Source of the DNA: Bacteroidales bacterium
GTDB taxonomy: Bacteria > Bacteroidota > Bacteroidia > Bacteroidales > UBA932
Assembly (NCBI GenBank): GCA_017428035.1
Contig: JAFRRR010000044.1
Coordinates: forward strand, 1-36,913
Length of the DNA stretch: 36,913 bases
Reading direction: 5' to 3'
Shown piece after piece: positions 1 through 36,913 of the stretch (positions within the stretch are counted from its first letter, which is position 1; each line of letters begins with the position of its first letter). The notes under the pieces were generated by a model that saw nothing but the letters and a program-made list of their open reading frames with translations, made no database searches and was not told the origin of the DNA. The translations under genes were made by a program, and so were the position numbers.

Positions 1-93
1 ATCCGGTATTACAACAACGATAGAATCAAACTGAGGCTAAATGGAAAGAGCCCGGTGCAATACCGAGCTCTGTTCCAATCGAAGGCCTCGTAA
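1..93 (+). CDS. IS3-family transposase (OrfB), C-terminal end only
   Basis: The window opens inside a reading frame whose last 30 residues begin IRYYNNDRIKLRLNGKSPVQ and stop at TAA 91-93. The YNN.RI...L.G.SP..Y pattern is the typical C-terminal end of the DDE integrase-type OrfB transposase of the IS3 family (IS150 group). It catalyses cut-and-paste or copy-out transposition of its own element. The catalytic DDE residues lie upstream of the window, so activity cannot be judged. The stop sits just before a recognisable IS3-type terminal repeat, as in intact elements. Confidence 0.8.
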   Translation: MRYYNNDRIKLRLNGKSPVQYRALFQSKAS

Positions 94-130
94 ATAATGT
101 TAAACCGTCCAACTTTTGGGGGTCACATCA
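1..130 (+). mobile_element. Right end of an IS3/IS150-type insertion sequence
   Basis: After the transposase stop, 107-130 reads GTCCAACTTTTGGGGGTCAC followed by ATCA. Its reverse complement starts TGATGTGACCCCCAAAAGTT, very close to the usual left-terminal repeat of IS150-group elements (TGAaCTGACCCCaAAAAGTT). The element therefore ends at about position 130. The left end, frameshift window and target-site duplication are outside the window. That this is the right end is read from sequence; the family assignment rests on family knowledge. Confidence 0.7.
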
Positions 131-686
131 TTGAGGTTGGCGTTTTTGTTTTTGATGACGGCTTGGAGGGGATGAGGGAAGCAGGGGAAGATGCTTTTCT
201 TAACGCTGCGCGTTTAACCGCTTCAAAGCTCCTTTTCGCTGCGACGCCTCTATGTTGCTGGGCGCTGCCCAGACCCGCCGCTCCAGCCTTTCTCGCACAC
301 AGGCCAACCCTGCCCGGCTTCCGCTATCGGCTGCTGCCGATTGGCGCCTGGCCGGCACCTGTAACGTCGTTGACGGGCTCAATTAGTGACGTCCGCTGCG
401 CGGCCGCCCCTAACCGGAGCTTGTGAAGCTGACGCACAGCTAAAAAGCACAATATCCCCCGCATCCCTCTTCCGCTTTTGCCGTATGCAAAAACGACAAA
501 CACCTAGCGTGTGAGACTTGTCGAAAAGATGCTCTGGCGGCTAATGGAACGGCTGGTGCCGCCCACCAGGCGGCATCACGCGTATAGACTGCAGCCAGAA
601 ACCAATCCAAAAGAGGGTACAACGCTTAGTGATTGTCAATTCTTGAAGTGAAGTGTTTGTCATACGGCATTTGAAACAAAAAGAAA
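131..686. other. Stretch without a convincing gene
   Basis: Short open frames occur on both strands, but none shows a recognisable family, signal peptide or start context, and the composition changes along the stretch (GC-rich around 240-420, more AT-rich after 600). It lies directly beside an IS end. It may be decayed DNA next to a mobile element. I see no tRNA-like cloverleaf and no repeat array in it. Confidence 0.5.
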
Positions 687-712
687 GCGACCAATAAACA
701 CTTATTAGTCGC
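687..712 (-). terminator. Hairpin terminator downstream of the GlsB-like gene
   Basis: Arms 687-697 (GCGACCAATAA) and 702-712 (TTATTAGTCGC) pair over 11 bp with one mismatch around an ACAC loop. Read on the minus strand the stem is followed by TTTCTTTTTGTTT, so it fits a Rho-independent terminator for the gene ending at 740. On the plus strand it is followed by CCCCCCTTTTC, so weak bidirectional use is possible. Confidence 0.6.
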
Positions 713-739
713 CCCCCTTTTCTTGTGTTATAAACTCTG

Positions 740-997
740 CTATTTGAAGAGCTTCTTGATCCAGTTCCAGATGAGCAGGAGCACTACGGCACCGATGAGG
801 GCGCTTACGATCTGGCCGTACCACTGACTCCAGAAAGCGCCGTTTGCGCCAAGCTTGCCAAGCAGCCATCCGCCCACAAGACCACCCAGAAGACCGATAA
901 TGATGTTCCAGATGAGGCCGCCTTTGTCCTTAACAACAAAGAAACCTGCCAGCCAGCCTGCGATGGCGCCAAAAAGAAGTGTGAGAATAATATTCAT
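740..997 (-). CDS. GlsB/YeaQ/YmgE-family small membrane protein
   Basis: An 85-residue, very hydrophobic, glycine-rich protein starting MNIILTLLFGAIAGWLAGFF. It has three predicted membrane segments (about residues 2-18, 28-45 and 58-77), a GG(L/V)xGG-type turn in the middle (GLLGGLVGGWLLGK) and a basic WIKKLFK end. This is the layout of the transglycosylase-associated/GlsB (YeaQ/YmgE) stress-response membrane proteins, whose biochemical role is not well established. The ATG at 997 is preferred over an in-frame upstream start at 1033 because the family begins at this hydrophobic segment. The gene is divergent from the amidohydrolase at 1069 and has its own downstream hairpin (687-712). Confidence 0.8.
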   Translation of the reverse strand: MNIILTLLFGAIAGWLAGFFVVKDKGGLIWNIIIGLLGGLVGGWLLGKLGANGAFWSQWYGQIVSALIGAVVLLLIWNWIKKLFK

Positions 998-1040
998 AGG
1001 CTTATTATTTGGGAATATATACAAATATAGCAAAAAAGCC

Positions 1041-1048
1041 TATCTTTA
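1041..1048 (+). promoter_or_regulatory. Probable -7 box of the amidohydrolase gene
   Basis: TATCTTTA matches the Bacteroidota -7 consensus TAnnTTTG except for the last base. It sits 20 nt before the ATG at 1069. No convincing -33 TTTG element is visible at the expected distance. Confidence 0.4.
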
Positions 1049-1068
1049 TAGCATTAAATCAAAAAGAT

Positions 1069-2670
1069 ATGCGCACTTTACTCAAAGGAGGAAAGATCTA
1101 TGACGGCACCGGGAATGAGCCGTTTGTGGGCGATGTCATAGTGGAAGACGATAAGATAGCCGCCGTTGGTATGAACTTGGAAGAAGCTGCCGACGAGACC
1201 ATTGATCTCGGCGGGCTGAGCCTCTCCTCCGGATTCTTTGATGCCCATTCGCACAACGATTGGTTTGCCATAAAGAAAGAGCCGCTCAATTATTTCGAGC
1301 CGTTTATCCGGCAGGGTGCCACATCGTTCATAACCGGCAACTGCGGCCTTTCTGCCGTGGGTTTCGAGGCAGATTCGCCCAACGTGGACAAGATCGGTGG
1401 CGGTCTTTTCGGCTACGGCGACGATAAGACGGGCGTGTATCCCACGGTCAAATCGTTCTTCGAGGCCATCGACCGTAAGATGCCTTGCAACATCGCGACT
1501 CTGGTGGGCCATTGCAGCGCCCGCGCCAGCGTGGCCGGCTATGAGAGCCGCGAGCTGAAGCCCGAAGAGAAGAAGCGGATGCTGGACATTATGGAGCAGG
1601 GGCTCAAGGATGGCGCCTGCGGCCTCTCGCTGGGTATGATGTATCTCCCGGGACGCTTCGCCAAAGTGGCGGAGACCCGCGACGTGGCTCTTCTGGCAGA
1701 GAAATACGACCGCCCGCTTACGGTGCACCCGAGGGCGGAATCTGCAATCACTATGGACTATCCAATGTTCGGCAGGGCCCACAATTTACGTGCGCTGGAC
1801 GAACTGGTTGAGATGTCCAAGGGCACCCACCTCAAGCTTCAGTACTCGCACGCCATCTTTGTGGGCACAAGCACCTTCAAGACCAAGGACGAGACGCATC
1901 GTATTCTGGACGCGTTGCGCGAGCAGGGCGTAGATGCCTGGTTCGACATCTACAACGAGCTTGTGGGAGTGTCCGTGATGACGGTGTTCCTGCCCAGTTG
2001 GTTTATGGAGCTGCCACCCAAGGAGAGGCTCAAACCCAAGAACAAGATGCGTCTGCACCTGGTCTTTAATAAATTTATTCTGAAGATGCTGGGCTTTGGC
2101 TTTAAAGATATCCGGATTGCCTATCTCGGCCCCGGTTTGGAGGAGTACGAAGGCAAGACGGTAGATCAGATAGCCAAAGAGTGGAAAATGTCCTGCTACA
2201 ACACCTATCTGAAGCTCTGCGAGATGTCCAATTTCAAGGCCCGCGTGAATATGGGTCCTTACTCCACCGACGAAATCATAGAGTGGCAGAGCAAGCGCGA
2301 CAACGTGCTCTATATGACCGACGCCTGGGTTGAAGACTTTGGCGTGCAGAACCCCGCCATCTACGATAACTTCCCCAAGTTTATCCGCTGCTCGCTGCTG
2401 GGCCACGGTGACACGATGCCCCACACTATCCGCAAGATGACGGGCGGCGTGGCCGACCGCTTCAGCATCCCCAACCGCGGCTATGTAAAGCCCGGATATT
2501 ATGCCGACCTCACTGTATTTGACGAGGCCGAAATGGCCGCCGCCACGCCCAATCAGACCAAGTCCTTCGGCATCCGCCGCGTCTTTATTAATGGCAAGCA
2601 GGTGCTCTCCGGTGGCGCTTTGAATACCGAAGCCCTAAAGACTTCCGGCCAGGCTCTGCCCAGCCGGTAG
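1069..2670 (+). CDS. Amidohydrolase, D-aminoacylase (N-acyl-D-amino-acid deacylase)-like
   Basis: A 533-residue cytoplasmic metal-dependent amidohydrolase. The N-terminal beta-sandwich segment (LLKGGKIYDGTG) leads to the HxH metal motif HSHNDW (H60, H62). GNCG follows, with C92 in the position of the metal-bridging cysteine of D-aminoacylases. Later come HPRAE (about residue 223) and YSH (about 258) as further metal ligands, a GHGD near residue 446 as the probable catalytic aspartate region, and the C-terminal sandwich strand GYYADLTVFD. The family hydrolyses N-acyl-D-amino acids or related amides; the substrate here cannot be read. The ATG at 1069 is chosen because the family starts at the LLKGG strand; the earlier start at 1009 overlaps the divergent promoter region. 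It is followed by a hairpin at 2680-2710. Confidence 0.85.
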   Translation: MRTLLKGGKIYDGTGNEPFVGDVIVEDDKIAAVGMNLEEAADETIDLGGLSLSSGFFDAHSHNDWFAIKKEPLNYFEPFIRQGATSFITGNCGLSAVGFEADSPNVDKIGGGLFGYGDDKTGVYPTVKSFFEAIDRKMPCNIATLVGHCSARASVAGYESRELKPEEKKRMLDIMEQGLKDGACGLSLGMMYLPGRFAKVAETRDVALLAEKYDRPLTVHPRAESAITMDYPMFGRAHNLRALDELVEMSKGTHLKLQYSHAIFVGTSTFKTKDETHRILDALREQGVDAWFDIYNELVGVSVMTVFLPSWFMELPPKERLKPKNKMRLHLVFNKFILKMLGFGFKDIRIAYLGPGLEEYEGKTVDQIAKEWKMSCYNTYLKLCEMSNFKARVNMGPYSTDEIIEWQSKRDNVLYMTDAWVEDFGVQNPAIYDNFPKFIRCSLLGHGDTMPHTIRKMTGGVADRFSIPNRGYVKPGYYADLTVFDEAEMAAATPNQTKSFGIRRVFINGKQVLSGGALNTEALKTSGQALPSR

Positions 2671-2679
2671 TTCGCATTT

Positions 2680-2710
2680 GGGTATCGGTCCAGCAGCCGG
2701 ACCGATACTC
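2680..2710 (+). terminator. Hairpin after the amidohydrolase gene
   Basis: GGGTATCGGTCC (2680-2691) pairs with GGACCGATACTC (2699-2710) with a 7-nt loop and is followed by GAAAAAACGG. It lies 9 nt after the stop codon and probably acts as a transcription terminator, though the U-tract is missing. The right arm recurs at 2750-2761 as GGACCGATACCC, an exact complement of the left arm, so two alternative stems are possible. Confidence 0.45.
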
Positions 2711-2783
2711 GAAAAAACGGCCGATTTTTGGGGTACCCTGCACTTTTTTGGACCGATACCCGAAAAGGGAATAACCTAACACA

Positions 2784-3530
2784 TATAGGAAAAAGTCCCT
2801 CCTCGTAATCTCCGTCCTTTTACTTCTTGCGGCCGTGTCATGCCGCGGAGAGCGGGACACTTCCGCACGGGCCTCCCGAATGGATGCATCCAGGCTCAAT
2901 ATCGGCACATATATACTCCAACCTTATGCCCGCAGCGAGGCCCACATCAGCGATCTGGCCAATTGCGGCATCGATTTCGTGATCTGCATGGAGAATGACC
3001 GCGCTGCCCTGGACCTGTTTTCAAAGTACGGAATCGGGGCCATCGTAACCGGCGTGATGCCGGGTTGGTGGGGTGGAGACGGCAATAATGCCGGCACGCT
3101 CCGGGAGAAACATCCCCTTGCCGAATACGAGGCCGCGGCAGCCGCGTTTGAAGACCATCCGGCAATCTGGGGCATCGACATCGGCGACGAGCCGTCGGCG
3201 ATGGATTTTCCCTACTACGGCGAGGTTTACAAGAAGGTCGATGAACTGTTCCCCGCCCAGTTTCCTTTCCTGAACCTCTATCCGAACTACGCTTCAGTGG
3301 CGCAGAATACGGATGAGCAGACTGTAAACCAGTTGGGAACGGCGACCTATCAGGAATATATCGACCGATATTGCGAGTGTGTCCCGGTGTACTATCTCTC
3401 TTATGATTTCTACTACAAGGTGGCCGGGGTGGAGAAGGACTATGACAATCTGCGGGTGGCGGCGGACGCCTGCCACAAGAATGGCCTCGAGATGTGGGTG
3501 ACCGTGCAGGGTCATTATCTTCATTGGTAG
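2784..3530 (+). pseudogene. Truncated, start-less copy of the glycosidase-like lipoprotein
   Basis: The frame reads RKKSLLVISVLLLAAVSC, an intact lipoprotein signal peptide, but the codon where ATG should stand is TAT (2784-2786), and a stop lies just upstream (2772). The only in-frame starts downstream, such as GTG 2835, would lose the signal peptide. From about residue 30 it is clearly paralogous to the product of 21285-22577 (about four in five residues identical by eye, sharing PGWWGGDGNNAGTL, GIDIGDEPSA and FLNLYPNYASVAQNT). The match breaks off after MWVTVQ at 3509, where the intact gene continues for about 200 more residues. The remaining codons to TAG 3528-3530 come from an unrelated antisense sequence. 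It is almost certainly non-functional. Confidence 0.85.
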
Positions 3531-3712
3531 AAAGCCTGCAGACAGGGAGAGGGACTTCTCGAAAGAGATTTGCTTCAGCCCGGAATTGTAGGTATAGGGG
3601 TGCCGTCCAAATCGTCTATGTCGAATGTGAGCAGGGTCCCCTTCTGGGCGAAAGCCATAAAATAGTCGGTCAGGTGCAGCAGGAAATGTTCGTCTGTGAA
3701 GTCGGTAGATAG
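3511..3712 (-). pseudogene. Fragment of a lipocalin-like lipoprotein gene with a frameshift
   Basis: On the minus strand, one frame encodes TDFTDEHFLLHLTDYF then MAFAQKGTLLTFDIDDLDGTP. The next frame continues PYTYNSGLKQISF then EKSLSLSAGFLPMKIMTL. Together they follow residues of the intact lipoprotein at 18660-19187 (TDFTGDHFMLKLSDI, AFAQKGSIFTFDIDDVDSTP, PYTYNANLNQISF). A single missing base at the CCCTA(T)ACC junction explains the frame change. Both the N-terminal third and the C-terminal end are absent. It abuts the truncated glycosidase-like copy head-on at about 3511. Confidence 0.8.
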
Positions 3713-3733
3713 CAAATGTTTGCAAAACTGCGC

Positions 3734-5086
3734 CTAATCGGCATCCTGGCCGATGCGCCAGAGCCAGTAGCCCCAGTTCTCGTCTATGTCTTTCATAGGG
3801 TATTTGGGATTCCAGTCGTCTTTGTACAGGGCAAATTTGTCGTTGGAAGTGTTGCGCACGTTGGTAAACTCCCAGCCCAGCCTTGTGCCCACCTTGAGGG
3901 TGTGTTCAAGCAGTTGCGGGATGTGCCCGTAGGCGGTGATGCTGGTACCGCCAATGGTCATATGCTCTGAAACCGCCCAACTCTTGCCCGTCTCGGCTTT
4001 TACTTGGGCAATATGTTCGTAAGGAGGATTGTGGGGCGCGGCCTGCTCGCTACGCCAGTGCCAGTTGACCTGCAGCACGTCGGCGCAGTCCAGGTGGCGC
4101 AGGAATTCCACGGGATCGCCGCAGCGGTTGCGCAACAGGTTTGCATCCAGAAAGTCCACGGCCACATAGGCCTTCTCACCGGCCACGCTGCGCCAGGCAG
4201 CAGCATCGCCGTTGACCCAGTCGGCCAGCGATTGCGCGCGGAACTTGTTCCAGGTTTCATTCTCGATGAATTCCTGGGGGATGGGGAAGCCTTCCGGCAT
4301 CTTAGAGGCTGCGTCGCTTATGCCGTTGGCAGTGCGCCATTCGGCATAGGCCCGCTTTGCTGCATCGCTGTAGCAGAGATTGTACTCTCCCATATACTGT
4401 GGCTCCACCGTAGTTTCGAACCACAGGACCTTTTTGGTATCCACGCCCCGCGCCAGATTGGCTATGAAGCGGCGCGAAGCCTCCCGGTAACCCTCGTGAA
4501 AGATAGACACCACCTTTGTGCCGAAGCCGTATTCGGTGTCACTCGTGGCATGGCCGTTACTATCTATTGCGTAGGCGTCGGGATTGGTCTCCCAGAAAGG
4601 ATCGGGGATGCGGCCGCCGCCCACAGAATAGGTCTCTACGCCAATGCAGGGGAACATGCCTTTGGCATAGATGGCATCCACCAGGGCGCGCAGCGGCTCC
4701 AGCGAGTGGTCTATCGTGCCGTCGCCGTCGTCGTCAAAAAAATGCCAGTAGCAGTTCATCTCTATGGCGTTGTAGTACTTGCTGCGGTAGATGTCCAGAT
4801 TGTCCATTATCTGCCGGCAGCTGCTCTCGCTGGCATAGTTTACCAGCGGCTTGGCTATCTTCAGGAACGTCCACTTGCCGTCCAAGTAAAAGCGGCCGTC
4901 GCGGATTTCCCACTTGGTAAAATCCACCAGCGGATTGGTTTCCAGCGGCGGGTTGGTGAAATCTGAACGGTCTTTGGGCCGGTTGTCGGGTTCAATCTTG
5001 CTGCCGCTGCAGGAAGGGGCTGTCAGCAGCGTCGCCAGCAGCATTGCCGCCATAAGGCTAGGGAGATATCTTGAAGAGTGTTTCAT
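3734..5086 (-). CDS. Clan-A-like glycoside hydrolase lipoprotein
   Basis: A 450-residue protein with a lipoprotein signal peptide (MKHSSRYLPSLMAAMLLATL, then LTAPSC with the lipidated cysteine at about residue 26). After a linker, WEIRDGRFYLDGKWTFLKIA resembles the start of the TIM barrel in GH2/GH42/cellulase-like enzymes. Within the barrel, WFETTVEPQYMGEYN near residue 215-230 is a plausible acid/base region and WAVSEHMTIGG near residue 370 carries a plausible nucleophile glutamate. Other barrel-like stretches are MNCYWHFFDDDG and VLQVNWHW. It is probably anchored to the outer membrane and acts on an oligosaccharide, but family and substrate cannot be fixed by eye. It is divergent from the AraC-type regulator at 5217, which may control it. 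A -7-like box TATCTTCG lies at 5092-5099. Confidence 0.65.
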   Translation of the reverse strand: MKHSSRYLPSLMAAMLLATLLTAPSCSGSKIEPDNRPKDRSDFTNPPLETNPLVDFTKWEIRDGRFYLDGKWTFLKIAKPLVNYASESSCRQIMDNLDIYRSKYYNAIEMNCYWHFFDDDGDGTIDHSLEPLRALVDAIYAKGMFPCIGVETYSVGGGRIPDPFWETNPDAYAIDSNGHATSDTEYGFGTKVVSIFHEGYREASRRFIANLARGVDTKKVLWFETTVEPQYMGEYNLCYSDAAKRAYAEWRTANGISDAASKMPEGFPIPQEFIENETWNKFRAQSLADWVNGDAAAWRSVAGEKAYVAVDFLDANLLRNRCGDPVEFLRHLDCADVLQVNWHWRSEQAAPHNPPYEHIAQVKAETGKSWAVSEHMTIGGTSITAYGHIPQLLEHTLKVGTRLGWEFTNVRNTSNDKFALYKDDWNPKYPMKDIDENWGYWLWRIGQDAD

Positions 5087-5091
5087 ATAAG

Positions 5092-5099
5092 CGAAGATA
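5092..5099 (-). promoter_or_regulatory. Probable -7 box of the glycosidase-like gene
   Basis: On the minus strand this reads TATCTTCG, one mismatch from the Bacteroidota TAnnTTTG consensus, 5 nt before the start codon at 5086. The leader would be extremely short. Confidence 0.35.
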
Positions 5100-5188
5100 G
5101 TAATTATTTTTTGAAGGCTGGTGTATCAGGCGTTTGCGCTCCAGCTAACTGGGCGGGCAAAAAGCTGCGGTATTCTCGCTAAAAGTGA

Positions 5189-5196
5189 TATCTTTG
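5189..5196 (+). promoter_or_regulatory. Probable -7 box of the AraC-type regulator
   Basis: TATCTTTG matches the Bacteroidota consensus TAnnTTTG exactly and lies 20 nt before the ATG at 5217. No clear -33 element is seen. Confidence 0.5.
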
Positions 5197-5216
5197 TGCT
5201 GAAACGCTCCTTCGGT

Positions 5217-6323
5217 ATGACGCACGAGAGTCTCTATCTGCTCACCTCTTTCACCAGCGCACTTGTGGCCCTTGTGCTGGCGGTGATACTCGCCGGCCTT
5301 AAGATTCGCCCGAGCGGAGAATTGCTAAGGTACGGCAAGGCCAGATGGTGCCTGGCTGGGGCATTTGCCGCCTACGCCGCGTTCTCCCTGCTGGAGATTA
5401 TGCTCAGCCGCTCGCCGAAAGTGCCCACCGGCGGCCTTGCAGGCAGCCTTATAATCGTTATAGGCTCGTTTATGGCGATGTTTGTTACAATGACGGTGCT
5501 CTCCTTTATCCGGCCGGAGATGGTCAACCGTAAGGTTATTTTCCTGCAACTTGCAGTTTTGGTGCCGCTTGCCACTGCCCTTGTGGTGCTGAATCTGGCT
5601 GCGTCGCAGCGTGTTTTCCGCGTATGTTTCGCTGCGGGGCTTGCGGCCTATCTGCTGCAACTGTTTCTTTATACCCGCCTTTTCCTGAAGAGTTACCGCC
5701 TGTTCAACGAGCGGATGCTGGCCTTCTACCAGGAAGAGGATCTGGTGGACCAGCTGCACTGGATCAACTGGACCTTCTGGCTGGCGCTCATAGTGGGCAT
5801 ACTGGCTCTGTTTATGATGCTTGACAGCCTTGTGATAAGCAGCGTGCTTACAATGGTGTTCGCAGTCTGCTTCCTTATTATCGGCATCTCTTTTATCAAT
5901 TACCGGCGTTTTGCGCCTATGGTAGACCGCGCCGTGTCGGCAGTGCCGGGAGCGCCGCCGGCGCCCGAAGCCTCTGCCGGCGCTCTGGCGATCGCCGGCG
6001 AACAGCAGGATCGGCTGGGGGAGTGGATACGGCAGAAAGGCTATCTCGACAACACCAAGGCTGTGGACGACATCTCCCACGAACTGGGTTTCTGGGATCC
6101 CACGCTGCAGGATTATATCCGTCAGACCACGGGCGAAGATTTCCGCAGCTGGAGAATCCGTCTCAGGATCCAGGAGGCGGAGCGGATCATCAGCTCGGAT
6201 CCGAATATTCCTATCTCGCAGGTGGTGGCGATGGCCGGTTTCAACGACCGCGCTTTCTTCTACCGCAGCTTCCAGAAAATCACCGGCCGCTCGGTGAAAG
6301 AGTTCCGGGAGTCGCTCGCTTAG
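5217..6323 (+). CDS. Seven-TM membrane protein with C-terminal AraC-type HTH
   Basis: A 368-residue protein. Seven hydrophobic segments fill residues of about 5-235, for example LVALVLAVILAGL, AGAFAAYAAFSLLEIML and WTFWLALIVGILALFMML. A linker rich in Ala/Pro follows, then an AraC-type double helix-turn-helix (about 270-368) with DYIRQTTGEDFRSWRIRLRI, ISQVVAMAGFNDRAFFYRSF and KITGRSVKEFRESLA. This layout is a common Bacteroidetes regulator in which a membrane sensor is fused to the DNA-binding domain. The start at ATG 5217 is chosen because it follows the TATCTTTG box and begins the first membrane segment; the longer frame from 5121 runs through the promoter. Its target is unknown; the divergent glycosidase-like gene is the nearest candidate. 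Its last codons and stop are duplicated at 7658-7669. Confidence 0.85.
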   Translation: MTHESLYLLTSFTSALVALVLAVILAGLKIRPSGELLRYGKARWCLAGAFAAYAAFSLLEIMLSRSPKVPTGGLAGSLIIVIGSFMAMFVTMTVLSFIRPEMVNRKVIFLQLAVLVPLATALVVLNLAASQRVFRVCFAAGLAAYLLQLFLYTRLFLKSYRLFNERMLAFYQEEDLVDQLHWINWTFWLALIVGILALFMMLDSLVISSVLTMVFAVCFLIIGISFINYRRFAPMVDRAVSAVPGAPPAPEASAGALAIAGEQQDRLGEWIRQKGYLDNTKAVDDISHELGFWDPTLQDYIRQTTGEDFRSWRIRLRIQEAERIISSDPNIPISQVVAMAGFNDRAFFYRSFQKITGRSVKEFRESLA

Positions 6324-6334
6324 GGCATTTTCTG
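6312..6334 (+). repeat. Left copy of a 23-bp direct repeat flanking the ATPase island
   Basis: The repeat starts TCGCTCGCTTAGGGCATTTT and ends CTG. It is identical at 7658-7680. In this copy it contains the last three sense codons and stop of the AraC-type gene (Ser-Leu-Ala-TAG). Confidence 0.9.
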
Positions 6335-6394
6335 TCGCAACGGTGCACGACATATTTTTTCACTTGTTTTTTATGTTATTATAAAATTAAAGTT

Positions 6395-6402
6395 TATATT
6401 TG
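6395..6402 (+). promoter_or_regulatory. Probable -7 box of the ATPase gene
   Basis: TATATTTG matches TAnnTTTG exactly, 17 nt before the ATG at 6420, in an AT-rich leader inside the island, so the island brings its own promoter. Confidence 0.5.
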
Positions 6403-6419
6403 CATAAAAATATAGAGCC

Positions 6420-7568
6420 ATGATAGAGCGCACCCTTCGAGAAAAATTGCTATATCTTTCCACCAAATTTCCGTTCGTGCTTCTTACCGGGCCGAGGCAG
6501 TCCGGCAAGTCCACTCTCGTGCGTCATACCTTTAGGGATTATTCTTACATTTCGCTGGAAGAGTCTGACAACCGCAGCTATGCAGAGGAAGACCCGCGTG
6601 GTTTTATTTCAGAGTACCCGGATAAAACTATTATTGATGAAGTACAGAGAGTTCCGAAGCTGCTATCTTATCTCCAGACTCACTCGGATTTGGCTGGCAA
6701 GAACGGGATGTACATCTTGACGGGCTCACAGAACTTTCAGCTTCTTTCCTCCGTTGACCAGTCGCTTGCAGGGAGGGTGGCTGTCATGACACTTCTGCCT
6801 TTTTCACATATCGAGATGCGTGACGGCGGCATTCTCCCTCAGAGCATAGATGAGGAAATCTTTAATGGAAGTTACCCAAGACTGTACGATAACGGTCTGT
6901 CGGCAGCAGACTTCTATCCAAGTTATATCGATACCTATGTAGAGCGTGATGTCCGGTTGGTGAAGGATATTGGAAACCTTTCTGCTTTTGTAAGGCTCCT
7001 CAAGTTGTGTGCAGGAAGGATAGGGCAAATCCTCAATATGTCCTCGCTTGCAACAGAGTGCGGGGTGACGATTCCCACCATAAACTCTTGGCTTTCCGTT
7101 CTGCAGTCCAGCTATATCATCTACCTGCTGCAACCGGATTACCGCAATTTCTCCAAGCGACTCGTCAAGACTCCCAAGTTGTATTTCTACGATACGGGGC
7201 TGGCTTGTTCGCTCCTTGAGATCAAGCAGGCGTCGCAAGTGTCCAATCACTACCTCCGTGGAGGGCTTTTCGAGAATATGGTCATAGGTGAGTTCCTGAA
7301 GCGGGGCCTCAATGAAGGAGACCGTCCGTCATTCACATTTTGGCGTGATTCGAATGGCAACGAGGTTGACCTGCTGATGAACAAAGGAGATCACGTTGAT
7401 GCTGTTGAAATCAAGTCGGGGCAGACTTACAACGCCGATTTCTTCAAAAACTTAAAGTACTGGAGCAAACTTTCCGGCGAGGACAAAGACCATTGTCAAG
7501 TTGTCTATGGCGGAAGTCAGCATAGGAGTACTTCTGAGGGTGAACTCATCCCCTGGAGTATGCTGTAG
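6420..7568 (+). CDS. AAA_14 / DUF4143 P-loop ATPase
   Basis: A 382-residue protein of the widespread AAA_14 plus DUF4143 family. The Walker A motif GPRQSGKST is at about residues 24-32 and the Walker B-like TIIDEVQRVPKLLSYLQ at about 70-86. LTGSQNFQL gives the sensor region at about 100-108. The C-terminal DUF4143 part has ERDVRLVKDIGNLSAF, KLYFYDTGLACSLL, and a nuclease-like core GNEVDLLMN...DAVEIKSGQTY (about 317-340) resembling the PD-(D/E)xK fold. The role of the family is not established; members often lie alone in variable genome regions. Here it is the only gene between two 23-bp direct repeats and has its own TATATTTG box. The length is typical and nothing looks truncated. Confidence 0.88.
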   Translation: MIERTLREKLLYLSTKFPFVLLTGPRQSGKSTLVRHTFRDYSYISLEESDNRSYAEEDPRGFISEYPDKTIIDEVQRVPKLLSYLQTHSDLAGKNGMYILTGSQNFQLLSSVDQSLAGRVAVMTLLPFSHIEMRDGGILPQSIDEEIFNGSYPRLYDNGLSAADFYPSYIDTYVERDVRLVKDIGNLSAFVRLLKLCAGRIGQILNMSSLATECGVTIPTINSWLSVLQSSYIIYLLQPDYRNFSKRLVKTPKLYFYDTGLACSLLEIKQASQVSNHYLRGGLFENMVIGEFLKRGLNEGDRPSFTFWRDSNGNEVDLLMNKGDHVDAVEIKSGQTYNADFFKNLKYWSKLSGEDKDHCQVVYGGSQHRSTSEGELIPWSML

Positions 7569-7657
7569 AACTTATCCGTTATTCATCTGCCGAGGGTGGC
7601 TTTTTATCGGGTCACGTAGCTGTTCATTTATTAAGGTATTGGCCAAATAGCGACAAT

Positions 7658-7680
7658 TCGCTCGCTTAGGGCATTTTCTG
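7658..7680 (+). repeat. Right copy of the 23-bp direct repeat
   Basis: Identical to 6312-6334, including the TCGCTCGCTTAG that encodes the end of the AraC-type gene in the left copy. Here it is non-coding. The DNA after this copy is probably the original downstream sequence of the AraC-type gene. Confidence 0.9.
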
Positions 7681-7698
7681 CGTCATTTCGCCCTCCAG

Positions 7699-7726
7699 GG
7701 TGTAGACTTTTGCAAAAGTCTACACC
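7699..7726. promoter_or_regulatory. 28-bp perfect palindrome
   Basis: The left half GGTGTAGACTTTTG is followed immediately by its exact reverse complement, with a TTTTGCAAAA centre and no loop. It lies 31 bp upstream of the TATCTTTG box of the first BIG2/FISUMP lipoprotein gene. It could be an operator for a dimeric regulator, or the ancestral terminator of the AraC-type gene that is now cut off by the island. No T-tract follows, which argues against a simple intrinsic terminator. Confidence 0.6.
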
Positions 7727-7756
7727 GCCGCGCCGTGTTTTGCCGCCGCCCGAATG

Positions 7757-7764
7757 TATCTTTG
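7757..7764 (+). promoter_or_regulatory. Probable -7 box of the surface-lipoprotein array
   Basis: TATCTTTG is an exact match to TAnnTTTG, 25 nt before the ATG at 7790. A TTTTG occurs at 7738-7742 but is closer than the usual -33 spacing. Confidence 0.5.
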
Positions 7765-7789
7765 ATTGGATAAATAGCAAAGTTCTGTT

Positions 7790-10700
7790 ATGATTAAAAA
7801 ACTTCTCACCATAGCGCTGCTGGCCTTTGCGCTGTGTGCTTGCAAAAAGACGCCTGAAGAAACAATTGTCCCGGTAGCCTCAGTGACGCTGAGCCAGCCG
7901 GAAGCCGAAATGGAAGTGGGGGAGACGGTGCAGCTTCAGGCCCAGATTTCCCCTTCAAATGCCACTGAGCAGAATGTGATGTGGGGCTCATCCAAGCAGA
8001 GTGTGGCGACTGTGTCCGACGCCGGCCTTGTGACGGCAGTAGGTGAAGGCTCTGCCAAGATTACTGCGACCGTAAGCGGCAAGACAGCTACCTGCGTGGT
8101 TACTGTCACCAAGCCGGAAGTGCCTGTGGTGCACGTAGAGAGTGTGTCTTTGGACAAGACCGATGCGACGCTGGAGATAGGCCAGTCGCTGACTCTCACC
8201 GCCACCGTGCTGCCTGAGAATGCCGCAGACAAGAGCGTTGAATGGAAATCCACCAACCCCGCAATTGCCGAAGTGGATCAGAACGGAACAGTGACCGCCA
8301 TAAGCAGCGGGGCCGTGACCATCACCGTAACCACCACAGACGGGGAGAAGGCCGCCGCCTGCGAGATCACGGTTAACGCCGCAGTGCCGCCAGTTCCGGA
8401 AGATGAATACGATGGTGAAGAAAACGGTCATTATTGGGTTGATATGGGGCTGCCGAGCGGCATAAAGTGGGCGACCTGCAACGTAGGAGCAAACTATTCT
8501 TCACAGCGCGGCTCCCGGTTTGCCTGGGGAGAGACCTTTGCAAGGGAAAACGTGGAGACTCCACCATATACCTGGTTTAACTCCGCAACAGGTAAGTTTA
8601 CCAAATATGTGATCGACTCCCGTTATGGCAACGTCGACAATTTGACAACGCTCGAATCGGGAGACGATGCTGCTCATGTGCAGTGGGGCGGAGACTGGCG
8701 TATACCCACCGCGGCAGACGTAATGGAATTGGTAGAGAACAGTACCTATGAGTCCGTACAGCAAAATGGAGTGTTGGGAATAAAACTCACCAGCAAGAAT
8801 AATGGACACAGCATATTCCTGCCTGGAAACAATGATGATTCCCTCGATGGCGCTTATATGACGTCATCGATATTCGATACTCAGTATTCGTGGGTTTATA
8901 TCTTATATGATGAATCTATATACCCTTATGATACTGGTACGATTCGAGGTGGAATATTACCGGTTCGCGCCGTCATTGGCACAACCACCTATATCCCTGT
9001 ACAAAAGCTGGACATTGAATATACCTCAGCGGCGATGATTCTGGGCTCGACCAGGACCCTGCACGCATGGGTTGTCCCCGACAATGCTACCAACAATACC
9101 GTCATCTGGACCTCTTTAGACGAAAGTGTGGCTACCGTAGATGACAAAGGCAATGTGACAGCAGTTGGGGCTGGCAATGCTTATATAAAAGTATCTGCGG
9201 GCGGACACTCCGACACCTTCTGTTTCGAGGTAGTCCCCCTTCTTGAAAGTATCAAAATAGAACCCGAAGAATTGACATTGGAGATTGGCGAAAGCGCCAC
9301 CGTAACCGTCGCCTGCACTCCGCTACAGTACCTTAAGTATTATTCCCCCGGATATGCTAACCGTAGTGTCGATGTTATTGATGTAGAATGTACAGGAGGA
9401 ATTAATTATGATTATGACTCTTCTGACCCGCCCACATTCCGCATTACTGCGAAAGCGGGAGGTGAGGCGACATTTGATTATTTCGCCACTGTTAATGGAG
9501 AAGTTACTGTAGTAACCTGCCACGTGACCGTACCTTATGTCGAGGACGATTACGACGGAGAGACCGACGGCCACAAATGGGTAGACCTTGGGCTGCCGAG
9601 CGGCATCGAATGGGCCACCTGCAATATTGGCACAGATTATTCCACCCAAGTCGGTCCCCTGCTTGAATGGGGAGAGGGAGAAAATGACCCGGTTAAAGTC
9701 AATTGGGGAGGAGACTGGCGTATGCCCACTGAAGCCGACGCCCAGGAATTGAGAGACAATACCACCTACGAGTGGATATCATATCATGGCGTACCGGGCG
9801 CGAAATTCACCAGCAAGATTAATGGTAAGAGCATTTTCCTTGCGGCAGATGAAAGGTATTACGGCATTTATCTTACGTCTTCATATTATAAAGGGTATGT
9901 TACGTGCATCAACTTTTTGAATGATGGTGGACTAGGTATTAATTATGTCGAGCAAGATCAAAAGCACCCAATTCGCCCCGTTATCGGCAACCCTCCTTAT
10001 GTGCCCGTGGAGTCGGTGGATTTTGGATATTCGCACGATTTTCTCTCAGTCGGGGATGTCAGAAACCTGTCGGTAGACATAAGTCCGTCTAACGCGACCA
10101 ATAAAAAAGTGACTTGGTCTTCTGGCGACGAGAGTGTTGCGGTAGTAGACAGCAACGGCAAACTGACTTGCGTGGGGGCCGGAAGTACCAGAATTTACGC
10201 AGAGGCAGATGGCAAAAGTGATAACTTCATTCTCAGAGTCGACCCTCATATCAATAGCATAACGCTGGAGCCCTCCGAACTGAACCTGACTGTCGGTCAA
10301 ACAGCGATCGTTACCGTCAGGATAGATCCCGATGTGCCCCTTGGCTCGTATGGGATGAGCATCTGGGGTGGCGTCTTTGATATACAAAGCGTCGGAGATA
10401 ATCCTATCACTTATCGTGTGACGGCCCTCGAGGAAGGTACGGGTTCCTTCACGTTCGATGCTTACGGAGCAGAAGCCACCGGCACCGTCACGGTGACCGC
10501 CGCCAAAGCCAGCACGCTGGCCGAACTTAAACAAATGGCCGATGCCGGCCAGGACTGCAGTTCCTACCTGGGGTATGTATTCACAACTTCGGGCAAAATC
10601 TTCAAAGATGCCGCCTCCATTCCCTCCGACGGCGGTTCCCCGGTTGCTATGATTGCCTATATCGGCGCCAAGGGGTCGGCAGACAGCAGCCTCGGCAGCG

Positions 10701-11266
10701 CAAATTACAACGGCCTGGCCATCGCCCTGAAAAATGCGGCTTCAATGAACTGGGGCAGGAAAGATAACGCTTATCTGGATACCCCTGAGTTTACCAACTG
10801 CAATAATATTTCCGCAGCCCTTGCTGATATGGCTGGCATTGGCCATACCAACATTATGTCAGAAAGGTACTACAGTACCGCCGACGCAGCAAACAATTAT
10901 GTGGTATCCGGTTTCAATCCCTCAGACTTGGGATGCAGCGGCTGGTTCGTGCCCACGGCGGGGCAGTGGGCCAAATATCTGAATGCGATGTACGGCCATA
11001 CCTGGTCCAATTTTGGAGATCCCGATCAGTACCAGTATGGAGTCAACTTCTGTGCTGCCATAGATAATGACATCATAGCTGCCGGAGGTGCATCTCTGTT
11101 TACCTATCACAGCGGATACAATGCTTATTACTGGACGAGTTCAGAAGTGGACAATTTGTCTGCCATTCAAATGGGTTTCACCTATAATGCTTATCAAGGG
11201 CGTGAGTACTTTTATTCGGCAAGCAAAGAGAATGCGTTTCAGCTCCGCTGCTTCATAGCTTTTTAA
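7790..11266 (+). CDS. Modular surface lipoprotein 1: BIG2 and FISUMP domains
   Basis: A 1158-residue lipoprotein: signal peptide MIKKLLTIALLAFALCAC with the lipidated cysteine at 18, then KKTPEE, whose acidic tail resembles a surface-export signal. The approximate order is: BIG2 (30-110), BIG2 (112-198), FISUMP-like domain (205-390; YWVDMGLPSGIKWATCNVGA, GGDWRIPT), two BIG2-like (395-485, 487-575), a shortened FISUMP-like domain (578-735; WVDLGLPSGIEWATCNIG, GGDWRMPT), two BIG2-like (738-905) and a third, different FISUMP/DUF1566-like domain (915-1158; GWFVPTAGQW, YYWTSSEVDN). BIG2 is an Ig-like fold and FISUMP is thought to be C-type-lectin-like, so a surface adhesin or glycan-binding role is likely but unproven. 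It is the first of three tandem paralogues; the N-terminal 200 residues are nearly shared with the second. Confidence 0.85.
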   Translation: MIKKLLTIALLAFALCACKKTPEETIVPVASVTLSQPEAEMEVGETVQLQAQISPSNATEQNVMWGSSKQSVATVSDAGLVTAVGEGSAKITATVSGKTATCVVTVTKPEVPVVHVESVSLDKTDATLEIGQSLTLTATVLPENAADKSVEWKSTNPAIAEVDQNGTVTAISSGAVTITVTTTDGEKAAACEITVNAAVPPVPEDEYDGEENGHYWVDMGLPSGIKWATCNVGANYSSQRGSRFAWGETFARENVETPPYTWFNSATGKFTKYVIDSRYGNVDNLTTLESGDDAAHVQWGGDWRIPTAADVMELVENSTYESVQQNGVLGIKLTSKNNGHSIFLPGNNDDSLDGAYMTSSIFDTQYSWVYILYDESIYPYDTGTIRGGILPVRAVIGTTTYIPVQKLDIEYTSAAMILGSTRTLHAWVVPDNATNNTVIWTSLDESVATVDDKGNVTAVGAGNAYIKVSAGGHSDTFCFEVVPLLESIKIEPEELTLEIGESATVTVACTPLQYLKYYSPGYANRSVDVIDVECTGGINYDYDSSDPPTFRITAKAGGEATFDYFATVNGEVTVVTCHVTVPYVEDDYDGETDGHKWVDLGLPSGIEWATCNIGTDYSTQVGPLLEWGEGENDPVKVNWGGDWRMPTEADAQELRDNTTYEWISYHGVPGAKFTSKINGKSIFLAADERYYGIYLTSSYYKGYVTCINFLNDGGLGINYVEQDQKHPIRPVIGNPPYVPVESVDFGYSHDFLSVGDVRNLSVDISPSNATNKKVTWSSGDESVAVVDSNGKLTCVGAGSTRIYAEADGKSDNFILRVDPHINSITLEPSELNLTVGQTAIVTVRIDPDVPLGSYGMSIWGGVFDIQSVGDNPITYRVTALEEGTGSFTFDAYGAEATGTVTVTAAKASTLAELKQMADAGQDCSSYLGYVFTTSGKIFKDAASIPSDGGSPVAMIAYIGAKGSADSSLGSANYNGLAIALKNAASMNWGRKDNAYLDTPEFTNCNNISAALADMAGIGHTNIMSERYYSTADAANNYVVSGFNPSDLGCSGWFVPTAGQWAKYLNAMYGHTWSNFGDPDQYQYGVNFCAAIDNDIIAAGGASLFTYHSGYNAYYWTSSEVDNLSAIQMGFTYNAYQGREYFYSASKENAFQLRCFIAF

Positions 11267-11293
11267 ACGAAATATTCCTTAACAGATAACCTT
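11258..11293 (+). repeat. 36-bp leader repeat, copy A (before lipoprotein 2)
   Basis: Begins GCTTTTTAAACGAAATATTC and ends ATAACCTT directly at the ATG. It matches 15985-16020 at 33 of 36 positions. Its first nine bases encode Ala-Phe-stop of lipoprotein 1. It probably carries the translation-initiation region of lipoprotein 2. Confidence 0.8.
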
Positions 11294-14200
11294 ATGATAA
11301 AGAAAGTCTTTGCCATTGCGCTGATGCTGATAGCGCTGTGTGCCTGCGAGAAAGAGCCCGATGACCAGATAGTTCCGGTGGCATCCGTGACGATGAGTCA
11401 GCCGGAGGCAGAGATGCAGGTGGGGGAAATCCTGCAGCTCAAGGCGCAGATCTCTCCCTCCAATGCCACAGAGCAGAATGTTGTGTGGGCATCTTCAAAG
11501 CAGTCCGTGGCGACTGTATCCGATGCCGGCAAAGTGACGGCCGTTGGCGAGGGTTCAGCTAACATTACCGCCAGCGTCGATGGCAAGAGCGCCAGCTGCG
11601 CCATTACTGTCACAAAACCGGAAGTGCCTGTGGTGCACGTAGAGAGCGTGACTTTGGACAAGACCGATGCGACGCTGGAGATTGGCCAGTCGCTTACCCT
11701 CACCGCGACCGTGCTGCCGGACAATGCCTACGACAAGTCGGTGGTATGGAAATCCACCAACCCGGAAATTGCCGAAGTTGACCAAAACGGCAAGGTGACG
11801 GCCATGGCTAGCGGCACTGTGACCATTACCGTGACCGCCATGGACGGCGACAAGGTCGCCGCCTGCGAAATAACGGTTTCCGAGGTTTTTGTCCCGGTAG
11901 AGTCGGTGACGTTCGAACATCCCGAGCTGATTGTTCATAAAGGAGATTCTTACCAGATAAACGTCATCGTGCTTCCCGAGAACGCCACCAACAAGACCAT
12001 TACCTGGACGTCGTCCGACCCCAGCATTGCATCCATCTCGCAGGAGGGCATAATTACCGGATTGGGAGACGGCCGGGTGGTGATAACCGCAAAGGCCGGT
12101 GACATAGAGGCCACTTGTGACGTTGTAGCAATTGACGACCCTGTAATAGAAGACCACGACGGCGAGGAGAACGGCCACTATTGGGTCGATTTGGGCCTGC
12201 CGAGCGGCATCAAGTGGGCGACTTGCAACGTAGGCGCCGCTTCTGCCGAAGACTATGGCGGATATTATGCCTGGGGAGAGACCCTTACCAAAAGCGCTTA
12301 TAGGCAAGAAAACTACAGTGTTCAAACCAAGTATTCAGCCGGCGACGATAACTTGACACAGTTGCTGCCCGAAGATGATGCCGCGCACGTCGTTATGGGC
12401 GGTAATTGGTTTACGCCCACCTGGGAAGAGATGCAGGAACTGCTTGATAACTGCACCTTCGAAAGGGTTGATATGGGAAATGGCGCCGGCTACAAGGTGA
12501 CGAGCAAGCAGAACGGAAAAACCATATTTTTGCCGGCTGCCGGCAGTAAAATCTTCGAAAACGAAGAATATGTCGGCGGGGTGCTCTTTTACTGGACGTC
12601 ATCTGTCAAAGCTGACCTGGTTTCGCAAGCATGGAATCTGAATACCTACAACAATGAGCTTGTCGTGGATGGCAGGGAGAGATTCCGTGGCTGTCCCATA
12701 CGTGCCGTCACCGGCAGGGCTGCAGTGCCGGTTGAAAGCATAAGGCTGAACAAGATACAGATATTCTCCATGCATCCGAATGACCGGATAACCCTTGTCG
12801 CAACTGTTCTTCCAGAGAATGCTGCCGACAAGAGTGTCAGATGGGCATCCTCCAACCCGGGGATAGCCGATGTGGACCAGGCGGGCAATGTCACTGCCAA
12901 GAGCGTCGGCACAGTGACCATCACTGCAACCACCACAGACGGCGGTAAGGTCGCCGGCTGCGAAGTGACCGTCAAGCCCGCTAAAGTCGCCATCCAGAGC
13001 ATAGCCATAGCTCCCTCAAGCGTATCAATGAAGGTCGGTGAGACCGTAATGTTAAAATTTATTGTAGCACCGCCGGAGGCCGATGTTTACAGTACCGCTG
13101 CTATCATTACCGGCGACAGTGGGGTTCTCGTATTTGGGACGGATGATGTCAGTACCCAGAAAACTATTGTGGCGCGTTCACCGGGCTCCGCAGCAGTCAC
13201 CGTCAAAGTCAAGGGCGCTGGCGGCGAAGAACTGTCCGCCACCTGCCCCGTGACTGTGACTGAAGATACATCATATATTCCTGTGGATTATCTGGAATTC
13301 GATCAATCACATATTGAATTGACTATTGGGGATATCAGATCTCTGAGTGTGACGGTTTTCCCGGATAATGCAACCGACAAGACGGTCACCTGGTCGTCTT
13401 CCGACAACCGTATCGCGAAGGTAAGTGCCAGCGGCCTGCTGACCGCTGTCGGTGCCGGCAGCGCAAGCATTATTGCTACGGCCGACGGCAAGTCCAATTC
13501 ATTTGATGTGACGGTCAAGAGCAACATTGTACCAGTGGAGAGCATCAGGCTTGATAAGTTTGATGAATTGCTGGGAACAGGCAATTCCCTTGACCTGACA
13601 GCGACCGTGCTCCCTTCCAATGCCACGAATCAGACCGTGACCTGGTCTTCCTCTGACCCGGGAGTTGCAACGGTAGATGCTTCGGGACACGTTACGGCTG
13701 TGGATGCCGGAATCACCGAAATAAAGGCAATGGCGGGGGGAAAGGAAACGGACTGCCGTGTAACAGTGATAGCCGTTCCCCAGCGTATCGATCTCAATGC
13801 GACGCAGATGACATTGACCAAGGGAGAGAGTGCCACCCTTATCGGTACGGTATTCCCGGCCAACGCCAATGATAGGAATGTGTATTACTATGCAGACGGC
13901 TCCAGTGTTGTAATTGTCGGAGAAAGGACGGGAGAAGTATATGCGAATAAACTGGGTACCGCCGTTATCACGGCAAAGAATATATCCAGCGGTATCACTG
14001 CTACCTGCTCTGTCACAGTGGTAGCTGCCGGCCCTGCCGGCATTATTCTGGAGCAAAACAGTATCACTGTCGGTGATGCTGCAAGCCAGGATATACGTGT
14101 TCCTCTGCAACTTGTAAATACCGATGGCTCGACGTTGCAGGCAACTGACGACGCAGACTGGATTGGAACCAGCGTAGTCGGTTCGAGCGTTGCTTTCTTT

Positions 14201-15964
14201 GTTGCCGAGAACAAGAGCATCTTGAGCCGTACGGCGACAATTACACTTACCTATAGTTCGGCGACAGCCACCGTCACCGTTACTCAGAGAGGCAAGACCC
14301 CTTCAGGACCGCCGGACATAGAACTTATCGTTAATCCGGATGCAAACAACGGTTTGAGTTCCACCGGAGGAGATCAAGGTGTCTGGGCAAGGGTTACCAA
14401 TCCGGTCGAGGGCGTCCAGATGCAACTGTCTGCAGACGTGGACTGGATGACAAATCTCCGCTCCGGTGCAAACGATACATATTATTTCACCACAGGCAAG
14501 AATACGAGCGGTCAGACACGCACGGGGCACTTTATATTGACCTACGGCTCTGTAACCAAGCGGATAAAATTCATTCAGGAGCCAGTTCTCGCCACCATAA
14601 TTATCACGCCGAACGACGTGACAGTAAACTATAAGGCCCAGGTGGGTGAGTTTAATGTCGCCCTGCCCGAGGGCTTCAGCCATGACGGCCTGACATTCGA
14701 ACCCGATGGCAACTGGATGAGCGAATTTACAGTAGCTGGCAGCACAGTGGCCTTCAGGATAAGGGAGAATAACAGTGGTAATGACAGGACCGGTCGCGTC
14801 AAAGTGAGCCTTGGCGGCCAGAGTGAGTGGTTCAGAATCACTCAGACATTTGATGCTCCGGAGGTTATACTGCGTGATTCTTATAAGCTTTCTTATTTGG
14901 GTCAGAAGACGGCTATTTGGGGCCCTATAACCAACCCCAGAGAAGAAGTTGGTTTTGATGTCCGCGTATTGAACAGTCCCGGCTGGATTTATGCCAACCC
15001 TGGCGGAGCATTCACCGTGACTGAGAATACAACCGGGAGAGCCCGCTCGGCTCAGGTGGAGATATCCTATGGCAATTATTTCAAGAAGACACTCACTGTA
15101 ACCCAGGACGCATCCGAGACTCAGGTAAGACCTTCCACCAATGAATATAACGCACCTGCCGAAGGAATAGATCTCCAGATGAATGTCCGTATCATCGATC
15201 CTCTGCAATACACGTCCCTTGAGGTAATCCCGGCGGATCCTTGGGTAGAACTCATCTCGATGACGGGCGGAGATCCGATGTATACACTTCGCTTTACGAT
15301 ACGAAAGAACTACTGGCCTGTAGAGAGAGTTACAACGGTGACATTCAAGTACGGTGATTTCTCCGCTACTTTGAAAATCACTCAACCCGCCGGTGACGAA
15401 TTGCCTGTAGGATTCATAGATCTTGGCCTGCCAAGCGGAACCCTTTGGGCGCTGACGAACCTGGGGGCCTCCAATGATTATGACTACGGCAGCTATTACG
15501 CCTGGGGCGAGACCACCGCGAAGACCAGCTTCACCTGGTTCAATTACACATTGGGCTCCGGCAGCAGGCCGTGGGAGAACCTGGGCAAGTATAACAGAAG
15601 TGATGGCAAGAAGGTTCTTGAACCCGAAGATGATGCGGCTACTGCTGCCGATGCTGCATGGAGCATACCTACCAGGGCGCAGTGGCAGGAGTTGATGGAG
15701 AATTGTGACTTCGAATGGATTCAGACTCCGGTGGCAGGCGTCAAGTTCACTTCAACTGTGAACGGTGAGTCAATCTTCCTTCCGGCTGCCGGCTGGAAAG
15801 CAGATAATGATCCATATGAACCGGCTTGTATTTACTGGTCCAAGAATCTCTCAGACGATGGCGATAGCACCACAGCCGTGACATTCGAGGCAATGGATTA
15901 TTGGTCAATGTCCATTGCAACACGCTACTACGGTATGCCTATTCGCCCTGTCCGCCAGAGATAA
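11294..15964 (+). CDS. Modular surface lipoprotein 2: BIG2, BACON and FISUMP domains
   Basis: A 1556-residue lipoprotein with signal peptide MIKKVFAIALMLIALCAC and cysteine 18, then EKEPDD, an acidic stretch typical of surface-export signals. The approximate order is: three BIG2 (30-285), a FISUMP-like domain (290-472; YWVDLGLPSGIKWATCNVGA, GGYYAWGE, GGNWFTPT), five BIG2 (475-920), then five BACON-like repeats (925-1375). The BACON-like repeats show the pattern aDW....v....f.v..N.....R...i...yg......tQ, for example ADWIGTSVVG and TVTVTQ. A C-terminal FISUMP-like domain follows (1378-1556; FIDLGLPSGTLWALTNLGAS, GSYYAWGE). BACON domains occur in Bacteroidetes carbohydrate-active or mucin-binding proteins. 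The start is fixed by the signal peptide and by the conserved 36-bp leader. It is likely co-transcribed with its paralogues; the ligand is unknown. Confidence 0.85.
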   Translation: MIKKVFAIALMLIALCACEKEPDDQIVPVASVTMSQPEAEMQVGEILQLKAQISPSNATEQNVVWASSKQSVATVSDAGKVTAVGEGSANITASVDGKSASCAITVTKPEVPVVHVESVTLDKTDATLEIGQSLTLTATVLPDNAYDKSVVWKSTNPEIAEVDQNGKVTAMASGTVTITVTAMDGDKVAACEITVSEVFVPVESVTFEHPELIVHKGDSYQINVIVLPENATNKTITWTSSDPSIASISQEGIITGLGDGRVVITAKAGDIEATCDVVAIDDPVIEDHDGEENGHYWVDLGLPSGIKWATCNVGAASAEDYGGYYAWGETLTKSAYRQENYSVQTKYSAGDDNLTQLLPEDDAAHVVMGGNWFTPTWEEMQELLDNCTFERVDMGNGAGYKVTSKQNGKTIFLPAAGSKIFENEEYVGGVLFYWTSSVKADLVSQAWNLNTYNNELVVDGRERFRGCPIRAVTGRAAVPVESIRLNKIQIFSMHPNDRITLVATVLPENAADKSVRWASSNPGIADVDQAGNVTAKSVGTVTITATTTDGGKVAGCEVTVKPAKVAIQSIAIAPSSVSMKVGETVMLKFIVAPPEADVYSTAAIITGDSGVLVFGTDDVSTQKTIVARSPGSAAVTVKVKGAGGEELSATCPVTVTEDTSYIPVDYLEFDQSHIELTIGDIRSLSVTVFPDNATDKTVTWSSSDNRIAKVSASGLLTAVGAGSASIIATADGKSNSFDVTVKSNIVPVESIRLDKFDELLGTGNSLDLTATVLPSNATNQTVTWSSSDPGVATVDASGHVTAVDAGITEIKAMAGGKETDCRVTVIAVPQRIDLNATQMTLTKGESATLIGTVFPANANDRNVYYYADGSSVVIVGERTGEVYANKLGTAVITAKNISSGITATCSVTVVAAGPAGIILEQNSITVGDAASQDIRVPLQLVNTDGSTLQATDDADWIGTSVVGSSVAFFVAENKSILSRTATITLTYSSATATVTVTQRGKTPSGPPDIELIVNPDANNGLSSTGGDQGVWARVTNPVEGVQMQLSADVDWMTNLRSGANDTYYFTTGKNTSGQTRTGHFILTYGSVTKRIKFIQEPVLATIIITPNDVTVNYKAQVGEFNVALPEGFSHDGLTFEPDGNWMSEFTVAGSTVAFRIRENNSGNDRTGRVKVSLGGQSEWFRITQTFDAPEVILRDSYKLSYLGQKTAIWGPITNPREEVGFDVRVLNSPGWIYANPGGAFTVTENTTGRARSAQVEISYGNYFKKTLTVTQDASETQVRPSTNEYNAPAEGIDLQMNVRIIDPLQYTSLEVIPADPWVELISMTGGDPMYTLRFTIRKNYWPVERVTTVTFKYGDFSATLKITQPAGDELPVGFIDLGLPSGTLWALTNLGASNDYDYGSYYAWGETTAKTSFTWFNYTLGSGSRPWENLGKYNRSDGKKVLEPEDDAATAADAAWSIPTRAQWQELMENCDFEWIQTPVAGVKFTSTVNGESIFLPAAGWKADNDPYEPACIYWSKNLSDDGDSTTAVTFEAMDYWSMSIATRYYGMPIRPVRQR

Positions 15965-15984
15965 TCCGGCCACTGATCATTGTT

Positions 15985-16020
15985 GCTTTTTAAACGAAAT
16001 AATCCTTCACCGATAACCTT
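15985..16020 (+). repeat. 36-bp leader repeat, copy B (before lipoprotein 3)
   Basis: Begins GCTTTTTAAACGAAATAATC and ends ATAACCTT directly at the ATG. It is a near copy of 11258-11293 at the same distance from the start codon. The GCTTTTTAA here is no longer the end of a gene, since lipoprotein 2 stops at 15964, so it looks like a relic of the Ala-Phe-stop end seen in copy A. Confidence 0.8.
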
Positions 16021-18324
16021 ATGATAAAGAAAATCTTTGCAGTGGCGCTGATGATAGTGGCGCTGAGTGCCTGCAGAAAGACACCGGAAGACACTATAGT
16101 TCCGGTGGCGAGTGTTGCGATCAGTCAAACCGAGGCGGAAATGGAGCTGGGTGAAACCGTGCAGCTGAAGGTGCAGGTTACGCCGTCCAATGCCACGCAG
16201 CAGAGTGTGATGTGGGCCTCTTCAAAGAAGTCCGTGGCGACTGTGTCCGACACCGGAGAAGTGACGGCCGTGGGCGAAGGCTCGGCCACGATCACAGCCA
16301 CCGCAGGTGGCAAGAGCGCCAGCTGCAGGATTACGGTGCTTAAGCCGAAGGTCGAGGTGCAGTCACTGGAACTGGATCAGAAAGAAGTGGCGCTGCCCAA
16401 GGGCGCAAGTCTGACCCTTGTGGCAACTGTGAGCCCCGCGGATGCAAGCGATGCCACGGTTTTCTGGTCGAGTGCCGACGAGGCTGTGGCAATTGTGGAC
16501 CAGAGCGGCAAGATTACCGCCACGGGCCGCGGAAGCACTGTCGTAACAGCCTTCTCGGGCAACAAGAGCGCCAGCTGCAAGGTCTCGGTGAATGTACCCG
16601 TCGAGAGGATTTCCCTGAGTTTTTTCAAGGTCGAGATACCTGTGGGTGGCAGCATACACATCATCGCATATGTTGAGCCTGCAGATGCCGACGATACGAG
16701 TGTTGTATGGGCATCTACAGATACGGAAGTGATAGAAGTGGACCAGGATGGACTCGTGTCCGGCAAGAGAGTCGGAGAGGCCACAGTATCCGCTTCCAGT
16801 GCAGACGGAAGCATTGTTGTTGGCTGTGTGGTTACGGTAACTCCGGTCCCGGTGCCTGTCGAAAGCGTAAGTCTGGACAGGACCGATGCGCAGTTGGAGA
16901 TTGGCCAGACGCTGACGCTGACGGCCACCGTGCTGCCGGAAGACGCCACCAGCAAGAGCGTGAGGTGGGCTTCTTCCAACCCGGGCATCGCCGAGGTGGA
17001 CCAGGCGGGCAATGTCACAGCCAAGGGTGCCGGCACAGCCACCATCACGGCAACGACCGTCGACGGCGGCAAGGTTGCAGGCTGCGAAGTGCTTGTCAAA
17101 GAGCCCTTTGTGGAGGTAGTGTCAGTTGCGATAACGGATGGCTCCACGACTGTCGGCACAATTGAGGCGACTAAGGGAACGACAAGGACTCTATATGCGC
17201 TGGTCCTCCCCGAGAATGCTTCGCAAAAGACAGTCACCTGGACAAGCTCCAATCCAGATGTGGTAATTGTAGATCAGACAGGTGCCGTTGCGTTTGTGGG
17301 TGGGGGAGAAGCCGTCGTGACGGCCGAGGCTGGGGGCAAGACTGCTGCGTGCCGCGTCAGCGTTACCGCCCCCGTAACAAGCATTGTGCTGAATGCCACT
17401 GAATTGGAAATGACCCTCGAAGAGACCTTCACTCTGGTGGCAACAGTTTACCCCGAAGATGCCACAAACAAGGATGTCCAGTGGACAAGTTCCGATGCCG
17501 CAGTGGTGTCGGTACAAGGCGGAGTGCTCACGGCCCGGGCGACCGGCACGGCCACCATCACCGCCACCGCGAAGGACGGCAGCGGAGTCAAGGCCGAGTG
17601 CCGCCTTACAGTGGTTGCACCGGGGGCCATCGATCCTGCAAGGAAAGTCATCGAAGCCATTGACCTCGGCCTGAGCGTGAAGTGGGGCAGCGTGAATCTC
17701 GGCACATCCAGGCCGGATGAATACGGCGACAGTTACTATTCCTGGGGTGAGACCGAGATAGATGATTTATATTATTGGGAAGATTACACCAAGTTCGGAA
17801 CGTACGACTATAAAAACACGTCAACATACGGTTTTACCAAGTACAACGGCTTAGACGGCAAGAGCGTCCTCGATCCGGAAGACGATGTCGCCCATGTGAA
17901 GCTCGGCGGCAAATGGCGCATGCCCACTATAGAAGAGTTCAGGGAATTGTTATATACCAGTTCCCTTTGCAGGGCGCAGTACCAGGGCCAAGACCCCAGT
18001 GCCAGAGATTATTCCGGTCCAGACTTTGACTGGAAATGGTATGACAATTACAATGGCTCGAATGTGGCCGGTTTTCTTGTCACTGCCCCGAACGGTAACA
18101 GCATCTTTCTTCCCGCCGCCGGCTTCAAATTCAACGATGGCCTGCTCGACGTTCAGGGTGTAAGCGGCGTTTACTGGTCTTCCTCCTGCCGTAGCGACAT
18201 CCGGGAAATCGCCGCCTACCAGTCGTGGTACGTTTACTTCAGAAGGGATGGCTTAGCAGAACAGTTTCACTGGACTTGGTATGGGCGCTATGCCGGCCAC
18301 TCGATCCGCCCGGTATCGGATTAA
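16021..18324 (+). CDS. Modular surface lipoprotein 3: six BIG2 and one FISUMP domain
   Basis: A 767-residue lipoprotein: signal peptide MIKKIFAVALMIVALSAC with cysteine 18, then RKTPED. Six BIG2 repeats follow at about 30-110, 112-195, 196-280, 281-366, 367-455 and 456-540, each ending in a C..(T/S)V strand and containing W(A/S)SS or WTSSN. The C-terminal FISUMP-like domain (545-767) has AIDLGLSVKWGSVNLGTS, SYYSWGE, GGKWRMPTIEEFREL and YWSSSCRSD...SIRPVSD. It is the third and shortest member of the array. The fourth BIG2 repeat is closest to repeats of lipoprotein 2 (SNPGIAEVDQAGNVTAKG). A surface location is inferred from the signal sequence; function is unknown. Confidence 0.85.
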   Translation: MIKKIFAVALMIVALSACRKTPEDTIVPVASVAISQTEAEMELGETVQLKVQVTPSNATQQSVMWASSKKSVATVSDTGEVTAVGEGSATITATAGGKSASCRITVLKPKVEVQSLELDQKEVALPKGASLTLVATVSPADASDATVFWSSADEAVAIVDQSGKITATGRGSTVVTAFSGNKSASCKVSVNVPVERISLSFFKVEIPVGGSIHIIAYVEPADADDTSVVWASTDTEVIEVDQDGLVSGKRVGEATVSASSADGSIVVGCVVTVTPVPVPVESVSLDRTDAQLEIGQTLTLTATVLPEDATSKSVRWASSNPGIAEVDQAGNVTAKGAGTATITATTVDGGKVAGCEVLVKEPFVEVVSVAITDGSTTVGTIEATKGTTRTLYALVLPENASQKTVTWTSSNPDVVIVDQTGAVAFVGGGEAVVTAEAGGKTAACRVSVTAPVTSIVLNATELEMTLEETFTLVATVYPEDATNKDVQWTSSDAAVVSVQGGVLTARATGTATITATAKDGSGVKAECRLTVVAPGAIDPARKVIEAIDLGLSVKWGSVNLGTSRPDEYGDSYYSWGETEIDDLYYWEDYTKFGTYDYKNTSTYGFTKYNGLDGKSVLDPEDDVAHVKLGGKWRMPTIEEFRELLYTSSLCRAQYQGQDPSARDYSGPDFDWKWYDNYNGSNVAGFLVTAPNGNSIFLPAAGFKFNDGLLDVQGVSGVYWSSSCRSDIREIAAYQSWYVYFRRDGLAEQFHWTWYGRYAGHSIRPVSD

Positions 18325-18486
18325 TGGTGTGGCTGGAGCGTAACCCGCATTGGTCACTCTTTTTATTTTGTCTTAAGATTTATTCCGCCAAAGTGGCGCG
18401 GTACGATATTCCCCAGAACGGCATCCAGGAAGACCACCATCCGCGCCTACGTTCGATATCGGCTTGTGGCGCGACTATGCCCCTTC
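18325..18486. other. Intergenic stretch between the lipoprotein array and a transposase remnant
   Basis: No gene, promoter box or clear terminator is recognisable. A short perfect palindrome CCTTCTCAGAAGG sits just beyond, at 18482-18494, and overlaps the stop codon of the adjacent remnant frame. Confidence 0.4.
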
Positions 18487-18655
18487 TCAGAAGGCCCTAT
18501 GACCCATATCCGTCCGCTCCAGTTTGGCGAGTTTGCGGATGTTGTGTACAATGGCCAGCGTGGCCATCTCGGCGGACGTCATCATATCTTCCTTCTCCTC
18601 TCCAAGTTCGATGTCACCCTCTTTTTTGTTGTCATTACCTCGGGAGGTGAATCCC
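18487..18655 (-). pseudogene. Probable transposase C-terminal remnant
   Basis: The minus strand carries an open frame of about 55 residues ending at TGA (18487-18489). It reads FTSRGNDNKKEGDIELGEEK, then EDMMTSAEMATLAIVHNIRK and LAKLERTDMGHRAF. The ATLAIVHNIRKLAKL segment resembles the C-terminal end of IS4/IS1182-type transposases, where a Met-Ala-x-x-Ala-x-x-HN-(L/I)-(R/K)-K pattern is common. No start codon or upstream part is present, because the frame runs straight into the end of the lipoprotein gene at 18660. The family call is a guess; that it is a remnant is fairly likely. Confidence 0.4.
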
Positions 18656-18659
18656 GCCT

Positions 18660-19187
18660 TTAATCTTCGTCATCCACAATAAGTTTGTGATAAGAATAAA
18701 CTGTGGTCCGTGTGCTGGAATACGAATTGAACAGGGCCTCATCGACTTGCTTGAGCACCAGGGTGTCTTTTGTGAGCTGAACCACGTCATAAGTGCCGAA
18801 CAAAGTCATAAACTTGGCGGGCAGAAAACCAGTGGACAGAGAGATGGCCTCCCTGAAGGAGATCTGATTCAGATTAGCATTGTAGGTGTAAGGGGTGCTG
18901 TCCACATCGTCAATGTCAAATGTGAATATGGAGCCCTTCTGTGCGAAAGCAATCAAGATATCGGAGAGTTTCAGCATAAAATGATCTCCGGTGAAATCGG
19001 TGGTTTCGGTGGTGGTGTTGGTCTTGCCGCCGACGGTGTAGACATAGTCGACATTTTTGGTGTCCAGCACCCAGGTGCCGTAGAGATTACCGGTCTTGTC
19101 GCCGGTGTTGGGAACAGTTTCTTTTTCACAAGCGACCGGCAGAAGAGCCACAGCCGCAACAATCAATGAATAAAAAAGTCTTTTCAT
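18660..19187 (-). CDS. Lipocalin-like lipoprotein
   Basis: A 175-residue lipoprotein: signal peptide MKRLFYSLIVAAVALLPVAC, then EKETVPNTGD. The mature part begins LYGTWVLDTKNVDYVYT, a G-x-W start typical of lipocalin-like Bacteroidetes lipoproteins, and continues as predicted beta-strands (IFTFDIDDVDSTPYTYN, NQISF, DTLVLKQV, TVYSYHKL). Function is unknown. It is third in a minus-strand run after the rSAM-associated lipoprotein and a beta-barrel protein; the gap to the preceding gene is 17 nt, so co-transcription is likely. A damaged partial copy lies at 3511-3712. Confidence 0.75.
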   Translation of the reverse strand: MKRLFYSLIVAAVALLPVACEKETVPNTGDKTGNLYGTWVLDTKNVDYVYTVGGKTNTTTETTDFTGDHFMLKLSDILIAFAQKGSIFTFDIDDVDSTPYTYNANLNQISFREAISLSTGFLPAKFMTLFGTYDVVQLTKDTLVLKQVDEALFNSYSSTRTTVYSYHKLIVDDED

Positions 19188-19204
19188 ATTTAAATTAAAG
19201 TTTT

Positions 19205-19810
19205 TTAGAATGACCAGCCAAGGCCGCCCGCGACGAATGACGCATAGGGGCCGAACGGCGCTTCAATAAAGCCGTAGATGTGCTTGCCGCCGGCGCGTAT
19301 ACCCAGCGGCGTGACAGATGGAACAGGGTAGATATCTGTCCCTCCGCTAAAACCCAGCCCGAAACCTGAATAGAGATTCACTACTCCATCTGGAATCCAC
19401 AGATAACGCCACTGCATCGTCCCGGAAGCTATAGGGGAGGAGTCTTTCCATCCAAGATCGGAACTTTTGCTGCGATCGAAGCGCGGTTTTCCATTGGGAT
19501 CTATACCAAACTGTGCGAATTGCATCAGACGGTGGTGGCTCCAACTGACCTCAGCGGTAAGGACCATCTCCCAACGCCGGCTATAGCGACAAACTCCGGA
19601 TATGAAGGCGTTGGGATAAAAACCGACGTTAGTGTTAATATACTGACCTTTATCGGCAAGCCGGGATTTGAGGATTGACGAAGGAGACACCCCTGTCCAT
19701 CCCATATGAATCGGTTGCATACCCGTGCCGATTTCCAGCCGCCACTCTTGTGCAAATGCCGTAACGGTTGCAAACAGAAGGACTGCTATTGTTGCAAGGC
19801 GCAATTTCAT
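19205..19810 (-). CDS. Outer-membrane beta-barrel protein, uncharacterised
   Basis: A 201-residue protein with a cleavable signal peptide (MKLRLATIAVLLFATVTAFA, cleavage before QEW). Alternating hydrophobic and aromatic strands follow (WRLEIGTGMQPIHM, WEMVLTAEVSWSHH, VVNLYSGFGLGFSG, ASFVAGGLGWSF), and it ends on phenylalanine, as outer-membrane barrels do. The size suggests an 8-stranded barrel. It overlaps the upstream rSAM-associated lipoprotein by 4 nt (19807-19810), so the two are translationally coupled. No family name can be given from sequence alone. Confidence 0.7.
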   Translation of the reverse strand: MKLRLATIAVLLFATVTAFAQEWRLEIGTGMQPIHMGWTGVSPSSILKSRLADKGQYINTNVGFYPNAFISGVCRYSRRWEMVLTAEVSWSHHRLMQFAQFGIDPNGKPRFDRSKSSDLGWKDSSPIASGTMQWRYLWIPDGVVNLYSGFGLGFSGGTDIYPVPSVTPLGIRAGGKHIYGFIEAPFGPYASFVAGGLGWSF

Positions 19811-20169
19811 TCTGCTGAGTCCAATTCTATGAGGATATCCCTTTCCCTCAGGTCGGCAAGCATCGTGTCCAGAGGCATATATTTGCCCTCTGGATCTTGG
19901 AAATTGACAAAAGGGCCAATAGTATTCCTTTCATAGGGAATCAACACTACACAATGGCCGTCGGCGTTGGTTACACCCAGTTCATTCTCCCCGACGCTTA
20001 TAGTGATGCCTTCCAGCGGAAGTCCGGTGGTTTTCGACACCAGCGAGAAGGACATACGGGCTTCTCCGGGCTCATAAAAGTCGCGCTGCGGGGTGCCGTA
20101 GCAAGCCTGAAAAATGAAGAGCGCGGTGGTGAGGGTCGAAGCCTTCAGAATGTTACGCAACCATTTCAT
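19807..20169 (-). CDS. rSAM-associated putative lipoprotein
   Basis: A 120-residue lipoprotein: signal peptide MKWLRNILKASTLTTALFIF with QAC lipobox and cysteine 23, then YGTPQRDFYEPGEARMSFSL. The mature part resembles a small transthyretin-like or carboxypeptidase-regulatory beta-sandwich (TGLPLEGITISVGENELGVT, DGHCVVLIPYE). A short lipoprotein starting CYGTP next to a SPASM radical SAM enzyme matches the Bacteroidetes pair described in TIGRFAM as rSAM_w_lipo and its partner lipoprotein. It is divergent from that enzyme (20239) with 69 nt between them. The gene begins a minus-strand run through the barrel and lipocalin-like genes. Whether it is the enzyme's substrate is not known; one cysteine besides the lipidated one (in GHCVVL) could be a modification site. 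Confidence 0.75.
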   Translation of the reverse strand: MKWLRNILKASTLTTALFIFQACYGTPQRDFYEPGEARMSFSLVSKTTGLPLEGITISVGENELGVTNADGHCVVLIPYERNTIGPFVNFQDPEGKYMPLDTMLADLRERDILIELDSAE

Positions 20170-20226
20170 ATCACCAGATAATTATATTACGTAAATGCTA
20201 AGTTACTCCAAAAATCACAAATTTTC

Positions 20227-20234
20227 TAAATTCG
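20227..20234 (+). promoter_or_regulatory. Possible -7 box of the radical SAM gene
   Basis: TAAATTCG differs from TAnnTTTG at one position and ends 4 nt before the ATG at 20239, so transcription from it would give an almost leaderless message. Confidence 0.3.
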
Positions 20235-20238
20235 CAAT

Positions 20239-21288
20239 ATGAATCCGTTTCTTTTCAGGCTTTTCAGAGAAGGCGAGGCCAAGGTACACGAACTCAATTA
20301 TCTGTTTTGGGAGTGTACCACCCGCTGCAACTTTCACTGCCGTCACTGCGGCAGCGACTGCTCGGTGCAGAGCCGGGAAAAGGATATGCCGCTGGAAGAT
20401 TTCTTAAAGGTGCTGGATACGATACCTCAAAACCATAGACCCAAAGAATTTACGGTGGTGCTTACGGGCGGAGAGCCGCTCTTAAGGCCCGATATTGTGG
20501 AGGCCGGCCGTGAAATCTGGCGTAGAGGTTTTGGCTGGGGGATGGTGACCAACGGCTGGAAATACGACGAGCAGATGCATTCCCGGCTTATGGGTGCCGG
20601 GATGGGGGCTCTCACTGTGAGTCTGGACGGGTTGGAGGCTTCTCACGACTGGATGCGCGGGGTTAAGGGAAGCTATGAGCGGGTGCTCAAAGCTATATCA
20701 ATTTTTGCACGCGAGCCGCGCCTGAACTCTGACGTGGTGACCTGCGTAAACAAGCGCAATTTGGGCGAGTTGCAGCAGATATACGACATTCTGGGCGGCC
20801 TGGGAGTGAAGCAGTGGCGGCTTTTTACAATTATTCCCATTGGTCGCGCTGCCTTAGATGCTGAGATGCATCTGTCCAATACCGAATTCGTCTCTCTGAT
20901 GGAATTCATCAAGGCCAAGCGCGAGGCGGGCGGTGCAATGAACGTTACCTTCAGTTGCGAGGGTTACCTGGGGCGTTACGAAGAGAAGGTGAGGGCTACC
21001 CGTTATTTCTGCCGGGCAGGCATCAATATCGCCTCTGTGCTGATAGACGGCCGGATATGCGCCTGTCCCAACATAGACCGAGACCGGTTCAGTCAGGGAA
21101 GCATCTATGCCGATAATTTCTACGAAGTGTGGAACTCCCGCTTCAACGAGTTCCGCAACCGCAGTTGGGCCCGCACGGGCCGGTGTGCCGACTGTGTCCA
21201 GTGGCGCAACTGCCTTGGCGGCGGGATGCACAACTGGCACGGCCAGGGCGGCGAAGTTCTCAACTGTCACTATGCAAAAACGATATGA
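20239..21288 (+). CDS. Radical SAM/SPASM protein, rSAM_w_lipo type
   Basis: A 349-residue radical SAM enzyme. The cluster-binding motif is CNFHCRHC (C30, C34, C37), preceded by ECTTR. GGEP (LTGGEPLLRP) near residue 76 binds SAM. The C-terminal auxiliary-cluster region is SPASM-like: CRAGINIASVLIDGRICACPN, then GRCADCVQWRNCLGGGMHNW and LNCHY. SPASM enzymes usually modify peptides or proteins, often forming thioether or C-C crosslinks; the reaction here is unknown. It is divergent from the rSAM-associated lipoprotein (20169) and overlaps the downstream glycosidase-like lipoprotein by 4 nt (ATGA, 21285-21288), implying translational coupling. It resembles the Bacteroidetes rSAM_w_lipo family (TIGRFAM) in context and motif layout; that assignment is from memory. 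Confidence 0.85.
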   Translation: MNPFLFRLFREGEAKVHELNYLFWECTTRCNFHCRHCGSDCSVQSREKDMPLEDFLKVLDTIPQNHRPKEFTVVLTGGEPLLRPDIVEAGREIWRRGFGWGMVTNGWKYDEQMHSRLMGAGMGALTVSLDGLEASHDWMRGVKGSYERVLKAISIFAREPRLNSDVVTCVNKRNLGELQQIYDILGGLGVKQWRLFTIIPIGRAALDAEMHLSNTEFVSLMEFIKAKREAGGAMNVTFSCEGYLGRYEEKVRATRYFCRAGINIASVLIDGRICACPNIDRDRFSQGSIYADNFYEVWNSRFNEFRNRSWARTGRCADCVQWRNCLGGGMHNWHGQGGEVLNCHYAKTI

Positions 21289-22577
21289 AAAGACATCTCC
21301 AATTGATTATTATTGCTTTGTGCCTTGCATTGGCGTCTTGTCAGGCCGCGCCGGACAAAAGTGAATCACGGATGGACCGCAGCCGTCTGAACATAGGCGC
21401 CTATATTCTTCAGCCGTATGCCAGAAGCGAGGCGCACATAAAAGATCTGGCCGACTGCGGCATCGATTTCGTGATTTGCATAGACAATGACCGAGCAGCG
21501 CTGGACCTGCTGGACAAATATGGCGTGGGGGCGATTGTCACCGGCGTTGTGCCGGGTTGGTGGGGTGGTGACGGCAATAATGCCGGCACGCTCAAAGATC
21601 GTCATCCTCTTTCTGAATACGAGGCGGCCGCGGCTGCATTTGAAGACCACCCGGCCATCTGGGGCATTGACATAGGCGACGAGCCGTCTGCTCTGGATTT
21701 CCCCTATTACGGCAAGGTTATGGAACGGGTAGAGGAGCTGTTTCCAAACCAGTTCGCATTTCTAAACCTCTATCCGAACTACGCCTCGGTGGCGCAGAAT
21801 ACAGAAGAACAGGCACTGAGCCAGCTGGGCACTGCCACTTATGAAGAGCACATAGAGCAGTATTGCCAGCATATACCCGCGGACTATCTTTCGTACGATT
21901 TCTATTACAAAGTTGCCGGCATCGAGAAGGACTATGCAAATCTTAAGGTAGTTTCCGATGCCTGCCACAAGAACAATCTGGATATGTGGGTAACCGTCCA
22001 GGTCAACAGTCTCGATCCAGAAGTGTGGATCAGCGAGAACGAACTCCGTTTCCAGGCTTTCTCGGCACTCGCTTTCGGCGCCTCTAATATCTCCTGGGCT
22101 TGCTACACCGCCGGCTGGTGGAGCAATCAGGTAGTGGACGGCGAAGGGAACAGGACGGAGCAGTATGACAAGCTGAAAAAAGTCAATGCCGAGGTCCACA
22201 CCCTGGCCGGGCGATATATGAAATACCGCAACACGGAGACGGCTTGTGTGGGATTCGAGGGTACCGATATGCTGGACGGCAGCGGCTTGGAGAGCCAGCC
22301 CGAGTTGGAATTCGGCCGGCTGACCGGTCTTTCTGCCGGATGCCCGCTTGTGGTGGGTAAAATGGCTGCCCGAAAAGGCCGGGGCAAGGCGCTGTTTATA
22401 TGCGTGGCCGATGACCCTTACAACGAGAACCCCCAGGAACACATCCTCCGCTTCAGCGTCAAGGGGCGCAAGGTCAAAGCTTTGGGCGGCGGTGGTCCGA
22501 TAGAGGTCAGCCGCTCCGCCGATGGTTGCTATGAGATACCAGTAGTGTCAAATCAAGCTCTCCTGCTGGAGTTATAG
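21285..22577 (+). CDS. Glycosidase-like TIM-barrel lipoprotein coupled to rSAM gene
   Basis: A 430-residue lipoprotein: signal peptide MKRHLQLIIIALCLALASC, cysteine 19. The mature part has IGAYILQPYARSEAHI, GVVPGWWGGDGNNAG, IWGIDIGDEPSALDFPYY (about 118-135, with a D-E pair at a strand end), FLNLYPNYASVAQNT, YLSYDFYYKV and MWVTVQ. A carboxy region follows with FGASNISWACYTAGWW and a C-terminal beta domain (ILRFSVKGRKVKALGGGGPI). This is the look of a clan-A-like glycosyl hydrolase of uncertain family; E in GDEPS is the best candidate acid. The start at 21285 is fixed by the signal peptide and by the 4-nt overlap with the rSAM stop. It is tail-to-tail with the lipoprotein ending at 22583. A truncated paralogue lies at 2784-3530. 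Confidence 0.7.
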   Translation: MKRHLQLIIIALCLALASCQAAPDKSESRMDRSRLNIGAYILQPYARSEAHIKDLADCGIDFVICIDNDRAALDLLDKYGVGAIVTGVVPGWWGGDGNNAGTLKDRHPLSEYEAAAAAFEDHPAIWGIDIGDEPSALDFPYYGKVMERVEELFPNQFAFLNLYPNYASVAQNTEEQALSQLGTATYEEHIEQYCQHIPADYLSYDFYYKVAGIEKDYANLKVVSDACHKNNLDMWVTVQVNSLDPEVWISENELRFQAFSALAFGASNISWACYTAGWWSNQVVDGEGNRTEQYDKLKKVNAEVHTLAGRYMKYRNTETACVGFEGTDMLDGSGLESQPELEFGRLTGLSAGCPLVVGKMAARKGRGKALFICVADDPYNENPQEHILRFSVKGRKVKALGGGGPIEVSRSADGCYEIPVVSNQALLLEL

Positions 22578-22582
22578 CCGGC

Positions 22583-22984
22583 TTATTCCAGGGCAACGAT
22601 TTTCCAGCTGCCGTCTATCTTCTCCAGGCGCATTGTGCGGGGGATGGAGCCTTCGCCCACGGCACCGTAGGGGCGGATTTCATAGCCGATTATCACGGCG
22701 CCGGTCTCCTCTTCCACTTCTGAAGAGACTATCTTGAAAGAGGTCTTTTTTGAGGCCTCGACCACCTTTGCGCGGATTTCTTCGCTGGGATAGTCGCCGG
22801 CGGCGATGGTGTCGCGCAGCATATCGGCAATATCGCTGGTGCAATACCCGGCGGCGGCCGCATAGTCCATATTGAAAAAGCTGGTCAAAAAGTCGCCGGC
22901 AACGGCCGCTGCCTTGTCGGCCTTAGGCGTGCAGGAGCACAGCGCAAAAATGGCGATAACCGCCGTGATAAGAATTCTTTTCAT
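22583..22984 (-). CDS. Small lipoprotein, NTF2/DUF4878-like
   Basis: A 133-residue lipoprotein: signal peptide MKRILITAVIAIFALCSC, cysteine 18. The mature part begins with an alpha-helical segment (AAAVAGDFLTSFFNMDYAAA) containing YC and DMLRDT, and ends with curved beta strands (SFKIVSSEVEEETGAVIIGY, PRTMRLEKIDGSWKIVAL). The final GSWKIVAL strand is typical of NTF2-like DUF4878-type lipoproteins. Function is unknown. It lies 19 nt downstream of comF on the same strand and probably forms an operon with it; it is convergent with the glycosidase-like gene, separated by 5 nt. Confidence 0.7.
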   Translation of the reverse strand: MKRILITAVIAIFALCSCTPKADKAAAVAGDFLTSFFNMDYAAAAGYCTSDIADMLRDTIAAGDYPSEEIRAKVVEASKKTSFKIVSSEVEEETGAVIIGYEIRPYGAVGEGSIPRTMRLEKIDGSWKIVALE

Positions 22985-23003
22985 AGAGACAAAATTAGGC
23001 AGT

Positions 23004-23726
23004 TTATTCTACAAAACCAAGGGTGGCTACGCTCACGGTGAAATGTGGCTGGAGCAGGTGGATGCACTCCTTGAGGGTGGCGCCGGTAGTCATTACATCG
23101 TCCACCAGCAGGATGTGGTTTATGCCGGATGCCTTCAGCCGAGCAGCCTGCTGCGCGTTTAGTGAGAAAGCTCCGGAGACATTGCGCCGGCGCGACTGTG
23201 CGCTGCGGCGCGTCTGGGTTGAGGTGTAGCGCCTCCGGCGCAGCAGGCGCCCCGCCACCTCAAGGCCGCCAAGTTCTTCGGCCACGCCGCGGGCGATGAT
23301 TTCCGCCTGGTTGAAGCCGCGTTTCCATCGTTTAAGGGGATGCAGCGGCACAGGCACCACCGCCTGCACGTTGCCGTACAGCCCGCCGCCGGCCATATAG
23401 GAGCCCAGCAACCGCGCCGCCCACAGCCCAAGGTCCCGACGCCGGCCGTACTTGAACTTGCGCACAATCTCGCAGTAGGGGCTGTCGTGCCGATAGAAAA
23501 ACAGCGCGGCGGCGTTGGATACACGGCAGTCGAAGAGCCTCTCCATAGCGGCGTTTTCGCTATAGTTCCAGAAATAGGTGAGCGGAATGTCGCTCCGGCA
23601 ATGGTCGCAGACCAGGTGCTCTTCAGAGGCCAGAGTGCCGCCGCAAACGGCGCAGCTGCGCTCAAAAAACAGGTCGCGGAGCCCGGAAAGGCTGCATCGC
23701 ATCAAATCAAAGAATCTTCCCTCCAT
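23004..23726 (-). CDS. comF: ComF-family phosphoribosyltransferase-like protein
   Basis: A 240-residue protein with the ComF/ComFC layout. The N-terminal zinc-ribbon cysteines are SCAVCGG and VCDHCRSD (about residues 25-42). LKYGRR-type segment IVRKFKYGRRRDL follows, then VPVPLHPLKRWKRGFNQAEI, and the PRPP-binding motif LLVDDVMTTGATL at about 205-217. ComF proteins are needed for natural transformation in several bacteria, and ComFC has been linked to single-strand DNA uptake or recombination; the function in Bacteroidota is less clear. Length is normal. It is divergent from dacA across a 42-bp gap that holds two facing-out -7 boxes, and is followed by a lipoprotein gene on the same strand. 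Confidence 0.88.
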   Translation of the reverse strand: MEGRFFDLMRCSLSGLRDLFFERSCAVCGGTLASEEHLVCDHCRSDIPLTYFWNYSENAAMERLFDCRVSNAAALFFYRHDSPYCEIVRKFKYGRRRDLGLWAARLLGSYMAGGGLYGNVQAVVPVPLHPLKRWKRGFNQAEIIARGVAEELGGLEVAGRLLRRRRYTSTQTRRSAQSRRRNVSGAFSLNAQQAARLKASGINHILLVDDVMTTGATLKECIHLLQPHFTVSVATLGFVE

Positions 23727-23746
23727 AATCTTAAATTCGCTAGTCT

Positions 23747-23767
23747 CAAAGATAATAGTTATCTTTG
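23747..23767. promoter_or_regulatory. Palindromic divergent promoter pair between comF and dacA
   Basis: CAAAGATAA-TAG-TTATCTTTG is a perfect 21-bp inverted repeat. Each arm contains an exact TATCTTTG -7 box: 23754-23747 on the minus strand toward comF (start 23726) and 23760-23767 on the plus strand toward dacA. The two boxes are only 5 bp apart, so the two polymerase sites overlap. The comF leader would be about 14 nt; dacA would be nearly leaderless. Confidence 0.6.
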
Positions 23768-23774
23768 TATGATT

Positions 23775-24566
23775 ATGTTCGATTTTCTGAATATTTCTTT
23801 CGTGGACATTCTGGATGTGCTGCTGGTGGCAGTGATCATCTACGAAGTGTTCAAGCTGATCCGCGGCACCCAGGCGATGAATATCTTCATTGCCATATTG
23901 CTGCTGTACGCCGCCAGGGCGCTGTTCGGAGCCCTGAATATGACGCTATTGACGCATATTATGGACGCGGTGCTGGGGGTCGGCCTGATAGCCCTGATAG
24001 TCATTTTCCAGCCCGAGATCAGGCGGTTTCTGGTAAGGATAGGCTCGGAGGTGTTCTCTGCCCGCCGCAGGGGCGGCGGATGGGTCCGCAAGCTGTTGGG
24101 CGGGGATGCCTCAAAGGCGCAGATGAGCCCCGCGGCGCTGGACGAAATCACCAGCGCCTGCTACCGAATGTCAGAGAGCAAGACCGGGGCGCTGATGGTT
24201 TTCAGGCATTCATCTTCCCTGGAGAACATAATTGAAACGGGCGACACCATAGACGCCAACATCAACCGCCGGCTCATAGAGAATATCTTTTTCAAGAATT
24301 CCCCGCTGCACGACGGCGCGGTGATAATGACTTCCGATGCCATTGTGGCGGCCCGCTGTACCCTGCCGATAAGCGAGAGGTCCGACATAAATCCCCGTTA
24401 CGGGATGCGGCACCGTGCGGCGGTGGGCATCACAGAAAGCACCGACGCAGAGGCGGTGGTGGTTTCTGAAGAGACGGGCGAGATATCGTATGTCAAGGAC
24501 GGCATAATCAAAAAACTGAACAGTATCACAGAGCTCAGGATAGCCCTGGAAAATTCATACAAGTAA
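23775..24566 (+). CDS. dacA: Diadenylate cyclase, CdaA/DacA type
   Basis: A 263-residue membrane protein that condenses two ATP into cyclic di-AMP. Three membrane segments fill residues of about 5-85 (ILDVLLVAVIIYEVFKLIRG, MNIFIAILLLYAARALFGAL, GVGLIALIVIFQPEIRRFL). IFQPEIRR is the classic junction to the DAC (DisA_N) domain. The catalytic motifs are LHDGAVIM (DGA) and MRHRAAVG (RHR). The C-terminal end is ELRIALENSYK. The start could be ATG 23775 or the in-frame ATG 23769 (265 residues); a much longer upstream frame runs through the comF region and is ignored. The gene sits 1 nt before mutS2 with no gap for a promoter, so they are co-transcribed. Confidence 0.92.
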   Translation: MFDFLNISFVDILDVLLVAVIIYEVFKLIRGTQAMNIFIAILLLYAARALFGALNMTLLTHIMDAVLGVGLIALIVIFQPEIRRFLVRIGSEVFSARRRGGGWVRKLLGGDASKAQMSPAALDEITSACYRMSESKTGALMVFRHSSSLENIIETGDTIDANINRRLIENIFFKNSPLHDGAVIMTSDAIVAARCTLPISERSDINPRYGMRHRAAVGITESTDAEAVVVSEETGEISYVKDGIIKKLNSITELRIALENSYK

Positions 24567-24567
24567 A

Positions 24568-27084
24568 ATGCGCTCTCTGGAAAGGAAACTGGGTTTTGAC
24601 ATCGTTCGGGAAATGGTCCGCGGCAAGTGTGCCACGGAAGGGGCCCGGCGCTTGGTGGACGAAACAGGGATAATGACCAAAGAAGAGGACATTGTGCAGG
24701 CGCTCCGTCTCACCGACGAGATGCGCCTGATTTGTATGTTCGAGGATACTTTCCCTTCTGACGGTTTTGTGGACATGCGCCAGTTTCTGATGCCGCTCAC
24801 CAGCGAACTCAGTTGCATTTCCCTGCCCAATCTGATTCTTTTGCAGAAGGGGCTGGATGCCATCCGCCGCATCGTGGCCTTTTTCAAGGGCAGCAGCGGC
24901 GTGTATCCCTGCCTCAAGAAACTCTCGGAGCCGGTGATGCTCTATCCGGAGATACTGCGCAAGATAGATTCCATAATCAATAAAAACGGCGAGGTCCGCG
25001 ACAGCGCATCGCCCGCCCTGGCGCAGATCCGCGCCGATCTAAAGGCCAAGGAGAAGTCTATAGCCCGCACCATAGCCGCCATCCTGAAAAAAGCGCAGGC
25101 CGACGGCATTGCAAGCGAAGACGCCGAGGTTGTGGTGCGCGACGGCAAGGCGCTGATTCCGGTGAATGCCTCTGACAAGCGCAAGCTGCAGGGCATTGTG
25201 TGTGACGAGTCGGCCAGCGGCCGCACCTCGTTCATAGAGCCTATTGAGGTGGTGAACCTGAACAACGCCGTGCGCGAGCTGCAGTTTGAGCAGCAGCGCG
25301 AGATTCAGCGCATCCTTATGGAATTCAGCGATTTCCTGCGTCCCTATCTGGACGATTTGCTGCTGAATGCCGACTTCCTTATCAAGATAGATTTCATCCG
25401 CGCCAAGGCGCTGGTGGCTATGGATATGATAGCCGGAATGCCGGTGGTTTCCACTTCAGGAGAGTTGATTCTGCGCAAGGCCCGCCACCCGCTGCTGGAG
25501 CGTGCGCTGCGCAAAGAGGGCAAGGAGATTGTGCCGCTCACGCTCACCCTTACTAACGACCGCCGCATCATTTTGATTTCCGGTCCCAACGCGGGTGGCA
25601 AGAGCGTGTGCCTGAAGACGGTGGGTCTGCTGCAGTATATGTTCCAGTGGGGCCTGCTGATACCCACCTCCGAAGTCTCCGAGATGCTGATTTTTGACAG
25701 CATCTTTGTGGATATCGGCGACGACCAGAGCCTTGAAAACGACTTGAGCACCTATTCTTCTCACCTGAATAATCTGAAGAATATCCTTGAGAGCGCCACT
25801 TACCGGTCGCTGGTGCTTATAGATGAGTTTGGCAGCGGCACCGAGCCCACCGCCGGCGGCGCCATTGCAGAGGCGGTGCTGGATTCGCTGGCCGGCCGCG
25901 GCGCCTACGGTGTCATCACCACGCATTATACAAATCTAAAACTGTACGCCAGCAATTCCACCAATGTGGCCAACGGCGCAATGCAGTTCGACGCCGAGGC
26001 CATTAAGCCGCTGTTTACCCTGGAGCAGGGGCTGCCGGGCAATTCATTTGCCTTTGAGCTGGCCCGCAAGATTGGTCTTCCCGACGACATCATAAAGAGT
26101 GCAGAAGAGAAGGCGGGCGGTGATTTTGTGGATATGGAGCGCCAGCTGCGCAAGATTGCCCGCAACCGCCGGGCGCTGGACGAGAAGCTAAGCCGCGTAA
26201 AGAATGCCGACCGCACCCTTGAAAACCTCACCGACCGCTACGAAAAAGAGCTTTCAGAAATCAAGACCCTGCGCAACAATATCCTCTCCGAAGCCAAGGC
26301 CGAGGCTCGCGAGATAGTTGCCGGCGCCAACCGCCAGATAGAGCAGACAATCCGCGAAATCCGCGAGGCCCAGGCAGAGAAGGAGAAGACCAAACAGGCC
26401 CGTGCCAAAGTCACCGAACTGCAGCAGACACTCTCTGAAGAGAAGCCCCGCACTGAGGCCGACGACTTGATAGAGAAAAAGATGCAGCAGATTCTGGAGC
26501 GCCGCCAGCGCCAGCAGGAGCGCAAGGCAGAGCGCGCCCGCCGTGCAGGGGAGGAACTTCCCAAGCCGGTGGTCAAGGCGGCAGAAAAGCCGGATCCGCT
26601 CAAGGTCGGCGACAAAGTCCGCATCAAGGACAGCGATATGGTGGGAGAAATCATCCAGATCTCAACCAAGAAAGTCTCCGTGGCGGTGGGCGGCCTCACC
26701 ACCAAGACCGATATCGGCAAGGTAGAGCGCATCAGCGCCAAAGAATTCAAAGAGGCCTCCAGGGCCACTGCCCCGCGCAAATCTACTTCCGGCGGCGTGG
26801 CTGTAAAGGGTATGGAGAGCATTTCTCAGCGCAAGATGAATTTCTCGCCGCAGATTGATGTGCGGGGCGAGAGGCTGGAGAGTGCTCTGAACATTGTGAC
26901 CCGGTTTATAGACGATGCCACTATGATTGGCATCTCACAGGTCAAGATTCTTCACGGCAAGGGGACCGGCGTGCTGCGCGAGGAGCTCCGTAAGTATCTT
27001 AAAACCGTGGCCGGAGTGCTGGCCGTGCACGACGAAGCGCTGGAAATGGGCGGCGCCGGAATAACCGTGGTAGAACTTGCATAG
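24568..27084 (+). CDS. mutS2: Endonuclease MutS2
   Basis: An 838-residue MutS2. The lever/clamp region of the N-terminal half leads to the ATPase core: Walker A GPNAGGKS (about 341-348), Walker B LVLIDEFGSGTEP (about 413-425) and a following TTHYTNLKLYA. A long coiled coil with ERQLRKIARN...RRQRQQERKAERARR follows (about 510-665). The C-terminal Smr nuclease domain (about 755-838) carries IDVRGERLESAL and ILHGKGTGVLREEL. MutS2 acts on recombination intermediates, and in Bacillus it also senses collided ribosomes. It starts 1 nt after the dacA stop. A normal, complete length. Confidence 0.93.
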   Translation: MRSLERKLGFDIVREMVRGKCATEGARRLVDETGIMTKEEDIVQALRLTDEMRLICMFEDTFPSDGFVDMRQFLMPLTSELSCISLPNLILLQKGLDAIRRIVAFFKGSSGVYPCLKKLSEPVMLYPEILRKIDSIINKNGEVRDSASPALAQIRADLKAKEKSIARTIAAILKKAQADGIASEDAEVVVRDGKALIPVNASDKRKLQGIVCDESASGRTSFIEPIEVVNLNNAVRELQFEQQREIQRILMEFSDFLRPYLDDLLLNADFLIKIDFIRAKALVAMDMIAGMPVVSTSGELILRKARHPLLERALRKEGKEIVPLTLTLTNDRRIILISGPNAGGKSVCLKTVGLLQYMFQWGLLIPTSEVSEMLIFDSIFVDIGDDQSLENDLSTYSSHLNNLKNILESATYRSLVLIDEFGSGTEPTAGGAIAEAVLDSLAGRGAYGVITTHYTNLKLYASNSTNVANGAMQFDAEAIKPLFTLEQGLPGNSFAFELARKIGLPDDIIKSAEEKAGGDFVDMERQLRKIARNRRALDEKLSRVKNADRTLENLTDRYEKELSEIKTLRNNILSEAKAEAREIVAGANRQIEQTIREIREAQAEKEKTKQARAKVTELQQTLSEEKPRTEADDLIEKKMQQILERRQRQQERKAERARRAGEELPKPVVKAAEKPDPLKVGDKVRIKDSDMVGEIIQISTKKVSVAVGGLTTKTDIGKVERISAKEFKEASRATAPRKSTSGGVAVKGMESISQRKMNFSPQIDVRGERLESALNIVTRFIDDATMIGISQVKILHGKGTGVLREELRKYLKTVAGVLAVHDEALEMGGAGITVVELA

Positions 27085-27099
27085 AATTGCGAGGTGTAT

Positions 27100-27107
27100 T
27101 ATATTCG
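27100..27107 (+). promoter_or_regulatory. Possible promoter of the Oar-like receptor
   Basis: TATATTCG is one mismatch from TAnnTTTG, with TTG at 27077-27079 exactly 20 bp upstream as a possible -33 element. It lies 52 nt before the ATG at 27160. Confidence 0.4.
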
Positions 27108-27159
27108 CGGCGCACATTTGTCCAAGAATTTTGATTAAATACAACCATATTAAATCATT

Positions 27160-30100
27160 ATGAAACAAATCATCAAGAGTTTACTGCTTTCCCTGGCAGT
27201 AATGTTCTTTGCCGTGCCTGCTTTTGCGCAGGTTACGACTGCTTCTATCAGCGGCCGCGTCACCGATAAGGACGGCGCTGTCCCGGGAGTGACGGTTATA
27301 GCTGTTTATGAGCCTACCGCTACTTCTTACTATGCAGTTACCGACAAAAACGGTAACTACCGTATGAGCAACGTCACTGCCGGCGGTCCTTACACCGTTT
27401 CTTTCGAACTCCTTGGCTATCGCGAGGTAGAGAACAAGAACGTGTATGCCCCTCTGGCAGAAAACGCAATTGTGGACGCTGTTTTGGAAGAAGAGAACAT
27501 CCAGCTCGAGGGCGTGGTACTGGTTGCCGACGCTTCCGAGTCCGGTATGAACATCAAGCGTTCCGGTGTCGGTACTAATGTCAGCCAGCGCACTATGGAG
27601 AACCTGCCGACCTCTACCGGCCGCAGCCTCAACGATGTTCTCCGTCTCACCCCTCAGGCTACCACAGGTGTCGGCGGCTTCGCAGCCGGCGGCGGTAACT
27701 ACCGTTCTTCTTATATCACCGTCGACGGTGCTGCATTCAACAACGCCTTCGGTATCGGTTCCAACCTGCCTGCAGGCGGCAGCCCTATCTCTCTGGACGC
27801 CATCGAGCAGATGACCATCAACATCACTCCGTTTGACGTCCGTCAGAGCGGCTTCACCGGCGCATCTGTCAACTCCGTGACCAAACGCGGTACCAACGAG
27901 TTCAAGGTGAGCGTCTATGACTACTACACCACCGACAGAATCCAGGGCACCAAGTATGCCAAGGCCAACGGCGAAATCGGCGAACTTTCCCGTCCCGACA
28001 AGGCTGTTTACAGCAACACTGCCGGTATAAGCGTGGGCGGCCCCATCATCAAGAACAAACTGTTCTTCTTTATCAATGCGGAATACGAACCCAAGACCAG
28101 CCCCGCTACAACCCGTCTGGTCAACGACGGCAGCTGGACTCCCGATGCCGGCGGCAGCATAACCCGCCCCACCCGCGAGCAGATGGAGACCATCAAGCAG
28201 TATCTCTCCGATAAATACGGATACGATCCCGGCCGTTACGAGAACTTCTCTGTGGGCACTCCTCTGATCAAGTTGTTGGGCCGTATCGACTGGAACATCA
28301 ACCGCAACAACAGCTTGATGCTGCGTTACACCCAGGTTACCCGCAAGACCATATCTTCTCCTTCAAGCTCTGTCAACCCCATCGGCGGCGGCGTGGATAG
28401 AATAGGTTATGACCGCAATACAGGCGGCCGTTCCGGTATCTCTACCGCCCTGCCTTTCGAGAGTGCATACTACTATTCCGAAGATAACTTCTATTCATTT
28501 GCCGGCGAGCTCAACAGCCGTCTTTTTGATGGTGAGTTGAACAACCTGCTGCGTGCCACCTATTCTTACCAGACTATTCCCAGAAGTTTCTACGGCAATA
28601 CTTTCCCGTCTGTGGATATTATGGATGGAAGCAGCGTGTACACCACATTTGGTCCCGACCCCTTCACTTATGGCAACCTCCGCGACGTTTCCACCATCGT
28701 GGTAACAGACGAGGCCACCTTCTCTGCCGGCATACATAACTTCCTGTTCGGTATGCAGTACGAGCATAACCGCACCAAGAACGGCTTTATGCAGGGCGGT
28801 GCCGGACAGTATGTGTATGGCAGCTGGGACGATTTTGTAAATGACCGCACTCCGGTTTCATTCCTCATCACCCACGGTAACAACGACGAACTCAAACAGG
28901 TATTCCCTTCGTTTGACTACAACCAGTTCTCTGTATATCTGCAGGACGAGATGAATATCAGCGAGAGGTTTAAACTCACCGCCGGTGTCCGCTTCGAGTT
29001 CCCCATCTACCCTGGTATCGAGGGCAATGAGAACAAGAACTTTACCAAACTGTATGAGGATTATGGCAGATACCGCACCAGCGATATGCCCAACGGCAGC
29101 ATGAACGTCTCTCCCCGCATCGGCTTCAACTGGGATGTACTTGGCAACCGCAACCTGATTGTACGCGGCGGCACCGGTCTCTACACCGGCCGTATGCCTT
29201 TCGTATGGATCGTATCCGTGGCCGGCAACAGCAACTGCCTGCAGAACCAGGTTATTATGAAAGCAGCGGATATCCGCGCGTCCACCGACGGCAAGGTCAA
29301 TGGCGTGAATATCCCTCACTTCCACACCTCTATTGATGAGATCACAAGCGAGATGTACGGCGGCAACTTTGTCCGCAACGAGAATCTGCCTGCTAATAGC
29401 GCATCAACCATTTTGGACAAGGAGCTCAAGATGCCTGTCACCTGGAAGGCATCCCTCGCAGTTGATGCAACCCTGCCCGGCAACATCAAGGCCAGCGTAG
29501 AGGGTATCTACAACAAGAACCTCGTAAGCCCCGTGGTACATACAACCGGCTATACCACCACCTCTATGCAGCTTCCCGGCGAACCCGCCACAAGAACTGC
29601 ATACGAGACCATTCCGGCATTGGCCAATAACCACGCTTACCTGATCACCAACTCTGCCAAGGGTGTTCCCCAAGGCTACTATGCTTCCCTGACCGGCAGC
29701 CTCAAGAAAGACTTCAACTTTGGCCTGAGCCTGATGGCAGCCTACACCTACTCTGTATCCAAGAGCCTGGGAGACGGCAACGGAGACCAGATTTCCAGTG
29801 CATTCACCGAGACTACCTATACAGTGAACGGTACCAACACCGACGAACTTGGCTACAATAGCTTCGTGTCTCCCCACCGTGTAATTGCCAATGCAAACTA
29901 CACCATCAAGGAGGGTCGTCACCTGGCCACCAACATCGGTCTGTTCTATGAGGGTTACAACTTCGGCTATGCCGGCGGCTTTGGCGCTTCCCGCTACAGC
30001 TATGTCACCAATGTTGACTACACCGGTTGCGCAGGTTCCCCCAACCTTCTCTATATCCCCACTCAGGACCAGCTGACAGCAATGCCTTGGGGCGATCTGA

Positions 30101-30504
30101 TGGACAAGGAGACTCTGGTACAGCCCGCAGCGGAAAACAAGGCTGCATACGAGGCCTTCATTGCAGGTGACAAATATCTGAGCAAGCATCGTGGCGAGTA
30201 TGCTACCCGCGGCGGCGCAGTTATGCCTTGGTTCAACCAGCTTAGCGCAAAGGTATCCCAGGACTTCATCTTCAACATCGCCCGCAGGCCTCATACCCTG
30301 CGTCTGGGTGTTGACGTAAACAACCTGGGCAACCTCATCAACCCTGCCTGGGGCAATGTCAAGCAGATTCAGTCAGTTTCTGCTATATCTTACGACAAGA
30401 AGGCCGGTACTTACACCTTCAACAGCCCTCAGTGCAAGTTTGACACCTACGCAAGCTATTTGTCAACCTGGAGTATCCTCTTCAGCGCACGTTACTTCTT
30501 CTAG
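27160..30504 (+). CDS. Oar-like TonB-dependent outer-membrane receptor
   Basis: A 1114-residue outer-membrane receptor. The signal peptide is MKQIIKSLLLSLAVMFFAVP then AFAQ. A carboxypeptidase-regulatory-like domain (about 28-120: ASISGRVTDKDGAVPGVTVI ... SNVTAGGPYTVSFELLGY) precedes the plug (LEGVVLVADASESGMN, LPTSTGRSLNDVLRLTPQAT, ISLDAIEQMTINITPFDVRQ, FTGASVNSVTKRGTNEFKVS). A 22-stranded barrel fills the rest and ends in a terminal phenylalanine (LFSARYFF). This N-terminal arrangement is that of Myxococcus Oar and its Bacteroidetes relatives, not of SusC. No SusD, TonB or glycoside hydrolase gene lies next to it, so the transported or exported substrate cannot be told; Oar is known to help protease export in some bacteria. 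Followed by a strong terminator at 30519. Confidence 0.88.
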   Translation: MKQIIKSLLLSLAVMFFAVPAFAQVTTASISGRVTDKDGAVPGVTVIAVYEPTATSYYAVTDKNGNYRMSNVTAGGPYTVSFELLGYREVENKNVYAPLAENAIVDAVLEEENIQLEGVVLVADASESGMNIKRSGVGTNVSQRTMENLPTSTGRSLNDVLRLTPQATTGVGGFAAGGGNYRSSYITVDGAAFNNAFGIGSNLPAGGSPISLDAIEQMTINITPFDVRQSGFTGASVNSVTKRGTNEFKVSVYDYYTTDRIQGTKYAKANGEIGELSRPDKAVYSNTAGISVGGPIIKNKLFFFINAEYEPKTSPATTRLVNDGSWTPDAGGSITRPTREQMETIKQYLSDKYGYDPGRYENFSVGTPLIKLLGRIDWNINRNNSLMLRYTQVTRKTISSPSSSVNPIGGGVDRIGYDRNTGGRSGISTALPFESAYYYSEDNFYSFAGELNSRLFDGELNNLLRATYSYQTIPRSFYGNTFPSVDIMDGSSVYTTFGPDPFTYGNLRDVSTIVVTDEATFSAGIHNFLFGMQYEHNRTKNGFMQGGAGQYVYGSWDDFVNDRTPVSFLITHGNNDELKQVFPSFDYNQFSVYLQDEMNISERFKLTAGVRFEFPIYPGIEGNENKNFTKLYEDYGRYRTSDMPNGSMNVSPRIGFNWDVLGNRNLIVRGGTGLYTGRMPFVWIVSVAGNSNCLQNQVIMKAADIRASTDGKVNGVNIPHFHTSIDEITSEMYGGNFVRNENLPANSASTILDKELKMPVTWKASLAVDATLPGNIKASVEGIYNKNLVSPVVHTTGYTTTSMQLPGEPATRTAYETIPALANNHAYLITNSAKGVPQGYYASLTGSLKKDFNFGLSLMAAYTYSVSKSLGDGNGDQISSAFTETTYTVNGTNTDELGYNSFVSPHRVIANANYTIKEGRHLATNIGLFYEGYNFGYAGGFGASRYSYVTNVDYTGCAGSPNLLYIPTQDQLTAMPWGDLMDKETLVQPAAENKAAYEAFIAGDKYLSKHRGEYATRGGAVMPWFNQLSAKVSQDFIFNIARRPHTLRLGVDVNNLGNLINPAWGNVKQIQSVSAISYDKKAGTYTFNSPQCKFDTYASYLSTWSILFSARYFF

Positions 30505-30518
30505 TCGATTGATTTGAC

Positions 30519-30558
30519 ATAATAAAGGGTCTCCGTTTTTTCGGAGACCCTTTATTAT
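30519..30558. terminator. Strong bidirectional Rho-independent terminator
   Basis: Arms 30519-30535 and 30542-30558 (core AATAAAGGGTCTCCG / CGGAGACCCTTTATT) form a perfect 17-bp stem around a T6 loop. It is flanked by T-rich sequence on the right and A-rich on the left. It separates the convergent receptor (+) and EEP-family (-) genes and can stop transcription from both. Confidence 0.9.
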
Positions 30559-30565
30559 TTTCATA

Positions 30566-31537
30566 TTATTTAAGTCTTATTAATATCGGGAGGTGGTCAC
30601 TGTAGCCGCCGGAGAAGGTGTTGCCCTCCCAGCTGCGGTAAGGCTTTCCGTTTTTCATCATAAAGTTGCGCTGGAAGATGTGCGCCCAGTAGTGTTTGTC
30701 AAATTTGTCCAGGGCCAGGCCTTTGGCGTGGGGATAGCCGGCGGCGGATGGCAGCAGGTTCTGGCTCACTATGATGTTGTCAAACAAAATCCAGTTGTGG
30801 TTGTGGATGCTGGTTCCCAGTCCGGCTTTGTACATAGCCCACATCGGGTTGAAATAGTCGCCGGGGGCCACGCCTTCTATTCTTTCCCGTGCGCCCAGCA
30901 ATTCGCTCAGCGACGGTTCGTCTGGAGTGTCGTTCATATCTCCCATCACCACCACCTTGAGCCCCGGGAATTCCTTGCATTTTTTCTCTGCGTGGGCGCG
31001 GACGGTTTCGGCGCCGGCCCGGCGGAATCCCTGCGAGGAGTACACGCCGCCGCGGCGGGAAAGGAAATGGCACACATAAAAGCAGAACATCTCTCCGTCC
31101 AGACGGCCCCATACGGCCAGGATGTCCCTGCCGATGTATTCGCGGCCGCTGCGCAGTATCAGCTTCACCGGTTCGCTGCCCACCAGCTTGAAGCGGTCAG
31201 GTCGGAAAAACAGCGCCACGTCCACGCCGCGGGCATCCTTGCTGTCATAGTGCACATAACGGTAGTTGGCGGGCTCCATACGGCGCTGGCTCAGAAGGTC
31301 CTCCAGCACGGTGTCGTTCTCAATTTCAGAAACCCCCACAACAGCGGGAAATCCTCCCGGCAGGGAGGCGACGGCGGCAAAAACATTGCTCAGGTTGTTC
31401 AGCTTGGTCTGGTATTTTATGGCATCCCAACGCTTGTCGCCCATAGGGGTGAACTCTTCGTCGTCTGCCGTGGCGTCTTTGGTGGTGTCGTAGAGGTTCT
31501 CCAGATTGTAGAACATTATGTTGAGACTTGCCGCCAT
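30566..31537 (-). CDS. Endonuclease/exonuclease/phosphatase (EEP) family protein
   Basis: A 323-residue metal-dependent phosphoesterase of the EEP superfamily. The sequence shows NIMFYNLENLYDT (the N.EN.. strand), VVGVSEIENDTVLEDLL (the E of the metal site), FYVCHFLSRRGG (H), VVMGDMNDTPDEPSL (the GD.ND active-site motif) and GYSDHLPILIRLK (the SDH motif at the C-terminus). No signal peptide is seen, so it is presumably cytoplasmic. Members act on nucleic acids, phosphoinositides or small phosphoesters; the substrate is not decidable. It is convergent with the receptor gene and divergent from ahcY (start 31582), with a 44-bp gap. Confidence 0.85.
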   Translation of the reverse strand: MAASLNIMFYNLENLYDTTKDATADDEEFTPMGDKRWDAIKYQTKLNNLSNVFAAVASLPGGFPAVVGVSEIENDTVLEDLLSQRRMEPANYRYVHYDSKDARGVDVALFFRPDRFKLVGSEPVKLILRSGREYIGRDILAVWGRLDGEMFCFYVCHFLSRRGGVYSSQGFRRAGAETVRAHAEKKCKEFPGLKVVVMGDMNDTPDEPSLSELLGARERIEGVAPGDYFNPMWAMYKAGLGTSIHNHNWILFDNIIVSQNLLPSAAGYPHAKGLALDKFDKHYWAHIFQRNFMMKNGKPYRSWEGNTFSGGYSDHLPILIRLK

Positions 31538-31550
31538 TGAGAGAAAAATG

Positions 31551-31558
31551 TAACTTTG
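31551..31558 (+). promoter_or_regulatory. Probable promoter of the ahcY cluster
   Basis: TAACTTTG matches TAnnTTTG exactly, with TTG at 31528-31530 twenty bp upstream as a possible -33 element. It lies 23 nt before the ahcY start at 31582 and would drive the five-gene run to the window end. Confidence 0.55.
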
Positions 31559-31581
31559 AGCAAATTTAGGAATAATATCTT

Positions 31582-32814
31582 ATGTCTGAAATCAAAGATG
31601 TCAATTTGTGGCCCGAAGGGCAGCGCAAGATAGACTGGGTGAGGGCTCACATGCCTCTGCTTAACGATATAGAAGAGCAATTCTCTGCAGACAAGCCGTT
31701 TGCAGGCGTCAAGGTGGCCGTTTCTGTCCACCTGGAGGCCAAGACGGCCTATCTGTGCCAGGTTCTGGCGGCGGGCGGCGCCGAGGTTTATGCCGCTGCC
31801 AGCAATGTGCTTTCTACCCAGGACGACGTGGTGGCGGCGCTGGTTAAGAGCGGCGTGAATGTGTTTGCGGTGCACGGAGAGAGTCCCGAAGAGTATGACC
31901 GGCACATCCGCTGCATTGTGGAGCCGGGTCCCAATGTGATTATTGACGACGGCGGCGATATAGTAAGTATGATCCACAGCGAATATCCGCAGCTCATAGA
32001 GAATGTGTGGGGCGGGTGCGAAGAGACCACCACCGGCATCAACCGCCTGCTGGCGCGTGCCCAGAAGGGTGAATTGAAATTCCCTATGGTGATGGTAAAC
32101 AACGCCGAGTGCAAATATCTGTTTGACAACCGCTACGGCACCGGCCAGAGCGTTTGGGACGGCATTATGCGCACCACCAACCTTATCGTGGCCTCCAAGA
32201 CCGTGGTTGTGGCGGGCTACGGCTGGTGCGGCAAAGGCGTGGCAATGCGGGCCAAGGGCCTGGGAGCCAGCGTCATTGTCACAGAAATAGACCCCATCCG
32301 GGCTATGGAGGCGGTAATGGACGGCTTCAAGGTGATGACTATGGACGACGCTGCGCCGCTGGGCGATTTGTTCATCACCGTCACGGGCTGCTGCGACATT
32401 GTGTGCGAGCGCCATTTCCGCGCTATGAAAGATGGCGCAATCTGCTGCAACGCAGGACATTTTGATGTTGAGGTGGATGTGGCAACCCTTCGAAAAATTG
32501 CCACCGAAACCAAGGTTGCCCGCAAGAATATCGAAGGCTTCAAGGTAGACGGCAAGTGGATTTATCTGCTTGGCGAAGGCCGTCTGGTGAATCTTGCGGC
32601 AGGCGACGGCCATCCGGCAGAGATTATGGATATGAGTTTCGCCATTCAGGCCCTGAGCGCCGCCTACATTGTCCGCAACAAAGGGATGCTGCCTGCCACA
32701 ATGCTGGTAGTGCCCGAGGAGATAGACAAGTTTGTGGCCCGCAAGAAGCTGGCCGCCTGGGGCGTGACCATCGACACCCAGACAGAAAAGCAAAAGGCAT
32801 ATCTCGAGAGCTGA
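31582..32814 (+). CDS. ahcY: S-adenosylhomocysteine hydrolase, short (thermophile/archaeal-like) type
   Basis: A 410-residue cytoplasmic enzyme that splits S-adenosylhomocysteine into adenosine and homocysteine, restoring methylation capacity. Motifs seen: WVRAHMPLL, substrate-binding EETTTGINRL and NNAECKYLFDNRYGTG, the NAD-binding GYGWCGKGVAMR, IEGF..DGKWIYLLGEGRLV and GDGHPAEIMDMSFA. It lacks the C-terminal extension of the longer eukaryotic/E. coli-neighbour type that supplies a Lys-Tyr pair to the neighbouring subunit, ending instead at TEKQKAYLES, which fits the short Thermotoga/archaeal-like group. Its TGA stop shares the A of the next gene's ATG (TGATG), so the pair is translationally coupled. 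Confidence 0.9.
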   Translation: MSEIKDVNLWPEGQRKIDWVRAHMPLLNDIEEQFSADKPFAGVKVAVSVHLEAKTAYLCQVLAAGGAEVYAAASNVLSTQDDVVAALVKSGVNVFAVHGESPEEYDRHIRCIVEPGPNVIIDDGGDIVSMIHSEYPQLIENVWGGCEETTTGINRLLARAQKGELKFPMVMVNNAECKYLFDNRYGTGQSVWDGIMRTTNLIVASKTVVVAGYGWCGKGVAMRAKGLGASVIVTEIDPIRAMEAVMDGFKVMTMDDAAPLGDLFITVTGCCDIVCERHFRAMKDGAICCNAGHFDVEVDVATLRKIATETKVARKNIEGFKVDGKWIYLLGEGRLVNLAAGDGHPAEIMDMSFAIQALSAAYIVRNKGMLPATMLVVPEEIDKFVARKKLAAWGVTIDTQTEKQKAYLES

Positions 32815-33443
32815 TGCGCTACACACACATAGCCTTTGACATAGACGGCACCCTGATTGACACTCAGGATACTTTCACATATTCGTTTGCCAAGACCATA
32901 GGCGAGATCAAGGGGATGGATGTGCTGCCCGACGATTTGGTGCAGTACTTTGGCCTGCCCAGTATGGTGGGCATAGAGAAGGTCGGCTTCCCCGACCCGG
33001 CGGTGGCGCTGGATCTCTGGGAGAAATATTACCGGGAGATGGCGGCCACCAAAAGCAAGCCCTATCCCGGCATCCACGAGGCGATAGAGAGCTTGGCCGC
33101 TGCCGGTCTCAAAATGGGAATCATAACCTCCCGCAGCCGGGATGAATTTGAATACGACCGCAATCTGGACCCCTGGCGAAAGCATCTTTCTGTTGTGATT
33201 TGTGCCGACGATACAGTGCGGCACAAGCCCGACGGCGAGCCGGCCGAAGCCTTTGCTGCGGCAGCCGGTGTGGCCCGCAGTGCGTGCCTCTACGTGGGCG
33301 ATACCCCTATGGATGCCCTGTGCGCTGCCAATGCGGGTATGGACTTTGCCCTGGCCGACTGGCGGGGTGATGCCGGAGATGATATTCAGTCAAAATACCG
33401 CTTCTCTTCTGCCGGAGAGTTGCTGAAAATAATACTTCAATAG
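32814..33443 (+). CDS. HAD-superfamily phosphatase (phosphoglycolate phosphatase-like)
   Basis: A 209-residue HAD hydrolase. Motif I is DIDGTLIDT (nucleophile D10, second D12), motif II is IITSRSRDE (S/T), motif III is RHKPDGEP (lysine) and motif IV is YVGDTPMD. The helical cap between motifs I and II (SFAKTIGEIKGMDVLP, FGLPSMVGIEKVGF) is the small C1 type of PGP/beta-PGM relatives. Substrate not known. The ATG at 32814 overlaps the ahcY stop by 1 nt and is chosen over the longer upstream frame, which overlaps ahcY out of frame. It is followed after 1 nt by the kinase gene. Confidence 0.85.
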   Translation: MRYTHIAFDIDGTLIDTQDTFTYSFAKTIGEIKGMDVLPDDLVQYFGLPSMVGIEKVGFPDPAVALDLWEKYYREMAATKSKPYPGIHEAIESLAAAGLKMGIITSRSRDEFEYDRNLDPWRKHLSVVICADDTVRHKPDGEPAEAFAAAAGVARSACLYVGDTPMDALCAANAGMDFALADWRGDAGDDIQSKYRFSSAGELLKIILQ

Positions 33444-33444
33444 T

Positions 33445-34512
33445 ATGAAACAGTCGTGTAAATACGCCCTTTTGGTGCCTACCAGTATGGGGCTCAGGCT
33501 CTGCCCCGACGCAGGGCAGCCGATTGCCGCAAGCGACACCTTCCGCCTGCAGGCCACCAGCGCAGAGACCAACGTCGCCAGCATTGTGTCCTATCTTGGC
33601 CTTCCTGTCAAGGTTCTCACATCGTTTGTGGCAGGCAGTCCGTTTGCCTCTTTCATAAAGCAGTCGCTGCGTTCCCGCGGAATGGACTTCGAGGGGCCGG
33701 AAGTGCCTCAGGGCGGCCCGTGGGGCTATCGTCACCAGATAAATGTGGCCGACAGCGGCTTTGGCAGCCGCGGCCCGCGCGTGTGGAACGACCGTGCCGG
33801 CGAGGTTGGCCGCACACTGGACTCCAAGGACTTTGACCTGGAGCGTATCTTTGGCGCCGAAGGGGTGCAGATTGTGCATCTGTCGGGCCTTGTGGCGGCT
33901 CTGAGCCCCCAGACCGGGCAGTTCTGCCTGGATATAGTGCGCACCGCCAAAAAATACGGCACGCTGGTCAGCTTTGATCTGAACTACCGTGCTTCTTTCT
34001 GGGAGGGTCGCGAGAGTGAACTCAGGGCGATATTCACAGAAATCTGCGAAAAAGCCGGCATTCTTATGGGCAACGAAGAGGACTTCCAGCTGGCTCTGGG
34101 CATCTCCGGCCCCGAAGCGGGAGGCCGTGGCCTGACGGCCAAGATGGACGGATTTAAAAATATGATAGCACTGGTAAGCGGGAAGTTCCCCGGCGTGAAA
34201 GTCTTTGCCACAACTCTTCGCGAGGTTATTGACACAGGCGAGCACAACTGGGGCGCCCTGCTGCGATGTGATGGCAAATGGTTCACCGCCGAGCCTCGCA
34301 GGATACACGTCCTGGACCGCATAGGAGGCGGCGACGGCTTTGCCGGCGGTCTGCTCTACGGCTTGCTTAAGGGCTGGGAAGCAGAGAAATGCCTGCAGTT
34401 CGGATGGGCTGCTGGGGCTTTGGCCACTACATTTCTGACAGACTACGCTCAGCCTGCCGACGAGGCCCAGATATGGAGCATCTGGAGCGGAAATGCCCGC
34501 GTCCAGAGGTAA
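33445..34512 (+). CDS. PfkB-family sugar kinase, KDG-kinase-like
   Basis: A 355-residue ribokinase-fold kinase. NVASIVSYLGLPVKVLTSFV near residue 42 is the substrate-recognition segment (usually GG..N.A...). LVSFDLNYRASFW and GNEEDFQLALG are family-typical. The C-terminal signature is DRIGGGDGFAGGLLYG near residue 292, with the catalytic aspartate in GGD; the GGGD form, in place of GAGD, is common in 2-keto-3-deoxygluconate kinases. The substrate is inferred, not proven. It starts 1 nt after the HAD gene and is followed after 26 nt by the LarA-family gene, which supports a role in sugar-acid catabolism. Confidence 0.82.
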   Translation: MKQSCKYALLVPTSMGLRLCPDAGQPIAASDTFRLQATSAETNVASIVSYLGLPVKVLTSFVAGSPFASFIKQSLRSRGMDFEGPEVPQGGPWGYRHQINVADSGFGSRGPRVWNDRAGEVGRTLDSKDFDLERIFGAEGVQIVHLSGLVAALSPQTGQFCLDIVRTAKKYGTLVSFDLNYRASFWEGRESELRAIFTEICEKAGILMGNEEDFQLALGISGPEAGGRGLTAKMDGFKNMIALVSGKFPGVKVFATTLREVIDTGEHNWGALLRCDGKWFTAEPRRIHVLDRIGGGDGFAGGLLYGLLKGWEAEKCLQFGWAAGALATTFLTDYAQPADEAQIWSIWSGNARVQR

Positions 34513-34538
34513 GACTATCCGTTTTAAAACGTTTTAAT

Positions 34539-35813
34539 ATGCTTTTTTACGCCAGAGGCTCGGAGAATGAGGTGCTCACGCAGGACGATGTCCGCGAAGC
34601 GCTTTGCGGCGTGTTCACTTCTCTTGGCGCAAAGCACCGGGTTCTGGCCATTCCGCCAGACTTCACCCGCCTGAATTCCCTGGGAGGAGAAATCACCGCC
34701 ATAGCCAACGACTATTTTGGTGATACCCTCACCGATATAATGCCTGCCCTGGGCACCCACAGCCCTATGACGCCGGAGCAGATGGACACGATGTTCCCGG
34801 GCGTGCCGCACGGCAAATTCCGCGTACACGACTGGCGCGGCGGGGTAGAGGATGTGGGAGAAGTTCCGTCGGATTATATCCGCGAGATATCCGAAGGGAA
34901 GGTCGGCTACAGCATCAAGGCCCAGATCAATCGCCTGTTGCTGGATCCCGGCTTCGATTTGATACTCTCCATAGGCCAGGTCGTGCCTCACGAGGTGGTG
35001 GGTATGGCCAACCACGCAAAGAATATTTTCGTGGGAGTGGGCGGCACCGACTTTATTGGCAAGAGCCACTTTCTGGGAGCCAGCTATGGGATGGAGCGTC
35101 TTATGGGGCACCCCGGCGGCCCGGTGCGCGATGCACTGGAGTATGCCAGAACCCATTTCCTGGGCAACCTCCCGATAGTCTATATTCTCACCGTAAGGGC
35201 CTCGGAAAACGGCCGTATGGTCACCAAAGGGCTCTTCGTGGGCGACGATTACGAATGTTTCCGCCAGGCGGCGGCGCTTTCGCAGAAGGTGAATTTTGTG
35301 CAGCTGGACCGCGAAATAAACAAATGCGTAGTGTGGCTGGACCCTGCCGAATTCAAGAGCACCTGGCTGGGCAACAAGGCCGTTTACCGCACCCGTATGG
35401 CCTTGGCCGACAACGCCGAACTGCTGATTCTGGCGCCCGGCCTCAAGGAGTTTGGAGAAGACGCCACAATAGACAAGCTGGTGCGCCGGCACGGATATCG
35501 CGGCACGCCCAACACCCTGGCGGCGGTAGAAAGCGACCCCGGGCTGAAAGCGAATCTTGGCGCCGCAGCCCATCTGATTCACGGCAGCAGCGAGGGGAGG
35601 TTCAGCATCACCTATGCTCCCGGAGGCGGCCTCACGCAAGAAGAGATAGAGAGTGTCGGCTTCCGCTATGCGCATCTGGAGCCGATGCTGGAGCGCTATA
35701 ATCCTGATAAGCTTCACGACGGCTGGAACACGCTTGAAGGCGGAGAGGAGATATACTTCATTTCAAACCCCGCCCTGGGACTGTGGGCATACAAAGAGAG
35801 ATTCAAAGAATAA
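34539..35813 (+). CDS. LarA-family (nickel-pincer) alpha-hydroxyacid racemase/epimerase
   Basis: A 424-residue homologue of lactate racemase LarA (DUF2088). DFTRLNS (about 41-47) corresponds to the D-x-TRP-type segment of LarA and ALGTHSPMT to GFHRP, giving His74 as the match of LarA His108. Downstream, His151 (VVPHEVVG), Lys161 (NHAKNIF) and His177 (GKSHFLG) have spacing of 10 and 26 residues, exactly that of LarA His174, Lys184 and His200, which hold the nickel-pincer cofactor. It should therefore isomerise the alpha-carbon of a hydroxyacid, provided LarBCE-made cofactor exists in the cell. The product of the neighbouring genes points to a sugar acid rather than lactate. The start at ATG 34539 is preferred because an upstream start would overlap the kinase gene by more than 100 nt. 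Confidence 0.85.
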   Translation: MLFYARGSENEVLTQDDVREALCGVFTSLGAKHRVLAIPPDFTRLNSLGGEITAIANDYFGDTLTDIMPALGTHSPMTPEQMDTMFPGVPHGKFRVHDWRGGVEDVGEVPSDYIREISEGKVGYSIKAQINRLLLDPGFDLILSIGQVVPHEVVGMANHAKNIFVGVGGTDFIGKSHFLGASYGMERLMGHPGGPVRDALEYARTHFLGNLPIVYILTVRASENGRMVTKGLFVGDDYECFRQAAALSQKVNFVQLDREINKCVVWLDPAEFKSTWLGNKAVYRTRMALADNAELLILAPGLKEFGEDATIDKLVRRHGYRGTPNTLAAVESDPGLKANLGAAAHLIHGSSEGRFSITYAPGGGLTQEEIESVGFRYAHLEPMLERYNPDKLHDGWNTLEGGEEIYFISNPALGLWAYKERFKE

Positions 35814-35819
35814 TACTAT

Positions 35820-36913
35820 ATGGAACAGAAATCTGACATCGGACTTGTAGGTCTTGCCGTGATGGGCGAGAACCTGGTCCTGAATATGGCCAGCAAAGGT
35901 TTCACGGTGAGCGTTTATAACCGTACCCTTGCCCGTGTAGACAATTTTATGGCCGGCCGTGCCGCAGGCAAAAGCATCACAGGCACTCACTCCCTGGAGG
36001 AGTTGGTATCCACACTCAAAAGCCCCCGCAAGGTCTTTCTGATGGTGAAGGCAGGCGATGCGGTGGACAGCCTCATAGACCAGCTGATTCCGCTTTTGGA
36101 GCCGGGTGATGTGATTATCGACGGCGGCAACACCCACTATCCCGACACCGCCCGCCGCCGCGAATATGTAGAGCGCCGCGGCCTGCTGTATATCGGCACC
36201 GGTGTTTCGGGCGGCGAAGAAGGCGCCCTTAAGGGACCCAGTATGATGCCCGGCGGCAGTCCCGCAGCCTGGCCGCTGGTAAAGCCCATCTTCCAGAGCA
36301 TCAGCGCCCACACCGCCGACGGCTCTCCCTGCTGCGACTGGGTGGGCGAAGGTGGCGCGGGCCACTTTGTAAAGATGGTGCACAATGGCATCGAATACGG
36401 CGACATCCAGCTCATTTGCGAGTGCTACCAGATTATGAAAGACTGTCTGGGAATGAGCAACGAAGAAATGAGCGCCACCTTTGCCGAGTGGAACCGCGGC
36501 GATCTGGACAGCTACCTGATAGAGATTACCCGCGACATCCTGGCCAAGAAAGATGAAGAAGGCCGCTATGTTCTGGACTATATACTTGATACAGCCGGCC
36601 AGAAAGGGACCGGCAAGTGGACCGCAGAGGCGGCTTTGGATGCCGGCATCCCTCTGACACTCATCACAGAAAGCGTGTATGCCCGCAGCCTGTCGGCGCT
36701 CAAAGAAGAGCGTGTGGCGGCCTCCAAAATACTCTCCGGACCTTCTGTCAAGAGATTCGAGGGAAACAAAAAGGCCATTCTTGACGACCTGCAGCAGGCG
36801 CTCTTTGCCTCCAAGGTGGTATCTTACGCACAGGGTTTCTCGCTGATGCGCGCCGCTGCCGCAGAAAACGGCTGGAATCTAAACTATGGCAACATCGCCC
36901 TGATGTGGAGGGG
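35820..36913 (+). CDS. gnd: 6-phosphogluconate dehydrogenase, decarboxylating (3' end missing)
   Basis: The first 364 codons of Gnd. The N-terminal Rossmann motif is GLVGLAVMGENLVLN, followed by YNRT for NADP. Other signatures are IIDGGNTHYPDT, GVSGGEEGALKGPSMMPGG (catalytic region), HFVKMVHNGIEYGDIQLICE, the helix DILAKKDEEGRYVLDYILD, and the substrate motif DTAGQKGTGKWT. The frame runs on to IALMWRG at the edge; about 100 residues and the stop are outside the window. It starts 6 nt after the LarA-family stop. It oxidises 6-phosphogluconate to ribulose 5-phosphate plus CO2 with reduction of NADP (the oxidative pentose phosphate pathway). Confidence 0.93.
   Translation, partial: MEQKSDIGLVGLAVMGENLVLNMASKGFTVSVYNRTLARVDNFMAGRAAGKSITGTHSLEELVSTLKSPRKVFLMVKAGDAVDSLIDQLIPLLEPGDVIIDGGNTHYPDTARRREYVERRGLLYIGTGVSGGEEGALKGPSMMPGGSPAAWPLVKPIFQSISAHTADGSPCCDWVGEGGAGHFVKMVHNGIEYGDIQLICECYQIMKDCLGMSNEEMSATFAEWNRGDLDSYLIEITRDILAKKDEEGRYVLDYILDTAGQKGTGKWTAEAALDAGIPLTLITESVYARSLSALKEERVAASKILSGPSVKRFEGNKKAILDDLQQALFASKVVSYAQGFSLMRAAAAENGWNLNYGNIALMWR

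Follow-up and report, generated by a model that had tools for sequence, protein, structure and literature searches.

The DNA analyzed here is a stretch of 36,913 nucleotides from a Bacteroidales bacterium of the UBA932 lineage (GenBank assembly GCA_017428035.1, contig JAFRRR010000044.1, positions 1 to 36,913), referred to below as the window. It contains an exact 23-bp direct repeat whose two copies, at 6312-6334 and 7658-7680, are spaced 1,346 bp apart, at the coordinates given in a first-pass annotation of the stretch. The left copy lies at the 3' end of a forward-strand gene for an AraC-type regulator (HTH_18/HTH_AraC; 5121-6323) and reads TCG CTC GCT TAG, the last three codons and the stop of that gene, followed by a trailer that had been put at 14 bp and measures 11 bp. 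The right copy lies outside any gene, as had been described. Between the copies are 1,323 bp (6335-7657; counting one copy of the repeat, 1,346 bp) that hold a single gene, a forward-strand AAA_14 + DUF4143 P-loop ATPase gene of 382 codons (6420-7568), with no integrase or transposase beside it. An imperfect 43-bp palindrome (6368-6410; palindrome score 11) covers its likely promoter and contains TATATTTG, which we take to resemble the Bacteroidetes -7 box; the unit holds no second palindrome. A perfect 28-bp palindrome (7699-7726) follows 18 bp past the right copy.

A chance origin of the repeat was ruled out by its uniqueness in the genome and by shuffling: with up to three mismatches allowed, the whole 2.26-Mb assembly holds just two copies of the 23-mer, both in the window, and when the upstream 400 bp were shuffled 200 times, no match as long as 23 bp arose. 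The GC content of the insert (44-50%) is overlapped by that of the right side (44-58%; left side 50-62%), so that composition is barely informative. The window contains no tRNA gene, which rules out a tRNA as the insertion target, and a known structured RNA was likewise rejected, since 5000-9000 matched nothing in Rfam at an E-value of 1 or below.

A sister genome (G016; MAG RUG11257, contig CACXHG010000121.1) carries the same neighborhood with one copy of the 23-mer and no ATPase gene. The window aligns with it in two blocks, 5115-6334 (95%) and 7658-8335 (88%), the first including an AraC-type gene with 92% amino acid identity, and the blocks overlap in G016 by exactly 23 bp (7323-7345 of the G016 stretch); leftward of 5115 the two contigs diverge in content. 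Because G016 has one copy and the flanks overlap by exactly the repeat length, we conclude that a 1,346-bp single-gene unit was inserted behind the AraC-type gene and that 23 bp of the gene's 3' end now stand on both sides, a conclusion drawn from one sister genome, with window and sister both metagenome assemblies. The insertion is recent. The 28-bp palindrome belongs to the target and not to the insert, since the empty site has it too. The first-pass annotation had proposed a self-contained unit inserted with restoration of the neighboring gene's end and had suggested alignment with a relative lacking the ATPase, and this alignment bears it out, with a single 23-bp copy and 1,346 bp less in G016. 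It had named as contrary evidence relatives that all carry the ATPase without the repeat, or a repeat scattered through the genome; a relative without the ATPase exists, and the repeat was not found elsewhere in the genome. That the repeat is an artefact of metagenome assembly, or a chance match within such an assembly, is very improbable: the window genome is an assembly of 136 contigs, but the G016 assembly joins both flanks through one copy, and DUF4143 genes with bracketing repeats are also present in a genome assembled as a single contig (G248, loci L081 and L146).

The encoded protein matches AAA_14 with 91.4 bits and DUF4143 with 157.2 bits (Pfam gathering cut-offs 27 and 28.1), and its best PADLOC match is PDC-S01 (E 2.3e-97, residues 1-374 of 382). 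In an alignment of 30 members, residues of the Walker A motif (GPRQSGKS, residues 24-31, 6489-6512, forward strand; G24, R26, Q27, G29, K30) and of the Walker B motif (IIDE, residues 71-74, 6630-6641, forward strand; D73, E74) are invariant in 30 of 30, as are those of a PD-(D/E)XK-type nuclease core (residues 310-332, 7347-7415, forward strand; D310, E315, D317 and E330-I-K332); the PD-(D/E)XK superfamily is also the one named for PDC-S01 in the accessible part of PMC12988326. Between them lies a probable winged helix-turn-helix, delimited by eye (residues 203-237, 7026-7130, forward strand), with T220, W224 and L228 invariant. By its domains and motifs, the gene encodes a complete AAA_14 + DUF4143 ATPase-nuclease whose catalytic residues are conserved. 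Neither NCBIfam nor PHROGs gave the protein a match at E 0.01, and alignment A1 gave nothing convincing against the PDB (best E 0.17). Searches of IMG/VR returned no loci with the protein alone as query and four with the alignment, while relatives occur in 367 plasmid records, four regions of which were read. The genus of the window genome holds no close copy of the ATPase elsewhere.

Bracketing by direct repeats is far commoner around DUF4143 genes than around others. Across the order, 31 of 88 DUF4143 genes are bracketed, as against 17 of 444 other genes, and 57 of the 88 have no such repeat; of 113 listed places about 95, by a hand count, are covered, and closeness to an end removed 12 of 100 DUF4143 ORFs and 64 of the 508 others. 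Three of the 100 ORFs are fragments of two broken genes, and the 31 bracketed genes fall into 29 loci. Among the other bracketed genes, 16 of the 17 were scanned and six proved to be DUF4143 or ATPase_2-type ATPases (one of the three ATPase_2 matches below Pfam's cut-off); further ones are orphan Fic, Bro-N and PDDEXK_3 genes and two Y1_Tnp genes, one of which, at L150, shares its repeat array with a DUF4143 gene. A palindromic promoter region (score of at least 11) was found for 46 of 96 DUF4143 genes and 17 of 476 other genes, the scoring having covered 96 of the 100 and 476 of the 508 ORFs. The palindromic region is sometimes repeated 3' of the DUF4143 gene. A gene's own upstream sequence recurs behind it in 14 of 96 DUF4143 cases, compared with 15 of 1,920 mismatched pairings and 12 of 476 other genes.

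Two repeats, that of 23 bp in the window and one of 84 bp, were compared with a one-copy empty site. The second surrounds an ATPase_2 gene (L191, 7318-8448; a weak PDC-S27 match in PADLOC, E 2.9e-5), which stands between 84-bp copies of its neighbor's 3' end and terminator and whose empty site is found in G432 (L276); another candidate for the empty site, L208, was rejected since it matches the left flank only. Elsewhere the brackets are 37 to 180 bp long and their sequences differ between loci. In one family (L157, L205, L190 and L185) the downstream palindrome's outer edge marks the end of homology at each of three different sites, L205 and L190 occupying one shared site. The unit at L136 is bracketed by 154-bp repeats, parts of which recur elsewhere in both its own genome and the sister genome G448, so that a plain target duplication was rejected for them. 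G448 has the L136 unit (95%) elsewhere, in circular permutation and between copies of a 14-bp repeat that agree at 13 of 14 positions, and its right flank there matches a unit-free place in G076; the permutation hints at a circular intermediate.

A 23-bp repeat at the 3' end of a gene looks like an att core, and the first-pass annotation had likened the locus to integrative elements at attachment sites. This likeness is not supported: the repeats differ in length and sequence from locus to locus, close relatives sit at unrelated sites, and the 23-mer was found only in the window genome and its sister G016, so it is not a recurrent attB, and the one gene between the repeats is not an integrase. 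The same observations make it unlikely that the unit was moved in trans, whether by a tyrosine integrase with a 23-bp core, by a REP-associated Y1 transposase that acts on palindromes or by homologous recombination of circles via short repeats. The Y1_Tnp genes among the bracketed others, including the one in the L150 array, speak for movement in trans, and the permuted unit of G448 suits a circle recombining through repeat sequence, but Y1 transposases usually act without target duplication.

Whether the same units occupy different sites was addressed in g92, a genus other than the window's, where 31 of 61 close DUF4143 gene pairs have neither flank in common (82 of 87 genes in about ten families, so that the pairs are not independent). 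In three genomes different sites were found for six of 12 DUF4143 pairs, one of them a pair within a genome, as against one of 22 aminotransferase pairs. Relatives in this genus are thus discrete units at different sites in different species, and this feature of transposable elements is present for them; for the window's own ATPase, which has no close copy in its genus, the filled and empty sites with target duplication supply another. Together with the excess of bracketing repeats, the different-site pairs support the earlier suggestion that DUF4143 ATPase genes are mobile in general. The g92 units consist of the gene with about 70-220 bp ahead of it and up to about 150 bp after it; several families share no more than about 5 bp past the stop codon, so that no fixed right end emerges. 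Defined ends and a fixed duplication length, also features of transposable elements, were not seen, lengths being variable and palindromic ends restricted to some families.

Synonymous divergence dates one such movement. For the pairs L160/L189 and L161/L189 dS is 0.095 and 0.088, while aminotransferases in the same genome pairs give 0.21-2.3 (13 pairs, and one more without a value); by this comparison one g92 unit moved after its species parted. Some other different-site pairs match or exceed the species divergence (dS 0.33, 6.3 and one without a value). Within genomes, a single pair above 70% identity was found among 68 proteins of four genomes (25 of 45 genes of G307 and 16 of 32 of G435 in the set), which means that the units are not amplified within a genome; identical copies were seen as a tandem pair in G084 and as a 12.5-kb exact inverted duplication in G435.

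The dN/dS values of DUF4143 genes, 0.03-0.09, are similar to those of aminotransferases (0.00-0.05) and suit a useful host gene equally well. They are one point in favor of an explanation in which the gene is selected cargo, a phage defence of the PDC-S01 type, that spreads passively through capture of transferred DNA at broken chromosome ends or short-repeat recombination, the repeats arising by end filling or template switching and selection keeping those insertions that spare neighboring genes. The near full-length PDC-S01 match, the variable repeats, the units that end at the stop codon and the likewise bracketed Fic, Bro-N and PDDEXK_3 genes point the same way. PMC12988326, in the part available, ranks PDC-S01 fourth in frequency among the defence systems of prokaryotes; it was identified through its embedding in other loci, and most such candidates await validation. 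Against passive spread, DUF4143 genes lie far above other genes in bracketing repeats and different-site pairs, and it offers no account of the palindromes repeated at the far end. As to clustering with other defence genes, no PADLOC family among the 25 listed per scan accounts for more than two of 84 near or two of 84 distant genes, although a weak excess is possible (88 models matched for the near and 54 for the distant genes; each set was taken from a list of 100, and the near genes omitted include two known DUF4143 genes).

On balance we favor, at a probability of roughly 0.44, a self-mobilising single-gene element that is kept at low copy number and spreads between genomes, with the passive spread of a selected gene only slightly behind it in likelihood. 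Under self-mobilisation, the protein, with its AAA+ ATPase, winged helix and PD-(D/E)XK nuclease, would bind the palindrome in front of its own gene and keep its own expression low. It would further drive the unit's excision, perhaps in circular form, and its insertion both at the 3' ends of genes and elsewhere between genes, where a long, variable stagger between its cuts or nicks would restore the neighbor's end and leave direct repeats. More tentatively, DUF4143/PDC-S01, probably together with ATPase_2/PDC-S27, could form a new class of autonomous single-gene mobile elements that recognise their own palindromic promoters, exit as circles, leave variable repeats at gene 3' ends and persist at about one copy per type and genome, in which case their defence counts would largely reflect insertion.

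Single-gene units near palindromes at low copy number per genome are also known from RAYTs with their REP palindromes; the window protein differs in having an ATPase-nuclease instead of a Y1 domain, and its target is duplicated. Long target duplications of variable length are shared with IS1549 and IS1634, which encode DDE transposases, whereas the window protein matches AAA_14 and DUF4143 only. ATPase_2/DUF234 proteins (PF01637; PDC-S27-like) are related ATPases of a different subfamily. PDC-S01 itself (PF13173 + PF13635) is the same family at near full length, a single gene that joins an ATPase to a PD-(D/E)XK-type nuclease. In the sections available of PMC12988326 it is listed as defence through guilt by embedding, while the window's representative stands as a separate insertion whose target end is duplicated and whose promoter region is palindromic. 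According to those of PMC13356809, no other single locus is as frequent in rumen genomes as PDC-S01 (10,358). No mention of mobility of the DUF4143/PF13635/PDC-S01 family was seen in the literature searched, which was available in part and had preprints outside its scope. It may be that a gene family treated as a very common candidate for phage defence is a mobile element, either instead of or besides being a defence. If so, embedding is weak evidence of defence, the PDC-S01 counts have to be interpreted anew, and a simple mobility assay could test what DUF4143 does.

Two further loci vary between relatives. The flanks of a second DUF4143 gene of the window genome (C111, L043) lie 1,643 bp apart there, 113 bp apart in G016 and 4 bp apart in G018, where a shortened palindrome remains; in other relatives the gap is about 700 to 1,750 bp. 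For L098, G349 may represent the empty site, with flanks of 66-69% identity about 400 bp apart, compared with 1,650 bp, and one terminator copy, inverted; L098-related sequence occurs elsewhere in both G066 and G349.

The first-pass annotation had described a single-gene ATPase island bounded by a 23-bp repeat of the neighbouring gene's 3' end. Both copies (6312-6334 and 7658-7680) are exact and spaced 1,346 bp apart, and the repeat is not scattered over unrelated places: a search of the 2.26-Mb assembly that tolerated three mismatches gave only these two copies. The left copy does form the 3' end of the AraC-type gene, with three codons and the stop, but its trailer measures 11 bp rather than the 14 bp proposed. 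The sole gene between the copies, at 6420-7568, carries the AAA_14 and DUF4143 domains. Searching genome_contigs for the 23-mer gave one further record, the sister-species MAG RUG11257 (G016), which provides the empty site anticipated for a relative without the ATPase: here the AraC gene is followed by a single 23-bp copy and at once by the window's right flank, and the aligned window blocks (5115-6334 and 7658-8335) overlap by exactly 23 bp in the sister sequence. Collinearity on the left spans 1.2 kb only, the contigs diverging farther out. Insertion, with doubling of the target end, is established.

PADLOC assigns the ATPase to the defence candidate PDC-S01. PDC-S01 is described as an ATPase fused to a member of the PD-(D/E)XK superfamily and, from guilt by embedding, is ranked fourth among prokaryotic defences by frequency, validation pending for most candidates of that approach (PMC12988326); 10,358 loci are counted in rumen genomes (PMC13356809). 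In the literature searched, including passages of these two papers, no mention of mobility of the DUF4143/PDC-S01 family was found. An alignment of 30 members shows no variation in the Walker A and Walker B residues or in D310, E315, D317, E330 and K332, and the central region resembles a winged helix by eye; a sequence search for a related solved structure returned none that was convincing. The nearest other gene within the genus (26 genomes) shares 31% identity with the window ATPase and the best relative in the order (393 genomes) 63%, which points to acquisition by transfer. Relatives at E 1e-80 or less occur in 86 of the 393 genomes, its own counted.

In genus g92, 24 of 26 genomes encode DUF4143 genes, with up to 45 per genome. 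Among 61 gene pairs of at least 75% DNA identity over the gene, 31 have no flank in common, 14 share one and 16 both. These comparisons establish unit boundaries and relocation: in one family present at three distinct sites (L157, L205, L190 and L185) homology stops at the outer edge of the downstream palindrome, and in other families no more than about 5 bp from the stop codon. Three genomes gave 12 DUF4143 pairs, of which 6 match without their flanks (one pair lying within a genome); of 22 aminotransferase pairs, 1 does so. The dS values of L160 and L161 against L189 (0.095 and 0.088) lie below those of aminotransferases in the same genome pairs (0.21-2.3 in 13 pairs; a further pair gave no value), so this unit relocated after the species parted. 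Other different-site pairs in this comparison are old (dS 0.33, 6.3 and one without a value). Purifying selection is evident from dN/dS between copies of 0.03-0.09 in 13 of 14 pairs, the remaining one yielding no value. At site C (L225 in G219) the flanks lie close together without the unit in G116, G427, G432 and G435, G433 holds a decayed remnant, and the spacers are too different to read any duplication. Locus L260 (G433:C33) is a decayed unit with the gene mostly deleted and both ends retained. On one G435 contig (C42), two identical 12,477-bp stretches in inverted orientation (L186, L187) are either genuinely duplicated or an artefact of assembly.

The window's genome offers a second case: on contig C111 (L043), the flanks of a distant DUF4143 gene are 1,643 bp apart, compared with 113 bp in G016 and 4 bp in G018, a difference that may reflect either gain or loss of the unit. 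In some other relatives the gap is about 700 to 1,750 bp. G018 retains a shortened palindrome resembling one upstream of the L043 gene. A dispersed MITE-like repeat, some 220 bp long and with inverted termini (CCAGAAGATATATGGGCG...CGCCCATATATCTTCTGG), lies at window 186-462, at L043:1150-1370 and at several other places in the genome and genus.

The survey of bracketing repeats, defined as direct repeats of score 40 or more between 350 bp before and 350 bp behind a gene, took in 80 stretches (5 to 15 kb each), nine shorter loci and the window. Such repeats enclose 31 of 88 DUF4143 genes versus 17 of 444 other genes; the 16 of these 17 that were scanned comprise three DUF4143, three ATPase_2 (one under the cut-off), two Y1_Tnp, one each of Fic, Bro-N, PDDEXK_3, polysaccharide deacetylase, S1 and DUF4397, and two without a family. 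The bracketing repeats fall into three kinds: non-palindromic flank copies (L098, 44 bp; L155, 98 bp; L151, 103 bp; L101, 120 bp; L136, 154 bp), palindromes adjoining the gene (for example L129, L124, L112, L119, L145, L076, L141 and L143) and dispersed arrays (L150, L134, L093 and L069). In L150 and L122 repeats flank Y1_Tnp genes, and the L150 DUF4143 gene shares the array with Y1_Tnp.

Locus L191 (G435; 7200-8650) contains a gene of the related ATPase_2 family (376 aa) adjoining an aminotransferase gene, whose last codons and terminator bracket it as an 84-bp repeat. G432 (L276) carries a single copy without the insert. This anatomy mirrors that of the window unit. Whole-genome searches with the repeats of L191 and of five flank-copy loci returned the bracketing pair plus, at most, one extra partial or weak copy. 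With wider queries, fragments of the L136 repeat turn up at further places in the two genomes of its genus, and G066 and G349 contain further copies of sequence adjoining the L098 repeat.

Palindromes of score 11 or more lie within 120 bp upstream of 46 of 96 DUF4143 genes versus 17 of 476 other genes, with no excess behind the gene (10 of 96 versus 49 of 476). Behind 14 of 96 DUF4143 genes, however, the gene's own upstream sequence occurs again (score 34 or more); mismatched pairings gave this in 15 of 1,920 cases, and other genes in 12 of 476. The window unit has its upstream palindrome at 6368-6410, of which the window holds no downstream copy.

The L136 ATPase (G076) stands between its two 154-bp repeats, and the same unit, at 95% identity, occupies another place in the sister genome G448 (L343). 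There it starts inside the L136 repeat at position 81 and ends inside it at position 94, so that its two ends amount to a 14-bp direct repeat, identical at 13 of 14 positions. Its right flank aligns with L136 from 8723 on, a unit-free place in G076. The two forms are circularly permuted relative to each other, each turn containing one copy of the repeat, which is what a circle recombining through repeat sequence would give. This is a hint only, because the G448 left flank has no counterpart in L136.

We tentatively favour, at a probability of about 0.44, a self-mobilising single-gene unit, in which the ATPase-nuclease itself would carry out insertion and a circle may take part in movement. Its single gene, conserved active sites, own palindrome and the matching anatomy found in a related ATPase family speak for it. 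Against it stand the low copy number per type (among 68 proteins from four genomes, a single pair exceeds 70%, tandem or large duplications set aside), variable repeat lengths and many families without fixed ends, the 57 of 88 genes missing brackets, and selection no different from that acting on ordinary enzymes. The rival account, that a selected defence gene was captured passively, is only slightly less probable; it explains the variable repeat lengths well, but not the repeated palindromes or the DUF4143 excess over other genes; no clear defence-island signal was found among DUF4143 neighbours. In older proposals, archaeal ATPase-nuclease fusions are said to be possibly mobile. On the IMG/VR viral contig L331, a DUF4143 gene closely follows an ORF that by eye resembles a serine recombinase, a small ORF separating the two. 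At window 7790-18324, three adjoining genes with similar starts and upstream sequence (alignment blocks at 11293 and 16020), the first matching Big_2 in four stretches, look like a tandem expansion.
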